From NCBI GenBank assembly GCA_022448955.1, contig JAKVCU010000066.1:1-64000 (forward strand): a DNA stretch of 64,000 nt, given 5' to 3'. The DNA is from Saprospiraceae bacterium (lineage in GTDB: Bacteria; Bacteroidota; Bacteroidia; Chitinophagales; Saprospiraceae). Positions 1 through 64,000 of the stretch are shown here, in pieces (the stretch's first letter is position 1; each line of letters begins with the position of its first letter). A program made the position numbers and the translations under genes. Under the pieces are notes generated by a model that had not been told where the DNA came from, ran no database searches, and was given only the letters and a program-made list of their open reading frames with translations.

Positions 1-179
1 AAATTTTTTTCATATATAACTTGATTTCTTACGACAGCAAAAACGCGAAGAATGATTTTATTTCTCAAAGCATTGATAACACTCAAGAATGGTTTACCTC
101 AGCTAAAAAATCGTGCTCAATCTTATTATCCTTAGTTGCTTGGAATTTTTGCACTGACCATCCAGTTACTATGCTTGTT

Positions 180-638
180 TTATTTTTGTAAAAAAATTGC
201 TTTTAAGCAATTCCAGAGAGCGGCAGATTTAACTTTTCCCCCTGCTTTACGTTCTTTAAGAATAATGGATAAGTCATCGGCGAATATAAAACGAATATTG
301 TTAAGTAGAAAAGGCTGATATAACTTGATAGATATGTTAAGGCCAATTTCTTGCGGCTTGCGCCCAAACACCAATACGTATTTAATACTATTTGAGCAAG
401 TAATCTGAGCGAGTGAAAAGCTTGGTATATTTTCGGCAGGGAGCCAAAGAGTATCTTGCTCTATATCTATTTTAGCAGCAGCTAGAATTTTAGCTAAAAA
501 AGCTTGTAATTCATTTGCTGAATCTAAAACATTATAAGTTATAAAAATACCTTTTGTATTTTTACCTTTTAATTGTGATTTCCACTTTGTGGGTTCTGAA
601 ACAGAGAATATTTGAAAATCTCTAAAGCTAGGACTCAA
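180..638 (-). CDS. Hypothetical protein, 152 aa
   Basis: Not recognised with confidence. The reading frame opens at a TTG (complement of 636-638); an in-frame stop lies five codons upstream, so the start cannot lie much further up. The protein is soluble in appearance, with no signal peptide or membrane segment, alternating hydrophobic strands and helices (for example SIKYVLVFGRKPQEIGLNI) and a basic C-terminal stretch (KERKAGGKVKSA). It lies head-to-head with ilvE with about 115 bases between the two starts, so the two may share a divergent promoter region. The composition is that of a real coding sequence rather than a shadow, but no catalytic motif is visible and I assign no function. Confidence 0.6.
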   Translation of the reverse strand: MSPSFRDFQIFSVSEPTKWKSQLKGKNTKGIFITYNVLDSANELQAFLAKILAAAKIDIEQDTLWLPAENIPSFSLAQITCSNSIKYVLVFGRKPQEIGLNISIKLYQPFLLNNIRFIFADDLSIILKERKAGGKVKSAALWNCLKAIFLQK

Positions 639-755
639 AATAAAATAATTTTATAAGGCATTTCAGCCAAATTATAGTTTAAAAAAAATGACTTATATTA
701 ACCAATATAAAATTTATTTATTATTTCGTGAATAAATCATTAAATTTTCTTGCCT

Positions 756-1838
756 ATGAAATATAATATCACAGTAAGTAAGACCGAAGCTTCTCGACTT
801 TCTTCGGTTGACTTCGACAACATTCCTTTCGGGAGAGTATTCTCTGACCACATGTTTGTGGCAGACTACCAAGACGGAGAATGGCAAGATTTAAGAATTG
901 TTCCTTTCGGGAATTTTGAGATGCATCCAGCAGCCATGGTATTGCACTATGGTCAAGCTATTTTTGAAGGCATGAAAGCTTCCAAGACAGTTGATGGTAA
1001 GGCAATGCTTCTACGTCCTGAAATGCATGCCAAAAGGATTAATGCATCAGCTGCACGAATGTGTATGCCAGCTGTACCTGAAGATTTATTTTTAGAGGCC
1101 TTACATGCACTAATTGATTTAGACCAAGCTTGGATTCCACCACAGCTAGGGAGTGCGTTATATATCCGTCCATATATGTTTGCTACGGATGAATTCATTG
1201 GTGTCAAACCTTCACAGAGGTATAAGTTTATCATTTTTACTGGCCCTGTAGGCCCATATTATCCTAAGCCTGTTAGTTTAATTGCAGAGCAAAAATATGT
1301 TAGAGCAGTCAATGGCGGTACTGGTGAAGCAAAAGCAGCGGGTAATTATGCTGGTTCATTGCTTCCTGCAAAAATCGCTAATGAAAAAGGATATGATCAG
1401 GTAATGTGGATGGATGGCAGTGAATTTAAGTACATTCAGGAAGTAGGTACCATGAATATCTTTTTTGTAATTGATGGCAAAGTAATTACTCCAGCTACAG
1501 ATGGGGCGATACTGAAAGGAATTACAAGAGATTCTATTTTAAATATTCTTAAGGATAAAGGATACCAAATAGAAGAACGTCCACTAGCAATTGATGAAGT
1601 AGTAAAGGCCCATGAAGCGGGGAAATTGGAAGAAGTTTTTGGTTCAGGTACCGCAGCAGTAATTGCTCATGTAGCAAAAATTGCTTACCAGGATAAGGAG
1701 ATGGTACTTCCACCAATGGAGGAAAGAAAAATAGGTGCTATGATTAAGGAAGAGATTGATGGATTAAGAGCTGGCACAATTGAAGATGAAAGAGGATGGG
1801 TTGTAGCTGTGCAATCAGATATTTTAGTAAATATATAA
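756..1838 (+). CDS. ilvE: Branched-chain amino acid aminotransferase
   Basis: Pyridoxal-phosphate fold-type IV aminotransferase, predicted to interconvert leucine, isoleucine and valine with their 2-oxo acids using glutamate/2-oxoglutarate in the cytoplasm. About 360 residues, normal for the bacterial/eukaryotic-type enzyme. Visible signatures are the substrate-side segment HYGQAIFEGMKA near residue 70, the cofactor lysine region GGTGEAKAAGNYAGS near residue 195, the family motif YIQEVGTMNIFFV near residue 230 and GSGTAAVI near residue 305. I chose the ATG at 756; an in-frame TTG two codons upstream (750) is possible but unneeded. The gene stands alone, followed by a strong hairpin terminator shared with the convergent neighbour. 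Confidence 0.96.
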   Translation: MKYNITVSKTEASRLSSVDFDNIPFGRVFSDHMFVADYQDGEWQDLRIVPFGNFEMHPAAMVLHYGQAIFEGMKASKTVDGKAMLLRPEMHAKRINASAARMCMPAVPEDLFLEALHALIDLDQAWIPPQLGSALYIRPYMFATDEFIGVKPSQRYKFIIFTGPVGPYYPKPVSLIAEQKYVRAVNGGTGEAKAAGNYAGSLLPAKIANEKGYDQVMWMDGSEFKYIQEVGTMNIFFVIDGKVITPATDGAILKGITRDSILNILKDKGYQIEERPLAIDEVVKAHEAGKLEEVFGSGTAAVIAHVAKIAYQDKEMVLPPMEERKIGAMIKEEIDGLRAGTIEDERGWVVAVQSDILVNI

Positions 1839-1842
1839 AAGA

Positions 1843-1874
1843 AAAAGAGGCTGATCTGTAGATGAGCCTCTTTT
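1843..1874. terminator. Bidirectional intrinsic terminator between ilvE and the convergent gene
   Basis: Ten-base perfect stem AAAAGAGGCT (1843-1852) / AGCCTCTTTT (1865-1874) with a 12-base loop. The arms themselves carry the A-run and T-run, so the hairpin can stop transcription from both sides, which fits the convergent genes that flank it. Confidence 0.85.
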
Positions 1875-1884
1875 ATTTTATTTC

Positions 1885-2511
1885 TTAACGTGAAAATTTC
1901 TTCTTTAATTTTCCGTCTTTAGAAGTCCATTCTGGTAAAGCATATGAAAATCCACGCCCTTCATATCTTAGTTTGAGGATATCTCCTCGGCGATTAGCTA
2001 ATTTGTGGATACTTCGGTTCAATTTGATTTTAAAATCATCAAGATCAAATTTTTCACCTTTTGTTTTAGCATCCTCTTCTGCCAAATATATAATTTCAGC
2101 AGCGATTAATGGCTTTTGAAAATGGTTTAGTTGCCCCATGACGAAATTATCCGTTTCTGACAATTTGTATCCTCTTCTCTGGCTGCTGGATTGCAAAATG
2201 CTTTTCTTTTTATCTGAGCGATTCTCATTTTCGGAAGGGCGTCCTTTTTTTCTTTTTTTTGTTCCTTCAGTAATAACTTCTGCATTCGAATCTGTTCCAG
2301 ATTTATGATTTTCTGTTCCTTTTGTGGTAGAAGTAATAGAAACGATTGGTGCATCTGGAATATCAAATACTGGTTTTTGATTGAGTTCAGATTGTAATTC
2401 CTGAATGGTTTTCTGAGTTTTCTGTAATTGATAACTCAATTTTCTGACTTCGGAGTAATACCTACCAATTAACTCTTGAAGTTCAGATCGGCTTAAACTT
2501 AACTTGTTCAT
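1885..2511 (-). CDS. Putative AT-hook / winged-helix DNA-binding protein with N-terminal coiled coil
   Basis: A 208-residue protein in three parts. Residues 1-45 form a likely coiled coil (LSRSELQELIGRYYSEVRKL, then regular leucine/isoleucine spacing). Residues 50-115 are a low-complexity charged linker containing KKRKKGRPSENEN near residue 90, which matches the basic-GRP core of an AT-hook. Residues 120-208 are compact, ending in a helix rich in basic residues (KLNRSIHKLANRRGDILKL) and a YEGRGFSYALPEW strand pair that resembles a recognition helix plus wing. From this I infer a dimeric nucleoid- or promoter-binding protein. The role is not established, and the family may be restricted to Bacteroidota. 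The ATG start is unambiguous, and the gene shares a terminator with ilvE. Confidence 0.72.
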   Translation of the reverse strand: MNKLSLSRSELQELIGRYYSEVRKLSYQLQKTQKTIQELQSELNQKPVFDIPDAPIVSITSTTKGTENHKSGTDSNAEVITEGTKKRKKGRPSENENRSDKKKSILQSSSQRRGYKLSETDNFVMGQLNHFQKPLIAAEIIYLAEEDAKTKGEKFDLDDFKIKLNRSIHKLANRRGDILKLRYEGRGFSYALPEWTSKDGKLKKKFSR

Positions 2512-2659
2512 TTAACTCTCAAAATTTTGTTATTGAATCACTACCAAAAATCAAAGCATTTAAATTCAAATTTGGTCTTTATTTTCGGGCAGTTTTTACG
2601 CTGAGAGTTTTAGGTGTAACTTAATGTGATTGACTGATTAAAGAGAATACTGGTGAATT

Positions 2660-3259
2660 TTAGGAAGCTGCTTCCACTTCTGCCCAGTTCTCTTGTCTTT
2701 CGATTCTTTTAATTTGTGTGACACTTACATTGAATTTTTTCGCAATAATTTTGGTCTTTGTCTTGTTATTCTTCAGCCATTTTTTGATAATGGCTACTTT
2801 AGTTTCTGTAAGTTTATTATTAGTTATAGGTTTAGGTTTATCCTTTGGTATTAATCCATGCCTTTTCTTATATTCTACTCTACCCTCCAAGTGATGTTTC
2901 CATTCTTTTTCAGTAGCCCATATTAGATTAGAGGTTCTGTTATCTAAGGTATCATGATTTTTGTGTAAAATGTAAGTATGTTTTTCTGAGGGCTTACGGA
3001 CAAAATTTTCTGCTATGGCTTTGTGTATGAATAAGGATTGGTATCCTTCCACTAGTCTAATATTAATAGACTTGTAGCCTCGTCTTCCGAGACTTCCTTT
3101 CAATTCCATTTCAGTATTTATTTTCCTATTAAAAGCTTTCGCTCTGCCATAGGTACTTACATAATAATCTTTTTGCTTGGTTGGCCCTTTCAGTATTACT
3201 TTGACCCATATTTCTCCTGCCTTATCTTCGACAAGTTTTACTTGCTTAGCCTTACTCAT
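2660..3259 (-). CDS. NUMOD4/HNH homing-endonuclease-like protein with C-terminal helix-turn-helix
   Basis: A 199-residue free-standing endonuclease of the type often carried by phages and mobile introns. A NUMOD4-like segment lies near residues 17-50 (WVKVILKGP, then YYVSTYGRAKAFNRK). An HNH_3-like core follows near residues 85-125 (IHKAIAENFVRKP, then ILHKNHDTLDNRTSNLIWAT) with the expected His, Asn and downstream NL-W-T pattern. A lysine-rich linker leads to a helix-turn-helix near residues 150-190 (LTETKVAIIKKWLKNN, IAKKFNVSVTQIKRI). Length and key residues look intact, so it may be active. No intron or intein is visible around it. It is followed on its 5' side by a long gene-free stretch that holds a dispersed repeat, which suggests a mobile-DNA landing zone. 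Confidence 0.82.
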   Translation of the reverse strand: MSKAKQVKLVEDKAGEIWVKVILKGPTKQKDYYVSTYGRAKAFNRKINTEMELKGSLGRRGYKSINIRLVEGYQSLFIHKAIAENFVRKPSEKHTYILHKNHDTLDNRTSNLIWATEKEWKHHLEGRVEYKKRHGLIPKDKPKPITNNKLTETKVAIIKKWLKNNKTKTKIIAKKFNVSVTQIKRIERQENWAEVEAAS

Positions 3260-3953
3260 TTGTTCAGTTTTAATGATGTATCATTTTTCCTATTTTCTGC
3301 TAATAGACAGAATAATGGAACAAACTAGCAATAGCTTTGTTTTCAAAAATAAAATTTTAAAAAATGAAGTATAGGTTTTGAAGCGTTTTGCAAATATAAT
3401 AAATCATTACATTTATCAAATATAAATTAATAAAATATTGCCAACGGAAGCGCATAAAAACAATTTACAGCTTTTTAAAGAAAAAAACAAGTCTTTCGCA
3501 ATGGCACATAAGTCATGGATTCATAAAGAAATACATAGTATTGCTTATTTCTAGTTATAAGAAATTCGTACAATATTAGTTTGCCTTAAATTATTCAAAA
3601 AAAACGTCTGCTATCAAACTGATATTACATCATCTACAAAAAGAATTTCTTTTGAAAATTAGATTTATTCCTAAATTTTAAATAGATGTAATTCTATTAC
3701 CTAAAATTAGCAGTGTATTTGAGTCATAATTTCGAAAAATTGGCAACCCATATATAAGTTAATGAGCGGCTAGTCAAAATTACTAGTATCATAAAATGGT
3801 CAGTTGGAAAATCATGTGGAACTGACGATAGTAAAGTTAAGCATGATTTTTGAGGGGACGCTAAAATTTGTCTGCCTAGGGCTGAATTTTATTACACCAA
3901 TTTTCTGACCTAACTCCCTAACTTATTCTTGTCAAATAAGTTAGCTTTGCAAC
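3260..3953. other. Gene-free stretch carrying dispersed repeat copy 1
   Basis: About 690 AT-rich bases with no credible coding region; short frames here have no family resemblance or coding-like composition. The right half (about 3760-3925) is copy 1 of the dispersed repeat described separately. The promoter of the endonuclease gene should lie at the left edge, but no clear TAnnTTTG motif was fixed. Confidence 0.6.
3760..3925 (+). repeat. Dispersed miniature element family A, copy 1 (full length)
   Basis: Head GCGGCTAGTCAAAATT at 3766, a 43-base hairpin core at 3808-3850 (arms AAAATCAT / ATGATTTT with AACTGACGA in the middle), then a tail ending CACCAATTTTCTGACC and CTAACTTA. Head, core and tail each align with other copies at 10.9, 14.8 (tail only), 23.7-23.9 (reverse) and 52.1 kb. 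Compared with copy 2 (52.1 kb) it has an extra segment TTTGTCTGCCTAGGGCTG between core and tail; the same motif reappears inverted in copy 3 (10.9 kb). Confidence 0.75.
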
Positions 3954-4907
3954 ATGATTAGTTATTTAAAAAGAAAAGAAATTAATGACCAACTGTGGAA
4001 TACTACTGTCCAAAAGGCAAAGAATGGACTACCATACTTTTACACATGGCACCTAGATAATTGTTGTAAGCATTGGAGTGCACTTGTATGGGAAGAATAC
4101 AAATTTATCATGCCGCTTCCATATAACAACAAACTTCTCATTACTAAACAACTTTTCCAACCAATATTGACTCAGCAATTAGGTATCATTGGGAATGGCC
4201 TTACGGCAAATATTGCGGAACAGTTTTTAAAGAATATTCCTCCCTATTTTAAATATATTAATATCCAATTACATCACAAAACGCCAACTATCGATACTAA
4301 TGATAAAGGAACAACGCTGTGGCCTAATCATATTCATACAAAAGATAATTACGTAATACCACTTGATAAAGAGGAAGAAATATTGATAAAAGGACTGAAT
4401 AGAGAGATTAGAAGAAACCTTAGAAAGTTGGCGACTAAACACAATATAAAGCCTATCAATTCTGCTCAAATTATTGTTGATTTCTACTTCAAACAATTTG
4501 GTAAAAAATTAAATTTATCACTAACAACACGGCAAACTATATTTAATATTATGGATGCTCACTTAAAGCACAATACTATTGAAATATATGGTTGTTATGA
4601 TAATGAAGAGCAGCTTTGTTGTGCTACTGCTTTTTTGCACAGCCACGATCGTTTAATATCTATTTTTGGAGGCCCAAGTGAAGCCGGGAAAAAGATCTAT
4701 GCTATGCATGCCATTTATGCCCATGTGATAAAAAAATACGCTAATACTCCTAAAATAGTTGATTTCATGGGTTCAGAGATTAAAGGGGTAGCATTTTGGA
4801 TGCGTAGTATGGGAGGCATATTACAGCCCTACTTCAAATATGAAGTGGATGATTTACCCAGACTAATAAGTTTTATCAAACATCGAAAGTGGAAAGTATC
4901 AAACTAA
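3954..4907 (+). CDS. FemAB/GNAT-like acyltransferase family protein
   Basis: A 317-residue cytoplasmic protein resembling the Bacteroidota FemAB-like, GNAT-fold proteins. Cues are the N-terminal WSALVWEEYKFIMPLPYNNK and FQPILTQQLGIIG segments, the basic helix NREIRRNLRKLATKH near residue 150, the central strand EIYGCYDNEEQLCCATAFL near residue 215, the GGPSEAGKKIYAMHAI turn near 240, and a C-terminal DFMGSEIKGVAFWMRSMGG motif where the related enzymes have DF-G-S----I--F---FG. Such proteins transfer acyl or aminoacyl groups, often to cell-envelope precursors, but the substrate here is unknown. Its last nine bases overlap the end of the convergent yjjG-like gene. Confidence 0.75.
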   Translation: MISYLKRKEINDQLWNTTVQKAKNGLPYFYTWHLDNCCKHWSALVWEEYKFIMPLPYNNKLLITKQLFQPILTQQLGIIGNGLTANIAEQFLKNIPPYFKYINIQLHHKTPTIDTNDKGTTLWPNHIHTKDNYVIPLDKEEEILIKGLNREIRRNLRKLATKHNIKPINSAQIIVDFYFKQFGKKLNLSLTTRQTIFNIMDAHLKHNTIEIYGCYDNEEQLCCATAFLHSHDRLISIFGGPSEAGKKIYAMHAIYAHVIKKYANTPKIVDFMGSEIKGVAFWMRSMGGILQPYFKYEVDDLPRLISFIKHRKWKVSN

Positions 4908-5591
4908 AAATAAAGACCTTAATTCATCCATATTTTTAACTTCATATTTTGGCTGTATTTCTGTATCATTTTCCTTTTGCCGATAATTATACCAACAAGT
5001 TGAAATACCATAGTTATTTCCACCTTTGATATCAGAATTTAAATTATCCCCCACAATGACTACCTTTTTCTTCTCTGGGAAGTTAATTTGTTCAAATGTA
5101 TACTGAAAAAAATCTTGCGATGGTTTTGCAAAACCAATTTCATCAGATACAATAATGGTATCAAATAAGTCGTAAATCCCTGCTTGTCGGAAACGAGGTC
5201 TTTGCACTTCTTTTAATCCATTTGTGACTATTGCTAATCGATATGTCCCTTGCAAGTCCTCTAGTAAATTTTGACTGCCTTCAATCATAAATCCAGCCTC
5301 ACTCAATCGACCTAAATATTGCTCTTCAAAAGATTTGGGAGATACATCTGATCGTCCAATTGCTGATAGAAACAATTCAAATCGTTTCCATCGCAATTCT
5401 GATTTGGTCATTTTCCCATTTTCAAAAGCACTCCAGCACTGATGATTGATTACTTTATAGGTTTGATGCAAAGATGAAGTATAGGGAATTGACTTTTCTT
5501 TCAAAGTATGACTAAGAGCAAATAATTCGGCTTCATCAAAGTCTAATAAAGTATTATCAGCATCAAATAATATCCATTCGTAAGATTGCAT
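4899..5591 (-). CDS. yjjG: YjjG-family noncanonical pyrimidine nucleotidase (HAD superfamily)
   Basis: A 230-residue HAD-superfamily phosphatase. Motif I is FDADNTLLDFDEAE near residue 9, with the nucleophile Asp and acid Asp; motif II is IVTNGLKEVQRPR near residue 121; the motif III lysine is in GFAKPSQDFF near residue 155; motif IV is VVIVGDNLNSDIKGG near residue 177. The FDADNTLLDF start and length match the YjjG subgroup, which dephosphorylates noncanonical pyrimidine nucleotides (house-cleaning). It begins two bases after the coaD stop, so the two are almost certainly co-transcribed. Its 3' end overlaps the convergent FemAB-like gene by nine bases. Confidence 0.9.
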   Translation of the reverse strand: MQSYEWILFDADNTLLDFDEAELFALSHTLKEKSIPYTSSLHQTYKVINHQCWSAFENGKMTKSELRWKRFELFLSAIGRSDVSPKSFEEQYLGRLSEAGFMIEGSQNLLEDLQGTYRLAIVTNGLKEVQRPRFRQAGIYDLFDTIIVSDEIGFAKPSQDFFQYTFEQINFPEKKKVVIVGDNLNSDIKGGNNYGISTCWYNYRQKENDTEIQPKYEVKNMDELRSLFLV

Positions 5592-5593
5592 AA

Positions 5594-6067
5594 TTAAAAT
5601 TTTGGGACGATCACTTCTGCAGGAATAAATGGGCTAGCATCACCATTCCCCTTGATAATTTCTCTGACAATAGTGGAACTAATGTGGGAGTATTCTGGCT
5701 GAGAGATCAAAAAGATCGTTTCGATGCCATCACCAACAATATGATTTAACTGAGAAATAGTTTTTTCATAATCAAAATCTGAGGCATTTCTCAAACCGCG
5801 AAGTAAGTACCTTGCACCTATTTCATTACAATAATTAGCTGTTAAACCCTGAAAATGAGCAACTTCTACTTGATTATAATCAGCAAAAACTGCCTCTAAC
5901 CATTCCTTTCGTTGATCCAGATCAAAAAGGTATTTTTTTTGAGAGTTGAGACCGATAGCCACTACAATTTTATCAAATAGTGGCAATCCTCGTTTTACTA
6001 GGTCTACATGCCCTACAGTGATTGGATCAAAAGAACCAGGAAATACAGCAATTTTTGTCATGATCAT
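5594..6067 (-). CDS. coaD: Pantetheine-phosphate adenylyltransferase
   Basis: Catalyses the penultimate step of coenzyme A synthesis, joining ATP to 4'-phosphopantetheine to give dephospho-CoA. The 157-residue length is typical. Visible motifs are AVFPGSFDPITVGHVDLVKRG, with the T/HxGH nucleotidyltransferase element, LLRGLRNASDFDYE and the C-terminal ISSTIVREIIKGNGD. Two ATGs are possible, at 6065-6067 and 6059-6061 (MIMTK); the second gives the more typical N-terminus MTKIAVFPGS. First gene of a two-gene unit with yjjG. Confidence 0.96.
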   Translation of the reverse strand: MIMTKIAVFPGSFDPITVGHVDLVKRGLPLFDKIVVAIGLNSQKKYLFDLDQRKEWLEAVFADYNQVEVAHFQGLTANYCNEIGARYLLRGLRNASDFDYEKTISQLNHIVGDGIETIFLISQPEYSHISSTIVREIIKGNGDASPFIPAEVIVPKF

Positions 6068-6119
6068 TAGTTTGAGGCCTCAAATTAATCATCTATTCGT
6101 TTAATTCAATTTATTTCCT

Positions 6120-6650
6120 TCAAAATGTAGTCTGATCACCATAGGACGATAAAATACCTTGATAAATTTCAAAATTTTCTTGATCAAAACACACAAAAAT
6201 AACCTGATCTAAATCTTCACGATCTTCAAAATGTTTTACCGTATTTATGGCAATTTGGGCTGCTCTTTTTTTGGGGAAACGATATACACCTGTACTAATA
6301 TTAGGAAAAGCAATCGTCCTCAATCCATGTTTCAAAGCTAATTGAATACTATTTATATAACAATTCTCTAGTTTCTGGTCCTGTTTGGTATGGCCATTCC
6401 AAATGGGGCCAACTGTGTGAATTACATTCTTCGAAGGCATATTCCCAGCGGTAGTGATTACGGCTTCTCCAGTTCTGCATTTTCCTTGACGGTTTCTAAT
6501 TTGCATACATTCCTCTAGGATGGCCTTCCCTCCTGCCCTGTGAATGGCACCATCAACACCACCACCACCCATTAAAGACGAATTAGCAGCATTTACAATT
6601 GCATCAACATGTAAAACAGTAATATCTCCTTGGATAAGTTCTATTGTCAT
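6120..6650 (-). CDS. Macrodomain protein, probable O-acetyl-ADP-ribose deacetylase (YmdB-like)
   Basis: A single macrodomain of about 176 residues. The ligand-binding elements are [58 protein letters not shown] and the loop [14 protein letters not shown]; the Asn and Asp positions needed for ADP-ribose hydrolysis in the MacroD/YmdB group are present. It probably removes ADP-ribose from O-acetyl-ADP-ribose or modified proteins. I chose the ATG at 6648-6650 (MTIELIQGD), which is where the family starts. An in-frame ATG 12 codons upstream would add an unrelated leader. Single gene, separated from its neighbours. Confidence 0.92.
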
Positions 6651-6812
6651 TGGTATTTTTCTAAAGTTTACACTTTGGGCATTCAATAAGTTCCAAATTC
6701 GCTGATTGCTTTACAAACTTATGATGATAAACTTGTCCTTTATTTGGCGAAAGCCTTAATAATATATTTACTTTTCAGGAAATTAATGGCGCCATCTCAC
6801 AAAGTCACAAAA

Positions 6813-8381
6813 CTACCAACTATCAATCATACGATGACTAGCCTTTATCGAATGACTCTCAATCCCTTGTACAATCCAATCTCGGGTATACTTAGGATCA
6901 ATCACTTCATCAAACTCTAAAAAGGAAGCAGCACTTTGAGCCTTTCCCCGATCATATAAGGCTTTTAGGTACTGATCATAAAGCGCTTGTCGTTTTTCTT
7001 CATTTGTTTCCGCTTCCAACTCTTTTCTAAAACCTAATTTTACGGCACCTTCCAAGCCCATTCCACCAAATTCGCCAGTTGGCCAAGCGATGGTGAAGTA
7101 AGATTCGTGTAAACTTCCTCCTGCCATAGCCATGGCACCTAGTCCGTATGCTTTTCGCAAAACTACGGTAAAAATAGGCACTTGTAGAGATGCACCAACC
7201 ATAAACATCCTAGAGGAATGGCGCACCATAGCCTTCTTTTCAAAAGTTGGTCCAACCATAAATCCTGGAGCATCGCAAAGCGATAGAATCGGGATGCCAA
7301 AGGCATCACATAGCTGCATAAAACGTGCAGCCTTATCTGCAGCATCACTATCAATAGCACCGCCCAAGTGCCGAGTACTATTTGCCATAAGGCCAAGCGG
7401 ATAACCATTGATCCGGATAAAAGCAGTTACCAGATTTTTTGCAAACCCACCTCTTAATTCAAGCACAGAGTCTTTGTCTGCTAAGGTGTGGATGACTTTA
7501 AATATATCATATGCAAATTTGCGATTAAGCGGTACGATATCTCGTAATTGATCTTGATCTTCCACTTCAAAATTTGCTTTTTTACCTTGAAAGTAGGACA
7601 GGTATTTTTTAGCAGCTTCGACTGCTGCTGCTTCATCTTGGACTAAAATATCAATGACTCCATTTTTGAATAGTTCTGTTGATGGTCCAATCTGAGTAGG
7701 ATGAAAATGCCCCAGCCCCCCACCTGCAATCATTGCAGGTCCTCCCATTCCAATGGAAGCATTTTCGGTAGCAATAAGGACATCCGAACTGCCTGCAATA
7801 GAGGCATTACCCGCAAAACAATACCCCCCGACCACGGCTATACGAGGCACCTTCCCGCTCAAGCGTGCATATTCCACGAAAGTGGGAACATCCAGACCTC
7901 CCGAATGAATCAATTCAAAATCTACATCCCCTGGCCGACCGCCGCCGCCCTCTGCAAAGAAGATGATTGGCAAGTTTGCAGAACGAGCCATTTGAATTGC
8001 ACGATCCGTTTTTTTATGATTAAATGCGCCTTGCGTTCCAGCCAAAACTGTATAATCATAACTCAAAACCATACACTTGCACTTCGGCAGCTCAAAAAAT
8101 ACACCATTTACTTCCCCTACCCCAGTGATCAAACCATCAGCTGGTGTATTTTTGATCAAATCTTCCATTGTTCGGCGCCCACGCTGAGCAGCTACCATTA
8201 GTGAGCCAAATTCAGTAAATGATCCCATATCACAGAGATGATCAATATTCTCTCGTGCTGTTCTCAGGCCTTTATCATAGCGCTTTTGCACTGCTTCTGC
8301 CCTATTTTCATCGAGCAGAAATGATTTTCTGTCCTCCAGTGACTGTATATCAGGGCGTTGATCTTGATCGTTTTTCATCAC
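6813..8381 (-). CDS. Acyl-CoA carboxylase carboxyltransferase (beta) subunit
   Basis: A 522-residue biotin-dependent carboxyltransferase subunit of the propionyl-CoA/methylcrotonyl-CoA carboxylase type (crotonase fold, two halves). The N-terminal half has GLITGVGEVNG, FFAEGGGGRPGDVDFE and GYCFAGNASIAGSSD with the GMGGPAMIAGGG oxyanion region. The C-terminal half has SLCDAPGFMVGPTFE, the ARM-type RKAYGLGAMAMAGG and PTGEFGGMGLEGAV. It would transfer carboxyl from carboxybiotin to an acyl-CoA. Unusually, no biotin carboxylase or biotin-carrier gene is adjacent, so the alpha partner must be elsewhere and the acyl-CoA specificity cannot be read from context. ATG at 8379-8381, with a second ATG immediately following. 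Confidence 0.92.
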   Translation of the reverse strand: MMKNDQDQRPDIQSLEDRKSFLLDENRAEAVQKRYDKGLRTARENIDHLCDMGSFTEFGSLMVAAQRGRRTMEDLIKNTPADGLITGVGEVNGVFFELPKCKCMVLSYDYTVLAGTQGAFNHKKTDRAIQMARSANLPIIFFAEGGGGRPGDVDFELIHSGGLDVPTFVEYARLSGKVPRIAVVGGYCFAGNASIAGSSDVLIATENASIGMGGPAMIAGGGLGHFHPTQIGPSTELFKNGVIDILVQDEAAAVEAAKKYLSYFQGKKANFEVEDQDQLRDIVPLNRKFAYDIFKVIHTLADKDSVLELRGGFAKNLVTAFIRINGYPLGLMANSTRHLGGAIDSDAADKAARFMQLCDAFGIPILSLCDAPGFMVGPTFEKKAMVRHSSRMFMVGASLQVPIFTVVLRKAYGLGAMAMAGGSLHESYFTIAWPTGEFGGMGLEGAVKLGFRKELEAETNEEKRQALYDQYLKALYDRGKAQSAASFLEFDEVIDPKYTRDWIVQGIESHSIKASHRMIDSW

Positions 8382-8551
8382 TATTAAGTTGGTTGATTAA
8401 CAGATAATTGGTGTCCTTTGGAGCAAGTTGATAACGTAAACATCGAACAAAGCATGTTTGGTACCACTATTGCGTTAATATATCGTCTATATCAACTATT
8501 GATCAATTCGGCTGAAAAAATAAATTTCCAAACATGAATTTAGATATGATT

Positions 8552-9253
8552 TTACACGAAAGTGATTAAATCTTCAGACAAATGCGGAATTTCATTAAAA
8601 CTCAACATATTATATTTTCCTTTTGAATACAAAAAGGTACTGAAAGAAGTATTGCGGATAGAAAAATTCAAATCAGCAATTTTTGATTCTTTACCAACCA
8701 TCAAAGCATCGCCAACAATGGAGGCAATTGTACCTCCTGAAGTAAAAACCGCTATTTTTTCTCCTTTCCCAGTCTGTTCCAAAATTCGTTGAAAACCAAT
8801 TTTTGTATCCTTTCGGAAAACAGGCCACGGTTCGACACCTTCTACCTCGACCTCACTTTCTGCCCATAATGCTAAGAATTTCTGGAAGATGAGCATTGTA
8901 TTTCGACCTAGCAGTTTAGGGTTCTTTTCGATTTCTGCTTTCCATTCTCTTAGTTGCGGATATTTATCCATTAGCTGAGGATAAGCCAATTTTATGGCCT
9001 CTGTCCCTTGGTGTTCTTTTAACTCAGGAATGGTGTTGATTTCTTTATCCAGTTGAAGTTGTTCTAACACCAATTGGCAAGTATGCTGTTGGCGTTCTAG
9101 AGGTCCTGAAAAAACTTGATCAAATTGGATATTCTGCGTTTTTAAATATTGTCCTAATATTTTGGATTGCTGAATTCCCTTTTCAGAAAGTTGATCATAA
9201 TTATTGGCCATGAAGGAGGCCTGTGCATGTCTAAAAAAGTAGATTTTACTCAT
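8552..9253 (-). CDS. Histidine phosphatase family protein (phosphoglycerate-mutase-like)
   Basis: A 233-residue branch-1 histidine phosphatase. The catalytic RHA(Q) motif is at residues 8-11 (IYFFRHAQASF). The second-step arginine region FSGPLERQQHTCQL lies near residue 59, ELKEHQGTEA near residue 83 carries the acidic residue, and the late histidine is replaced by the FTSGGTIASIVGDAL context (TSGG where many members have SHGG), so one conserved catalytic His is not obvious. The substrate is unknown. It is the last gene of a three-gene minus-strand operon; its start overlaps the upstream gene by eight bases. Confidence 0.85.
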   Translation of the reverse strand: MSKIYFFRHAQASFMANNYDQLSEKGIQQSKILGQYLKTQNIQFDQVFSGPLERQQHTCQLVLEQLQLDKEINTIPELKEHQGTEAIKLAYPQLMDKYPQLREWKAEIEKNPKLLGRNTMLIFQKFLALWAESEVEVEGVEPWPVFRKDTKIGFQRILEQTGKGEKIAVFTSGGTIASIVGDALMVGKESKIADLNFSIRNTSFSTFLYSKGKYNMLSFNEIPHLSEDLITFV

Positions 9254-9839
9254 TGATTTCTTTTAAATGTTCGATCAATTGATCGTAACCTTTTACCATA
9301 CCAGATTCAATACCTTGAATATCACCTCCTAATATCATAGCAATCGTTAAGGCTTCATTGGTAGGTGTTTCAAAATTCATACTCCACAGTCGATTGATGA
9401 TAGGTTTAGTAATGTCTTTATATTCTTTTTGAAAATTATAAACTCTTGAAATTTTACTAACCGTTTCAAAATCAAGACCTTGCAGTAGGTTCCCAATCAA
9501 ACCACTATCAAATACAGAGCTTTCTAGCGCGGGTGTATGCACCCCTGTCCAACCAGGGATAAAGGCAAATCCATTATTTTTCATGAATGGTTTAGATAGT
9601 TCTTCCTCCCTTGTTACATCCATCAAGCTATCCATTGTCTCCTTCAATTCCTTGTGATAATTTTCTGCATATTGAACTCTCTTTTTGTTGAGTTCTATCT
9701 CTTGAATCAAGTTGGCAATAAATTCTTTTTGATTTGCGCGATGGTTCCATTTTTCATTCAAGTTACCTGCAAGAATACCAATATAAACGCCAATAGCAAC
9801 TGGAACGAGCTGGAATAATAACTCTTTTAATTTTTTCAT
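9246..9839 (-). CDS. Membrane-anchored hypothetical protein (DUF6090-like)
   Basis: A 197-residue protein with one N-terminal membrane segment (LLFQLVPVAIGVYIGILAG, residues 8-26), then a helical domain starting NLNEKWNHRANQKEFIANLI. This layout, with membrane anchor then N-E-W and E-N-K-R segments, resembles the Bacteroidota family annotated as DUF6090, whose function is unknown. It overlaps both neighbours (8 bases with the histidine phosphatase, 4 with the GNAT gene), indicating translational coupling. No signal peptidase site or lipobox is visible, so the bulk probably faces one side of the inner membrane. Confidence 0.72.
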   Translation of the reverse strand: MKKLKELLFQLVPVAIGVYIGILAGNLNEKWNHRANQKEFIANLIQEIELNKKRVQYAENYHKELKETMDSLMDVTREEELSKPFMKNNGFAFIPGWTGVHTPALESSVFDSGLIGNLLQGLDFETVSKISRVYNFQKEYKDITKPIINRLWSMNFETPTNEALTIAMILGGDIQGIESGMVKGYDQLIEHLKEINE

Positions 9840-10393
9840 TGGTTTTTCAATTTTGCATAGATATCTACGTCAATCCATTTTCCATTTTTAAATTCTGCTT
9901 GACGCATGGTTCCTTCTAATCGAAAATTGATTTTGGCTAATGCTTTTTTGCATTTACTATTATCGTTTTCTACAAATCCTTCTATTCTATTTAAATCTAA
10001 TTCTGCAAAACCATACTCTAATAATTTAGGCATTACTTCACTCATGATTCCTTTGCCCCAATACTCAGGATATAGCCAAAAGCCAATTTCTGCTTTTTGA
10101 TGCTCTTTTTCCAAATTGTTGTACCCACCTGCTCCGCAAAATGCATCATCGACTTTATCATAGATTCCAAACCAAATGCCAGTTCCAGTTTCTTTGAGCA
10201 TTCCATACCACTCCATTTGTTCTTTGGTAGCTTCTAAGGTAAGAAATCGAACGCCATAGTATTGATAAACTTGTGGGTCGGATAAACCTTTATAGATGAG
10301 TTGAATATCAGTAGGTTGAATTTCTTTGAGGAAAAATCTTTCGGTTTGAAGCATATCGAGTATTTCTTGATTTCTATCGAGTAATCTAATCAA
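9836..10393 (-). CDS. GNAT-family N-acetyltransferase (RimJ/RimL type)
   Basis: A 185-residue GCN5-related acetyltransferase. The RimJ/L pattern is clear: LQTERFFLKEIQPTDIQLIY at the start, EIGFWLYPEYWGKGIMSEVM near residue 105, which carries the acetyl-CoA pyrophosphate loop, and ELDLNRIEGFVENDNSKCKK near residue 135, with the family's N-x-S in the late helix. It would acetylate a small molecule or protein amine; the target is unknown. The first gene of the overlapping three-gene unit. A later ATG (10352-10354, MLQTERF) matches the family start better than the first ATG. Confidence 0.88.
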   Translation of the reverse strand: MIRLLDRNQEILDMLQTERFFLKEIQPTDIQLIYKGLSDPQVYQYYGVRFLTLEATKEQMEWYGMLKETGTGIWFGIYDKVDDAFCGAGGYNNLEKEHQKAEIGFWLYPEYWGKGIMSEVMPKLLEYGFAELDLNRIEGFVENDNSKCKKALAKINFRLEGTMRQAEFKNGKWIDVDIYAKLKNQ

Positions 10394-10440
10394 TTTACCT
10401 CTAAAATTAAATAACTTATTAATAACTATAAGACAAAGTT

Positions 10441-10872
10441 ATGAAAACGATTCATCAGAAAATCAAAGCCTACAAGTACATCGACAGAAAGAATGGCTTA
10501 TATACCACTGTATTCGCCAACCTACTTCTTTTCCTTTGTATTACATTCGCTTCTACCCTATCATTCAACACACATGCCATGATAAGCATGATTTCGGCTA
10601 TGGTTATTTTTATGCTGATAAGCGTTTATGATTGGAAAAGTCCATCCATCAATCTATTTGTGACGGGTGGTTATTTGGGATTCTTCCTTTGGGAATTCTT
10701 CACTTTAGGTACGGCAGGTGTAAGTATTTCTTATCAAATGGCAGAATATCAAGTTTCTAAAGGTATTATGTTTGACTTGATGGTATGGACATTGCCAAGT
10801 ATGTATATGGGAATCCGATTATTAGCAGTAATCCCTTTGATTTTAATGACTCACAATAGTTGGAAAAGTTAA
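10441..10872 (+). CDS. Small integral membrane protein, unknown function
   Basis: A 143-residue protein with four hydrophobic segments: about residues 20-40 (TVFANLLLFLCITFAST), 47-63, 70-90 (FVTGGYLGFFLWEF) and 112-137 (LMVWTLPSMYMGIRLLAVIPLIL). It belongs to no family that I recognise. The gene starts 47 bases from the divergently transcribed acetyltransferase operon. Its stop codon TAA (10870-10872) is at the same time the left end of a dispersed repeat copy, so the repeat may have inserted at, or replaced, the original 3' end. Confidence 0.7.
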   Translation: MKTIHQKIKAYKYIDRKNGLYTTVFANLLLFLCITFASTLSFNTHAMISMISAMVIFMLISVYDWKSPSINLFVTGGYLGFFLWEFFTLGTAGVSISYQMAEYQVSKGIMFDLMVWTLPSMYMGIRLLAVIPLILMTHNSWKS

Positions 10873-10941
10873 GCGGCTAGTGAAAATTGCTTGTATGAAA
10901 AATTTCAGCCATAGGCAGACAGGTTCTAGCCTAACTACTTA
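10870..10941 (+). repeat. Dispersed miniature element family A, copy 3 (internally rearranged, no core)
   Basis: Starts TAAGCGGCTAGTGAAAATT and continues GCTTGTATGA as in the other copies, then lacks the 43-base core. It runs instead into TTTCAGCCATAGGCAGAC, the inverse of a segment in copy 1, and ends CTAACTACTTA. The two ends form an imperfect inverted repeat (TAAGCGGCTAG against TAAGTAGTTAG, eight of eleven identical). Confidence 0.65.
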
Positions 10942-11111
10942 AGTCTAATAAGCACTATCGATTATTGCTTCACAAATTTTAGACCAGCAGCAATAGTTAC
11001 TTTTGATGCAGAGTTTTCCAAGCTCCAAACAACCCTAGCTATATGGCTTGTAAGTTTGCTTGAAGCATAAAGTGCACTAGAAGAGCCTTATACCTCTGCA
11101 TCATAATGGCT

Positions 11112-11150
11112 ATACAAAAAATGCAGGCCTTGTTCATCCTGCACTTTTTT
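11112..11150. terminator. Intrinsic terminator downstream of the Gfo/Idh/MocA gene
   Basis: Hairpin TGCAGG (11122-11127) / CCTGCA (11138-11143) flanked by an A-run on the left and a T-run on the right, so it has a U-tract in either direction. It sits just after the stop of the minus-strand oxidoreductase. Copy 3 of the dispersed repeat fills the left of the same 290-base gap. Confidence 0.75.
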
Positions 11151-11160
11151 CTCCATAAAG

Positions 11161-12609
11161 CTATACCTTCAACTCCCAACCATCTCTATAGGGTCGTTTA
11201 ACAAATTGGTTGGCAGGTTTGAAGTTCGTAATTTTCATATTATCGCCATCCCATAACAGTCGCTTTCTTCCTGGGTAGCCTCTTCCATCTTGTATTACTG
11301 CACTTCTCAAGGCCAAATTCCCCATAAGTACCATTTCGGTAAACGGACCAGCATAATCGAAGCTAGAGCTACATTCTCCACCATTTTTTATAGCATTAAT
11401 CCAGTTTCTTTGGTGGCTCACCTTAACTCTTTCGATAAATGGCTCTGGCTGTTTAAAATACTTCATTCGATCAGAAGGTAATAGTCTTGGATTTGCACCA
11501 TAGGTATCAAACATAATTTTGCCATTATCTCCAACTAGGATACCGCCACCATCGCCGCTGCCCATAGGTTCCCCCTCTTTCAGTTCGATTGGTCGGCGAG
11601 GCATTAGGCCTCCATCATACCAATGAAGAGTAACTGGAGGCATGTCGCCCCTTGCAGGAAAATCAAAGTGAATCAAAGAAGCAGGAGGAGCACTTTCCAC
11701 ATTATTTTCTACTGCCCACATTCTGGCATATTTAGTAACGGTGCTAGACTCTACAGCGATGGGATATTTAAGTTTTAGAGCTTTAAACGCGGGATCAATG
11801 ATATGGCATGCCATATCGCCCAAAGAGCCTGTTCCAAAATCCCACCATCCCCTCCATCCGAAGGGTACAAGTCCTGGATGATACTTTTGATCAGGCGCAG
11901 GTCCTAGCCACAAATCCCAATCCAAGGTATCAGGGATGGGAAAATCATCTTGAGGTCGAGCTAAACCTTGAGGCCAAACAGGTCGATTAGTCCAGCAATG
12001 CACTTCACGTATATCACCAATAATACCAATCTCTACCCATTCACAAACCTGACGAATGCCATCCCCGCTACTACCTTGATTCCCCATTTGGGTCACCACA
12101 TTATATTTGGCTGCTGCTTCCGTGAGCACCCGTGCTTCATACACATTATGCGTGAGTGGTTTTTCGACATAAACGTGTTTGCCTAGTTGCATAAAAGGCA
12201 GGGCAGCTGTTGCATGGCTATGATCGGGTGTTGAGACAATAACAGCATCGATATCATCCGCCATTTCATTGAGCATCACTCTGAAATCTTTAAACCTTTT
12301 TGCCTTTGGAAACCGTTTGAAAGACTCTTTCGCCATTTTTTGATCGACATCACAAAGGGCGACGATATTCTCTTGTGTTTCACCTGTAGCTCTATTCCAC
12401 AATGAAGCAGCTCTAATATTGCCATCGCCTTTACCGCCAGCCCCCACAGCTGCTATATTTAAGCGATCGCTAGGAGCGGTATAACCCTTCCCACCTAATA
12501 CATGTCGAGGTACGATCATGATACCGCTAGTTGCTAGAGCACTATTTTTCAAAAACGACCTCCTATCCATTGATTTATTTTTCCCCATTTTAATTGGTTT
12601 TTTCTCCAA
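11161..12609 (-). CDS. Tat-exported Gfo/Idh/MocA-family oxidoreductase
   Basis: A 482-residue NAD(P)-dependent sugar-type dehydrogenase. The N-terminus has a twin-arginine export signal (MDRRSFLKNSALATSG, from residue 14), followed by a Rossmann dinucleotide-binding site LNIAAVGAGGKGDGN near residue 50, IVALCDVD near residue 83, DAVIVSTPDHSHATAA near 125 and the family's VEKPLTHNVYEARVL near 150. The second half carries the MocA C-terminal region with DFGTGSLGDMACHIID. Such exported, cofactor-loaded oxidoreductases are common in Bacteroidota and planctomycetes and are thought to act on sugars or glycan pieces in the periplasm; the substrate is unknown. It has its own terminator and no operon partner. 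Confidence 0.9.
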   Translation of the reverse strand: MEKKPIKMGKNKSMDRRSFLKNSALATSGIMIVPRHVLGGKGYTAPSDRLNIAAVGAGGKGDGNIRAASLWNRATGETQENIVALCDVDQKMAKESFKRFPKAKRFKDFRVMLNEMADDIDAVIVSTPDHSHATAALPFMQLGKHVYVEKPLTHNVYEARVLTEAAAKYNVVTQMGNQGSSGDGIRQVCEWVEIGIIGDIREVHCWTNRPVWPQGLARPQDDFPIPDTLDWDLWLGPAPDQKYHPGLVPFGWRGWWDFGTGSLGDMACHIIDPAFKALKLKYPIAVESSTVTKYARMWAVENNVESAPPASLIHFDFPARGDMPPVTLHWYDGGLMPRRPIELKEGEPMGSGDGGGILVGDNGKIMFDTYGANPRLLPSDRMKYFKQPEPFIERVKVSHQRNWINAIKNGGECSSSFDYAGPFTEMVLMGNLALRSAVIQDGRGYPGRKRLLWDGDNMKITNFKPANQFVKRPYRDGWELKV

Positions 12610-12922
12610 TTTTAAGTGATTTTTCTCAATTTTTTTAATTAATTCAAAATTTTAATCTTATTTATTTCATAATTTAAGAATAATGATATTAGGATGATAA
12701 AAGTACCTTTAGAAGATTTTGTATTCGTATAAAGGTTAAGTAAGCGTAAAGAAATTTTCTATTATTACACCTAGGAAAATTATGGCTTAGTTATTCATAT
12801 TTTTATTGATGCTTCAGAAAACCCAAAATGTCAAGTCAAGCAAACTATACCATGCCTATTAATTTTTCAAATAATAAATAACCATAAATCTATTTAATTA
12901 AGTACCTTCAAAATGAAAGACT
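12610..12922. other. Gene-free stretch between divergent genes
   Basis: About 310 AT-rich bases upstream of both the oxidoreductase and the DinB-like gene. It must hold two promoters, but I could not fix a convincing -33/-7 pair. No repeat or hairpin stands out. Confidence 0.5.
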
Positions 12923-13399
12923 ATGAATCGACATACAGCTAAGCAAAAGTTTCTACGAGAGGAGTTTTATGCCCTATTAAAAAAGCTTGGGTCTGAACAG
13001 ATCCCTCATTTTGGTATTATGACAGCACAACATATGATAGAACATCTCACTTGGATCATCAAATCTAGTGCTAAGTATCACGAAAACTCTGAAGCTGAAC
13101 CAAGTAGAAGTCAATTGGGCTTCCAAAAATTCATAAAGAAAGGGGCTATTTTCCAACACCGTCCGAGTGGAAAGACCAAGGCAGATTTACCTCCTTTAAA
13201 ATATGCTACTTATGAAGAGGCTTTAGCACAAATTCCAATTGCAATCAATAGATTTTATGATCACTATGAAGCAATGGAAATTCCAAAAGGCTATCACCCT
13301 ATGATGGGTGAGCTTACCTTTGAGCAAATAGAACTATTCCACTACATGCATTGTAGGTATCACTTATGGCAATTTGGTTTATTAGAAAGTTATCCATAA
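12923..13399 (+). CDS. DinB-like / DUF1569-type protein
   Basis: A 158-residue helical protein resembling the DUF1569 branch of the DinB/YfiT four-helix metal-binding fold. Possible metal ligands are H-M-x-x-H in MTAQHMIEHLTWII near residue 35, and the C-terminal FEQIELFHYMHCRYHLWQFG near residue 135, where the family has a final H-x-x-H-x-W-Q/FG. Members are probable metal-dependent thiol transferases or hydrolases, and few are characterised. It lies 14 bases upstream of the next gene's start and is likely co-transcribed with it. No signal peptide. Confidence 0.78.
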   Translation: MNRHTAKQKFLREEFYALLKKLGSEQIPHFGIMTAQHMIEHLTWIIKSSAKYHENSEAEPSRSQLGFQKFIKKGAIFQHRPSGKTKADLPPLKYATYEEALAQIPIAINRFYDHYEAMEIPKGYHPMMGELTFEQIELFHYMHCRYHLWQFGLLESYP

Positions 13400-13413
13400 A
13401 ATGTTTCTAACTT

Positions 13414-14280
13414 ATGATGAATTCAATTAAAAATATTCTATTAATAATGGTGTTGATTATTGGGTTCAATTGTCAGCGAAGCCCAAATTATGTCCTTTCA
13501 AAAAACATACCACCTATTGACTCGGAAAGGCCAATAAAAATCTTATCTGCTTTTTTCGGTTTAGACAATGCCTTACCTAAAACATCGCTTGGTATTTCAC
13601 TTAAAGCACCAGGAAGTGATGGAATGCCTGTTGTTTTTTCACACGAGTTAGATCCAAATACATTGGACGCTACTGATTTTCAAATAAGAACCCAAAAGGA
13701 CCAGGTATATGGAGTAGAGGTAGTCACTCTGAAACCTGCAAGTGAAGCTTTTGAATTGAGAACGGTATTGTTAATAGGTGATTATGGAAACGCTCCAGAA
13801 AATGAACCTAAAGAAGTAGAAATAATAGGTGATCTATTAGCACGAAGTGGTCAAAATTTCAAAGGCCAAAAAATAACAGTTACTCCTTTAGACAGAGGAC
13901 CATTCTTGAGTTATGCAGAATATTTCAAACTGGATAATGACTATCCTTACGTAGCAGATGGGCGTGGTTGTGATTGCCCTAAAAATAAAACGACAACTGT
14001 AGTTCGGACTGTATGGGCTGGTGGTGTTCGCGCGATAAATGGAGAAGAATTGGGTGAAAAAGCACTCCAAAACTTTAGTATCATCTTACGAAATGGAAAA
14101 GATACCATGACTATTTATCCTTTCCAGATTGCAGATGTTGGAGATAATGATAATAATATTGATTTATGTATCAAGGAAGTGGGCATTCCCCTTTCGGTAA
14201 ATGTAAAGGCTAATACGGCTATTGACCCCAGAGATGATGCCAATGAGTTTACCACAATTGAGGTAGTAAGTAGATGGTAA
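13414..14280 (+). CDS. Predicted lipoprotein, unknown function
   Basis: A 288-residue exported protein. The N-terminal hydrophobic segment IKNILLIMVLIIGFNCQRS ends in a cysteine (residue 20 or so) that is a plausible lipobox for Bacteroidota. The mature part is beta-rich, with an early LGISLKAPGSDGMPVVFSHE segment and later GRGCDCPKN and ATVVRTVWAGGVRA-like stretches. A paired-Cys C-D-C near residue 188 could bind metal or form a disulfide. I do not recognise the family. It follows the DUF1569-like gene after 14 bases, which implies one transcript. Two adjacent ATGs make the exact start (13414 or 13417) uncertain. Confidence 0.72.
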   Translation: MMNSIKNILLIMVLIIGFNCQRSPNYVLSKNIPPIDSERPIKILSAFFGLDNALPKTSLGISLKAPGSDGMPVVFSHELDPNTLDATDFQIRTQKDQVYGVEVVTLKPASEAFELRTVLLIGDYGNAPENEPKEVEIIGDLLARSGQNFKGQKITVTPLDRGPFLSYAEYFKLDNDYPYVADGRGCDCPKNKTTTVVRTVWAGGVRAINGEELGEKALQNFSIILRNGKDTMTIYPFQIADVGDNDNNIDLCIKEVGIPLSVNVKANTAIDPRDDANEFTTIEVVSRW

Positions 14281-14907
14281 AGGGTGAAACTTTAAATCAA
14301 TATTTTTAACCAAAATAGACTATCAAGAAGCATAGCTCGGTGGTATTTCACCCTAAAGAGACTATTTTTTACTTCGTATTCCAATAGTTTTACTTGCATT
14401 TATGTATTTGTCAAAAATATTTTCATTGAACAAAAAACTAAAGGGTATAAATATATATAAAATCAGTAGAGTAGAACATATGCTCCGTGATTTGCACCAT
14501 AATGTCCGGTAGGATTATATGCGAATTGGAAAAGCAGTAGTCTAATCTATCCTTTAAAATTTTGGCTTAGTCTTTGCTTATTAATACGACATAATAACAG
14601 TACTATTCGGTATTTTTCTCCCCACTCTTTTTTCTCTCTGGTTTTGTAAGTCTGTCAAAACATTCAACTAGAATTTAGCCTACTCATTTTCAGACACATA
14701 CAAACCCAAAAATTACTTATAACGATGTTGATCCAAGGCTAAAACGCAGTACATCGCTCTGAGCTCAACTCGGCCGTTATGTCTTACTTTACATAGCATC
14801 CTTCTACTAAGTAGTTTGTCCGAAAAGTTGGTACAATGAAATTTTGTCTAGGCACTTATGGATAGCGATGATTTAATTATCTAAACCAACTCCCAGGCTC
14901 GTTTGCC
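14281..14907. other. Gene-free stretch with a tail-only repeat fragment
   Basis: About 630 bases with no credible gene. The only recognisable content is a fragment of dispersed family A (14808-14855, minus strand) next to the transposase remnant that follows. The rest shows no hairpin terminator or promoter that I can support. Confidence 0.5.
14808..14855 (-). repeat. Dispersed miniature element family A, tail-only fragment
   Basis: Read on the minus strand, the segment GTGCCTAGACAAAATTTC then ATTGTACCAACTTTTCGG and CAAACTACTTA matches the tails of the copies at 3.9, 23.7 and 52.2 kb. Head and core are missing. It abuts the IS256-type remnant. Confidence 0.6.
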
Positions 14908-15210
14908 TTTTTCTTACTGCTTGAGGCTAAAAAGTACTGGCGTGATCTCAGCTGTTTTACAGTTCGATCTCTCCAAATTCAGTCTTGAGTTTTTTGCGAT
15001 TTTACCATTACGACGATTTGCTCTCAGCGCAGCTCTTTCTTCTTCTAAGTGTGCATCCAACTCGCCTTCTATCCTCAATTCCATGATCTGCTTAATTAAG
15101 GGAATCAAAACTCCATCTTTACCACTCAGCTCCTCTTCTCTTTGAAGTCCAGCTGCTTGGCGCGCAAAGTCTTCCAAGCTCGCTACTTTTTACTCTTTAG
15201 CTGACGTTTT
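14905..15210 (-). pseudogene. IS256-family (Mutator-type) transposase remnant, N-terminal part only
   Basis: The minus strand encodes about 87 residues with the IS256 N-terminal signature: LSGKDGVLIPLIKQIMELRI, EGELDAHLEEER and NRRNGK. A full transposase is about 400 residues; the DDE catalytic region is absent. After NRRNGK the frame shifts: the next frame reads KKLKTEFGEIEL (about 14958-14999), which is the expected IS256 continuation, and then stops. An in-frame stop also lies a few codons upstream of the remnant. It is therefore a dead, frameshifted and truncated copy, and no inverted terminal repeats could be fixed. Confidence 0.85.
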
Positions 15211-15807
15211 TGTTTAGTTTGATGGAATTTCGTTAGTTTAGTCATTACTCGCATGACAATATTGTATGAACAGTCCCGAACAATATATTGAGAGGTAATT
15301 GATTTTCAATGATATTATGCCTGTTCGTAAAATCTATGCAATTTTCCAACTATTCTTAATTATAAGTTTATGGAATCAGTGCTTTAAACCTAGATAAATA
15401 ATTATAATCTTACCGGAATTAATAGGAAAAGTTTTAAAATTATTTTCTAATACTCCGACTTCATTATTTGTATTATTAAGTTGGTATTCTCAAAGGAATC
15501 TGCTGATGTTCCAATTACATTGGTACCCATAAAAATGTTCTGATAGAAGAAAAATCGTATAATAGTCAATGTCTGCTTTCCCAGCCATATTTAGAAATAA
15601 ATCCCAATTTTTATGTGCTTCATTTATGGTAAAGAACCATAAAAATCTTTTACACGGATATAATAATTCAGAAATATTTAAAAAACTATAGTTCAAAAAG
15701 TGCAAATTATTAATCAAATTGTATTGATAATCACACCTAAAACCAGCTTATATTTGTAAATACGACTCACTAATTATCAAAATAAATAGAACAAAAGAGA
15801 TTATATT
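15211..15807. other. Gene-free stretch upstream of the rhamnose operon
   Basis: About 600 very AT-rich bases. A 75-codon minus-strand frame (15490-15717) has no recognisable features and I do not call it. The right end carries the rhamnose promoter. A regulator site is expected here, but no clear inverted repeat was identified. Confidence 0.5.
15724..15756 (+). promoter_or_regulatory. Bacteroidota-type promoter for the rhamnose operon
   Basis: A TATATTTG at 15749-15756 fits the Bacteroidota -7 consensus TAnnTTTG exactly. A TTG at 15724-15726 lies 22 bases upstream, an acceptable -33 spacing. It precedes the first rhamnose gene by about 50 bases. Confidence 0.6.
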
Positions 15808-17913
15808 ATGATAACATCTAATAAAACCTTCAAATACGTAGATTATCTATGGGATTTTGAAAAAGCAGATAGTTTTGGTGATGATCAAATAGCTTTATTT
15901 CTCTATCGTTCCAACTTATTAGGAGCCGATTTAAGAATTACTAATTTTGGAGGTGGAAATACTTCTTGTAAAACCATTGAAAAGGATCCTTTGACTGGTG
16001 AGGAAGTTGAGGTGATGTGGGTAAAAGGATCAGGTGGTGATATAGGCACCTTATCCCGTGATGGTGTTGCTGGCCTTTACACAAAAAGGTTGAGAGCGTT
16101 AAAAAATGTTTATAAAGGCCTAGAGTTCGAGGATGAAATAGTGCCCCTTTACTACCATTGTTTATTCGATCTAGATAGTCGAGCTCCTTCTATTGATACT
16201 GCTTTGCATGCTTTACTACCTTTCAAACACATTGATCACTTGCATCCAGATGCATTGATTTCAATAGCTGCGGCTAAAGATAGCCGTGCTATTACCAGAG
16301 AGATCTGGGGTGATACAATGGGCTGGATACCCTGGCAGCGCCCCGGGTTTGATTTAGGCTTACAATTGGAAAAATGTTTAGCAGAAAACCCTCGTATTAG
16401 AGGGATTATTCTAGGTGGACATGGTTTGTTTACCTGGGGGGATACCGCTTATGAATCCTACATCAACAGCCTAGAAGTAATTGAAATGGCTGCAGAATAT
16501 ATTGCTCAAAGGGAAGGTAAAGAACATCCTGTTTTCGGTGGTCAAATCATTGAGAGTTTGCCAAAAGAGGAACGTAAGAAACAAGCCGCAAAACTAGCTC
16601 CTATACTTAGAGGATTGTGTTCCTCTCATCAAAGAATGATCGGGCACTTTACAGATGACGACAGAGTTTTAGAGTTTATTAATAGTAATGACTTACCCAA
16701 ATTGGCCCCGCTAGGCACTTCCTGTCCTGATCATTTCTTAAGGACTAAAATCCAACCTTTGGTTCTCCGTCTATCGCCCGATAGCAATTTAGAAGATGCT
16801 TCAATTATTAAGGCTACCATTGAACCAGACTTTGAACAATACCGAAGAGACTATACTAATTATTATGAAAATTGCAAATATGATAATAGCCCCGCCATTC
16901 GAGATACCAACCCTGTAGTGATATTATATCCTGGCGTCGGAATGTTCACCTTCGCCAAAAACAAACAAACAGCTAGAGTAGCTAGCGAGTTTTATATCAA
17001 CGCCATCAATGTAATGCGAGGAGCAGAGGCTATTTCTGAATATACAGCCTTGCCACGCCAAGAGGCTTTTGACATTGAATATTGGTTGTTAGAAGAAGCA
17101 AAATTACAGCGCCAACCCAAAGAAAAACCCTTATCCCGAAAAGTAGCTATGATAAGTGGTGCAGGAGGTGGCATTGGGAAAGCCATAGCAACTAAGCTGG
17201 CAGAAGAAGGAGCAAATGTGATTTTGACAGATATTAATGAAGAACGACTGATAGAAGCTAATGCCGCTTATAAAAGAGATATTTCCACTTATGCCCTTTG
17301 TGATGTCACCAATTCCGAGTCTGTTAAACAGGCTTTTGAAAAAGCCTGTTTGGAGTTTGGAGGTGTAGATATTATTGTTCACTCAGCAGGTTTAGCCATT
17401 TCAAAATCCTTAACGGAAACCTCCGAAGATGATTGGAACCTACTACAGAATATATTAGTAAAAGGCCAGTTCAATATGGCTAAAGAAGCTGTAAAAATCT
17501 TAAGAAAACAGGAGTTGGGAGGTGATATTGTCCATATTGCTAGCAAGAATGGCCTAGTAGCAGGTAAGAATAATGTGGGCTATGGAACTGCCAAAGCTGG
17601 ACAACAACATATGACACGTTTGCTAGCTGCAGAACTAGGTCCTGAGAATATTAGAGTAAATACAGTTAATCCAGATGGCGTTATTATTGGAAGCAAAATA
17701 TGGGAAGGAGCATGGGCAGAAGGAAGAGCAAAAGCATATGGCATAACGATAGAAGAATTACCTAATTTTTACGCCAAACGCAACCTGATGAACAAAGTAA
17801 TTCAACCAGAAGATATTGCTAATGGGGTCTTTGCATTAGTCGGTATATTGGACAAAAGTACCGGAAACATCATCAATGTAGATGGTGGAATAGCAAATGC
17901 ATTTGTACGCTAA
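15808..17913 (+). CDS. rhaD: Bifunctional rhamnulose-1-phosphate aldolase / lactaldehyde dehydrogenase (short-chain type)
   Basis: A 701-residue fusion, the usual length of the aldolase-dehydrogenase type. Residues about 30-410 form a class II aldolase: TNFGGGNTSCKTIE, VKGSGGDIGTL, HALLPFKHIDHLHPDALI with its zinc-type histidines, and IILGGHGLFTWGDTAYE. Residues about 440-701 form a short-chain dehydrogenase: VAMISGAGGGIGKAIATKLA (NAD site), NILVKGQFNMAKEAV, IASKNGLVAGKNNVGYGTAKAG (Ser and Tyr-x3-Lys) and RVNTVNPDGVI. The protein would split rhamnulose-1-phosphate into dihydroxyacetone phosphate and L-lactaldehyde and oxidise the latter to L-lactate. First gene of the operon; other systems call this architecture RhaE-RhaW. 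Confidence 0.93.
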   Translation: MITSNKTFKYVDYLWDFEKADSFGDDQIALFLYRSNLLGADLRITNFGGGNTSCKTIEKDPLTGEEVEVMWVKGSGGDIGTLSRDGVAGLYTKRLRALKNVYKGLEFEDEIVPLYYHCLFDLDSRAPSIDTALHALLPFKHIDHLHPDALISIAAAKDSRAITREIWGDTMGWIPWQRPGFDLGLQLEKCLAENPRIRGIILGGHGLFTWGDTAYESYINSLEVIEMAAEYIAQREGKEHPVFGGQIIESLPKEERKKQAAKLAPILRGLCSSHQRMIGHFTDDDRVLEFINSNDLPKLAPLGTSCPDHFLRTKIQPLVLRLSPDSNLEDASIIKATIEPDFEQYRRDYTNYYENCKYDNSPAIRDTNPVVILYPGVGMFTFAKNKQTARVASEFYINAINVMRGAEAISEYTALPRQEAFDIEYWLLEEAKLQRQPKEKPLSRKVAMISGAGGGIGKAIATKLAEEGANVILTDINEERLIEANAAYKRDISTYALCDVTNSESVKQAFEKACLEFGGVDIIVHSAGLAISKSLTETSEDDWNLLQNILVKGQFNMAKEAVKILRKQELGGDIVHIASKNGLVAGKNNVGYGTAKAGQQHMTRLLAAELGPENIRVNTVNPDGVIIGSKIWEGAWAEGRAKAYGITIEELPNFYAKRNLMNKVIQPEDIANGVFALVGILDKSTGNIINVDGGIANAFVR

Positions 17914-17929
17914 TCAAGTTCTATGAAAT

Positions 17930-19213
17930 ATGCAAATTAGAAAAGAACAAATCGAAAATTTCAACCAGCAAAGACTTAGGACGCATCAGGAAAATTGGGA
18001 TTTCTTCCAAAACCAACTTGTCAAAAGAGGATTGGATTGTTCGGCTATCTTGAAACAAATTCAAAATCTTCAGATCGCCATTCCAAGTTGGGCATTGGGT
18101 GCAGGAGGAACTCGCTTTGGACGATTTTCTTTTGGAGGGGAACCTTGTAATTTGGAACAAAAAATTGATGACGTAGGTCTTTTACATGCTCTGACCCAAT
18201 CTGCCGGTGCTATTTCACTTCATATTCCATGGGATATTCCTAAGGACGAATTAGCTATTAAACAACAGGCAGCTGAACTTGGTATCCTTTTCGACGCTGT
18301 CAATTCCAATACTTTTCAAGATCAGGATAAGCAAAAACATTCTTATAAATTTGGTTCATTATGTCATACCAATAGAGCAGTAAGGCAACAAGCGATTGAG
18401 CATAATATTGAAGTCATTAAATACGGAGAAGCTATAGGATCAAAATCACTAACTATCTGGTTAGCTGATGGCACTTCTTTTCCTGGGCAACATAATTTCC
18501 GTAAAGCATTTCAAAATACTCAAGATTCTTTAAAAGAAATTTATCAACATATGCCTAGTGATTGGAAGATGTTTATTGAATACAAGCCTTTCGAGCCTAA
18601 TTTTTATTCTATGGTCATTCCAGACTGGGGAACTTCCCTCATGCTAGCAGAAGGATGCGGAGAAAAAGCGTATACCTTAATCGATTTAGGACATCACCTA
18701 CCCAACACCAATATTGAACAAATTGTATCCATCTTGATGATGAAAGGTAAACTCGGGGGATTTCATTTTAACGATAGTAAATATAGTGATGATGATTTGA
18801 CTTGTGGGGCCATCAAACCCTATCAGTTATTTTTGATTTTTAATGAATTAGTCGATGGGATGGAAAATAATGAAGCTGCCAACCCTACTCTAGCATGGAT
18901 GATTGATGCTAGTCACAACCTTAAAGACCCTTTGGAAGATTTAATGCAAAGTCTTGAAGCTATTCGGGAAGCTTTCGCCAAAGCGCTATTAGTAGACCGA
19001 GCAGCCTTGAGTATTGCACAAATGGAAAATGATGTTGCTCAATGTCAAGAAATTATACAACAAGCTTATCGGACTGATGTCCGACCTTTATTGGTGGAAG
19101 CAAGGCGACTAAGCGGTGGTGCAATTGACCCAATTGAATTTTTCAGGCAACATGCAGTAAGGAAGCAATTGATAAGAGATCGTGGGGAAAATGTGGTAGC
19201 TACGGGCTTGTGA
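17930..19213 (+). CDS. rhaI: L-rhamnose isomerase (RhaI type)
   Basis: A 427-residue TIM-barrel sugar isomerase of the Pseudomonas/Bacteroidota RhaI type rather than the enteric RhaA type. It converts L-rhamnose to L-rhamnulose. Visible motifs are PSWALGAGGTRFGRF near residue 50, SLHIPWDI near 95, LTIWLADGTSFPGQ near 170, the metal-site strands FIEYKPFEPNFYS near 218 and LIDLGHHLPNTN near 255, GKLGGFHFNDSKYSDDDL near 280 and WMIDASHNLKDPLED near 325. It starts 16 bases after the aldolase gene, so translation of the two is probably coordinated. Confidence 0.93.
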   Translation: MQIRKEQIENFNQQRLRTHQENWDFFQNQLVKRGLDCSAILKQIQNLQIAIPSWALGAGGTRFGRFSFGGEPCNLEQKIDDVGLLHALTQSAGAISLHIPWDIPKDELAIKQQAAELGILFDAVNSNTFQDQDKQKHSYKFGSLCHTNRAVRQQAIEHNIEVIKYGEAIGSKSLTIWLADGTSFPGQHNFRKAFQNTQDSLKEIYQHMPSDWKMFIEYKPFEPNFYSMVIPDWGTSLMLAEGCGEKAYTLIDLGHHLPNTNIEQIVSILMMKGKLGGFHFNDSKYSDDDLTCGAIKPYQLFLIFNELVDGMENNEAANPTLAWMIDASHNLKDPLEDLMQSLEAIREAFAKALLVDRAALSIAQMENDVAQCQEIIQQAYRTDVRPLLVEARRLSGGAIDPIEFFRQHAVRKQLIRDRGENVVATGL

Positions 19214-19358
19214 TAAAATCACAAGCCACATATAAAATATGTGAGGAAAATAATTTGGTTTAGGGTTCGACGGGAGACATTTGAATATCCCGCTTCTCTA
19301 CATTTAAATAGAAAAATGGTCAATTCACTCAAAATGTAAAGAGCTTAAATGCAAAACA

Positions 19359-20714
19359 ATGTGTCATACAATAATCTTCGACATAGGAAAAACCAATAAA
19401 AAGTGCTTTGTTTTTGATGAAGAATATCGGGAAGTATGGAGAGAATATTTCCGGTTTAAAGAAATTGAAGACGAAGGTGGTTTTCCTTGTGATGATGTAT
19501 TAGCTATTGGAGAGTGGGTAAAAATGACCACTAAAAAACTACTTAAGAACAAGAAATTTGATATAAAAGCCATTAACTTTTCCACTTACGGGGCGAGTTT
19601 TATGCATATTGATAAAAAAGGATCACCAGTAACGCCTTTATATAATTATCTCAAACCTTACCCTAAAGAACTACTTAATTCCTTTTATGAAAAATACGGT
19701 TCAGAAGAGCAGATTGCTCGGGAAACTGCATCTCCGCTTTTAGGTATGCTCAATTCTGGCTTTCAATTATATTGGTTAAAATATACCCAGCCAAAAGTTT
19801 ATCAAAAAATACATAGGTCTCTTCATTTTCCTCAGTATTTGAGTTATTTGTTTACAGGTATTCCCATTAGTGAATTCACCAGTATAGGCTGTCATACAAG
19901 ATTATGGGATTATAGTAAACATGATTATCACCATTGGATTTACGAGGAAGATTTTGATAAAAAACTCCCCCCTATTGTAGATACGGATACCAGTATTAAT
20001 ACCAAAATAAACAGAAAATTCATCAAAGTTGGTGTCGGGATTCACGATAGCTCAGCTGCGCTCCTACCATATATGCGTACAAGTAATAGCACCTTTGTAT
20101 TAATTTCAACCGGCACCTGGAGTATCACTCTAAATCCATTTAGTCAAGATATTTTAAGCAAAAAAGAACTTCAAAATGATTGTTTAAATTTTTTACGAAT
20201 TGATGGAAATACGGTCAGAGCCAGCCGCTTATTTTTAGGTAATGAATATGAACTGCAGTTAGAAAAATTACGAAAGCATTTTAATGTTAAAAAAAATATA
20301 CATAAAAGGATACAATTCAATGAAACTATATTTAATGAACTGAATAAAGAATTCAAAAAATACTTTGCTTTTGAGTCGTTAAAATCAAAAAGAGAACAAC
20401 CCGATAAAACCAACTTAAAAGCTTTTCCTACATTTGAGATAGCTTATCATCAATTGATGCAGGAAATTGTGAAATTACAAGTTGAATCTACAAAATTAGC
20501 CATTGGTAAAACTCCCATCAAAAAAATTTTTATCGATGGCGGCTTTGCAGATAACGATTTATTTGTAAAATTAATTAGGCTACATTTTAAAAATTATAAA
20601 ATTCGAACCACCCAATCTGCCATAGGATCTGCCTTAGGGTCTGCGATGGTGGTGTCTACCCGGAAAGTAAACATGAACTTTTTAAAAAAGCATTATACTC
20701 TGAAAAAACAGTAA
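19359..20714 (+). CDS. FGGY-family carbohydrate kinase, probable rhamnulokinase
   Basis: A 451-residue sugar kinase of the FGGY superfamily. The phosphate-1 loop is FDIGKTNKKCFVFD at the N-terminus; INFSTYGASFMHIDKKG and the phosphate-2-type VLISTGTWSITLNPFSQ near residue 250 follow, then the late adenosine region IFIDGGFADNDLFVKLIR and SAIGSALGSAMV. Position inside the rhamnose operon makes L-rhamnulose the probable substrate; fuculose or xylulose kinase is possible by sequence alone. A 145-base gap with two small hairpins (CGGGA/TCCCG at 19271-19292, CACATA/TATGTG near 19229-19245) separates it from rhaI, and it ends two bases before the next gene. Confidence 0.85.
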   Translation: MCHTIIFDIGKTNKKCFVFDEEYREVWREYFRFKEIEDEGGFPCDDVLAIGEWVKMTTKKLLKNKKFDIKAINFSTYGASFMHIDKKGSPVTPLYNYLKPYPKELLNSFYEKYGSEEQIARETASPLLGMLNSGFQLYWLKYTQPKVYQKIHRSLHFPQYLSYLFTGIPISEFTSIGCHTRLWDYSKHDYHHWIYEEDFDKKLPPIVDTDTSINTKINRKFIKVGVGIHDSSAALLPYMRTSNSTFVLISTGTWSITLNPFSQDILSKKELQNDCLNFLRIDGNTVRASRLFLGNEYELQLEKLRKHFNVKKNIHKRIQFNETIFNELNKEFKKYFAFESLKSKREQPDKTNLKAFPTFEIAYHQLMQEIVKLQVESTKLAIGKTPIKKIFIDGGFADNDLFVKLIRLHFKNYKIRTTQSAIGSALGSAMVVSTRKVNMNFLKKHYTLKKQ

Positions 20715-20716
20715 TT

Positions 20717-21865
20717 ATGGATCTATCCTATAATCCGAATTATCCCTCTATTGATGATTTAAGGAATAAAGCAAAAAAGCGGATTCCCCGTTTTGCTTTT
20801 GAGTATTTAGATGGAGGATGTAATCAGGAAATTAATTTAAAAAAGAATACTTCAGACATTCGAAAAATTGAATTAAAGCCTTGGTATTTAAAGAATTACA
20901 AAGGAGCATCCATGCAAACTGAACTATTTGGTCACTCTTATGATGCGCCCTTTGGTATAGCTCCAATCGGCTTACAGGATTTAATGTGGCCAAAAGCTTC
21001 AGAGATATTAGCCACTGCTGCCGTTAAGCATAATATTCCATATATTTTGAGTACTGTTGGTACCGCAAGCATCGAAAAAATTAGCGAAATTACAGCAGGG
21101 AAAGCTTGGTTTCAATTATACCATCCAAGAGAAGATGAACTGAGAGATAAATTGATTCAAAGAGCTGCAGAAGCGGATTATCCAGTATTGGTTATTCTAT
21201 CTGATACACCTACTTTCGGATATCGTCCTAAAGAAATAAAAAATGGATTAGCCATTCCACCTAAAATGACCATTTCTAATATACTACAAATAATAGGTAG
21301 TCCAACATGGGCGATCAAGACCTTGATTGCTGGCCAACCTGAATTTAAAACATTGAAACCCTATATTCCTAAAGGTATGAGTCTTCGTCACTTAGGTTTG
21401 TTTATGAATAAGACTTTTACTGGTCGAATGAATGAAGAAAAAATCAAGCCAATTAGAGATATGTGGAAAGGCAAATTGGTATTAAAAGGCGTTGCAAGCG
21501 AAGAAGACACTCAAAAAGCTATCCGCTTGGGTTTGGATGGAGTCATAATTTCTAATCACGGTGGACGACAATTGGATGCTGGGCAAGCGACAATTAAGCC
21601 ATTGACAGAAATTGCTGAAAAATATAGTGATCAAATTAAAGTCATGATGGATAGCGGTATTCGTTCAGGGCCAGATATTGCTAGGACACTGGCTTCGGGT
21701 GCTGCTTTTACCTTTTTGGGACGATCCTTTATGTATGGTGTATCGGCATTAGGGCAAAAAGGTGGCAACCATACCATATCAATTTTAAAAACGCAATTTC
21801 AGCAGGTAATGGAGCAGTTAGGTTGTGAGAATGTAACTGATTTACCCAAACATCTAATTAAATAA
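20717..21865 (+). CDS. lldD: FMN-dependent alpha-hydroxy-acid dehydrogenase, probable L-lactate dehydrogenase
   Basis: A 382-residue flavoprotein of the lactate/glycolate oxidase family. Motifs are the N-terminal RNKAKKRIPRFAFEYLDGG, APFGIAPIGLQDLMWP, LSTVGTASIEKI, FQLYHPRED, the catalytic lysine strand GKLVLKGVASEEDT near residue 250, IISNHGGRQLDAG with the active-site His and Arg near residue 275, and MMDSGIRSGPDIARTLASGA with FLGRSFMYG (FMN phosphate). In this operon it would oxidise the L-lactate made from rhamnose-derived lactaldehyde to pyruvate, passing electrons on. It begins two bases after the kinase stop. Confidence in the family is high; the lactate assignment is from context. Confidence 0.88.
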   Translation: MDLSYNPNYPSIDDLRNKAKKRIPRFAFEYLDGGCNQEINLKKNTSDIRKIELKPWYLKNYKGASMQTELFGHSYDAPFGIAPIGLQDLMWPKASEILATAAVKHNIPYILSTVGTASIEKISEITAGKAWFQLYHPREDELRDKLIQRAAEADYPVLVILSDTPTFGYRPKEIKNGLAIPPKMTISNILQIIGSPTWAIKTLIAGQPEFKTLKPYIPKGMSLRHLGLFMNKTFTGRMNEEKIKPIRDMWKGKLVLKGVASEEDTQKAIRLGLDGVIISNHGGRQLDAGQATIKPLTEIAEKYSDQIKVMMDSGIRSGPDIARTLASGAAFTFLGRSFMYGVSALGQKGGNHTISILKTQFQQVMEQLGCENVTDLPKHLIK

Positions 21866-21951
21866 ATTCGAATATAGGATTTTGAAGTAGTAAATGTTGC
21901 ATAAGTGCCTGAGTCTTCCAAAATCTGAAATCACAAATCTGAAATTGAATC

Positions 21952-23352
21952 ATGACAAACGAAAAACAAAGTATTCAATCAGAAGAATTTGAACGCCAAG
22001 CCGTTCCCAAATCACATTTAAAAAGCTGGAAAAGTTTTCTAGGAATGTATGCAGGAGAACATGCAGCTGGAACAGAGTTCATGATCGGACCACTATTTCT
22101 GACTGCAGGTGTAAGTGCATTTGACCTTATAGTAGGTCTCCTTTTAGGAAATTTGATGGCTGTATTGAGCTGGCGTTTTTTAACAGCAGAAATTGCTGTT
22201 AAAAATAGATGGACCTTATACTATCATTTAGAAAAAATCTGTGGTAAAAACTTAGTTACCTTTTATAATATTGCCAATGGTATTCTATTTTGTTTTTTGG
22301 CAGGTGCGATGATTACAGTCTCCGCAACTGCTGTTGGTATTCCATTTGACATGGAGATGCCAAAATTAAGCGACACCATGCCCAATGGGCCAACTTGGAT
22401 GATCATCGTACTGGTCATTGGAACAATCATTTCCATTGTAGCAGCAAGAGGTTATGATTCAGTTTCAAAAGCAGCCAATTGGATGTCACCTTTTATCGTA
22501 CTTGCTTTTTTAGCATGTGGTTTTGTGGCCCTTGGTCAATTGGAGGTGGAGAGCTTTGCTGATTTTTGGAACATCTGGGGAGAAGGTTCTGCTCCCTTCC
22601 CCGGGCAGATTAAATATACCTTTTGGCATGTGGTCTTTTGGTCCTGGTTTTGCAATGCAGCTATGCACATCGGGATGTCTGACCTTGTAGTGTTTCGTTA
22701 TGCAAAGAATGCATCTTCAGGATGGACGACAGCAGCAGGAATGTATGTGGGGCATTATGCGGCATGGATCGCAGCATCTCTCTTATACGCTGTTTATATC
22801 CAGTCGCCAGAGGCACAGGGTTTTCTGAACAATGGGGAAGCACCACCTGTAGCCCCTGGCCCTTTAGCGTATAATGCTATTGGAATATTTGGTATCATTG
22901 CGGTCATTATTGCCGGATGGACCACCGCCAATCCAACGATTTATAGAGCTGGGCTTGCTTTTCAAGCTATTATGCCTAAAATCTCTACATTTTGGACAAG
23001 CATTCTCGCCGGAACAATTGCTACTATAGCAGGCTTGTTTCCAGCATTTGCAATGAAATTATTGGGCTTTGTAGCACTATATGGGTTTATTTTAGCCCCT
23101 GTTGGTGCGGTTATTGTGTTTGAACATTTCTTCGCTAAAAAAGTCGGAATCATAAAAAACTATGCTGAAGAAGCGGGAATATCCTTTAACCAGTCTGTGC
23201 TCTTTGCTTGGGGAATAAGTTTTGGTATTTTTTACTTTATTTCTATTTCGCAAGGTATCTTTCTTTCATTTTTGACTTTACCAGCCTGGCTAAGCTGTGG
23301 AGCTCTATTTCTAATATTGAGCAAATACTTTCAGAAAAGGAAAGAGGAATAA
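21952..23352 (+). CDS. NCS1-like (nucleobase:cation symporter type) permease, candidate rhamnose transporter
   Basis: A 466-residue polytopic membrane protein with about 12 hydrophobic segments. Cytosine-permease-family cues are MYAGEHAAGTEFMIGPLFLT, LLLGNLMAVLSWRFL, AARGYDSVSKAANWMSPFIV, AGWTTANPTIYRAGLAFQAI and GFILAPVGAVIVFEHFF. NCS1 proteins normally carry nucleobases, hydantoins or vitamins with a cation. Here it is the last gene of a sugar operon that has no RhaT, SusC/D or other porter, so I infer that it imports L-rhamnose or a related product. It has no N-terminal signal, as expected. It starts 86 bases after the flavoenzyme. Confidence 0.85.
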   Translation: MTNEKQSIQSEEFERQAVPKSHLKSWKSFLGMYAGEHAAGTEFMIGPLFLTAGVSAFDLIVGLLLGNLMAVLSWRFLTAEIAVKNRWTLYYHLEKICGKNLVTFYNIANGILFCFLAGAMITVSATAVGIPFDMEMPKLSDTMPNGPTWMIIVLVIGTIISIVAARGYDSVSKAANWMSPFIVLAFLACGFVALGQLEVESFADFWNIWGEGSAPFPGQIKYTFWHVVFWSWFCNAAMHIGMSDLVVFRYAKNASSGWTTAAGMYVGHYAAWIAASLLYAVYIQSPEAQGFLNNGEAPPVAPGPLAYNAIGIFGIIAVIIAGWTTANPTIYRAGLAFQAIMPKISTFWTSILAGTIATIAGLFPAFAMKLLGFVALYGFILAPVGAVIVFEHFFAKKVGIIKNYAEEAGISFNQSVLFAWGISFGIFYFISISQGIFLSFLTLPAWLSCGALFLILSKYFQKRKEE

Positions 23353-23474
23353 AGTAATCAGATATGAGTTTATATTCATTGCCTATAATCTCAAATATCT
23401 AGATCTAGCTAAAGGGCATCATGTGATAGGATAACTTTTGAGTGAAAAAATCTATTATTATCTGTATTAACAAA

Positions 23475-23508
23475 AAGAGCACAAACCTTTTTCAAGATTT
23501 GTGCTCTT
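23475..23508 (-). terminator. Intrinsic terminator downstream of tRNA-Leu
   Basis: Eleven-base perfect stem AAGAGCACAAA (23475-23485) / TTTGTGCTCTT (23498-23508). Read on the minus strand, the stem is followed by a T-run, so it terminates the tRNA transcript. On the plus strand no T-run follows. Confidence 0.85.
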
Positions 23509-23516
23509 CATAATAG

Positions 23517-23600
23517 TACCGAAGGCGGGAATCGAACCCGCACTCCCTTGCGAGAACTGGATTTTGAATCCAGCGCGTCTACCAATTCCGCCACTTCGGC
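23517..23600 (-). tRNA. tRNA-Leu (anticodon CAA)
   Basis: Minus strand, 84 bases, starting GCCGAAGTGGCGGAATTGGT. It has a class II long variable arm (TTCTCGCAAGGGAGT), an anticodon stem CTGGA/TCCAG with loop TTCAAAA giving anticodon CAA, and the T arm GCGGGTTCGATTCCCGC. The first acceptor pair is G-U (GCCGAAG with CTTCGGT). The CCA end is not encoded, so it must be added enzymatically. Confidence 0.95.
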
Positions 23601-23706
23601 ATGGTAGGATTAACCTTTTTTAACTTGGTGGCTAGGTCATTTTTCCTAGCGCGGAGCAAATTTAGAGTTTTTTATCAAATCTCCAAAATATTGCTCCTTT
23701 ATTTAT

Positions 23707-23864
23707 AAATAGTAAGCTCGAAAAATTAGTACAATTAAATTTTAACGTCAGTTTAAGAATCATTCGTAACTTTCCTTTCGTCAGTTTCTTATAATTTTAA
23801 AGCTGACGACGTGCCTGCCGGCTGGCAGGAATTTATTATACAAGCAATTTTCACTAGCCGCTTA
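23707..23864 (-). repeat. Dispersed miniature element family A, copy 4 (full length, reverse)
   Basis: On the minus strand: TAAGCGGCTAGTGAAAATT, GCTTGTATAATAAATT, a palindromic insert CCTGCCAGCCGGCAGG (23814-23829), the 43-base core (23756-23798) and a tail ATTGTACTAATTTTTCG. Core and head closely match copy 2 at 52.1 kb. It lies downstream of rseP in the same direction as that gene. Confidence 0.78.
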
Positions 23865-23897
23865 GAATAGTTTTTTTACGCTAAAAGTTCCGCTGAG

Positions 23898-25235
23898 TTA
23901 GAAAATAGCTCGAATAATATCCAAGCCATTTGCGTAAAGCACTAGACCTATGACAATCACGAAGCCAACCATAGTGGCAATTTCCATAAATTTGTCGCTT
24001 GGCTTCCGACCAGATGCCAATTCGTATAATAAGAACATTACGTGACCACCATCTAAAGCTGGAATAGGCAGTAAGTTCATAAAGGCTAAAATAAGCGATA
24101 ATACAGCGGTCATTCGCCAGAAGCGTTCCCAATCCCAAATACCACCAAACATGCTACCGATCGAACCAAATCCACCTAAACTCTCAGATGCTTTGATTTT
24201 CCCTCTGAACATCTGTCCAAATGCTTTCATCTGGACAGCTAAGAAATTGACACCTCTATCAAAACCTGCAGGTAATGCTTCTCCTAAGGTATAGTCTTTG
24301 CGTTCAGTATCGAAAAAGTAGGTTGCATCATAAGGTCCTACTGCAATTTTACCATCATCATTTGTGGTAATATTTAAATGCATGGTATCCTTGTCATTTC
24401 TAAGTACAGTTACCTTTACATCTGTATTTTTTAATTGAATGATACGGCGATAAAAGTCCATAAAATAAGGAGTAGCTTCCTCATTTAAGGCAATAATCTG
24501 ATCATTTTCTATTACCCCTCCCTTATCGGCTGGTCCATCCTTTACCACTACAGCTGCTACAAAGGGGCGGCGTGGATAGAATAGCTGTTTGTCTTTATTA
24601 GCGTGAGCAGAGAGGATTCCAACGAACTTTGGATCGATAGTAATGATTTCTTCCGTTCCTCCTCTTTTGATGGTGAGCTCATTAGCATTATTGATTATAA
24701 TTTCTCTATTGACTGCACGATCATTGAATATATCAAAAGGTACTTGACCAATTTTGAGGATATGGTCACCATCTTGTAAACCCATCTCTGCCCCTAGAGA
24801 ATCCACCGCAATACCATATTTAGCATTCTCTGCAGGAAGGAATTCCTCGCCCCAAGTCCATAATACCATTGCAAAGATAAAGAAACCCAGCAGGAAGTTA
24901 ACAGTGACTCCGCCTAGCATTATGATTAGTCTTTGCCAAGCAGGTTTAGATCGAAACTCCCAATCTTGTGGTTCTGCTTCCATTTGCTCAGTGTCGAAGC
25001 TTTCGTCGATCATCCCTGAGATCTTAACATAACCCCCCAATGGCAACCATCCAATTCCGTATTCTGTTTCTCCAATTTTTTTAGAAATAGCTAAACCACC
25101 TACATCAAAAAAGAGGAAGAATTTTTCAACACGCGTTCCAAAGGCACGAGCGGGAAGAAAATGACCTAATTCATGAAGAACAATTAAAATAGATAAGCTC
25201 AGCATCAGCTGGCCTGCCATTACCACGTATTCCAT
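23898..25235 (-). CDS. rseP: RIP metalloprotease (site-2 protease)
   Basis: A 445-residue intramembrane zinc protease. The zinc site HELGH is at residues 21-25 in the first membrane segment (LSILIVLHELGHFLPAR). The third-ligand motif NLLPIPALDGGH is in a later membrane segment near residue 395, and two central PDZ-like regions contain VSDSLG-like and VKDGPADKGGVIENDQIIAL stretches. It cuts membrane-spanning anti-sigma factors and signal-peptide remnants. It is a monocistronic minus-strand gene; a CAAAGGTA at 25321-25328 (minus-strand TACCTTTG) about 85 bases upstream is a good -7 element. An ECF sigma/anti-sigma pair at 50.8-51.8 kb is a conceivable client, by inference only. Confidence 0.94.
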   Translation of the reverse strand: MEYVVMAGQLMLSLSILIVLHELGHFLPARAFGTRVEKFFLFFDVGGLAISKKIGETEYGIGWLPLGGYVKISGMIDESFDTEQMEAEPQDWEFRSKPAWQRLIIMLGGVTVNFLLGFFIFAMVLWTWGEEFLPAENAKYGIAVDSLGAEMGLQDGDHILKIGQVPFDIFNDRAVNREIIINNANELTIKRGGTEEIITIDPKFVGILSAHANKDKQLFYPRRPFVAAVVVKDGPADKGGVIENDQIIALNEEATPYFMDFYRRIIQLKNTDVKVTVLRNDKDTMHLNITTNDDGKIAVGPYDATYFFDTERKDYTLGEALPAGFDRGVNFLAVQMKAFGQMFRGKIKASESLGGFGSIGSMFGGIWDWERFWRMTAVLSLILAFMNLLPIPALDGGHVMFLLYELASGRKPSDKFMEIATMVGFVIVIGLVLYANGLDIIRAIF

Positions 25236-25320
25236 ATATTTCTTTGTATAAAAGATCTAGTTTAATAAAAAACTTCACGACAGAAACACCTTTTAATAGG
25301 GCTATGTTGTGAAATGTGAC

Positions 25321-25328
25321 CAAAGGTA
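25321..25328 (-). promoter_or_regulatory. Candidate -7 element upstream of rseP
   Basis: The minus strand reads TACCTTTG, matching TAnnTTTG, about 85 bases before the rseP ATG. No clear -33 TTG at ideal spacing was seen, so this is tentative. Confidence 0.4.
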
Positions 25329-25462
25329 CATTGAATTAACGAAATTTTAAATGCACCATTCTCTTATTATGATGAAAGTTTTATGTTTTAAGATAACTTT
25401 AATAATCTATGGGATGAATTAGTGTGTTCCTAGTACTACATTTACAGCTAAAATTTTCAAAG

Positions 25463-26164
25463 GTGTATTTATTCTACAGCAAAAAAGTTCAAGACGGATT
25501 GATCATTCTAGAAGCAGAAGAAGCACGCCATTGTTCACAAGTTTTGCGAAAGCAAGAAGGTGACCTAATACATATAGTAGATGGCGAGGGTAATTTTTAT
25601 GATGGACAACTAACAAGCATAAGCAAAAGAGCATGCATAGTGAAGATCATAGCTATCAAAGAAAATTTTCAGCACCGTAACTTTCACTTGCATATAGCTA
25701 TTGCGCCTACCAAAAATATTAACCGTCTAGAGTGGTTCCTAGAAAAATGCACAGAAATTGGTATTGACGAAATCAGTCTTATTCTTTGTCAGAATTCAGA
25801 ACGTCATAAAGTGAGAATAGACCGACTTGAACGCATTCTGATTGCCGCGATGAAGCAGTCACTAAAAGCTAAACTTCCCAAGATCAATGAATTGACGAGC
25901 TTTGATGAAAAAATTGATAGCATACAAGCTGAACAATTATTCGTAGCACATTGTAGAGATGGAGAGAAAATACATTTAAAAGATAGTATTGACTCAGCAA
26001 AAAGTCTTTGTATTCTTATTGGGCCAGAAGGAGATTTTAGCAAAGCGGAAATCGAAAAAGCAACACAAAAAGGTTTTCAAGCTATTAGTTTAGGCGAAAG
26101 CCGACTAAGGACGGAAACGGCAGGTATAGTAGCATGTCATATCGCTAATTTATTGAATTCATAG
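25463..26164 (+). CDS. rsmE: 16S rRNA (uracil-1498-N3)-methyltransferase
   Basis: A SPOUT methyltransferase of about 233 residues that methylates U1498 of 16S rRNA. Motifs are LFYSKKV at the start, EEARHCSQVLRKQEGD near residue 25, APTKNINRLEWFLEKCTEIG near residue 95, LCQNSERHKVRIDRLERI, and the C-terminal knot ILIGPEGDFSKAEIE with ISLGESRLRTETAGIVA. I chose GTG at 25463 because RsmE proteins start directly with the xLFYS strand; an in-frame GTG 13 codons upstream (25424) would add an unrelated hydrophobic leader. It ends 13 bases before the next gene and probably shares its transcript. Confidence 0.92.
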   Translation: MYLFYSKKVQDGLIILEAEEARHCSQVLRKQEGDLIHIVDGEGNFYDGQLTSISKRACIVKIIAIKENFQHRNFHLHIAIAPTKNINRLEWFLEKCTEIGIDEISLILCQNSERHKVRIDRLERILIAAMKQSLKAKLPKINELTSFDEKIDSIQAEQLFVAHCRDGEKIHLKDSIDSAKSLCILIGPEGDFSKAEIEKATQKGFQAISLGESRLRTETAGIVACHIANLLNS

Positions 26165-26177
26165 AAAAACAAAACAG

Positions 26178-26834
26178 ATGAGATTCATTCTTTTTTTAAG
26201 TATTATTGGGCTATTTTCTTTTACTAAGTATGACACCAAACCGCCATTAAAAATGGCTCTTCTTAAATATAATGGTGGCGGTGACTGGTATTCCAACCCT
26301 ACTGCTTTGCCTAATCTAGCCAAGTTTTGTAATCAAACCTTAGGTACCAATTTCGATACAGATTATGCTACAGTTGAAGTAGGAAGCGCAGATTTATTTA
26401 ATTATGCTTTTATACATATGACTGGTCATGGAAATGTGGTTTTTTCCGATTTAGAGGCAGAAAATCTAAGAATGTATTTAGAAGCAGGAGGTTTTTTGCA
26501 TATTGATGATAATTATGGTATGGATGAGTATGTTCGTTTAGCCATGAAAAAGGTGTTTCCTCAGCAAGAATTTATAGAGTTGCCATTTGAGCATCCTATC
26601 TACAAACAATCATTCGAGTTTAAGAATGGACTTCCAAAAATCCATAAGCATGATGATAAAGCAGCACAAGGATTTGGTTTATTCCATGAAGGAAGATTGG
26701 TCGTATTCTATAGTTATGAATGCGACTTAGGAGATGGCTGGGAAGACCAAGATGTACATAACGATAGCCAAGAAGTACGCTTGACAGCACTTCAGATGGG
26801 GGCTAATATCGTGCAATATAACTTTGAACAATAA
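26178..26834 (+). CDS. DUF4159-domain exported protein
   Basis: A 218-residue protein with a short N-terminal hydrophobic export signal (FILFLSIIGLFSFTKY) and a DUF4159 domain: LKYNGGGDWYSNPTALPNLA near residue 35, FNYAFIHMTGHGNVVFSD near residue 78, LRMYLEAGGFLHIDDNYGMD near residue 105 and GFGLFHEGRLVVFYSYECDL near 175. The fold resembles glutamine-amidotransferase-like Rossmann proteins, and DUF4159 genes often neighbour gliding- or MoxR-associated genes. No enzymatic function is established. It follows rsmE by 13 bases and converges on the PspC gene with only two bases between stops. Confidence 0.88.
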   Translation: MRFILFLSIIGLFSFTKYDTKPPLKMALLKYNGGGDWYSNPTALPNLAKFCNQTLGTNFDTDYATVEVGSADLFNYAFIHMTGHGNVVFSDLEAENLRMYLEAGGFLHIDDNYGMDEYVRLAMKKVFPQQEFIELPFEHPIYKQSFEFKNGLPKIHKHDDKAAQGFGLFHEGRLVVFYSYECDLGDGWEDQDVHNDSQEVRLTALQMGANIVQYNFEQ

Positions 26835-26836
26835 GC

Positions 26837-27046
26837 CTATTCCCAGATGATATTCCGTCTGAAATACTTGCGAATATTCAACCAGAATACAACGAATAAA
26901 TAAAATATGATGGGTGAGCCCAGCGCTACGAATGATATATAGATAAAATACAATCGTACTCTGGCTGAGGCGATACCCATTTTTTCACCGAGGTAACTGC
27001 AAACCCCAAATGCTGATCGTTCGAGTAATGATTTAATACTATCCAT
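26837..27046 (-). CDS. PspC-domain small membrane protein
   Basis: A 69-residue protein with the PspC pattern: LLERSAFGVCSYLGEKMGI (where the family has a G-V-C/A-G-L-a-xx-g-i segment), then a membrane helix YFIYISFVALGSPIIFYLFV. PspC-type proteins act in membrane-stress responses or as small anti-regulators. I chose the ATG at 27044-27046; an upstream in-frame ATG would add 16 residues unlike the family. It converges with the DUF4159 gene, with two bases separating the stops. Confidence 0.85.
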   Translation of the reverse strand: MDSIKSLLERSAFGVCSYLGEKMGIASARVRLYFIYISFVALGSPIIFYLFVVFWLNIRKYFRRNIIWE

Positions 27047-27207
27047 AGTCAATAATTTAATCCATTTGTTCAAGCTTAACAAATAAATGACCAAATTGAT
27101 TAAACATTTTCAAGAAAATGGTCAAACTTTTATAAAATTGTTAGTAAATGTATAAGAATTTGTTCTTTTAGCCGATTTTATACAACATTAGTTGCGTACT
27201 GATATAC

Positions 27208-27297
27208 CCCTATAGCCATAGGGATATTGGTAAGGCCAATACATAAATTCCAACATACTTGGTTGATGGTTCATTTTTTCAGATACCACCATCAACC
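27208..27297. other. Left part of the hairpin-rich tract (three hairpins)
   Basis: CCCTAT/ATAGGG (27208-27223, loop AGCC), ATTGG/CCAAT (27226-27240) and GGTTGATGGT/ACCATCAACC (27261-27270 with 27288-27297). The last lies just downstream of the tiny membrane gene and could end its transcript, although no T-run follows it. Confidence 0.6.
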
Positions 27298-27313
27298 ATA
27301 AGACTGATCTAGC

Positions 27314-27529
27314 CTATTGTAAGGCCAACACGCTATTATCAGCATCAGCTTGGGGTGTCGCGTAACTCAACTGAACAATTTGATCTTCTAATTTTTTACT
27401 GGCGTCTTCAGTTGGCGTATTAAATACATAGTAAATACCAAATGCTCCAACAAAGAATAAAACGACTAATAAGATAGTTTCTACAGATTTGTTGTTTTGA
27501 CGAACGTTGGTGTTAGTTGAATTTTTCAT
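27314..27529 (-). CDS. Tiny single-pass membrane protein, unknown
   Basis: A protein of about 71 residues: a polar N-terminus (MKNSTNTNVRQNNKSVE), one membrane segment (TILLVVLFFVGAFGIYYVF) and an acidic, alanine-rich tail. I do not recognise a family. The ATG at 27527-27529 is preferred over one 17 codons upstream because the membrane segment and polar head suffice and the upstream part overlaps a hairpin-rich tract. The gene is embedded in that tract, which continues on both sides, and its expression may depend on those structures. Confidence 0.5.
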   Translation of the reverse strand: MKNSTNTNVRQNNKSVETILLVVLFFVGAFGIYYVFNTPTEDASKKLEDQIVQLSYATPQADADNSVLALQ

Positions 27530-28546
27530 TAGGAATACATTTAATTGGTTAAAAATTTTAATTGGCTTAGTAGCGGGCATAGCTCCGCCCTATCTTCCGA
27601 AGGCCTTTTGAACCCGGAAGAATAATGTTGATACACTAAGCAGCGCTTAGTGATTTTAGGCTTGAAAAAAAGACTGGCCAGTTGCTATTGTGCCTACAAT
27701 AGCAGATTTTACTGCGAAAATGAGCAGTATGGACATAGCATGCCCTTTAGGCAATTGGTCAATTGCCAGCAAACTTGTTAAGTCAAAAGACACGAGTGAC
27801 TATTGTTATCCTATACACGTAGGATAAACACAACAAAAAGGATTGGCTGCTACAAAGCTTTACCACTGCCAGCCGGCAGATTCGCTTAATAGGATATCTA
27901 GTACGGAAAGGCAAAACGCTAGGCTTGTATAATAGGATTTTACATGATCGATAGATCAAGACATCCCTGAAGCCATAAAGTCATTATCTTTTAACAAAAA
28001 GATCGACTTTCATTGCATGTGCTTTCAGCAAAGAAACTGATTACCAATACCTTATTGTAATCAACAGTTGTTTATATGTGATGATAAAACACTAGGGAGG
28101 CTCCCCTAGTGGAAATGTGAGTAAATTTTTTTTCATATTTAGTGTTCACTTTAACTCCTATGGGCTATGCCTAAGGAATATTAAATAATGTAAGAGAAAT
28201 ACTAGGTTAAGACGGTTTTGTTACCCGATAGCTATTCGGGAAAACCATTTCTATATAGTATATACTGTCCAGCAGTAGATACCATATGGAAAACAAAGTC
28301 CAGCTTATTAAAAGACCTTGCTATCTTTTTAAGTAATTTTGATAAATATGTACAATAATTTGCCTCTCGGAGCAGGCGCTCCTTAATTTATGCTCTCATG
28401 ATTTTGTAACTATTGGGAAAGTTCCACTGGTATGAATGTTTTACAAAGCAAATATATATGTTATATTTATAATATGAAAGTTTTCTAACAATTATTTTTC
28501 GTAAAAAAAAGTTAATTGTCGTACAGCCAGATTCATAAACATAAAT
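27530..28546. other. Hairpin-rich non-coding tract, about 1 kb
   Basis: No credible protein gene. The segment holds an unusual series of short perfect stems: GCGG/CCGC (27573-27588), CTTCCG/CGGAAG (27594-27620), CACTAAG/CTTAGTG (27634-27652), GCTATTGT/ACAATAGC (27684-27703), ACTGC/GCAGT (27711-27728), GGCAATT/AATTGCC (27750-27767), AGTCA/TGACT (27781-27801), TTATCCTA/TAGGATAA (27806-27827), CTGCC/GGCAG (27866-27879), TGATC/GATCA (27945-27958), GATTAC/GTAATC within AACTG/CAGTT (28035-28069), CACTAGGG/CCCTAGTG (28090-28111), GGTTTT/AAAACC enclosing CCCGA/TCGGG (28214-28246) and GGAGC/GCTCC (28369-28382). Most lack T-runs, so they are not ordinary terminators. A large structured RNA or a long leader are possible readings. 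Confidence 0.6.
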
Positions 28547-29716
28547 TTATTTTTTAATATATACACCACAGCCTTCTTTTCGCTTAGGCATAAGTATCCA
28601 TAACTGGCCATAATGGTGGATTTTTTCTGCCTTTTGTTGAGCTTTTTGGCCTACACCTTGGTACCAATCGATGTGCCCAGGCCCTTTGATTGCACCACCT
28701 ACATCCTGAGCTAGAAGAATATGAAAATCATGCCGAAGAACTCGATCAAGTGAGTCATCAAAAATAGGCACAGCAGCTAACAAACAGCTACCAAGTGGAA
28801 TATGCTTTTTGTCTACTGCGATGGAAATTTGTTGTTGGAGGGCAGCCCCAGCTGCACCTGATGGTAAATCATGTTTAGGCTTGAAAAAAATGTAGGAAGG
28901 GTTATGGAAAAGCAGGGTATCTTGAAATTGAGGATAACGGTCTAGGAAGGCTTTAATACCATTAATAGAGATGGAGCTAATCCCAAAATCAGGTCGATTT
29001 AGAGCAAAGGTTTCAATACTTTTGTAGGGGTGCCTATTGCTACCATCATAAGCTAATAATTGCATCTTTCCAGAAGGAAATTGAACGTAGCCAGATCCTT
29101 GTAACTGCATATAATAAATATCAACGGGATTAGTAGCATAAGCAATTTCTAGTGCTTGGTCTTTTAACTTACCTGCTCCATCAATCTCAGCTCTGGATGG
29201 CAAACGACCTACCCAATTTTTCGGCCGTCGATAAATAGGATATAGATAATCTTGATTGGCGTGCTCATTAACGTTAATGATCGGAGTATAATAAGCCGTA
29301 AATTTAACCGCTCCTCTCCTATCATCGCCCCAAATTTGGTAAGCAACCAAATCATCCTCAATATTGCTTGGAAATCCGTATTGGTAAGATTGTAGAATTT
29401 TTATAGTTTCTTTGAAGTCATTCTTTGTGTACTGCTGTCCGCCATAACTTCTATATACTAGCCTACTGTTGTCGATAACTTCCATTTGTTCATTTAGCGA
29501 AGCAGCCAAGCGTGGATGAATAAAAGGGAAATCAACAGAATCTAGTGAATATGGAGAGAATTTTTCGGAAAGGATAGGCGCGTTTTTCAGTTTGCCATTT
29601 CGAAATAATCTAAGAGATGGATCTTGTTGGATGGGGAAGTGACCTTGTTTTTGTGATTGGAACTGACAACTAAAAACAAAGCCCAACAATAATAAGGTGA
29701 TGTAAGGTTTATTCAT
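28547..29716 (-). CDS. mltA: Membrane-bound lytic murein transglycosylase A (lipoprotein)
   Basis: A 389-residue lipoprotein (lipobox LLLGFVFSC, Cys near residue 17) that cleaves peptidoglycan glycan strands with 1,6-anhydro ring formation. The MltA domain spans about residues 105-280: FTAYYTPIINVNEH, YPIYRRPKNWV, LPSRAEIDGAG and DIYYMQLQGSGYVQFP. The C-terminal 3D domain carries the catalytic-type Asp residues in FHILLAQDVGGAIKGPGHID, with WYQGVGQKAQQKAEK and GQLWILMPK. Length fits the family. It stands at the 3' end of a minus-strand series of envelope and secreted genes. Confidence 0.92.
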   Translation of the reverse strand: MNKPYITLLLLGFVFSCQFQSQKQGHFPIQQDPSLRLFRNGKLKNAPILSEKFSPYSLDSVDFPFIHPRLAASLNEQMEVIDNSRLVYRSYGGQQYTKNDFKETIKILQSYQYGFPSNIEDDLVAYQIWGDDRRGAVKFTAYYTPIINVNEHANQDYLYPIYRRPKNWVGRLPSRAEIDGAGKLKDQALEIAYATNPVDIYYMQLQGSGYVQFPSGKMQLLAYDGSNRHPYKSIETFALNRPDFGISSISINGIKAFLDRYPQFQDTLLFHNPSYIFFKPKHDLPSGAAGAALQQQISIAVDKKHIPLGSCLLAAVPIFDDSLDRVLRHDFHILLAQDVGGAIKGPGHIDWYQGVGQKAQQKAEKIHHYGQLWILMPKRKEGCGVYIKK

Positions 29717-29832
29717 TAGGGTAGCCTCATTTAAGTTATTGGGCTAAATGGTGTGAACGTATTTTTTATACCTATTCAACACAATAATACGCTAAAAGAC
29801 GAAATTGACAAATTTATATATCAAATAAATCT

Positions 29833-30687
29833 TTATTTCTTAGCTGTGATTACGCCGTAATACCATAAGCCTTTGTTTAAGGCTTTAAATTGCTGGATAC
29901 TGCCCACTTGATTTCCGTGTTGAAGCTTAGAGCGAAAACCTAATAACCGAAGTAGTTTTCCTATCCAAAGCCATCGTTTTGATATTTTATTCAAGTTTTT
30001 GAGCGAAATCCAAGTATAGGAGGTATAATCAGCTATGTCAATATCCGAAAAACCAGCCATTTGAGCATGTTGCTGATGTTCCTGCTTGGTATCAATATCC
30101 TGAATTGCCCAACGATTAAGCCAACTCATTAGGAGTTGCTCCTCTGCGATAGCGTGTGTTCTTTTTGTGCGTAAGTATTCTGCTATTATCAGTCTTCCAC
30201 CTGGCTTAAGAATTCGAAATGCTTCTTTATAAAAATTCAATTTGTATTCAGCATGACAAAGGCTTTCGCACGCCCAGATCACATCAAAATGTTCGTTAGG
30301 GAATGGAGTGGCACAATAATCTGCTATCTCAAATTGCACTTTATCTCCTAAGTTTAACTCCTTTGCGAAAGCCCGACACTCTTTAATTTGTGTGGCAACA
30401 GGGGAAATCCCTATGGCTTTCGCCAAACGATGTTTCGCTAGCCAGAAGCAGCTTCCCCCTTTTCCACAACCTGCATCCAAAACCAGATCACCGGCCTCTA
30501 CCTCTGCCAGATCAGCCAGAATCCGGTTGGTATTACTCAAAGCATCGGCATGCTTGTCGGCATGCTCATCATAAAATCCAAAATGAACAGCCAAATTTTC
30601 TTTATTCAACCATGCTACATTATAATCAAAACGGGTTTGATCATAATAATCAATAACCGCCTGTAGATGCTTTTTATTAGAAGACAT
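29833..30687 (-). CDS. SAM-dependent methyltransferase (tocopherol/small-molecule type)
   Basis: A 284-residue class I methyltransferase. Motif I is LVLDAGCGKGGSCFWLA near residue 68, then KAIGISPVATQI (post-I), VQFEIADYCATPFPNEHFDV (motif II) and WACESLCHAEYKLNFYKEAF with RILKPGGRLIIAEYL (motif III). The N-terminal IDYYDQTRFDYNVAWL and the overall length resemble gamma-tocopherol or sarcosine/dimethylglycine methyltransferases, so a small molecule rather than nucleic acid is likely. The actual substrate is unknown. Its start lies three bases from the stop of the upstream GH13 gene, so the two are one transcript. Confidence 0.85.
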   Translation of the reverse strand: MSSNKKHLQAVIDYYDQTRFDYNVAWLNKENLAVHFGFYDEHADKHADALSNTNRILADLAEVEAGDLVLDAGCGKGGSCFWLAKHRLAKAIGISPVATQIKECRAFAKELNLGDKVQFEIADYCATPFPNEHFDVIWACESLCHAEYKLNFYKEAFRILKPGGRLIIAEYLRTKRTHAIAEEQLLMSWLNRWAIQDIDTKQEHQQHAQMAGFSDIDIADYTSYTWISLKNLNKISKRWLWIGKLLRLLGFRSKLQHGNQVGSIQQFKALNKGLWYYGVITAKK

Positions 30688-30690
30688 AAT

Positions 30691-32610
30691 TTAATATAGT
30701 TCAAGAATTAAGCTAGATTTTCGATCTAAAGTTAAAGCTTTTAAATCATCTATCTTCTTTCCTGTAAGGACATTAATAGCTTTTTTAAAACCTAACATTC
30801 TTTCTTTGTAATGGTCGATATTTATGGGACTGGCTTTTTCATTAGAATTATAAATAACCATTACTGTTTTTTCGTCATCATATCTAAAGTAACAGTAAAT
30901 TCCATTCTGTGGAACAAATTGTGTCATTTTCCCGAATTGTAATGCGGGTGTATCTTTTCTATAATTTGCAAGGGTTTTGATGTATTCAAATGCATCTTGT
31001 TCCAGTTCAGTTCTATTTTTGGAAGAAAACTTATCGACCTTATCTTCTTTCCATCCGCCTGGAAAATCTATTCTTCCTGCTTCGCCAAAAGCCCCCCCTC
31101 TACCTTTCATCAGGATTTCGGTTCCATAATACATTAGAGGGATTCCTCTTTGTGTGAAAAGCATCGCCATTCCACTTTTAAACTGGTTCATATCTTCTCC
31201 TAGAACGTCAAAAATTCGACCCAAGTCATGATTATCTAGGAAGAGTACATTATTGTAAGGTTCATCATAAAGAATATCTTTTGTTAGGGTATAATAAACC
31301 TTGGATACTCCTGATGTCCACCCTTGTTCTTCCTGCAAAGCTTCTAAGATAGCATAGTGCATTTGATAATCGGTTACTCCTGGCAGATAAGTATTACTTG
31401 GCCTTATATCATTATTCTCAGTGAACTGTGCTTGGATCGTAGCTCCATGCACCCATGTTTCTCCAAAAAAGCTAATGCCGGGTAATTCATGCTGAATTCT
31501 TTTACCCCACTTGGCCATAAAATCTTGATCGCAGTAAGCATAGGTATCAATACGATAGCCATCATGGCCAGAATATTCGGCCCACCAAATATGATTCTGA
31601 ATCAAGTAATTAGCTAGAAATGGATTTTTATGATTCAAATCTGGCATATGTCGGTCAAACCAGCCATCTGTAACTAGGTCTTTATCCGCTTGAGCAGCAT
31701 AAGGATCAATGTGTACAGGTGCACGATACATCGTTCCGGTATATTTATCAAACTGATGAATCCAATCGGAAGTAGGGATATCTTTAATCATCCAATGCTG
31801 ATCTCCACAATGATTGTGGATAATATCCATAATCACTTTGATTCCTCTTTCATGACACATCCGCACAAATTGTCGATATTGCTCATTCGTACCAAAACGC
31901 TCATCCACCTGATAATGATCAGTAATAGCATAACCGTGGTAGGATTCATAAGGCTGATTATTTTCTAGGACTGGATTTAACCAAATAGCTGTAACGCCAA
32001 GATCCTCAATATAATTTAACCGCTCCATTATGCCGATCAAATCTCCCCCATGACGGAAAGCTACCTTTGACCTATCAATCCCCGTTTGATTCATACCATC
32101 CACACTATCATTGCCATAATCACCATTAGCAAAACGATCTGGCATAATTAGATAAATAAAATCTGAAGCATCAACTCCTCGCTGAGCCAAGGGTTCAGCT
32201 GATCTAGGTTTTAGCTTATAATTATAGCTTCTTTTACCTTCAGCTGAAGTCAAATGGATATCAAACGCACCTGCCTTTGCACCAGGCCCAATAAATAAAT
32301 CTAGGAAAAGGTAGTTTGGATTTTCTACTCTATGCACTTTCAGCAATTCTACTCCGGGATAGTCAATATGCACTTCATTACTTCCAATATTTTGATCATA
32401 GATCAATAATTGGAGTTGAGGATTGACCATATTTGTCCACCAATTAGGTGGTTCAATACGTGCTTTATTTACCTTAGCACCGACGGGCTTTCGCACAAAA
32501 TATTCAGCCTCTTTTACCCCTTTCGGGAAACGTACAAAAGATTCATCTTCTTGTGCAAATAAGATGGCAGCACCCAGAATAAGGGCGGCGAACAAAAAAA
32601 GTTTTTTCAT
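30691..32610 (-). CDS. Exported GH13 glycoside hydrolase (cyclomaltodextrinase/neopullulanase type)
   Basis: A 639-residue secreted alpha-glucan hydrolase. The signal peptide is MKKLFLFAALILGAAILFAQ. Residues about 25-115 form the N-terminal beta domain (ARIEPPNWWTNMVNPQLQLL). The GH13 barrel follows, with the four conserved regions: DIIHNH, GYRIDTYAY (nucleophile Asp), FFGETWVHG (acid/base Glu) and LFLDNHD (transition-state Asp). A C-terminal beta domain completes it. It would hydrolyse cyclodextrins, pullulan or maltodextrins at the cell surface or periplasm, as SusA does. No SusC/D genes are nearby. It is followed after three bases by the methyltransferase gene. Confidence 0.93.
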   Translation of the reverse strand: MKKLFLFAALILGAAILFAQEDESFVRFPKGVKEAEYFVRKPVGAKVNKARIEPPNWWTNMVNPQLQLLIYDQNIGSNEVHIDYPGVELLKVHRVENPNYLFLDLFIGPGAKAGAFDIHLTSAEGKRSYNYKLKPRSAEPLAQRGVDASDFIYLIMPDRFANGDYGNDSVDGMNQTGIDRSKVAFRHGGDLIGIMERLNYIEDLGVTAIWLNPVLENNQPYESYHGYAITDHYQVDERFGTNEQYRQFVRMCHERGIKVIMDIIHNHCGDQHWMIKDIPTSDWIHQFDKYTGTMYRAPVHIDPYAAQADKDLVTDGWFDRHMPDLNHKNPFLANYLIQNHIWWAEYSGHDGYRIDTYAYCDQDFMAKWGKRIQHELPGISFFGETWVHGATIQAQFTENNDIRPSNTYLPGVTDYQMHYAILEALQEEQGWTSGVSKVYYTLTKDILYDEPYNNVLFLDNHDLGRIFDVLGEDMNQFKSGMAMLFTQRGIPLMYYGTEILMKGRGGAFGEAGRIDFPGGWKEDKVDKFSSKNRTELEQDAFEYIKTLANYRKDTPALQFGKMTQFVPQNGIYCYFRYDDEKTVMVIYNSNEKASPINIDHYKERMLGFKKAINVLTGKKIDDLKALTLDRKSSLILELY

Positions 32611-32755
32611 AAGTTGAATGTGTTTTGGTAGATTCGAAAATCTAGCCTTTAAAATAGGAAAAGCTAAGAAAAAAAAGAAGCAGCAAGAACAAGTCTGTGC
32701 TGCTTCGTTGATACCAATGAATAATTTGTCGTTACCTAATAACGAAAGCTATTCT

Positions 32756-35700
32756 TTATTTATTCTTAATTGCGGTTTTTATTCTTCTTTTAAAACGATT
32801 AGCATCACCTGTTTCTACTATTTGAATTTCATAGGTTTGGCCATCATCCATTTTTATAATTTTTTCTTTGTCTTTCATTTCTGCAATCTCTGTCAAGAAA
32901 GCTTCATTATTGGAAGTAATATTTAAGATCCCCTGCTTGTAGCCCAAGAAATAATAAAAACCACTTGTTGGTGATTTAAACCAAATGTATAAGCGATCAT
33001 CTCCATTTGACGGCATTCTAAACTCGATATAGGTTTCCATCTTTTGATTAATCAATTCACCTCCCACACTAATTAAGCCAAGATCTTTTTCCGTTGTCAT
33101 AAACGACTGATAATCAGGCATCCATTCCATATCCAATTTGCTATATAGAAAGGTATAAGGATTACTTTTTTTAGGTAAATCGAAAATACCTGAACTAAGT
33201 TTCGTTAATGCTTCTCGTACATCCTTATCTGCATTGGGAAATAGTTCACTAAAGGATTTACGATAAAAGTTAAGATCTGTCAGATAGGTGATCGGTTTCA
33301 TAATAAAACCAGAAGGGCCATTAATATCTTTTACGATCATATCAATGATTTTTTCGGGGACCACCATCTTAATCCCTGCCATAATTTCTATACTTGTGGG
33401 TTTCACCTTTGGTGGTTCATCTAAGCTAATCGTCTGAGAAGTATCAATGGTCACAATAGGAAATTCGCTTTCTCCTCTACCTGCAGCTGTTACAGAAATA
33501 TAGTTCAGCCCTTGACCGATGAAAAAGCGACCATCCATTCCAATAGTTCCCAGTGGATTTTTGAAGGTCAACACATTTCCCGTAAGGGAGCCCCCTTGAA
33601 TTTTTAAAGAATCACCAAATACAAAATAATCCCGCTTTTTATCATATTTAAAAATCCCTTCTGTTGGAAAAACTGGACGGTCCTTACGCATTCGTAAAGG
33701 CATCATGATACTTGGATACATCACACCTGCCTGTTTACTCAAGTAGATACCCGTTTTGAGTGGATTGCCATCCAAATCCTTTGGCGTATCATATTTGATC
33801 GCCAAATCCTTTTTATCTCCTTTACTACTAATCGAGAACCAAGTTCTTCTGGGTAACTTCTCTGCATCCAATCGAGCATAGCCATTAAATTGAAGGTCTT
33901 TTGACTCTGCATCTAAGGCAATTGTTCCTCTAAACTCTGTCTTGTAGTCAATATAAAAACCATCCTCTTCTAATATCTCACCAGTAGCTCGAGTAACTGA
34001 TTTTTTCTCTGAATATTTTCCTTTTCCAACAGGCTGCCCTACGATATTTTGCAGCTCAAATTCTTGATCTCGATTACCTACATTGTACTCATAAAATCCA
34101 CTAGCCCGATATATCCTTCTACCTTCAACATTAACTGTAGCCTTGTTAATGACATGATATTTACTGACCGTATCTGCAATAATCTGTGCGTTTTGAAGTT
34201 CTTCCATTACACCTCCTTCACCAATTTTTACCATGCCGCTATCCGGAATAATAAAAGCATCTGAAGCAATCACAAAAGGAACTCCTTCGATATTCAGCTC
34301 GTTGGTTTTTAGGTAATAGGTCGCATTGGCTCCATCGAAGGTCAGGGAGTCTGCTCCTTCTCCTGAAGCTGTAAATTTACCAATACGTGAGGTATCCGAT
34401 TTGAATTTTACGATTTCTTTTTCCATATCCCAGAAGAACTCATTCATTGAAGTCGTATATTCATTAAATGGAAGCTCTGTGACCAAAAATTCATCATTGG
34501 CGTTGAAGATACCTTCCTTTTTTTCAAAATCTACCGAGCCATTTACATTTTTAGTGTAAAGGGCATATTTAGTGGAGTCAACGGACTTGATCCCCAAATC
34601 TGTTGTATCTGCCACCGCTGAAAATGCACCAAAAGAAAATAGCTCAGAGGTCATTCTGGCTTTATCCCATTCGAATAAACCATCTCCTTTCAGACCACCC
34701 GGGGTTAGGATCAAGGTTCCATCCAATTGGTGATTATCTTCCCTAAATAAAGCGAAAGGTGCTTCTTCTGAACGAACATACATACTATCACGGTAGGGTC
34801 TCCAATCGATACTTACATTAATGCCTTTCGCTTGTGGAATTTCTAAATCTCCACCTCTAGCTTCTTTTAAGTTAAACTCTTCGGCTGTCGCCAAAAGTTG
34901 TTTTGGACGGAAGCGGATATCCTCAGAATCAACTGAAGCCCCAAGATATTTTAGATTACCTTTTCCGAGCAAGCCTTGATTGCTAAGGCTAATCTCTCCG
35001 GTATAAGTTCCTTTACCCTGATAATTGGGGAAGCCATCTTTGGGTGTTTCGGAAACGAATCCAAGAGAATAATCCTCTTCTACTAAGCGAATTTTTTCAT
35101 TAAAGTTGGGAAAAATCTCTGCTGATACCAACTGACCGTTAAATACAATATCTTCTTTCTCCAATTCATCCACATGATTCAAACTAAAAGGATAAATTTC
35201 GAAATAGAAGGAATCCCGCTTATAAAGACCGTTTTGAATATTCTTTTTATCATAAAAAACAAAAGAATTCCGCTTACTTTGAACAGATGGAAAAACGCCT
35301 ATAGTATCTTTCCCTGATTTATTAGAAGGCGCATCAATCAAGAGAATACCTCCTAGGTGTTCAATTCTAGAAGCGATAGACTCTGCGATAGGTTGTTGCC
35401 GTTTATCGTATTGACCATTAGGTACATAAAGGTCAAAAAAGCGAACAGAATCCATAGCAATTTGAAACATATCATATTGGAAGTGAAATTCTTTTCCTGT
35501 CATACTTGAGAAGCCTGCAAAAACTTTCCCATCAAAATCTAAGTTCCTATTTCCTCTCATCAAAATTTGCGATCCAAAGGGCCGAATGCCTACACGCTGA
35601 CTCGAACTCAGTTCAAGAGAAGATACACCATCAATAGCAATAGAGTTGTTATTTAAATTTAAGTAAGCATTTGCCTCCTTAGTGTCAGACATAATTTTTA

Positions 35701-37309
35701 GCACGTCAAAATCTGATTCACCACGATCTGCCCCTACGTAATGAAATACCTTATTCTTTAGTTCTACTATTTCACTATCACTATCGTAGTTAATAAAACC
35801 TTTTGACACCAGATCATATAACAAGGATTGAATATTTTCCTTTGTAAACTTTTTATTGAGGAAACGAGCAATTTCTTCAGAATGAATAAATCGTGTACCT
35901 TCTTTTTTACTTAGGGCGTTCATAATAGCCAATGGGTTGGCAGAAGCAATGTTTTGAATTCGTTCATAAACAGATTGCTCATAATAATCCAGTGATTCAA
36001 AAAATACTTCTGGTTTATTGGAGAAAGTACTAATTGCTCTGCGGCCAATAATGACAGAATCCTGTGGAATGAAAGCAACGATATTTTCGGCGTCGATATT
36101 CACCTTATGTTCAGAACTATAAAATGGATTTCGATCAGAGCCCCGTTTACCTCGTGTCAACTCGATGACTTGTTCTTTAATTTGGAATTTTAAATTAACA
36201 GATGGATGATATAGAGAATCTGAGCCCAAATACATGGTAGTTTCTACGCGTTCTCCTGCAATTCGCTCTCCTTTTCGAATGGTGAATTGTTCTGCCTTAC
36301 CGGAAAGGATAGCACCTCTTTTTTCATCATTAATCCTTACCACTGCGGGGTTTTCCCGTGTTCCTACACCATATACAGTGGTTCCCTGCATCTTAAATCC
36401 ACCAAAATACTGAATACCTTCTCCAATATTTTTCACTTCTAGGACACGCTCGTAAGACTCAAACCGGGGATAGGAACCCGAAACTTTCCCCCTAGAATTG
36501 GATGCTAGTACTTTATCGGAAAAATCACCCAAAATAGCTTGTGTTCCAAAAAATAGTGGATAATACAATTTGGCATTTTTAGCTTTATAAAGGCTTGTTT
36601 TCACCTCCAGCCTATATTCATCCAATTCCACATGTGGAATATCATCAATTTTGAACCTTGACCAATCCACTCGACCACCTTTCCCGCTCCATACTCTAGT
36701 CACTGGATTAAAAGTCCCTGAAGTTCCTGTTATTAAGATAGAATCCTTTCGCTGTCGAGCGATGAGGTCTAATTTTTCAAACTTGATAGTAGGTTGGCCG
36801 TCTGTAATTTGAAAAGAATAATCTTGTCCTACAGCAAACCAAGAGGTACCAGACTTAGAATATTGAAGTGCATTATTGACAAAGAAAGAGTTGGAAAATT
36901 GAACAAATTCTTTGAATGGCTTGAGTTTTCTTTTTTCACCATCTCCAAGGATATCATCTAAAATAAGGTGCCAGTCTTTGAATTTGACTTCGCCATCAGC
37001 CAGAAGCTTCACTTGAGAAAGTGCTTTTAAGTATTGTTGGAAATAAGGACTTGCAGCCATTCTTTGAGCAAGCATTCCATTGGCTGTTTTTTGGATCTGC
37101 TTAACCTCCTCTTCATTAAACAGGCCACTATTAAAAACCGTTACAAAGTCTTCGTAGGCTTCGATCATCACCTTCCTTTTACTGGAGGTCATGAATATTT
37201 CTAATTCGGAAAGAAAGTCTGCTCTATCCTCTGAGAATTTTTCTAAACGTTGTGCTTGACACCATGTTCCAATAAGGAAAAGAGGTAAAAGGAATAACAA
37301 TTTCTTCAT
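32756..37309 (-). CDS. Very large secreted beta-rich protein, unknown function
   Basis: A protein of 1,517 residues with a signal peptide (MKKLLFLLPLFLIGTWCQAQ). I chose the ATG at 37307-37309; an earlier in-frame ATG adds 17 residues ahead of a clear signal sequence. After a helical N-terminal part (to about residue 130) the rest is almost entirely short beta strands in a repeating style (G-x-F-x-G, LxFDGxAxYYxKTNELNIEG, YxRASGFYEYNV, GRDYFVFGDSL), reminiscent of the stacked beta strands in LptA/LptD (OstA) proteins. This resemblance is an impression, not a match. A predicted envelope or outer-surface scaffold is most likely. No T9SS C-terminal domain is visible, and no cysteine lipobox is convincing. 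Confidence 0.8.
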   Translation of the reverse strand: MKKLLFLLPLFLIGTWCQAQRLEKFSEDRADFLSELEIFMTSSKRKVMIEAYEDFVTVFNSGLFNEEEVKQIQKTANGMLAQRMAASPYFQQYLKALSQVKLLADGEVKFKDWHLILDDILGDGEKRKLKPFKEFVQFSNSFFVNNALQYSKSGTSWFAVGQDYSFQITDGQPTIKFEKLDLIARQRKDSILITGTSGTFNPVTRVWSGKGGRVDWSRFKIDDIPHVELDEYRLEVKTSLYKAKNAKLYYPLFFGTQAILGDFSDKVLASNSRGKVSGSYPRFESYERVLEVKNIGEGIQYFGGFKMQGTTVYGVGTRENPAVVRINDEKRGAILSGKAEQFTIRKGERIAGERVETTMYLGSDSLYHPSVNLKFQIKEQVIELTRGKRGSDRNPFYSSEHKVNIDAENIVAFIPQDSVIIGRRAISTFSNKPEVFFESLDYYEQSVYERIQNIASANPLAIMNALSKKEGTRFIHSEEIARFLNKKFTKENIQSLLYDLVSKGFINYDSDSEIVELKNKVFHYVGADRGESDFDVLKIMSDTKEANAYLNLNNNSIAIDGVSSLELSSSQRVGIRPFGSQILMRGNRNLDFDGKVFAGFSSMTGKEFHFQYDMFQIAMDSVRFFDLYVPNGQYDKRQQPIAESIASRIEHLGGILLIDAPSNKSGKDTIGVFPSVQSKRNSFVFYDKKNIQNGLYKRDSFYFEIYPFSLNHVDELEKEDIVFNGQLVSAEIFPNFNEKIRLVEEDYSLGFVSETPKDGFPNYQGKGTYTGEISLSNQGLLGKGNLKYLGASVDSEDIRFRPKQLLATAEEFNLKEARGGDLEIPQAKGINVSIDWRPYRDSMYVRSEEAPFALFREDNHQLDGTLILTPGGLKGDGLFEWDKARMTSELFSFGAFSAVADTTDLGIKSVDSTKYALYTKNVNGSVDFEKKEGIFNANDEFLVTELPFNEYTTSMNEFFWDMEKEIVKFKSDTSRIGKFTASGEGADSLTFDGANATYYLKTNELNIEGVPFVIASDAFIIPDSGMVKIGEGGVMEELQNAQIIADTVSKYHVINKATVNVEGRRIYRASGFYEYNVGNRDQEFELQNIVGQPVGKGKYSEKKSVTRATGEILEEDGFYIDYKTEFRGTIALDAESKDLQFNGYARLDAEKLPRRTWFSISSKGDKKDLAIKYDTPKDLDGNPLKTGIYLSKQAGVMYPSIMMPLRMRKDRPVFPTEGIFKYDKKRDYFVFGDSLKIQGGSLTGNVLTFKNPLGTIGMDGRFFIGQGLNYISVTAAGRGESEFPIVTIDTSQTISLDEPPKVKPTSIEIMAGIKMVVPEKIIDMIVKDINGPSGFIMKPITYLTDLNFYRKSFSELFPNADKDVREALTKLSSGIFDLPKKSNPYTFLYSKLDMEWMPDYQSFMTTEKDLGLISVGGELINQKMETYIEFRMPSNGDDRLYIWFKSPTSGFYYFLGYKQGILNITSNNEAFLTEIAEMKDKEKIIKMDDGQTYEIQIVETGDANRFKRRIKTAIKNK

Positions 37310-37464
37310 AAAATGATCAATTACATTGCTGGTCAGGTGAATAAAAATACAGTTAGCCAAAAGTATTGAATGTTATCAAACAAGTACTTGAAATTTCGCT
37401 TAAAGATAGGGTTCAATTAGGATGATTAGTTAAACATTTAAGCAAGTGAGTTACCCTTTATTAG

Positions 37465-38295
37465 TTAAATGACTGGTTTAATCATTTTTAAAGCTATCCA
37501 GTCACCTTTTTGAAGTGCTTTTTGCAAACTAAACCCCTGTTTTTCAGCTGCATCAAGTAACAATGCCTGGTCTGCGGCTAAGATCCCAGAAAATAAAATT
37601 ACTCCACCTTCTTTAAGCTTTTCATATAACGCACTTAAAGATTCCAAAATTACATTTCGATTAATGTTAGCCAGAATAATATCATAGCCCTGCTTAGAAA
37701 TGACACTTAAGTCCCCTAAATAGACTTCAATCCCACTTACTTGATTCCTTTGAGCATTTTCTATAGTATTCTCGTAGGATAAATCTTCTATATCTACTGC
37801 ATCGATATCATGAGCTCCTAATTTGGCTGCAAGAATAGCAAGTATACCGGTTCCAGTACCATAATCAAACACCCTTTTATCCTTCCATTCTATATCTTCC
37901 ATGAGCTGAATCATCATGTAAGTAGTTGCATGATGCCCTGTGCCAAAAGCCATTTTAGGATTGATAATCAATTCGTGGGTCACCTGATCAAATGTAGGGT
38001 GAAAATCTGCTCTTATCCCACAAAAATTACCTACCTGAATAGATTCGAAATTGGATTCCCAAAGTTCGTTCCAATTTTGATGAGGAATGACTGCTTTTGC
38101 AAATTTAAAAGTAAAGCGAGATTGCCACTTCTTCAATTGTTGATCAATCTCTTCTGAATCCAATTTTTCAGGAATATAAGCATTAATCCCATTTGTTGAT
38201 TCCTCGAAGGTATCAAAGGGTAACTCACCTAGGAAGGCAATTAATATTTCTGCAATATCTGGTTGAGATTCTATCCGATATACGATGTAGTTCAT
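37465..38295 (-). CDS. prmA: Ribosomal protein L11 methyltransferase
   Basis: A 276-residue methyltransferase that modifies lysines of ribosomal protein L11. The SAM site is VFDYGTGTGILAILAAKLGA near residue 150, followed by DAVDIEDLSYENTIENAQRN and the post-motif DIILANINRNVILE. The N-terminal domain contains the substrate-binding IPHQNWNELWESNFE and the MAFGTGHHATTYMMI segment typical of PrmA. Single gene separated by 27 bases from the upstream DinB gene, with which it may be co-transcribed. Confidence 0.94.
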   Translation of the reverse strand: MNYIVYRIESQPDIAEILIAFLGELPFDTFEESTNGINAYIPEKLDSEEIDQQLKKWQSRFTFKFAKAVIPHQNWNELWESNFESIQVGNFCGIRADFHPTFDQVTHELIINPKMAFGTGHHATTYMMIQLMEDIEWKDKRVFDYGTGTGILAILAAKLGAHDIDAVDIEDLSYENTIENAQRNQVSGIEVYLGDLSVISKQGYDIILANINRNVILESLSALYEKLKEGGVILFSGILAADQALLLDAAEKQGFSLQKALQKGDWIALKMIKPVI

Positions 38296-38322
38296 ATGTT
38301 ATTTTCCTTCTTATGAAATAGT

Positions 38323-38847
38323 CTATTTAGGAGTGATTTTGTCATTTCTATATTTTAAAGTGGCTGGAGCCACGCCAAGTGCTTCATTTATTTGAATGCC
38401 TGGTAGAGAAGTACGAATTCCAATCTTGATCATAGCTAAATGATGTAGTGCATGATCATAAGCAAACATCAACTCTCTCCCTATGGAGGATTCGACCATA
38501 GGTCGGTCTTCTTTTACATGATGAGAAAAGTCAGCTTTTACTAATATTGGTTTTTGTTCATCTAAATCTTTTATTGCCTTTATTACATGATCAATAGCAT
38601 TTTTTGCATAAGCTATGTCAATTTCTACTTGAGTACTTCGCTCTCGATCTGAATAGTCAATATGACCTAAATGATTTCCTTTTATGATACTTTTGTAAAA
38701 GTCAAGAATATGTCTAAAATGCTGACCCAAAGAGGAACCATGAAAAACATCTAGCGATGCCGCATAACCTTGGTTATCCAAAAGATTAAGTAATTCGAAG
38801 ATTTGTGCAGCCATACTGAATGTTCCATCTTTACAATTCATTCCCAT
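38323..38847 (-). CDS. DinB-family protein
   Basis: A helical DinB/YfiT-fold protein of about 175 residues. Likely metal ligands are the histidine of GSSLGQHFRHILDFY near residue 45 and the paired His of FAYDHALHHLAMIKIG near residue 130. The family includes metal-dependent transferases; the function of this branch is unknown. I chose the ATG at 38845-38847 (MGMNCKDGTF) rather than one 26 codons upstream: the upstream segment (38897-38916) contains a repeat shared with two non-coding sites in this window, which argues that it is not translated. Confidence 0.75.
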   Translation of the reverse strand: MGMNCKDGTFSMAAQIFELLNLLDNQGYAASLDVFHGSSLGQHFRHILDFYKSIIKGNHLGHIDYSDRERSTQVEIDIAYAKNAIDHVIKAIKDLDEQKPILVKADFSHHVKEDRPMVESSIGRELMFAYDHALHHLAMIKIGIRTSLPGIQINEALGVAPATLKYRNDKITPK

Positions 38848-38895
38848 TATGTTTTGGTTTGCTAAGCTTACTAAATACCACGAAATTGTGAATCG

Positions 38896-38916
38896 ACAGC
38901 TTTTACTCAGCTTAAG
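38896..38916 (+). repeat. Dispersed family B, fragment 1
   Basis: ACAGCTTTTACTCAGCTTAAG matches the family B sequence at 50659-50681 (CAGCTGATTTTTACTCAG then CTTAAG) apart from a short deletion. It lies upstream of the DinB gene start. Confidence 0.45.
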
Positions 38917-38970
38917 AGGTGGCAAAGAATAATAGCCCTAATTATAGTATGAAATGCCAGGCCGAGTGAA

Positions 38971-39849
38971 TTAATATACTTCTTTTCTTGCTGCCTTTAA
39001 GGTATTCATTAATAACGAAACTACAGTCAATTGTCCAACTCCGCCTGGCACTGGCGTAAAATAACTTGATTTTGGTGAAACGCCCTCAAAATCGACATCT
39101 CCTTTTAAACGATAGCCACGCTTAGCAGTTGGATCATCGACTCTATTGATCCCCACATCAATGATGATCACGCCTTCCTTCACCATATCTGCCGTTATAA
39201 AATCTGCACGACCAATAGCAGCAACTAAGATATCTGCCTTCAAGGTATGTGTTTTTAGGTCAGCTGTTCGGCTATGACAAATAGTCACTGTAGCATTACC
39301 CGGGTAAGATTTTTGCGCAAGCAAAATACTCATTGGCATACCTACAATATTACTACGTCCAACCACTACTACTTCTTTCCCTTCTGTAGGAATTTCATAT
39401 CGCTTAATGATTTCAAGTATTCCTGCAGGTGTAGCAGGGAGATAGCAATCTAAGCCCTGTGCCATACGACCGAAATTAACGGGGTGAAAACCATCTACAT
39501 CTTTGGCAGGATCAATAGCAAGCGTAATTTCTTCTTCATTTAGATGCTTAGGCAAAGGTAATTGAACGATAAATCCATCAATACTTGGATCATTATTTAA
39601 TTGATCAACAATGGCTAATACTTCAGCTTGAGTAATATCTGTTGGCTTTCTAATTAATGTAGATTCAAATCCCACCTGCTCACATGACTTCACTTTATTA
39701 CGCACATAAACTTGGCTAGCAGGGTCTTCCCCAATCAATACTGCAGCTAAATGTGGTACTTTACTTCCCTCTCCTTTCATTCCCTTAACTACCTCTGCTA
39801 ATTCTTCTTTGATTTCTTTTGCTAACTTTCTCCCATCTAAAATTTCCAT
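38971..39849 (-). CDS. folD: Methylenetetrahydrofolate dehydrogenase / cyclohydrolase
   Basis: A 292-residue bifunctional enzyme of one-carbon metabolism, interconverting methylene-, methenyl- and formyl-tetrahydrofolate. Visible motifs are the lysine-bearing YVRNKVKSCEQVGFES near residue 50, DGFIVQLPLPKHLN near residue 95, DVDGFHPVNFGRMAQ near 120, the NAD(P) site VVVVGRSNIVGMPMS near 160, and PVPGGVGQLTVVSLL near 265. Most FolD proteins have PGGVGPMT there; the QL in place of PM is a mild deviation. Length is typical. It is a monocistronic gene on the minus strand. Confidence 0.94.
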   Translation of the reverse strand: MEILDGRKLAKEIKEELAEVVKGMKGEGSKVPHLAAVLIGEDPASQVYVRNKVKSCEQVGFESTLIRKPTDITQAEVLAIVDQLNNDPSIDGFIVQLPLPKHLNEEEITLAIDPAKDVDGFHPVNFGRMAQGLDCYLPATPAGILEIIKRYEIPTEGKEVVVVGRSNIVGMPMSILLAQKSYPGNATVTICHSRTADLKTHTLKADILVAAIGRADFITADMVKEGVIIIDVGINRVDDPTAKRGYRLKGDVDFEGVSPKSSYFTPVPGGVGQLTVVSLLMNTLKAARKEVY

Positions 39850-39900
39850 TGATTGCTTGCGTTTAATTTTAAGTGTTAAAAATACACTAACTTAAAAGAA

Positions 39901-41694
39901 TTAATGCTGCTTTATTGTAAAAAAGAAAGAAGTACCTTTACCCAATTCTGACTCCATCCATATTTTACCATCATAAAGATGAACAATTTTTTTACAAATT
40001 GCCAACCCTATACCAGTTCCTTCGTAAGTTGTTTGGACGTGCAATCTAGAGAACATTTCAAATATCTGTTCATTAAATTTAGGATCGATTCCAATCCCAT
40101 TATCACTAATCGAAAACTGGTAGAAGTCAGCTTCTTTATATACCCTGATTTTCACCTCCGGGGTTGGATGTTGATTATACTTCAGTCCATTTTCAATCAA
40201 ATTAAAAAACAATTGAAAAAGCAGAGAAGAATTGGCAAATAATGTAGGAAGTGGATCCGCTTTTATGTGTGCACCTTCTTCGATTTGTGCAGCTAATGTT
40301 TCTTTAATTCTTTCAATAGTACTATTTAAGTTAACTTCTTGCTCTCTGATCTTTTTTTCATGATTTAAAGTAGAATATTCTAATATATCCTGAATAAGCG
40401 AATACATGTAACTTACGCTATTAGTAACAAACTTGAGATACTTTAATAATTTGGGATCTTTTTTTAAGTCTAGTCTTCTTTCAATTAAGTTAACAAAGCT
40501 ATTTATATTTCGGAGAGGACTTTTTAGATCATGTGAAGCAATATGTGCAAATCTTTCTAATTCTTGATTAGATATTTCAAGTTCTTGAGTATACTTTTTA
40601 AGGGCCTCTTCTTGCCTTTTGCTCTCTGTAACCTCATTGCTAATAATGATGTAGCCAGTTTTGAACCCTAAAGAATTGAAAACAGGACTAGTTTTGGCCG
40701 TAAAAAACCGAATATCTTCTCCGCTATTGCTTATGGTAAGCGTTGTAGAAATTTGATCTCCTTTTTTTAAATGCTTAAGCTGATCTAATTCCAGTTCATC
40801 CAAATTGGCATTTACCCAGACTAATAAGTCGCGGAGGTGAATATTATCTAATTCCTCAATACTATCATTTCCTACAACTTTTTTAAAAGATTCATTAAAA
40901 AATTTAATTCTTAAAGCAGGGTTCAAAATCAAAACATAGCCCGACAAAGAATCTAAAAGATTATTTACTGCATTAGCTGGATTTATCTTAAACAGCTCGA
41001 AATCGGTAAATACCCAATTTAAGCCTAATATTCCGCAAATCAATAAAGGAGAAACAAAGTAGCTTCCTTTGGTTTCTTCATCAGGTGAAATGACAAATTG
41101 ATAAATGAGAAAGAGAGGAACGATCGAAAAAGCCAAGAAAATAAAAAAACGTATTCTTTTGCGCGAAAGTGTATTTGCAGTCCAATATGAGCGAAGAAAA
41201 GTAAGGCTGAGATGCAATACTGCAAAAATAAACCATAGCTTATAAAACTCAGCTAGCCACCCAGACTGCCGGACGTTATAAGTCCATAATCCATCAATCT
41301 GCTTAAGATTATAAACAACCTGTTGTTTAGTCAAGAGGATTGCCAACAATAAAATAACCCCACTCCCCACTAAAGTAAACAATAATATTCGTTCTAAATG
41401 AATAACCCAGAACTGTTTCTCTCGGAGAAAAAGATTCCCCATAACGTTAGAAAGCATGACTAAACCTATAGCAATACAGGTATGTATTTTATCTAAATAA
41501 AAAACGGAGTCCAAACTTATTGCTAGATATATTTCATGCTCGACTGCTGCTAGGAAGCCAACAAAGAATAGCGTAAGAGCTCCAAAGATATTCAAAACAT
41601 TCTTTGAAGAGAGATTGTAAATTCGCCTACCATAAAAAATAGCTACGAAAAAAACAATGTAGTATAAGTACCGGGCTGTAAAAATGTGTTCCAC
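39901..41694 (-). CDS. Membrane-bound PAS sensor histidine kinase
   Basis: A 597-residue kinase. Residues about 1-235 contain seven hydrophobic segments forming a membrane sensor. A PAS domain follows (LDSLSGYVLILNPALRIKFF, GYIISNEVTESKRQEE), then a coiled linker, the HisKA dimerisation helix with the phospho-accepting His (ERFAHIASHDLKSPLRNINS, near residue 385), and the HATPase: N box FFNLIENGLKYNQHP, G1 ISDNGIGIDPKF and G2 EGTGIGLAICKKIV. No response-regulator gene is adjacent, so the partner is elsewhere. The N-box has IENGLKYN where many have IENAIKYN, a harmless change. Confidence 0.9.
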   Translation of the reverse strand: MEHIFTARYLYYIVFFVAIFYGRRIYNLSSKNVLNIFGALTLFFVGFLAAVEHEIYLAISLDSVFYLDKIHTCIAIGLVMLSNVMGNLFLREKQFWVIHLERILLFTLVGSGVILLLAILLTKQQVVYNLKQIDGLWTYNVRQSGWLAEFYKLWFIFAVLHLSLTFLRSYWTANTLSRKRIRFFIFLAFSIVPLFLIYQFVISPDEETKGSYFVSPLLICGILGLNWVFTDFELFKINPANAVNNLLDSLSGYVLILNPALRIKFFNESFKKVVGNDSIEELDNIHLRDLLVWVNANLDELELDQLKHLKKGDQISTTLTISNSGEDIRFFTAKTSPVFNSLGFKTGYIIISNEVTESKRQEEALKKYTQELEISNQELERFAHIASHDLKSPLRNINSFVNLIERRLDLKKDPKLLKYLKFVTNSVSYMYSLIQDILEYSTLNHEKKIREQEVNLNSTIERIKETLAAQIEEGAHIKADPLPTLFANSSLLFQLFFNLIENGLKYNQHPTPEVKIRVYKEADFYQFSISDNGIGIDPKFNEQIFEMFSRLHVQTTYEGTGIGLAICKKIVHLYDGKIWMESELGKGTSFFFTIKQH

Positions 41695-42330
41695 GTCTTT
41701 TTAATCCTGTAAACTTTTGAGAAATATACTATTCTTTTAGATATGAGTCGGGACTAAGGCAGCAAATTTGTTTAATAGCTACTCTAAGTAACAAACCTAT
41801 TAGCCAATATTCGACCGTAAAAACATATTGCAAGCTTATTGATTTTTGAGAAAAAAATTATCTTTAGATTCTTCATAAGCCAAATATATAATCACCAGAT
41901 CAAACAAGTTGCATAATATTATGAGTAAAATTTACATACAGTTTAATACTTTTTTATTTATATTTGCTTACGTTGATGCCTTTGAGATCTACTTTAAAGA
42001 AAATACCCTTTTATCTTTTATTATTTCGCAGATAATTGCTTTCTCTTCATTAAGAGGTAGTTCTTTTATGCTTTTTTACAATTTCTGCACTTAACAAAAG
42101 AATACTTTTTCATTTTCACATTGCAAACCCTTGCAAATAATAACAAATCAACTATTCCTACTCTCTTAATTAATTGATATTACCCTTTTGATTAGTAAGT
42201 AATAGAAAGCAAAGATAATTTTAGAAAATGACCAAGGAGAAACTTCTCTTCATTTAGGATTTACTTATATTATTTTTGTCTATTTCTTTAAGATACCACA
42301 AAGAGCTTTTTTTAAACTTTAGCTAAATTG
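41695..42330. other. Gene-free stretch between divergent genes, with the adhesin promoter
   Basis: About 640 AT-rich bases between the histidine kinase and the adhesin. A TATTTTTG at 42271-42278 fits TAnnTTTG and lies about 53 bases before the adhesin ATG; the -33 element is unclear. A 61-codon plus-strand frame at 41909 shows no recognisable features. Confidence 0.5.
42271..42278 (+). promoter_or_regulatory. Candidate -7 element for the adhesin operon
   Basis: TATTTTTG matches the Bacteroidota TAnnTTTG consensus, 53 bases upstream of the chosen ATG. No exact TTG was found at the -33 position, so it is only suggestive. Confidence 0.4.
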
Positions 42331-45300
42331 ATGCAAATGACGCTATTTTCATGGACCAGAGCATCTTTCACCGCAGTCCTTATTATAATGAGTTTGCCCA
42401 TTTTTGGACAAACAATCCTTATTCAGAATGGAACAGCCTCTTCTTGTGGCGGTTTTTTCACCGATAGTGGCGGGAACGCGGCTGGTTATACCCCCAACGA
42501 AAACTTTACTTTTACGTTATGCCCTGATGGGACAACTGGCACACACGTTCAGTTAATTTTCTCAGGCGTAGAATTGGGCGATGGCGATATCCTGACATTT
42601 TATGATGGTGACATGGTAGACCCTGCCACCCAATTCATGATTGATATCGTTCCAGGAGCTCCATTTATTGTTCAAGCCACTGCTGTAAATCCTACAGGCT
42701 GTTTAACGATTACTTTTACATCTGATGGTGTAGGTGAATCTGGTGGTTGGAGTGCAGACATCAATTGTATTCCAGCATGTCAACTTATCCAGTCTATCTT
42801 AGTTAGTTCTGATCCAATCGTAGAACCTGTAGATACAGGTTATATAGATGCCTGTCCTGGGCAAAGAATATTCTTTACAGGTGAAGGCATGTACCCACAA
42901 AATGGCCTCGTTTACAATCACTCCGATTTTACTTCTGACTTTTTCTGGGATTTTGGCGACGGTAATATTGCGGTTGGGCCAAATGTATCTCATACTTATG
43001 AGGAAGCGGGAGGTTATTTCGTCCAGTTAACCATTACCGATCAATTTGGCTGTACTAACACTAATTTTATTAGTCAAAGAGTGAGAATTTCCCCTTCCCC
43101 TACTTTTACAATAGGAGGTCAGTTAGACTCGGAAACCTGTGCAGGAGATACTGTTTATTTGAATGCTGTCGTTGATACGATTAATTCATTTAATAATGTT
43201 TCTGTCGTCCCCAATCCAGGAAGCTTCCAGTCAGGTGGTGTACGTTCAGATTCTCTTCCACTTCCTGATGGAACAGGAGCTGTCTATGAAACATCCATTA
43301 ACTTTACTGATTTCTCTCCAGGACAAGTCCTAGAAAATATAAATGATTTCGAGGGTATATGTGTAGTAATGGAACATTCTTGGTTGTTTGATTTGGATGT
43401 ATTCCTAACCTGTCCTGATGGAACGCAAATCATTCTTCAAAATCAAGAATTTATTGGCAATGAAGTTTTCTTAGGAGAACCTTTTGAAGCAGATGATATC
43501 GGAACCCCTAATCCTCCTGGTCAAGGAGTGGGTTATGAATATTGTTGGACGCCTAATGCCACTAATGGAACCTGGACAGAGTTTGTACAACAATTTAATC
43601 CACAAACTTTACCATCAGACAATTATAGTTCATTTGATGATATGTCTGCCCTTGTTGGCTGTCCTCTAAATGGAGAATGGTCAATCATTGTACAAGATCA
43701 GTGGGGTAGTGATAATGGATGGATTTTTGAATGGAGTATCAATTTAAGTGCTAATTTATACCCAAGTATTGAAACCTTCACTCCCAATATTGTTGACTTT
43801 GCATGGGAAAACAATCCTTCCATCTTCTATTACTCTCCTGATTCAATTGCTGCTGCACCTCAAAATGCTGGTACAGCCAATTATACATTCGAAGTTACTA
43901 ATGATTTTGGTTGTACTTATGATACTACAGTAAACTTTGCAGTTCTACCTATTACACATCCAGATTGTTACAATTGTGCAGATACTATCAATCAAATTGA
44001 TGATCTGGTTATTTGTGAGGGAGAATCTATTTTACTTGACGTGTCGGCAAATGTACCTACTGAAAATACGGTTATGTTTGAAGTTTTTCCACTTTATCCC
44101 CTTGGTTTTTTTAACCATCCACCTGCAAACCCTTATCCTTCCGGAATTGAAGTAAATAGTGTAGCACCTACTATCATTACAGATCCTTTGGCCCAAATTG
44201 AGTCTATTTGTATTAACATGCTAACAGACTGGAATGCAGATATGGCTTTTATCCTTAGGGCACCTTCTGGTGAATTATTAGAACTTTCGACAAATAATGG
44301 AGGTGGATTGGATAATTATACCAATACTTGTTTCACGCCAGATGCCACAACGTCAATTACAGCTGGAACTCCTCCTTTTACAGGTAACTTCCAACCAGAA
44401 GGGAATTGGAATTCATTAGTTGGAGCCAATATTCTTGGTGAGTGGCAGCTACTAGTATCTGATCAATTTGGAATTAATGATGTAGGAGAACTCGTTTCGT
44501 GGTCGATTTCATTTAATTCTGTTAATGATGTTCAATATACTTGGACTCCATCAGCAGGCTTAAGTTGTACCGATTGTCCAGATCCCATTGCATCCCCTAC
44601 TTCCTCTACCAACTACAATGTAAATTATGCAGACAGCTATGGTTGTACTTATATAAATGTGATACAAGTGGATGTCATTAATGACGTTTTAGCACCAAAT
44701 GTAAGTTGTCAAATTCTTACTCCTGGTTCTGGAGAGTTAGTTTTTGATTGGACGCAGGTCGGAGCATTTATCAATTATGAGTTAAATATTATTAGTTCTG
44801 TAAGTGGTGAATCTGGTTGGTTCGGACCAGTTAATGGATTATCTTACACCCTTTCAGGCCTTCAGAATAATGAAGAAATTTTATTGCAAGTAAGAGTATT
44901 TGTTGCAGGTAGTGGTACATGTCTAATTGAAATTGGTGAAGCAAACTGTACCTATGACTCTTGCGAATTGGAAGGCAGTACAGATACCATACAGGCTGTC
45001 AGTTGCTTTGGAGATACCAATGGAGAGGTAACCATTTCTGCTATTGCAGGAGATCCTCCTTTTCAGTTTTTCTTAGATGGAAACACCACCGCACAAAATA
45101 GTGGAATATTCACTGGTCTTTCTGGTGGAACGCATTTCGTAACCATTCGCGATGCAATGGATTGTGAAGAAATTATTGAGTTTGACATTCCAGAGCCTGA
45201 TGAATTAACTGCAACGGTAGAAATCAATCAAGAAATATTCTGTTTCAATGGTCAAGATGGTGAACTTGAGGCCGTTCCAGCAGGAGGTAATGGAGGATTT

Positions 45301-47835
45301 TCTTTTGAATGGAGTAATGGGGTAATGAGTGCTATCAATCAGCCTTTAGATATTGGAACTTACAGCGTTACTATTACAGATCAATTAGGATGTTCTACTG
45401 AAAGCTCAAATGTACTTACCCAGCCAGATGAGTTAATCATCGAACTGATAAAAACAGATGCTAGCTGTTCTGATTCCAGTGATGGCGCTATTCAAGCTAA
45501 TGCTCAGGGAGGTACTATTACCGGTTTAGGAGGATATACCTACACTTGGGATAATGGAAATGGAAATATAGCTTTCAACGAAAATTTAGGCTCAGGCACC
45601 TACTGTGTTACTGTTGCGGATGAGAATGGTTGTCAAGCTGAAGAATGTATTGATGTCGAAGCACCAAATGCACTAGTTGTCCAAAGTATCAGTGGAACGG
45701 ATGTATTATGTAATGGTGATAATACAGGTACTACGACTGTTGATGTAGTCGGCGGAACGGGTATGTTAACTTATTTATGGAACGACCCATTTGCTCAAGT
45801 TTCAGCAACAGCCACAAATTTAGAAGCAGGAGATTATACCGTGACTATTTCAGATGAAAATGGTTGTACTATAACAGCAGACGTAAGTATTAGCGAGCCA
45901 GCATTGCTAGAGGTCACGGCCAATGCGATTGATGTTCTTTGTAGAGGAGAAAGTGAAGGAAGTATTTCTTCAACAGCAATAGGGGGGCTTGAACCATATG
46001 AATATAACTGGAACGTCCAAGGACAAACACCAAATCTTACGGAAATTCCAGCAGGAGATTACAGCCTTACAGTCACAGATGCCAATGGTTGTACTGCAGA
46101 AGTTAGTATTTCAGTTGAGGAACCAAACACACAAATCGATCTCAGTATTGAACAAACCAGACTAGGCTGTTATGGACAAATGGATAGCGAAGCTACGGTT
46201 ACCCCAATTGGAGGGACCGCACCATTCAATTATAATTGGAGTAATGGTCAAAATACACCAACTGCGGTAGGCCTCGATTCCACTTCGTACTTTGTAGTTG
46301 TTGAAGATGCCAATGGTTGTAATGCTGAAACCAGTATTTCCCTAACAGAGTTAGACTCAATCTTTGTAAATATTATTCCAAACTCTCCAACTTGCTTTGG
46401 TTATAGTGATGGCGCTATGGCCATTAATCTAGTAGTTGGTGGTCTTGGCTCTCAAACATCTGATTATACCTTTAATTGGAGTAATAGCCAGTCTGGCGAG
46501 CAGATTAGTAACTTATTAGGCGATATGATGTACGCCGTAACAGCAACCGACGCGCAAGGTTGTGTAGGTTCAGCTTTCCAAGTATTGAGTCAGCCGCCCG
46601 CTGTTTCTTTCGATATTGATAGTACAGCAACTACTTGTTTTGGTTTCGAAGATGGTTCAGCAACTGTTCTAAATATGATGGGTGCTGGTATGACTTTCGA
46701 TGTTCAATGGGATGCTAATGCCAATAACCAATCTGGCATAATAGCAACGGACCTTGCCTCAGGCACTTATATCGTATCTGTTACTGATGAGGATGGATGT
46801 GTATCTACCGGAAGTATTTTCATCCCTCAGCCTACGGATGTGGTCGTTGAATTATCAACTATAGATAATATCTGTTATGGTGAATTTGCAGGACAAATTT
46901 TCACGGAAGTGAACGGAGGAATACCAGGATATACCTTTGATTGGTCAACAGGCAGTACTGATAACAGAATTGATGACTTAGCAGCTGGAAACTACACTGT
47001 TACGGTAACAGATGCCCAAGGCTGTATAGAGGAAGTAAGCATAGATATTTTACAGCCAGATATTCTACTGGCTGATATCGAAACAATAGATATCAGCTGT
47101 TTTGGAGGAAGAGATGGACGCTTCATCGTAAGTCCTAATGGAGGTACTCCACCCTATCAATATAGCCTTGACAATAAAGATTACAACGGGGCAAGTACCA
47201 TAGTTGGCCTGACAGAAGGCTCATATAATGTATTTATTAGGGATGATAATGGTTGCATCTTCTTCGAAGATATGACCATCAACCAGCCAGAAGAATTTAT
47301 GGTATTAGCGGGTATCGACGAGCGATTAATTCTAGGTGATTCTATTCAATTACTCGCAGATACTTTAAATGCACAAGGAAGTGTCGAATTCGTTTGGTCA
47401 GCACCCTACGCGGGTACCTTAAGCTGTAATGAATGCCCAGATCCTTGGGTACTTACTCAAAATACAGTGATGTATGAACTATATGGCATTGATGCGAGTG
47501 GCTGTGAGGATACTGACTTTATCACAGTTTTTATTGAGAAACCTAGAACGGTATTAGTACCAACTGGTTTTTCACCAAATGGTGACTTTACTAATGACCG
47601 ACTATATGTGCATGGTCGTAACGGTACTATTATCAAATCATTTAAAGTGTATGACCGTTGGGGACAACTATTATTTGAAAATGGAGACTTTGAAGTAAAC
47701 GATCCCAATCAAGGATGGGATGGCTCCTATAGAGGCGAAATCGTTAGTAGTGGAGTCTATATTTGGTATATAGAAGCAAAGTACATTGATGGAGCAGAAG
47801 AAGTTTTCAAAGGTCAAACTACTGTCATTCGATAA
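42331..47835 (+). CDS. SprB-repeat cell-surface adhesin with CUB, PKD, P-domains and T9SS type B C-terminal domain
   Basis: About 1,834 residues. Domains in order: signal peptide (residues 1-27, ending IMSLPIFGQ); CUB-like domain (about 28-150, cysteine-framed); PKD domain (about 175-255, FFWDFGDGNIAVGPNVSHTY); two proprotein-convertase P-domains (about 280-475 and 575-730, LDVFLTCPDGTQIIL and MAFILRAPSGELLEL); ten SprB repeats (about 890-1660), each with a C-[FYLNS]-x-G/D-x-x-[DE]-G start such as SCFGDTNGEV and an ITDxxGC element; and a gliding-motility-associated C-terminal domain (PTGFSPNGDFTNDRLYVHG, YDRWGQLLF, GWDGSYRGEIVSSGVYIW). It is secreted by T9SS and held on the surface. I used the ATG at 42331; a TTG directly upstream is also in frame. 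It precedes its PorP/SprF partner by 28 bases. Confidence 0.94.
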   Translation: MQMTLFSWTRASFTAVLIIMSLPIFGQTILIQNGTASSCGGFFTDSGGNAAGYTPNENFTFTLCPDGTTGTHVQLIFSGVELGDGDILTFYDGDMVDPATQFMIDIVPGAPFIVQATAVNPTGCLTITFTSDGVGESGGWSADINCIPACQLIQSILVSSDPIVEPVDTGYIDACPGQRIFFTGEGMYPQNGLVYNHSDFTSDFFWDFGDGNIAVGPNVSHTYEEAGGYFVQLTITDQFGCTNTNFISQRVRISPSPTFTIGGQLDSETCAGDTVYLNAVVDTINSFNNVSVVPNPGSFQSGGVRSDSLPLPDGTGAVYETSINFTDFSPGQVLENINDFEGICVVMEHSWLFDLDVFLTCPDGTQIILQNQEFIGNEVFLGEPFEADDIGTPNPPGQGVGYEYCWTPNATNGTWTEFVQQFNPQTLPSDNYSSFDDMSALVGCPLNGEWSIIVQDQWGSDNGWIFEWSINLSANLYPSIETFTPNIVDFAWENNPSIFYYSPDSIAAAPQNAGTANYTFEVTNDFGCTYDTTVNFAVLPITHPDCYNCADTINQIDDLVICEGESILLDVSANVPTENTVMFEVFPLYPLGFFNHPPANPYPSGIEVNSVAPTIITDPLAQIESICINMLTDWNADMAFILRAPSGELLELSTNNGGGLDNYTNTCFTPDATTSITAGTPPFTGNFQPEGNWNSLVGANILGEWQLLVSDQFGINDVGELVSWSISFNSVNDVQYTWTPSAGLSCTDCPDPIASPTSSTNYNVNYADSYGCTYINVIQVDVINDVLAPNVSCQILTPGSGELVFDWTQVGAFINYELNIISSVSGESGWFGPVNGLSYTLSGLQNNEEILLQVRVFVAGSGTCLIEIGEANCTYDSCELEGSTDTIQAVSCFGDTNGEVTISAIAGDPPFQFFLDGNTTAQNSGIFTGLSGGTHFVTIRDAMDCEEIIEFDIPEPDELTATVEINQEIFCFNGQDGELEAVPAGGNGGFSFEWSNGVMSAINQPLDIGTYSVTITDQLGCSTESSNVLTQPDELIIELIKTDASCSDSSDGAIQANAQGGTITGLGGYTYTWDNGNGNIAFNENLGSGTYCVTVADENGCQAEECIDVEAPNALVVQSISGTDVLCNGDNTGTTTVDVVGGTGMLTYLWNDPFAQVSATATNLEAGDYTVTISDENGCTITADVSISEPALLEVTANAIDVLCRGESEGSISSTAIGGLEPYEYNWNVQGQTPNLTEIPAGDYSLTVTDANGCTAEVSISVEEPNTQIDLSIEQTRLGCYGQMDSEATVTPIGGTAPFNYNWSNGQNTPTAVGLDSTSYFVVVEDANGCNAETSISLTELDSIFVNIIPNSPTCFGYSDGAMAINLVVGGLGSQTSDYTFNWSNSQSGEQISNLLGDMMYAVTATDAQGCVGSAFQVLSQPPAVSFDIDSTATTCFGFEDGSATVLNMMGAGMTFDVQWDANANNQSGIIATDLASGTYIVSVTDEDGCVSTGSIFIPQPTDVVVELSTIDNICYGEFAGQIFTEVNGGIPGYTFDWSTGSTDNRIDDLAAGNYTVTVTDAQGCIEEVSIDILQPDILLADIETIDISCFGGRDGRFIVSPNGGTPPYQYSLDNKDYNGASTIVGLTEGSYNVFIRDDNGCIFFEDMTINQPEEFMVLAGIDERLILGDSIQLLADTLNAQGSVEFVWSAPYAGTLSCNECPDPWVLTQNTVMYELYGIDASGCEDTDFITVFIEKPRTVLVPTGFSPNGDFTNDRLYVHGRNGTIIKSFKVYDRWGQLLFENGDFEVNDPNQGWDGSYRGEIVSSGVYIWYIEAKYIDGAEEVFKGQTTVIR

Positions 47836-47863
47836 CCCCCAGTTTTCTGGAAAAAATAAAATT

Positions 47864-48919
47864 ATGAAACGACGTTTAGTTCTTTTTTGCCTATTTTTTG
47901 TAGGATTACTTGTGCAAAAAGCTGAAGCTCAAGATCCTAGATTTTCACAATTTTATGCTACGCCTGTCCAGTTAAACCCTGCAATGATTGGAGTATATGA
48001 AGGGCAGTTTAGAGTAGTAGCAAATTACCGCGATTTGTACTCTAGTATTTTAGGGGGCCGTGCATTTAGAACTATTGCCGCTAGTTTTGATATGCGGTAT
48101 CAAATCGATAGAGGAGATTACTTAGCCTTTGGAGCTAGTGTATTGAGAGATGATGCTGGTATTTCCAATTTTAATCGAACTCAAGCGGGCTTAGGTATAT
48201 CAGTCCTCAAGCAATTAGGGGGAAGTCGCTATCGTACTTCTGACCAATATTTAATCGCTGGTGCACAGATTGGATTTGGGCAAAATGGTGCAGACTGGGG
48301 TGCATTGTGGTTTTCTGAGCAGTATGATCTAGAAAACGCGGTGATAGATCAAGGAGCAGCTAGTGGCGAAAATTTGATGAACAATCAAACAGATCTCTAC
48401 CTCGATTTCAATGCGGGCTTATTATGGTATGCACTTTTTGGTGATGATGCAAGTGTATACGCGGGTGGCTCTTTACAACACATTAACCAACCTAGCATTG
48501 GATTTTTTGATGATTCTGAAGAAAAATTACCCATGAAATGGGTGGGTCATGCGGGTGGCCAAGCACCATTTACCGATAATCTAAGTTTACTTCCAGCAGT
48601 AGCTGTAATTGGTCAAGGCCAATCTATGAGTATTACTGCCGGCGCTAACTTTAGATTCACCAATAGAGATTGGCGTGAGTTAGCTATCCGTGCAGGAGCC
48701 TGGGCACATGTCACGAATGAACTGGATAATGGAATGGCTATGGACGCAGTTATCATATCTGCCATCCTAGAAATGGAAAGATGGAACTTAGGTCTAAGCT
48801 ATGATGTCACCACTTCAACCCTATCCAGAGCAAATAACTCAAGAGGAGCATTCGAGCTTTCTCTTATTTATACTCATCCAGAAAAATCTAGATACAAGGT
48901 GAATTGCCCTAATTTCTAA
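47864..48919 (+). CDS. PorP/SprF family T9SS outer-membrane protein
   Basis: A protein of about 351 residues with a signal peptide (MKRRLVLFCLFFVGLLVQKAEAQ) and the PorP/SprF start DPRFSQFYATPVQLNPAMIGVYEG followed by FRVVANYRDLY. The rest is made of alternating strands as in an outer-membrane beta barrel. Members of this family are needed for secretion and surface attachment of SprB-type adhesins with type B C-terminal domains. The 28-base gap after the adhesin stop indicates one operon. The ATG at 47864 is chosen over frames that start inside the adhesin. Confidence 0.92.
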   Translation: MKRRLVLFCLFFVGLLVQKAEAQDPRFSQFYATPVQLNPAMIGVYEGQFRVVANYRDLYSSILGGRAFRTIAASFDMRYQIDRGDYLAFGASVLRDDAGISNFNRTQAGLGISVLKQLGGSRYRTSDQYLIAGAQIGFGQNGADWGALWFSEQYDLENAVIDQGAASGENLMNNQTDLYLDFNAGLLWYALFGDDASVYAGGSLQHINQPSIGFFDDSEEKLPMKWVGHAGGQAPFTDNLSLLPAVAVIGQGQSMSITAGANFRFTNRDWRELAIRAGAWAHVTNELDNGMAMDAVIISAILEMERWNLGLSYDVTTSTLSRANNSRGAFELSLIYTHPEKSRYKVNCPNF

Positions 48920-48988
48920 GTTTGAAATAGGGTAATGTTTAATGATTACCCTATAAGATATTCTGGAGTGAATCTAATTGACAAACTA

Positions 48989-49028
48989 CAAAATAGGTGA
49001 ATGAAATATATTTCGTTCACCTATTTTG
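48989..49028. terminator. Bidirectional intrinsic terminator between sprF-like gene and lysA
   Basis: Thirteen-base perfect stem CAAAATAGGTGAA (48989-49001) / TTCACCTATTTTG (49016-49028) with a 14-base loop. A- and T-rich arms serve both convergent genes. Confidence 0.88.
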
Positions 49029-49049
49029 TTCAAGTCTCTTATCAAAGAA

Positions 49050-50303
49050 CTATTCTCCCAAGCTATTTGAAGAAATATCTGCAACTACTTGATTACGGAG
49101 CAAATCATCCATCGTTTCTCTTTTGCGGATTAAATAATCTTTACCTTCATGTATTAACACTTCAGCAGGGCGGAATCGAGAATTGTAATTAGAAGCCATT
49201 GAAAAACAATAGGCCCCAGCATTTTTCATTGCCAATACATCACCTTCTCTAATTTCTGCAATTCGACGATTAGTACCAAAAGTGTCCGTTTCACAAATAT
49301 AACCTACAATGGTATAGAATCTTGATCTACCTGATGGATTAGAGATATTAATTATTTCGTGATGTGCATCATAAAACATTGGCCTTATCAAATGATTCAA
49401 ACCAGAATCGACACCAGCGAATATATTTGAAGTCGTTTGCTTAATTACATTTACTCTTACGAGAAAGGACCCAGCTTCGCTGACAATAAACTTACCAGGC
49501 TCGAATATCAATGTCAAATTTTTACCATAGCTTTCGCAAAATTCGTTGAACCGCTTAGAAATCAATGTACCTAATGCTTCAATATCTGTTTCTATATCAC
49601 CTTGTTTGTAGGGTACTTTAAAGCCACTTCCAAAGTCTAGATAATCTAAGTCTTGGAATGATTCCGCAATATTGAATAAGATTTCAGCCCCATTTAAAAA
49701 GACTTCTGGCTCATAAATATCAGAACCTGTGTGCATATGAATTCCCTCAATTTTTAATCCTGTAGCTTCAACTACTTTGTGGACATGTGGCATTTGATGA
49801 ATCGAAATACCAAACTTCGAATCAATATGTCCAACAGATATTTTGCGGTTACCACCAGCAACAATATGAGGATTGATCCGAATACACACAGGAATATCAG
49901 GAAAACCTTGTCCAAATTGCTCCAAAATTGAAATATTATCAATATTGATGCGTACGCCTAGCTCAACGGCTTCTTCAATTTCATTAAGGCCTACACAATT
50001 AGGGGTATAAATGATATCCTGCGGTTTAAAGCCTGCTAATAATCCCAATTCTACCTCCTGAATCGAAACAGTATCCAAGCCTGCACCTTCCGCTCTTAAT
50101 AGCTTCAGGATACTTATATTCGTTAAAGCTTTACATGCATAATTGATTTTTAACCGTTTGACCTTAAACGCCTCATTAATACGTTTGAATTGACGTTTGA
50201 TGATAGCCGAATCATAGACATATAATGGGCATCCATACTTCTCAGTCAGTGCTATTATATCTACTCCACCAGAAAGCTCATAACGGTTGTTTTCCAAATA
50301 CAT
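49050..50303 (-). CDS. lysA: Diaminopimelate decarboxylase
   Basis: A 417-residue fold-type III PLP enzyme making L-lysine from meso-diaminopimelate. The cofactor lysine is in KINYACKALTNISILKLL near residue 47; other motifs are GAGLDTVS, NPHIVAGGNRKISVGHIDSKFG, IEGIHMHTGSDIYEPEVF, LDFGSGFKVPYKQG, FEPGKFIVSEAGSFLVRVN and CETDTFGTNRRIAEIREGDVLA (substrate and dimer contacts). I chose the ATG at 50301-50303 (MYLENNRYEL); upstream in-frame codons would encode a spurious 36-residue hydrophobic leader. Monocistronic, ending at the shared terminator. Confidence 0.94.
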   Translation of the reverse strand: MYLENNRYELSGGVDIIALTEKYGCPLYVYDSAIIKRQFKRINEAFKVKRLKINYACKALTNISILKLLRAEGAGLDTVSIQEVELGLLAGFKPQDIIYTPNCVGLNEIEEAVELGVRINIDNISILEQFGQGFPDIPVCIRINPHIVAGGNRKISVGHIDSKFGISIHQMPHVHKVVEATGLKIEGIHMHTGSDIYEPEVFLNGAEILFNIAESFQDLDYLDFGSGFKVPYKQGDIETDIEALGTLISKRFNEFCESYGKNLTLIFEPGKFIVSEAGSFLVRVNVIKQTTSNIFAGVDSGLNHLIRPMFYDAHHEIINISNPSGRSRFYTIVGYICETDTFGTNRRIAEIREGDVLAMKNAGAYCFSMASNYNSRFRPAEVLIHEGKDYLIRKRETMDDLLRNQVVADISSNSLGE

Positions 50304-50629
50304 TTTAAAGTTTTTTTTAAAAAAAGTGCTTAGAATTAAATTACTTAGACAATAAAAAATGATCAGATTAAAAAACAATAAGTAACGGACGAAAAGAGAG
50401 TCAAACACCATTTTTAGACTGGCTTCAACTATCAGCCAAAGACTGATAGTTTAGAGTACTCATTTTCGGGCTTAGCCATTAAAATTTAATCTGTTGAATA
50501 ATACTTGCTTACAGAAGTTGGTTCCGTTTGGTTTGGAATTTGCAAATATAGGCTCAATCAAAGCATCCTTGCAAGTTTAATTTTTTAAAAAATGATGTAA
50601 TTTCTTTATTTTTCATACTTTAATAGACT

Positions 50630-50672
50630 GTAATTGAGGTTTATTGGAATTTTGAAGCAGCTGATTTTTACT
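50630..50672 (+). repeat. Dispersed family B, copy 2
   Basis: TGTAATTGAGGTTTATTGGA then ATTTTGAAGCAGCTGATTTT aligns with the segment at 62751-62792, with about four in five bases identical by eye. The part ending in CTCAGCTTAAG is also found at 38.9 kb. Confidence 0.6.
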
Positions 50673-50725
50673 CAGCTTAAGGCAAGTACGCAACGCAGAT
50701 CTGAGTAAAAAGACGCCTTCAAAAT
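50649..50725. promoter_or_regulatory. Nested inverted repeats (long hairpin) upstream of the ECF sigma gene
   Basis: Outer arms ATTTTGAAG (50649-50657) and CTTCAAAAT (50717-50725). Inner arms TTTTTACTCAG (50665-50675) and CTGAGTAAAAA (50701-50711), a perfect 11-base stem around a 25-base loop. It could be an RNA hairpin or a protein-binding site. It is not followed by a T-run. Confidence 0.6.
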
Positions 50726-50727
50726 AG

Positions 50728-50747
50728 ACTGTAATTTAAATTACAGT
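50728..50747. promoter_or_regulatory. Perfect 20-base palindrome, candidate operator
   Basis: ACTGTAATTT followed by its exact complement in reverse, AAATTACAGT, about 60 bases before the sigma -7 element. Half of the site recurs in the direct repeat at 50623-50635. A dimeric regulator site is the simplest reading, by inference. Confidence 0.5.
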
Positions 50748-50807
50748 GTCTTTAACACACCAAAATATGTAAAATTAACATCTTTTAGAGCAAGAATCAT
50801 TCATACC

Positions 50808-50815
50808 TAATTTTG
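50808..50815 (+). promoter_or_regulatory. -7 element of the ECF sigma gene
   Basis: TAATTTTG fits TAnnTTTG. Transcription would begin near 50822, which puts the TTG at 50821 at or before the +1 and favours the GTG at 50836 as the start of translation. Confidence 0.5.
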
Positions 50816-50835
50816 ATGTTTTGAAAAACTATCTC

Positions 50836-51378
50836 GTGACAGAAAAAGAATTGATAGAAGGCTGTAAAAAAAAGGACCGGATGGCACAAAAACTAATTTT
50901 TGATCGTTATTCTCCCAAAATGAATGGTATATGCCTTCGTTATCTCCGACACACAGAAGATGCGGAAGATGTACTGGTGGAAGCATTCTTTAAAGTCTTA
51001 ACCAATATTAATCAATTCAAAAGTGCTGGAAGTTTTGAAGGCTGGATAAGAAGAATTGTGGTGAATGAATGTTTGATGTTTTTGAGAAGAAGGCATAATT
51101 TTAACCTAACCGTTGAAGTCGATGCCAACCTTAAAGTACAAACAGATAAAAATATTGAAGATGAATTAGCAGCTCAGGATATTCTAGATTTTTTAGAATT
51201 ATTACCAACAGGTTATAGAACGATCTTTAACCTTTATGTGTTAGAAGGGTTTAAACATCGTGAAATTGCAGAAATGTTGAATATTAGCATTAACACTTCC
51301 AAGTCACAATTAATTTTAGCAAAAAAACGCCTCAAAAGCTTGCTGATCAAAGCAAACTATCCAGGCGCTATACTATAA
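50836..51378 (+). CDS. ECF-type RNA polymerase sigma factor
   Basis: A sigma-70-family extracytoplasmic-function factor of about 180 residues. Region 2 covers KELIEGCKKKDRMAQKLIFD, RYLRHTEDAEDVLVEAFFKV and FEGWIRRIVVNECLMFLRR. Region 4 covers LPTGYRTIFNLYVLEGFKHR and EIAEMLNISINTSKSQLILA, with the helix-turn-helix. A frame opens at TTG 50821, but the GTG at 50836 gives the usual family start (MTEKELIEGC) and lies downstream of the predicted promoter. The next gene begins 10 bases after the stop and is a candidate anti-sigma factor, as is typical. The cognate signal is unknown. Confidence 0.9.
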   Translation: MTEKELIEGCKKKDRMAQKLIFDRYSPKMNGICLRYLRHTEDAEDVLVEAFFKVLTNINQFKSAGSFEGWIRRIVVNECLMFLRRRHNFNLTVEVDANLKVQTDKNIEDELAAQDILDFLELLPTGYRTIFNLYVLEGFKHREIAEMLNISINTSKSQLILAKKRLKSLLIKANYPGAIL

Positions 51379-51388
51379 TTTCAGGCCA

Positions 51389-51799
51389 ATGAGAGATGAT
51401 AACCAAAAAGAACTTTTTAATTTGTTTAGAGACAACCAACATAAACTTGATCAAAAACCTTCTAATCAGGCTTGGCGCAGATTAGAATCTAGATTAGATG
51501 CACACCAAAATCGTACAAGAATATCCTTTGTGCGCCACCTATCAATGGCAGCTGCTATTGCAGCTTTATTAGCACTTATATTTGCTATTTCTATATTCCT
51601 CGATCATGGTAACCATCATAATATGGCAGAAAGAGAACAACAGCTGAATTTTGTTTTGGAAGAGCTGGATCAAAGAGATGCAGATGAGGGCGCCTTAAAA
51701 GTGGTAGAATTTTCAAGACAATATCAAGATCGTATGCGCAATCCTATTGAAGAAGGAACAGAAAAAAAGAAAATTGTGCTTTCCTCACCAAAATCTTAG
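51389..51799 (+). CDS. Candidate membrane anti-sigma factor
   Basis: A 136-residue protein with a soluble N-terminal region of about 50 residues (ELFNLFRDNQHKLDQKPSNQ, WRRLESRLDAHQ), one membrane segment (MAAAIAALLALIFAISIFL, about residues 52-70) and a C-terminal charged tail. The position 10 bases after an ECF sigma gene and the soluble-membrane-outside layout are those of an anti-sigma factor. The classical His-x3-Cys-x2-Cys zinc motif is absent, which is common in Bacteroidota versions, and no sequence family was recognised, so the role is inferred from context. Confidence 0.65.
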   Translation: MRDDNQKELFNLFRDNQHKLDQKPSNQAWRRLESRLDAHQNRTRISFVRHLSMAAAIAALLALIFAISIFLDHGNHHNMAEREQQLNFVLEELDQRDADEGALKVVEFSRQYQDRMRNPIEEGTEKKKIVLSSPKS

Positions 51800-52288
51800 T
51801 ACATTTTGCACTGATATAATCTAGGTTTTGAATGGAGAGATATTTTCTCCATTGTAGTGAGCAAGCAATAATCGGAATAGAGGAGAATAGCTGCTTCAAG
51901 AAGCAGGCTTTGCCGACGAAAGGTTTTCAGAAATCAAAAAATATTTTGAGGCGTACCTAAAAAAATATTGTATTTTTTATTATGTGATGAAAATTTATGT
52001 TGTATTTTTTCGTTATTTAAGAAGAAGTAAAAATAAATAGATCATTCATTTTACTTTATGCTTTACTACTAAGCAGCTAGTCAAAATTGCTTGTATGATA
52101 AAATTGTCCCTTCGAAAATCATAAGAAACTGACGATACGAAAGTTATGCATGATTTTTAAAAGGGTCTTAAAACCTACAGGTAGAAACGGTTTCGGGCAA
52201 ACTACTTACGTTTTTATTTTTTATGTAAAAACATACGAAAAAAGAATTGATAGAAATACATTATTTTTTGATTAACGACTAAGCCTAC
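51800..52288. other. Gene-free stretch with dispersed repeat copy 2
   Basis: About 490 bases without a credible gene. The middle and right hold family A copy 2 (52070-52208). The 3' end of the sigma/anti-sigma transcript should be in the left part, but no strong terminator hairpin was found. Confidence 0.55.
52070..52208 (+). repeat. Dispersed miniature element family A, copy 2 (full length)
   Basis: Begins TAAGCAGCTAGTCAAAATT and GCTTGTATGATAAAATT, has the 43-base hairpin core at 52115-52157 (AAAATCAT / ATGATTTT arms around AACTGACGATACGAAAGTT) and ends GTTTCGGGCAAACTACTTA. It is the most regular copy and a good reference for aligning the others. Confidence 0.78.
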
Positions 52289-53014
52289 ATGTACAAAACT
52301 CCAGTATTATGGTCCTTTATAGGACTTTTATGTTCATTTCATTTTGCGAAAGCACAAGCAGATATAACAACCGACACCTCCCTTATTGAAAAGGTAGTAG
52401 AAATACCAGCAACAATTGAAAAAAATCCATTGGCCATTACATTAGAAGACCTACAAAGCTCCAACTTTTCTGGCTGTATTCCTGACAATTTTAAAATTAT
52501 CAAGACAAAGTTGAGTCGCAATATTGCCACCGGCGACTTTAACAAAGATGGTATTCAAGACCTCGTTGCCCTCGTTCAAACTCCACCCAACAAAAAAACA
52601 ATTAAGCTGGTCATTTTTGAACGTGATACTGCAGGTCTATGCCCCAATCCAGTGGAGTCCCTTAATTTGACAATGGACTTAATAGCAGATGAAACATTTA
52701 GCCAGGTAAAAAGTATTAATGAGGACCAAATTTTCTTTAAATACCACTCCAGTAAGTATAATGTTGAACTATACCTTGGATGGGATGAAAAAAAAGAAGC
52801 TTACAGTATTCTTCGATCAAATTATATCATCCATCCAAATTCGGATTATCCAGATGGAGAAATCATTTCCAAAGATTTTTTGAATGGCTTGGCAAGAATA
52901 ATGCCCAAAGAAGGTACTAAAAAACAAGTAGTTGAGGAACGAATACCTGCACGCACCGTTCCTATTTCTAGCATAGGAAAAAAAGAACTTCGCGAAGTGA
53001 TAAGGATGGATTGA
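52289..53014 (+). CDS. Exported hypothetical protein with FG-GAP-like segment
   Basis: A 241-residue protein with a signal peptide (SFIGLLCSFHFAKAQA, cleavage near residue 25). A central GDFNKDGIQDLVALVQ stretch resembles the calcium-binding loop of FG-GAP/VCBS repeats (D-x-N-x-D-G-x-x-D), and the C-terminal half has beta strands (LIFERDTAG-like, IFFKYHSSKYNVELYLGWDE). Probably periplasmic or surface-exposed. No catalytic motif and no T9SS tail. It converges with the GNAT-type gene, 24 bases between ends. Function unknown. Confidence 0.75.
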   Translation: MYKTPVLWSFIGLLCSFHFAKAQADITTDTSLIEKVVEIPATIEKNPLAITLEDLQSSNFSGCIPDNFKIIKTKLSRNIATGDFNKDGIQDLVALVQTPPNKKTIKLVIFERDTAGLCPNPVESLNLTMDLIADETFSQVKSINEDQIFFKYHSSKYNVELYLGWDEKKEAYSILRSNYIIHPNSDYPDGEIISKDFLNGLARIMPKEGTKKQVVEERIPARTVPISSIGKKELREVIRMD

Positions 53015-53038
53015 TGGCAACGCATGTCTTTGATCTTA

Positions 53039-54328
53039 TCAGCCATTTTGCCGATCGGAAACGTTAGCTGATTTGAAGGGATGCCTCGGCTCCCAATTTT
53101 CTTTTGGCGAAAAATATTTTAAAATAGCAGGTAAGCATTGGTTCATAAATCCCTTAGTATGCCTGACATAGTTATATGGATGAACTGCCTCAGCACCAAC
53201 AGATGATTTAATGGCCATTGAAGTACGGCCGAAAATAACTTTTTCGACCCTTTCCTCTATACCTACTGCTATCAACTTATACAACATGTTTAAATAAAGT
53301 TGATATTTCCGGTTTTTCCCCAAATCGAAGCCTAAATAGTGGGCCTCCAAGTCTTTACCATTCTTAAAAGAGGTATAAAATCCAATAACCTCCTGATGGT
53401 CAAAGCAAGCAAACAACCTAAACTCCTCAGGAAAGCTACGCTTAAAATCTAGAAAGTAGCTATCTGGTACAGACACTACATTAAAAACTGCTTTGCTTAC
53501 AACCTCTCTATATAATTGTATTATTCGCGCTTGATACTGTCTAATTTGCGCTTCTGTCAACTCGATGAAAGCAATATCTTTTGCCTTTTTAAAAGCGCGC
53601 TTAGCCCTTACCCGATATTTGGAACTTAAAGCATCCAGATAATCATCCATGGTATCCCAAACTTCTGGTAGGTTCAAATTCATATTTGGCAAAAATGGAT
53701 CGATAGCATAGCCCCTAGACCGCAATATCTGACTATCAACATCTAGATCTTTTAAACCTAAGAGGTGGACCTTTTGCGAAAGCATATTTTGGGCATAATA
53801 ATCCATACTGTCACTGAGTATACCCACAAAAGTCTCACGCTCTATCAGACTTTCGTCAAATATAAAACCGTGCTCACCAGTAAACATAGTATTGCCACAA
53901 ACAAAAAAATTAAAACTCATTTTCCCTGCTAGCCACTTCTTCAGACGATGAGTAAATGTACCGCTTTTTGTCCATTGCAGATTTTCCAATAGAGATACAT
54001 GAATAAGCTGAGCGTATGCTAAACCTATTATACGATCCTGCTTACGGAACAAAAAATAAAAGGGTTGGTAGTCTTTAACAGGTTCTTTCTCTAGATTTTT
54101 AAGATAGGTATATTCTAATAATAGATTATTTTCAGCTAACTCAAATTGCCAAAAATCATAGATGTAGTCAATCTCTTTAAAAACAGCAAAAGAAATAGCG
54201 GAATGAGTAGTCGAGTACCACTCGAACTTGGCTTCTTTTACAGGCTCAGGCTTATGCGGCTGTTTGAACCAAACAGGTAGCAATTGACCAAGTATATTGT
54301 GAGACGGACAGTTATTGTATTTAACCAT
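53039..54328 (-). CDS. GNAT/FemAB-type acyltransferase-like protein
   Basis: A 429-residue protein with a FemAB/GNAT-like C-terminal half. The second half has SKYRVRAKRAFKKAKDI, the acetyltransferase-type strands FRLFACFDHQEVIGFYTS and EAHYLGFDLGKNRKYQLYLN, and MLYKLIAVGIEERVEKVIFG near residue 355. This resembles peptidogalycan-biosynthesis (DUF482-like) proteins with unknown acceptors. The first half, with WYSTTHSAISFAVFKEIDYIYD and a probable membrane-near region, is not recognised. It sits upstream of another acetyltransferase gene (44 bases) in the same direction. Confidence 0.7.
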   Translation of the reverse strand: MVKYNNCPSHNILGQLLPVWFKQPHKPEPVKEAKFEWYSTTHSAISFAVFKEIDYIYDFWQFELAENNLLLEYTYLKNLEKEPVKDYQPFYFLFRKQDRIIGLAYAQLIHVSLLENLQWTKSGTFTHRLKKWLAGKMSFNFFVCGNTMFTGEHGFIFDESLIERETFVGILSDSMDYYAQNMLSQKVHLLGLKDLDVDSQILRSRGYAIDPFLPNMNLNLPEVWDTMDDYLDALSSKYRVRAKRAFKKAKDIAFIELTEAQIRQYQARIIQLYREVVSKAVFNVVSVPDSYFLDFKRSFPEEFRLFACFDHQEVIGFYTSFKNGKDLEAHYLGFDLGKNRKYQLYLNMLYKLIAVGIEERVEKVIFGRTSMAIKSSVGAEAVHPYNYVRHTKGFMNQCLPAILKYFSPKENWEPRHPFKSANVSDRQNG

Positions 54329-54372
54329 CTTTTTTTTCTTACGATTTGCTTTTTAACAAAAATAGAAAGCAA

Positions 54373-54906
54373 TTAGTTGGACTTCTTGTCTATTTTAAGA
54401 TAATCCGTTCTTTTTAATATATAAACTACACATTCTACCCCATAAAAGGTATCATAGCCCTTTTTTGTCATCCCTATCTTTTCCATTACTCTTGTAGATG
54501 CTCTATTTTCTTCTCTTGCTACGGCCACCACCTCTCCAATCTTTAGCCTGTGAAAGGCATAATTTAAAATAGTAAAGCTACCTTCAGTAGCAAGTCCTTT
54601 TCCCCAAAATTCCTCTAGGAATCGATATCCCAATTCAATATTTGGTGATTCATCTAGTTGCTTCAGACACATCCATCCAATAAACTCGCTAGTGTCTATC
54701 GTTTCAGCAATCCAGTAACCGAGTGGCATGGCAGCAGTTTTGAGACGCTTCTGTAAGTCGAGCTGAGCTTCTGCCCTACTTTGAGGAATTCCACCATTAA
54801 TATGCTTCATAACAGCTACACTTGATCCTAGCCGATAGATATTTTCTTGATCTGCTATAGTGGGTGGACGCAGCTTCATCCGTTTTGATTTTAACTTTGG
54901 AGGCAT
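54373..54906 (-). CDS. GNAT-family N-acetyltransferase (RimJ/RimL type)
   Basis: A 177-residue acetyltransferase: RMKLRPPTIADQENIYRLGS at the start, IGWMCLKQLDESPNIELGYR near residue 75, FLEEFWGKGLATEGSFTILN (acetyl-CoA loop) near residue 95, and VAVAREENRASTRVMEKIGM near residue 127. The acceptor is unknown. It lies 10 bases after the pyrophosphatase gene and 44 bases before the FemAB-like gene, so the three may form an operon. Confidence 0.88.
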   Translation of the reverse strand: MPPKLKSKRMKLRPPTIADQENIYRLGSSVAVMKHINGGIPQSRAEAQLDLQKRLKTAAMPLGYWIAETIDTSEFIGWMCLKQLDESPNIELGYRFLEEFWGKGLATEGSFTILNYAFHRLKIGEVVAVAREENRASTRVMEKIGMTKKGYDTFYGVECVVYILKRTDYLKIDKKSN

Positions 54907-54915
54907 ATATCTATT

Positions 54916-55521
54916 TTAATGCGCTATGACTTCCCATCGCTCTATTTCCTTCCATGCGTATGCTTCATCTTGCCAACTAATCAACTCCATCTCCCCAAAT
55001 CCTTTGTAATTGAGGAACCAAGCTTCGATGATTCGTTTGGCTGCATCATATTCTATTAATAAATCTTTAAAGTTATCGATTTTCATTGTTCTTTTCGAAA
55101 GATCAAGCGGAACAGCTATGATTTTGCTATCCAATTCTCCTTTGTCTTTTAATAAAAGTACAGCTACAGGTAAAGCTTTCAAAACACTTCCTGTTGCTTG
55201 GCTTTCACCAATCACTAAGACATCGAGTGCATCGCCATCCCCTCCACTTTTAGGATCCATAAATGTAGAAGGAATAAAACCATAATTCCCTGGATAAGGT
55301 AAAAAGTCAATCACTCTATTTTTACCATCTACTAAATCATTTGCAAAAACTCCCTTTTCAGCCTGGTATTCTATTTTATGATTAGTACCTGCAGGAATTT
55401 CTACTACTACATTGATTCCTTTTTCTATCCTTGCTGCCAATTTATTATAATCCTCATTTCCTTCTGGAGAACAGGCGGTCAAAATAGCAAAAAAAACATA
55501 TGGGAAAAGAGATAACTTCAT
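54916..55521 (-). CDS. Lipoprotein-type inorganic pyrophosphatase
   Basis: A soluble family I pyrophosphatase with a lipoprotein signal (MKLSLFPYVFFAILTACS, Cys at about residue 17). The catalytic core is seen in VVVEIPAGTNHKIEYQAEKG, FLPYPGNYGFIPSTF, GGDGDALDVLVIGES (D-x-D-x-x-D signature, with Ala where Pro is usual) and IIAVPLDL. I chose the ATG at 55519-55521: it gives a canonical lipobox, whereas upstream in-frame codons encode about 58 unrelated residues. The enzyme hydrolyses diphosphate; the lipid anchor puts it in the envelope, which is unusual for an enzyme normally in the cytoplasm. Confidence 0.88.
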   Translation of the reverse strand: MKLSLFPYVFFAILTACSPEGNEDYNKLAARIEKGINVVVEIPAGTNHKIEYQAEKGVFANDLVDGKNRVIDFLPYPGNYGFIPSTFMDPKSGGDGDALDVLVIGESQATGSVLKALPVAVLLLKDKGELDSKIIAVPLDLSKRTMKIDNFKDLLIEYDAAKRIIEAWFLNYKGFGEMELISWQDEAYAWKEIERWEVIAH

Positions 55522-56021
55522 TTGATTCAAATTTATGGCAAAAAATAGTAAAGGATTTACACAAACAAAAATATCCTCATCGAAGATTATCATTAAATTC
55601 ATTTTAAAGATGTTGTGTAAATATCCAAGCAATTTCTTTGAAACTTTGTAGTTTATTTCTGCGAACGAGCTTAGCGAGCTAAGTGACGGATCCAATCGAA
55701 TACCATAGTTCTCAAAAATTTGGTTTCCAAGGAGTAGAAAATTTAAACGTACTCCTAATATTTATTCTATCTAAAATAAATTTGCAACCCTTACAGAAAC
55801 TTGTAGTCTCTTAAGTAGGTGAAAAGAATCATATTAGCATCTTTTAAGAATTTATGAATTATCCTTACTGATATGCCAATAGCCGTCGGTAATTGGTACT
55901 AGGCTAGAAAATCACTATTTCGGCTCCAAGAATAAATTCCTTAACAGACGCTTAGTTCAACTATTGATTCAATGAGTAACTTTTTTTAATCAACCTTATT
56001 AATAATCATAAAATCTTTGTA
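55522..56021. other. Gene-free stretch between divergent genes
   Basis: About 500 AT-rich bases. It holds the promoters of the pyrophosphatase and GIN-domain genes, none fixed with confidence. No repeat of families A or B was seen here. Confidence 0.45.
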
Positions 56022-56741
56022 ATGAAGAAGTTTTCTTTAGTGCTAATACTCTTTTTCATTTTTGGTATTTCGCTTCAAGCGCAATGGAGAGGAGAAAAAG
56101 GAAAAGGTCCTGTTGTTGAAAGGACATTAGATGTACCATCCTTCGAAGGCATCAAATTGACCTTTAGTGGCAATATTTATTTACGACAAGGTAGTACGCA
56201 ATCTGTAAAAGTGGAAGGACAAGAAAATATCATCAACTTATTATCTACGGAAGTAAATGATGGTTTATGGAAAGTAAAGTTTACAAAAAATGTACGCAAT
56301 TATGATAAATTGAATGTTTATGTAACCGTACCTTCTTTAAAATATGTTGGTATTAGTGGTTCTGGAAACATCCGATCAGAAGGTAATTTCAGTAAGTTGG
56401 ACAACCTAGAAGTACATATCAGTGGCTCTGGTGATATCAAATTTGAAGCAGATGCTGCAAGCATAACTGCAAACGTTAGTGGCTCTGGTGATATAAAAAT
56501 GCGTGGTAGTGCAGATGATGTAGATATCAAAATTTCAGGTTCAGGTAACGTCAACTTAAACAAGCTAAAAGCGCGCAATGGTAACATAAAAATAAGTGGC
56601 TCTGGCGATGCTTCAGTAAATACTTCTGAAAACCTTACTGTTAAGATTTCAGGTTCGGGTGATGTTTACTATAGTGGCCGACCAAGAATAAAATCAAAAG
56701 TTTCAGGTTCGGGTGATATTGAATATAGATCCGGGTCATAA
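56022..56741 (+). CDS. GIN-domain (DUF2807) exported protein with repeated ISGSGD motifs
   Basis: A 239-residue protein with a signal peptide (MKKFSLVLILFFIFGISLQAQ) and a DUF2807 'head GIN' domain. The core FEGIKLTFSGNIYLRQGS lies near residue 45. The C-terminal part repeats the motif ISGSG(D/N) at least seven times (for example YVGISGSGNIRSEGN, VHISGSGDIKFEA, VSGSGDIKMRG), forming a right-handed beta-helix-like stack. The family is common in Bacteroidota and is exported, but no role is established. The gene is followed by a strong terminator. Confidence 0.88.
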   Translation: MKKFSLVLILFFIFGISLQAQWRGEKGKGPVVERTLDVPSFEGIKLTFSGNIYLRQGSTQSVKVEGQENIINLLSTEVNDGLWKVKFTKNVRNYDKLNVYVTVPSLKYVGISGSGNIRSEGNFSKLDNLEVHISGSGDIKFEADAASITANVSGSGDIKMRGSADDVDIKISGSGNVNLNKLKARNGNIKISGSGDASVNTSENLTVKISGSGDVYYSGRPRIKSKVSGSGDIEYRSGS

Positions 56742-56777
56742 TTTTTTAAAAAGAATATTTCTTTTCGTTCTTTGATA

Positions 56778-56814
56778 TACCCTAAAGCTCTATTTTACTT
56801 AACGCTTTAGGGTA
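56778..56814 (+). terminator. Intrinsic terminator of the GIN-domain gene
   Basis: Eleven-base stem TACCCTAAAGC (56778-56788) / GCTTTAGGGTA (56804-56814) followed directly by a run of seven T. Confidence 0.9.
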
Positions 56815-56856
56815 TTTTTTTATTTTTGCGCAAGGATTCATTAAAACTGACTTAGC

Positions 56857-57360
56857 ATGCGTACTCTTCTTCCTCTTATTGCCTTTCTTTTTGTTTGTTC
56901 CAATTGCGGAGACACCCCACCCAAAAAACTAGTTGCTCCCCCAAAAACCCTAAAAGAGGCCATGCCTGGTATTTGGGAAACCATTTCATTTAAAGTTACC
57001 ATAAATTCAGTAGCAGGAATTAAAGATTCGACTGCCATCTTTGAGGTTACAGAAGAAGAGTGGGAAAAACGTTTAGGTATAAAACCTATTCGCACCTATT
57101 ACGAATTGGATAATAAGTTTCGATCTACTTACAGGGCTTATGGTACGGATAGTATTATCAACGAAACCAAAGGACTTTGGAATGTTTTTGGTGATACTCT
57201 AATGCTAATCGAACCACAGGTCACCTATACCTATAGTGTAGAACTTCGCGATAATGGAACGGGGGTATTTCGAAGCTTCTTAGATTGGGATGGGGACGAA
57301 ATTCCAGATGATGAATATGTTGGCATCCAAAGGTTAGTTAGTAAAACCACGCAGGAATAA
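56857..57360 (+). CDS. Predicted lipoprotein, unknown function
   Basis: A 167-residue protein with an N-terminal signal (MRTLLPLIAFLFVCSNCGD) whose second cysteine is a plausible lipidation site. The mature part is beta-rich, with KPIRTYYELDNKFRSTYRAY and DGTVFRSFLDWDGDEIPDDE-like segments; the latter has a calcium-loop-like acidic stretch (DWDGDEIPDDE). It has a lipocalin-like size and feel, but no family match could be made. It has its own upstream terminator, so it is probably monocistronic. Confidence 0.7.
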   Translation: MRTLLPLIAFLFVCSNCGDTPPKKLVAPPKTLKEAMPGIWETISFKVTINSVAGIKDSTAIFEVTEEEWEKRLGIKPIRTYYELDNKFRSTYRAYGTDSIINETKGLWNVFGDTLMLIEPQVTYTYSVELRDNGTGVFRSFLDWDGDEIPDDEYVGIQRLVSKTTQE

Positions 57361-57877
57361 GTATTTATCGTCAAACTTCAATAATTGAAAAAATCAGAAC
57401 ACCTTAAATGCTGAACAAAGCGGGAAATATATCAGATAGTTTAATAATTATTTTTGACGAATTGTAGGAGAAATTTCGCTCAAACTATTCATGTATTGGA
57501 ATTTGAAACAAACTCCAAGTAAACATTTTTACGCGGATGGCCCCATCATTTTCAAAAACAATGAAGGTGCAAAATCATAAGAATACCATTCGTATAGTCT
57601 TATTTTAGTTGAGAACGGACTATTAATATACTTCTATTTACTAATTATGCCACACAAAAAAGTACACCAACACTCTTTCTTCAAATAATATTTCTATATT
57701 TGCAGAAGTCACACTCTTGAAAATTCTAGAATAGTCTTTCTCCTTTACAGATAGGTATTTCAAACAATCAATATTAAACAGTTCACAGCTAATTCACACC
57801 CGACTTCTAATGCATTGCATTAGCCTAAATTATTAATAAGGAATTTACTTTTATTAGTTCACCTATAATTATTACTT
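57361..57877. other. Gene-free stretch with a long leader for the M43 protease gene
   Basis: About 520 bases. A TATATTTG at 57695-57702 fits TAnnTTTG and would give a leader of roughly 170 bases before the protease ATG. A pause or RNA element in the leader is possible, but no stable hairpin was fixed. Confidence 0.5.
57695..57702 (+). promoter_or_regulatory. Candidate -7 element for the M43 protease gene
   Basis: TATATTTG matches TAnnTTTG exactly, about 175 bases upstream of the ATG. The -33 position lacks an exact TTG. Confidence 0.45.
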
Positions 57878-60721
57878 ATGAGTATTAGAGCTATCTTATT
57901 CTCTATGGCCTTCCTATTGGTAGGCTCCTATAGTTTTGCGCAAAGAGATTGTGGAGCTGTAGAATATCTAGAGCAACAAATGCAACTCGATCCAAAACGC
58001 GGAGAGAAAATGGATCGAATTGAAAAACACACGCAAAGCTTCTTGAAAAATCCAACTCGTGATGTCACGGGTACAGTAACCATCCCTATAGTTGTACATG
58101 TTGTTTACAACACTTCAGCAGAAAACATCAGTGATGCTCAAATTCAAACACAAATTGATGTGTTAAATGAAGACTTTCGCCGCTTAAATTCTGATGCAGA
58201 TAATACTTGGTCACAAGCAGCAGATTCAGAAATTGAATTCTGTCTGGCAACAGTTGACCCTAGTGGTAATGCAACAACAGGTATCACACGTACTTCTACT
58301 TCTGTTACTTCCTTTGGTACAAATGATCAAGTTAAGTTCAACTCTTCTGGTGGTAAGGACGCCTGGCCAGCAGCTGACTATCTAAACATTTGGGTATGTG
58401 ATATCAGCGGTGGAATCTTAGGTTATGCTCAGTTTCCTGGTGGTAATCCTGCTACTGACGGTGTTGTAAATGATTACCAATATTTCGGTACAATTGGAAC
58501 AGCTACGGCTCCATTTAACTTAGGTCGTACAATGACGCACGAGGTAGGCCACTACTTAAACCTTCGACACATCTGGGGTGATGGCAACTGTAACGTTGAT
58601 GATTTTGTTTCTGACACACCTACTTCTGATGCACCTAATTATGGATGTGCAGTGGGCCATGTTTCTTGTAGCTCAACAGATATGGTACAGAACTACATGG
58701 ATTATTCTGATGACGCTTGTATGAATTTATTTACGATAGGTCAGAAGGCTAGAATGAGAGCTTTGTTTGATACTGGTGGTGCTCGTGAGAGTTTATTGAG
58801 CTCCACAGCATGTGGTCCTCCTGCAGATCCAACTTGTGATGATGGCATCCAAAATGGCGATGAAACAGGTATTGACTGTGGCGGCTCTTGCCCAGATATT
58901 TGCCCAACTTGTGATGATGGTATCCAAAATCAAGGAGAGGAAGGTATTGATTGTGGTGGACCTAATTGTGCGCCTTGTCCTTGTACTGGTACAGAAGTTA
59001 CAGTAACAATTACCTTTGATAATTATCCAGAGGAAACCAGCTGGACCATAACTAATGCGGGAGGTTCGGTAGTTGCTTCAGGAGGTACTTATGGTGGCCA
59101 ACCAGATGGTTCTACCCTCACTATTACAGAATGTTTAGCAGATGGTTGTTATGACTTTACGATCAATGATTCTTATGGTGATGGTATTTGCTGCACTTAT
59201 GGTTCCGGTTCTTACACAGTAAGTGGCGATGGAAACACCTTAGCCTCTGGTGGTACATTTGGCTCTTCAGAAACTACTAACTTCTGTTTAGGTGGTGGTT
59301 CGGGTCCTAGTTGTGATGATGGTATTCAAAATGGTGACGAAACAGGTGTCGATTGTGGCGGCTCTTGCCCAAATGCTTGTCCAACTTGTGATGATGGTAT
59401 CCAAAATGGTGACGAAACAGGTGTCGATTGTGGCGGCTCTTGCCCAAATGCTTGTCCAACTTGTGATGATGGTATCCAAAATCAAGGAGAGGAAGGTATT
59501 GATTGTGGTGGCCCTAATTGTGCGCCCTGTTCATGTACAGAAGTTACAGTAACAATTACCTTTGATAATTATCCAGAAGAAACCAGTTGGACTATTACTA
59601 ATGCAGGAGGTTCAGTAGTTGCTTCGGGAGGTACTTATGGTAGCCAGCCAGATGGTTCTACTCTTACTATTACAGAATGTTTAGGAGATGGTTGTTATGA
59701 CTTTACGATCAATGACTCTTATGGTGATGGTATTTGCTGCACTTATGGTTCTGGTTCTTACACGGTAAGTGGCGGTGGAAACACTTTAGCCTCTGGTGGT
59801 ACATTTGGCTCTTCAGAAACCACTAACTTCTGTTTAGGTGGTGGTTCGGGTCCTAGTTGTAATGATGGCATCCAAAACGGCGATGAAACAGGCATCGACT
59901 GTGGTGGCTCTTGCCCAGATGCTTGTCCTCCAACAGGTGGTTGTAGCTACACGACAATCAACTTTAATAACTTTGAAAGCGGTTTAGGAATATGGAATGA
60001 TGGTGGTTCTGATTGTCGCAGAAGTGCAAATGATGCAGCTTACGCATTAGGAACCTACTGTGTACGTTTACGTGATAATACCTCTACCTCGGTAATGACT
60101 ACAGACAACTTGGACTTATCTGCTTATGATGAGTTAACTATTGATTTCTCTTATTATCCAAGAAGTATGGATAATAGTAATGAAGACTTCTGGTTGCAAA
60201 TCTCGACAAATGGCGGAGCTTCTTACACTATCGTGGAAGAATGGAATAGAAATGATGAATTCCAAAATAATCAGCGTTATTTTGATTCAGTAATCATTCC
60301 TGGTCCATTTACATCTAATACACGTTTACGTTTCCGCTGCGATGCTTCTGGAAACTCTGACTGGGTTTACATTGATGAGGTAGATATTTCTGGTTGCCTA
60401 AATGCAAATAGAGAAGCTGCTCCTCAGCTCGAGGCGACAGTCGCCCTTCCTTATAGTGAAGAGATCACAGACGTAAACTTATTCCCGAATCCAACTCGTG
60501 GCCAGTTAACTCTTGATCTAAATATCAATAAATCATCTCAAGTTCAATTCTTTGTAAGCGATATGAACGGCAAACTGTTAAGCCGTCAAGCTATGAATAT
60601 CGATGCAGGTAAAATGAGAACACAGATTGATCTGAATCGATTGAATCCAGGTGTTTATATCTTACATATTGTGACTGAAGAAAATAGAATAGCAAAGAAA
60701 TTTGTAGTTCTTGACAAATAA
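57878..60721 (+). CDS. Secreted M43-type zinc metalloprotease with amplified cysteine repeats and T9SS type A C-terminal domain
   Basis: A 947-residue protein. A signal peptide (MSIRAILFSMAFLLVGSYSFAQ) leads to the pappalysin-like protease: IPIVVHVVYNTSAENISDAQ near residue 70 and the zinc motif MTHEVGHYLNLRHIWGD near residue 221 (His-Glu-x2-His-x5-His), then VQNYMDYSDDACMN (Met-turn). Next come six cysteine units of the type CDDGIQNGDETGIDCGG, two of them linked to beta-rich modules of about 100 residues (TEVTVTITFDNYPEETSW, then CYDFTINDSYGDGICC), and a jelly-roll-like region with FWLQISTNGGASYTI. The end is a T9SS type A sorting domain (LFPNPTRGQLTLDLN, GVYILHIVTEENRIAKKFVV). The repeats are nearly identical in DNA, so the region amplified recently. 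Confidence 0.93.
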   Translation: MSIRAILFSMAFLLVGSYSFAQRDCGAVEYLEQQMQLDPKRGEKMDRIEKHTQSFLKNPTRDVTGTVTIPIVVHVVYNTSAENISDAQIQTQIDVLNEDFRRLNSDADNTWSQAADSEIEFCLATVDPSGNATTGITRTSTSVTSFGTNDQVKFNSSGGKDAWPAADYLNIWVCDISGGILGYAQFPGGNPATDGVVNDYQYFGTIGTATAPFNLGRTMTHEVGHYLNLRHIWGDGNCNVDDFVSDTPTSDAPNYGCAVGHVSCSSTDMVQNYMDYSDDACMNLFTIGQKARMRALFDTGGARESLLSSTACGPPADPTCDDGIQNGDETGIDCGGSCPDICPTCDDGIQNQGEEGIDCGGPNCAPCPCTGTEVTVTITFDNYPEETSWTITNAGGSVVASGGTYGGQPDGSTLTITECLADGCYDFTINDSYGDGICCTYGSGSYTVSGDGNTLASGGTFGSSETTNFCLGGGSGPSCDDGIQNGDETGVDCGGSCPNACPTCDDGIQNGDETGVDCGGSCPNACPTCDDGIQNQGEEGIDCGGPNCAPCSCTEVTVTITFDNYPEETSWTITNAGGSVVASGGTYGSQPDGSTLTITECLGDGCYDFTINDSYGDGICCTYGSGSYTVSGGGNTLASGGTFGSSETTNFCLGGGSGPSCNDGIQNGDETGIDCGGSCPDACPPTGGCSYTTINFNNFESGLGIWNDGGSDCRRSANDAAYALGTYCVRLRDNTSTSVMTTDNLDLSAYDELTIDFSYYPRSMDNSNEDFWLQISTNGGASYTIVEEWNRNDEFQNNQRYFDSVIIPGPFTSNTRLRFRCDASGNSDWVYIDEVDISGCLNANREAAPQLEATVALPYSEEITDVNLFPNPTRGQLTLDLNINKSSQVQFFVSDMNGKLLSRQAMNIDAGKMRTQIDLNRLNPGVYILHIVTEENRIAKKFVVLDK
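58835..58909 (+). repeat. 75-base cysteine-unit repeat, unit 1 (M43 protease gene)
   Basis: TGTGATGATGGCATCCAAAA and onward, encoding CDDGIQNGDETGIDCGGSCP; similar to units at 59312, 59387 and 59858. Confidence 0.7.
58910..59311 (+). repeat. Long module, copy 1 (402 bases)
   Basis: A CDDGIQNQGEEGIDCGG unit plus a beta-rich module, repeated almost exactly at 59462-59857 (396 bases; it lacks two codons, Gly-Thr, of copy 1). Confidence 0.8.
59312..59461 (+). repeat. Tandem pair of 75-base units (59312-59386 and 59387-59461)
   Basis: The two 75-base units differ at one base by eye (ATT against ATC for isoleucine). This tandem copy is very recent. Confidence 0.85.
59462..59857 (+). repeat. Long module, copy 2 (396 bases)
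   Basis: Repeats the 58910-59311 module nearly base for base, keeping the reading frame. Confidence 0.8.
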
Positions 60722-60751
60722 GCATTCTTAGAGAAAGCTTACATCTAGCAA

Positions 60752-60786
60752 AAAGAGGGTAGATCACCTACTGATCTGCCCTCTTT
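60752..60786. terminator. Intrinsic terminator between the M43 gene and the convergent lipoprotein gene
   Basis: Fifteen-base stem AAAGAGGGTAGATCA (60752-60766) / TGATCTGCCCTCTTT (60772-60786), perfect except one G-T pair, with a five-base loop. It serves both convergent genes. Confidence 0.9.
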
Positions 60787-60805
60787 CCTAAAGCAAAAAA
60801 AGAAA

Positions 60806-62011
60806 TTACTCCCTTAGAAGTCTAGTACTAACTAATTTACTTTTAATCTGAGGCTTTAAAGATTGAGCAGCATCATACAGTAAGGCTTCATTGGTAGGAA
60901 ATGGCAGCGGCCGATTTCCAATTCTGCGTTTACTTTGCTTGCTTAATGCCCTTCGATCACCTTCAAAAGTGGAAGCATAATTTTCAAAGATAGCATTTGC
61001 TGCAAGCACTTTTCGATCTAACAGCTCGTTCGTGCGAATATCATAAAACTCAAGTTGGCCATTAACATTAGCCATTTTTTGTTGAAAAACTTCTAATACC
61101 CAAGCCTGAATCTGTACGTATCGATCCACCTTAATGTCATTTCCTAAAGAGTCTTTCATTACATTTCCATTCTCATCAAGAACATACTCAAAACCATCTT
61201 TAATTTCTTTTTCTTCGCGATATTCTCTTTCTTTCATTAATGAAGGAGTAACTTCAATATTAGTAATATTCATAATTACAGCGTAATCATACTCCAAATC
61301 TAATTGCTTAGTAGTATGGTATACTTGCCAGTGCGACTCCAAGTCTCTTACATTCATGCTCAAAATAGCTTTTTCGAAATCCGAAGGTAATACGACAGGC
61401 GCATTATTTCTCATACTAAATAAAATGTATGTTCTTCCTAATTCGTGAGCCATAGCCATTAATTGGTCCTTATCCTTATAATCCCTGTAGAAACGATTAA
61501 TTCGTTCTAGCTGACCAAAAGCTCTTCTGGCAGCTCCTTTATTTCCCGCCTGTCCTAGAGCAATCAGTTTTTTTGAATCATTATAATAATAGTCTACCGC
61601 CTTATCTTTTGCCTCCATTTCTAATTCGTCTGTTCTCACAAAACGAAACTCAGCTTGGACTCCATCTTCGTCTACAAGAGGTAATAATGGCTCGATTGTT
61701 TCTTGTCTACGACGAATATTAGCATAAAGATCATAAATACGTTCCCAATTTTCAGGACGACCTTCGGCTTTTAATCGATCTGCTTTACGCAAATCAGCAG
61801 CCGTAGCTTTTACAAACGCATCTTGCAAAGCCAGCACATGTTTGGCCTTCTTGTTCTTTTTACCAGCAAGTTTCTTCAATGCTATTTGTAAGGCTTTGTC
61901 ATAGTCTCCTTCCTCGATCAGTTTTTGAGGAGAAGCACAGGAGGAAAGTCCAAAAATGGTAATACCCATTAAAAAAAGTAGACTATTTAGATTTAATTGA
62001 AGTTTTTTCAT
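60806..62011 (-). CDS. Predicted lipoprotein with TPR-like helices, unknown function
   Basis: A 401-residue protein with a lipoprotein signal (LLFLMGITIFGLSSCAS, Cys near residue 26). Just after the Cys, KLIEEGDYDKALQIALKKLA is a tetratricopeptide-like helix pair, and ENWERIYDLYANIRRRQETI near residue 88 and KGAARRAFGQLERINRFYRD near residue 155 continue the helical pattern. The C-terminal third has ordinary strands and a conserved-looking FEGDRRALSKQSKRRIGNRP. Probably an envelope scaffold; no family was identified. Confidence 0.75.
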   Translation of the reverse strand: MKKLQLNLNSLLFLMGITIFGLSSCASPQKLIEEGDYDKALQIALKKLAGKKNKKAKHVLALQDAFVKATAADLRKADRLKAEGRPENWERIYDLYANIRRRQETIEPLLPLVDEDGVQAEFRFVRTDELEMEAKDKAVDYYYNDSKKLIALGQAGNKGAARRAFGQLERINRFYRDYKDKDQLMAMAHELGRTYILFSMRNNAPVVLPSDFEKAILSMNVRDLESHWQVYHTTKQLDLEYDYAVIMNITNIEVTPSLMKEREYREEKEIKDGFEYVLDENGNVMKDSLGNDIKVDRYVQIQAWVLEVFQQKMANVNGQLEFYDIRTNELLDRKVLAANAIFENYASTFEGDRRALSKQSKRRIGNRPLPFPTNEALLYDAAQSLKPQIKSKLVSTRLLRE

Positions 62012-62677
62012 GGTTCAAGTTTTTCGTTCGAGTCAAAAAATGAGTATGTCGGCCAAAGTAACTTATTAAATATCTAAAGTACAATTATAGAAATGAAATG
62101 ACTACTAGATCACTAAGAAAGGGTTAATACAGTGTACCTTTTGGTTAAAAAATCTAAAAAAATATTAAGAAATTGTAAAAACTTCAGAGTATGAAACAAA
62201 AGCTAAATTAGCATGTTGAAAATTTCTGCAAAAAGAATGAATATTCTTAGCTTAAGCAAATTTTTTCATAAGCTTTTTTGCAGAAGTTATTTAAAAATGC
62301 TGTATTTGATGTCCAATCAACTCACCTACCCTCAGTAAACCGTTTTCTACCCCCTTTCCTATCCATACCAGCATCTACATTTAAAAATAATGCGTTGATT
62401 TAAATTTGAGATACTTCTAAGTCTTCAAGATTTTCCTGAAGAAAATTTCTTAAATCTTATGGTTTTTCGCTATCCACAGTTCTATTGAAAATTCTAAATT
62501 ACCACAACCATTAGATCTTGTTCCAAATTATCGACTGCCCAAAAATAATTGGCTGCCATTAAAGAGGGTTACAATAGTAGAAAATCAAACGATAGCTTGT
62601 AAGCTCTGATAAGACAATTGCTTCTGGATATACCACTAGATTAGATCATACTCAAATAAAAGAGAGGTAGAGTTCAT

Positions 62678-62710
62678 CAGCTAGTGAAAATTTAATCATA
62701 GAAGTGCAAG
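62678..62710 (+). repeat. Weak family A head fragment
   Basis: CAGCTAGTGAAAATTTAATC resembles the head of family A (GCGGCTAGTGAAAATTGCTT), but the remainder does not align. Reported with low confidence. Confidence 0.3.
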
Positions 62711-62750
62711 CATTTTTTAGGGTACAACTTTTTCATGCATTTGAATACCA

Positions 62751-62792
62751 TGTAATTTAAGTTTATTTGGATTTTTAAGCAGCTGATTTTTC
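62751..62792 (+). repeat. Dispersed family B, copy 3
   Basis: TGTAATTTAAGTTTATTTGG then ATTTTTAAGCAGCTGATTTT matches copy 2 at 50630-50672. The inverted arms of copy 2 are not kept here. Confidence 0.55.
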
Positions 62793-62955
62793 TAATTTTC
62801 AGATAGCAGATCTTCTTGGAAATGATGTAAGTCATTTTTACAAGCGGCATGATTTCTTCATCTGTCTTAAAAATTTATATAAAAGCATTGCCTAATAACA
62901 TCTATCTTTTAAAAACACCTAAAGCAAGCATGAAATTCATAAAGCAATAAGAGTT

Positions 62956-62991
62956 CCCCACAATAGTGTATCCTCTATTGTGGGTATTTTT
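62956..62991 (+). terminator. Plus-strand intrinsic terminator with no plus-strand gene upstream
   Basis: Ten-base perfect stem CCCACAATAG (62956-62965) / CTATTGTGGG (62974-62983) with an eight-base loop, then TATTTTTT. It points plus-ward although the nearest gene on its right is on the minus strand and no plus-strand gene lies in the preceding 2 kb. Confidence 0.7.
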
Positions 62992-62999
62992 TGCGGAAG

Positions 63000-64000
63000 C
63001 TAGACCTTTTCTTCCCAGATCATAGCTAAGTGAATCAGGGTCTCCACGGCCTTTTCCATATCCTGTACAGATACCCACTCTTCTCTTGAATGAAAGGCGT
63101 GCTCTCCAGTAAAGATATTAGGACAAGGTAGCCCCATGAAAGAAAGTCTTGAACCATCTGTACCCCCACGAATACTTCTACGCTCAGGCACCATACCTGC
63201 GCGACGAAGCGCTTCCAAAGCATGATCCACTACTTGAGGATGTTGATCTAAAACTACCTTCATATTGCGGTATTGTTCTTTCACCTCAAATATCCCTCTT
63301 GAATTTGGATAGTGCTCTAAAGCTTTTTCCATAATTCCTTTTAGAAATGACTCATGTTCATGCAGTGCCTCTTCTGTAAAATCACGAATGATAAAAACAA
63401 TTTTTGCCTCTTCTGCCGCACCAGATATCGTAACCGGATGAATAAAGCCTTCTTTACCTTCAGTTGTTTCTGGTGATAGGCGATCTTTCGGAAGTGCAGC
63501 TACTAAATCACTGGCAATCTTTAGGGCGCTTTCTAATTTACCTTTTGCAAAACCAGGATGAATACTTACCCCTTGAATAGTAATCGTTACCATATCTGCT
63601 GAGAAGGTTTCATCTTCCAGTGTTCCTCTTTTTTCCCCATCTACTGTATATCCAAAATCAGCACCAAGCCTTTCCATATTTACATGATCAACACCTCTTC
63701 CAATTTCCTCATCTGGTGTAAAAAGAATGCGAATTTTTCCATGCTTAATAGAAGGATTATTGATCAGATGATGCGCTGCATCCATAATCTCTGCTACCCC
63801 TGCCTTATTATCGGCACCTAAAAGCGTTGTTCCACTTGCTGTAACAATATCATTGCCCATTTGATCTTTTAGATCTGGGTGTTCTACCATTCTAATTACA
63901 GCATTTGTATCATCTGGTAAAATGATATCTGAGCCATCATAGTTTTTATGTACCAATGGCTTTACATATGCGCCACTGCAATCAGGCGAAGTATCCATAT
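63000..64000 (-). CDS. pepT: Peptidase T (tripeptide aminopeptidase), N-terminus outside window
   Basis: Partial: 333 residues visible, running to the right window edge, so roughly the first 75 residues are missing. The M20-family core is clear: the zinc-site MDTSPDCSGA right at the edge (the His before it is cut), TTLLGADNKAGVAEIMDAAH near residue 55 of the visible part, ILFTPDEEIGRGVDHV with the bridging Glu, the dimerisation domain (ITIQGVSIHPGFAKGKLESA), VIFIIRDF-type strands, and the late RRSIRGGTDGSRLSFMGLPCP and NIFTGEHAFHSREEW metal motifs. Cleaves the N-terminal residue from tripeptides. Minus strand, 3' end complete. Confidence 0.93.
   Translation of the reverse strand, partial: MDTSPDCSGAYVKPLVHKNYDGSDIILPDDTNAVIRMVEHPDLKDQMGNDIVTASGTTLLGADNKAGVAEIMDAAHHLINNPSIKHGKIRILFTPDEEIGRGVDHVNMERLGADFGYTVDGEKRGTLEDETFSADMVTITIQGVSIHPGFAKGKLESALKIASDLVAALPKDRLSPETTEGKEGFIHPVTISGAAEEAKIVFIIRDFTEEALHEHESFLKGIMEKALEHYPNSRGIFEVKEQYRNMKVVLDQHPQVVDHALEALRRAGMVPERRSIRGGTDGSRLSFMGLPCPNIFTGEHAFHSREEWVSVQDMEKAVETLIHLAMIWEEKV

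Follow-up and report, generated by a model that had tools for sequence, protein, structure and literature searches.

A hairpin-rich tract ahead of a tiny membrane protein gene in Saprospiraceae resembles a long structured leader RNA

Why should the DNA ahead of a gene for a 71-residue membrane protein be packed with short perfect hairpins? The tract that raises this question (positions 27200-28385) lies in a 64,000-nucleotide stretch of a Saprospiraceae genome, referred to here as the window; this genome is G000, and other G and L labels denote relatives' genomes and fetched loci. A preliminary description of the window offered three readings of the tract, namely a large structured RNA, a very long leader of the tiny membrane gene, or a hairpin array of mobile origin. 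On the minus strand an MltA-type transglycosylase gene is followed by the tract, the tiny membrane gene and a PspC-like gene:

28547-29716, minus strand: MltA-type murein transglycosylase gene, upstream of the leader (domain matches)
28449-28456, minus strand: TATATTTG, Bacteroidota -7 promoter box (consensus TAnnTTTG, as given in the excerpted text of PMC7366714)
27530-28443, minus strand: putative 5' leader of the tiny membrane gene (position; fold z -5.3; same-place leaders in relatives)
27314-27529, minus strand: gene for the tiny membrane protein of 71 aa, which has a single hydrophobic stretch (judged from the sequence, without a predictor)
26837-27046, minus strand: PspC-like gene, downstream (scores slightly below the Pfam cut-off)

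The box TATATTTG is situated 90 nt past the MltA stop and is the sole strict match on the minus strand between the MltA gene and the tiny gene to TAnnTTTG, which the excerpts of PMC7366714 give as the -7 element of Bacteroidota promoters. Its position defines the start that we assign to the leader. The start of the tiny gene is set at 27529 and not at 27580 because the congener G001 has an in-frame stop between the two. No Pfam-supported gene lies between the MltA gene and the tiny gene; open reading frames there, on both strands, are 43-58 aa long, and the first ATG of the leader opens a 3-codon frame. The PspC-like protein, just under the Pfam cut-off, is far under the NCBIfam equivalog cut-off. 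From the evidence set out below, we consider it probable that the tract is a long structured 5' leader (~0.9 kb, minus strand) of the gene for this tiny single-span membrane protein, with a presumed TAnnTTTG promoter at 28449-28456 and the PspC-like gene downstream; its fold would limit expression, perhaps via premature termination. Position, promoter box, a conserved place and strand-specific structure over many relatives all speak for the proposal of a very long leader. The proposal of a large structured RNA is compatible with it, because leader and RNA would form one transcript.

The density of hairpins is confirmed by computation. Counting perfect Watson-Crick stems with loops of 3-8, the tract contains 10 of at least 6 bp against a shuffle mean of 2.18, 6 of at least 7 bp against 0.65 expected, and 4 of at least 8 bp against 0.18; none of 500 dinucleotide shuffles matched any of these three counts, which answers the concern that shuffled sequence might yield as many stems. 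The tract also ranks first for hairpin density within its own genome, with 6 hairpins against at most 4 in any window outside it, among 1789 overlapping 840-nt windows covering 390,386 bases (20 stretches plus the 64-kb window). The long stems are all perfectly Watson-Crick and all different in sequence. The stem scan gave, besides the hairpin near 28090 treated below:

28310-28329, unstranded: perfect hairpin, 6 bp, loop 8
27986-28003, unstranded: perfect hairpin, 7 bp, loop 4, A+T-rich
27806-27827, unstranded: perfect hairpin, 8 bp, loop 6
27750-27767, unstranded: perfect hairpin, 7 bp, loop 4
27710-27729, unstranded: perfect hairpin, 6 bp, loop 8
27683-27704, unstranded: perfect hairpin, 9 bp, loop 4
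27634-27652, unstranded: perfect hairpin, 8 bp, loop 3

The five hairpins singled out in the preliminary description (27634, 27684, 27750, 27806 and 28090) are thus all present, though the sizes given for two need correcting, since one loop is of 3 and one stem of 9. The tiny gene does lie in the tract, but the long stems do not surround it: those of at least 7 bp are confined to 27634-28111, upstream of the gene, and the piece 27235-27634 that contains the gene has no stem of at least 6 bp.

Folding the region gave z-scores of -6.8 on the plus and -5.1 on the minus strand for 27560-28400 (20 shuffles each), and of -5.3 on the minus and -5.0 on the plus strand for 27530-28440 (60 shuffles). 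Stable folds are not unique to the tract within this genome. Its intergenic DNA, sampled as 72 pieces of 350-400 nt with those of the tract among them, has a median fold z of -1.4, and eight pieces, one of them a tie, are at or above the best tract piece (z -4.1). Of three of these eight that were inspected, the first (L064:355) is a dispersed palindromic repeat, the second (L064:19479) a single long hairpin, and the third (L076:16202) has two hairpins of the 10-bp class.

A mobile origin for the hairpins, as a REP, MITE or attC-like array, would account for a row of hairpins between genes, and by eye there are dispersed palindromic repeats elsewhere in the genome. However, the tract contains only one repeat, of 13 nt in two copies, has no other match in its own genome at E<=0.001 among scored candidates and none to phages or plasmids, and relatives have leaders at the same place. 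The array reading is largely refuted, and we regard it as the least credible of the alternatives. As for the repeats elsewhere in the genome, they are imperfect, intergenic and MITE- or REP-like by eye, with the form AATTGGTATAATAAAA ... TTTTATTATACAAGCAATTTT around variable inner hairpins (L074:4401-4800, L068:12052-12451, L064:355-720 and window 51800-52199).

The large-RNA search called for in the preliminary description (RNase P, tmRNA, OLE, GOLLD, ROOL) found no family at its cut-off in the tract. Scanned with Rfam 15, which includes OLE, GOLLD, ROOL and others, the whole window contains one tRNA only (23517-23600); a relaxed threshold gave five matches in 26800-28700, all below gathering scores, and 20 relatives' loci gave no match at cut-off. 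Identification of the tract with tmRNA or RNase P RNA was rejected, both having been found over their cut-offs elsewhere (C1:95109-95487 and C199:41629-42090, respectively). The size and fold stability of the tract, and a terminator-like hairpin within it, would suit an independent noncoding RNA that acts in trans and has the tiny gene merely downstream. Against this stand the lack of an Rfam match, the lack of a second TAnnTTTG before the tiny gene in G000 and of any in the examined part of the G001 leader, and the fact that the leader precedes a homologous gene in many genomes; we find such an RNA improbable. OLE, GOLLD and ROOL, going by the excerpts of their descriptions, are like the tract in size and structure density, but the tract has no Rfam match at cut-offs and is apparently part of a gene's leader.

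DNA similarity searches with the tract gave matches in 3 of 60 genomes, and in 24 of 398 at E<=0.01, the genome itself being included in both counts. The matches in other genomes were rejected as homologues: they are 21-52 nt long, the two inspected fall inside open reading frames of 145 and 384 aa, and the others were taken as chance. The sole other genome of the genus compared, G001 (JALEHC010000036, Saprospiraceae bacterium HH_bin16), has a homologue of the tiny gene with 63% identity. The 623 nt upstream of it, to the contig end, contain 4 stems of at least 7 bp against 0.20 expected (0 of 1000 shuffles; z -4.0), and a span of 566 nt gives 4 against 0.13 (0 of 500 shuffles). Local BLAST aligns the two leaders over 79 columns at 70% around the 28090 hairpin and over 57 columns at 75% in a block that begins at the motif hairpin GGGCGGAGCTATGCCC and ends close to the start codon; two further short matches are weak, and the remainder does not align. 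The hairpins and the block at the 28090 site, and both motif copies in the tract, are:

28068-28156, minus strand: block alignable with G001 (L053:156-232), AGTGAACAC ... TTTCC plus hairpin (local alignment)
28086-28111, minus strand: perfect hairpin, 8 bp, loop 6, with TTTT after it, resembling a terminator on the leader strand (terminator scan)
27731-27745, minus strand: GGGCATGCTATGTCC, the motif that recurs in the leaders, second copy
27575-27590, minus strand: GGGCGGAGCTATGCCC, recurring leader hairpin close upstream of the start codon, with a homologous copy in G001

The hairpin that follows TTTCC occupies the same position in G000 and G001 with a changed stem, and a T run comes after both; the G001 counterpart of the 28086-28111 hairpin is a 6-bp hairpin followed by ATTTTTT, so that both leaders hold a terminator-like hairpin with a T run at a matching place. 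With a hairpin excess at the same place and two alignable blocks, it is position and foldedness that are conserved between the congeners, while most of the sequence is not. On whether relatives lack the stems at this position, the answer is divided. The one congener has them, and the same-place leaders of distant relatives are, as a group, more structured than other intergenic DNA, but taken singly L080, G123 and G205 have perfect stems at or little above the expected number.

To look beyond the genus we made use of the PspC match, by which the locus can be recognised in 217 of 298 genomes, and fetched the region upstream of PspC for 40 loci. In 19 of these, PspC is preceded by a membrane gene that looks homologous, either tiny (55-85 aa) or longer (141-185 aa); in the other 21 a different gene, or none that was recognised, stands there. 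Seventeen of the 19 were used, with a gap of 414-974 nt between the membrane gene and the preceding gene; L124, which reaches a contig end, and L125 also carry the gene and were not entered. Together with G000, G001, L080, G123, G205, G356, G121 and G250 they make up 25 Saprospiraceae leaders, which are noncoding and 344-1094 nt long (median 698 without G001), those of G123 and G205 being measured from the -7 box rather than from the preceding gene. L127, L131 and G356 are near-identical; counts were repeated with only one of the three, and also with a single leader for each genus, L122, L128 and L150 counting as one genus. An extended set that adds L125, L169, L089 and L092 gave like results. 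In genus g83 (L130, L137, L141 and L147), a 193-aa sigma-factor-like protein, read by eye, takes the place of the membrane gene before PspC; these loci were rejected as membrane-gene leaders and left out of the 25-leader statistics, and the trends are the same in the 29-leader set.

Homology of the membrane genes is judged from a short motif, position and HMM scores that are weak for most. From the sixth on, matches to the tiny-gene profile are mostly weak (E from 1e-7 to 1e-3), and several correspond to ends of longer proteins. The longer proteins of 141-185 aa at the tiny-gene place have a similar membrane segment. All four that were scanned (L111, L122, L143 and L150) have a PKD-like domain, which is over the Pfam cut-off in L150 only. 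These proteins bear on a further alternative. In type I toxin-antitoxin modules the toxin is a small hydrophobic protein whose mRNA has a long folded leader and is repressed by an antisense RNA. The locus, known here from sequence alone, has a likeness to such a unit in that its long structured leader precedes the gene for a small protein with a single hydrophobic stretch, the tiny protein then being the toxin. It differs in that several relatives have at this place a larger protein with a like membrane segment, and a search with the tiny-gene profile gives a single match in the genome; a toxin-antitoxin unit is accordingly very unlikely, though marginally less so than the mobile array.

Across the 25 leaders, structure is in computed excess: 41 perfect stems of at least 7 bp are present against 8.1 expected (maximum 18 in 60 shuffles), and the median whole-leader fold z is -3.34. 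Leaders of other genera, taken as 33 pieces, have a median z of -2.62 and 25 stems against 6.8, while 31 other intergenic pieces from 20 relatives have a median z of -1.38 and 14 stems against 7.3 (p=0.010 versus leaders). Stems of at least 7 bp occur at 7.5 per kb in this genus, ~1.9 in the other leaders and 1.2 in control DNA. Relatives' leaders are thus moderately more structured than their other intergenic DNA, and this genus is exceptional. Some leaders have little structure (L111, L140 and G205, z -0.8 to -0.2).

Stems that contain a G-U pair form on one strand only. In the 25 leaders, G-U-containing stems of at least 7 bp number 55 on the sense strand against 24.4 expected (range 14-35), and 42 on the antisense strand against 36.4 (range 23-48). 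Taking one leader per genus (15) gives 35 against 17.7 (10-27) sense and 26 against 23.3 (14-34) antisense. An excess on the gene's strand only points to RNA and not to DNA, and this bias is the best evidence of RNA-level selection in the leader group. The group therefore shows structure selected on the gene's strand, which is not visible in G000 alone, where G-U stems number 0 sense and 1 antisense and both strands fold equally well. In genus g120 a consensus fold, from an alignment of three closely related sequences only, has 5 of 195 pairs changed on both sides, a number reached in 8 of 500 shuffles; two of the five are in the motif hairpin.

The main rival explanation for the exceptional hairpin density in this genus accepts that the leader is real and holds that the perfect hairpins are functionless by-products of replication, which would perfect quasi-palindromes in freely varying DNA. 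Such an origin would explain why the long stems are perfectly Watson-Crick, all different and equally stable on both G000 strands, why the exceptional density is found in this genus only, and why this genome's intergenic DNA is generally structured. It does not account for the G-U stem excess across genera on the gene's strand only, the paired changes within g120, or the 28090 and 27575 hairpins holding their position in the congener, and no other sampled stretch of the genome equals the density of the tract. We consider this origin unlikely, if the most serious of the alternatives.

The leaders also share sequence elements, identified computationally. TATGYC, first found in a 26-leader set that included the four g83 loci, has 42 sense-strand copies in the 25 leaders where 9.7 are expected (maximum 16 of 60 shuffles), and 12 antisense copies against 7.6 (maximum 14); with one leader per genus the figures are 19 against 5.7 sense and 6 against 4.5 antisense. 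This amounts to 2.4 per kb sense, 0.7 antisense and 0.39 in control DNA. The sense-strand motif sometimes lies within a GGGCGAGCUAUGCCC hairpin, and the pattern GGGCN1-4GCTATGYCC has 7 copies in 5 of the 25 leaders and 0 on the opposite strand. A coding frame through the TATGCC repeats of the g21 leaders, read by eye only, was dropped. A search of 150 genomes for the exact 15-mer GGGCGAGCTATGYCC gave 7 copies, in 4 genomes, and 2 of the reversed pattern. Three of the 7 copies are in these leaders, and 4 sit 43-94 nt before the presumed start codons of unrelated genes on the same strand (L151, L152, L155 and L157), including, in G068, the gene for a 39-aa peptide that carries a GG motif; in L151 an open frame also crosses the motif. 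The second motif place in G068 (L157) was dropped as a candidate hairpin-rich leader (z -1.6, one stem of at least 6 bp).

Of 22 leaders, 13 have TAnnTTTG near their starts, at 20-330 nt from the beginning of the gap, where 4.4 would be expected (maximum 10 of 200 shuffles). In G205 (L083 / L170) the first stretch of the leader, GAAACCCTTTT, together with a promoter-like sequence is by eye apparently repeated just before the tiny gene. The sigma-54 promoter consensus has TGGCAC-N-TTGC elements at -24/-12. A relaxed sigma-54-like site, TGGCAYN4-5TTTG, is present near the leader start in 14 of 22 leaders, or 8 of 14 with one per genus (shuffle mean 0.11 in the earlier 26-leader set). In the first 330 nt of the gap it occurs in L112, L113, L117, L127, L131, L134, L136, L139, L140, L143, L145, L162, L163 and L097. 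It was not found in the G000 leader, though this genome has a sigma-54 gene (Sigma54_DBD). The PspC-like gene after a tiny membrane gene, and the sigma-54-like site near the leader start in several relatives, recall the Psp (phage-shock) locus; unlike that locus, the PspC match here is below the Pfam and NCBIfam equivalog cut-offs, and G000 showed no such site.

How might a leader of this kind act? We envisage transcription from the TAnnTTTG box at 28449-28456 on the minus strand, running as a single transcript into the tiny gene. The leader RNA would fold during its synthesis and hold down production of the membrane protein, in part perhaps through the GGGCGGAGCUAUGCCC hairpin close to the start codon, until some signal relieved the block. 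Foldedness would matter and the exact sequence of a hairpin little, so the hairpins could turn over quickly. Premature termination may take part at the hairpin and U-run of 28111-28086. Attenuation is weakly suggested: on the sense strand of 29 loci there are 7 terminator-like sites against 3.35 expected (maximum 6 of 20 shuffles), the four g83 loci among the 29 having none. With the terminator scan this near chance, attenuation was dropped as a family-wide mechanism.

Short frames are present in some of the leaders. A 26-aa frame near the leader 5' end in g120 (L127, L131 and L163) looks translated, its differences by codon position being 0, 4 and 12 (three pairs summed). It is conserved, contains Cys and lies ~190-270 nt into the leader (MQNPYKPGAGCLGNYCPKGCTAPSPP in L127). 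In three genomes of g21, a 35-aa frame of equal length has differences over all codon positions, and several other genera have differing short frames starting ATGCA at a similar place in the leader.

Long structured leaders are known in other Bacteroidota. As far as the excerpted reports describe them, Flavobacterium psychrophilum has structured 5' leaders and a median 5' UTR of 24 nt (PMC9723704), and Bacteroides thetaiotaomicron has long 5' UTRs with short ORFs and a median of 32 nt (PMC7366714). Those leaders are, like the present ones, long and structured, in part with leader peptides and proposed attenuation (PMC9723704, PMC7366714), but here a leader of 0.3-1.1 kb in another family stands before a tiny membrane gene without a known pathway. 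Related bacteria share the layout, which has the look of an undescribed regulatory RNA. Our literature search found no report of such a leader, and an earlier description may exist elsewhere.

A broader proposal, tentative and well short of the leader reading itself in likelihood, is that these leaders form a new class of long Saprospiraceae regulatory RNA, 0.3-1.1 kb in length, with rapidly renewed hairpins, TATGYC and a GGGCGAGCUAUGYCC hairpin. Such a class would be selected for foldedness rather than sequence and would control the tiny membrane protein and its PspC-like neighbor, its motif also being used 43-94 nt before unrelated genes. The leader family is ~20-30 times longer than the median 5' UTRs in the excerpted accounts of the two mapped Bacteroidota species (32 and 24 nt; PMC7366714, PMC9723704). 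If the leader reading is true, structure kept without sequence would make this a regulatory RNA that is hard to see for homology-based RNA catalogs, and the Saprospiraceae leaders would offer a test case for the evolution of folded RNA without conserved sequence.
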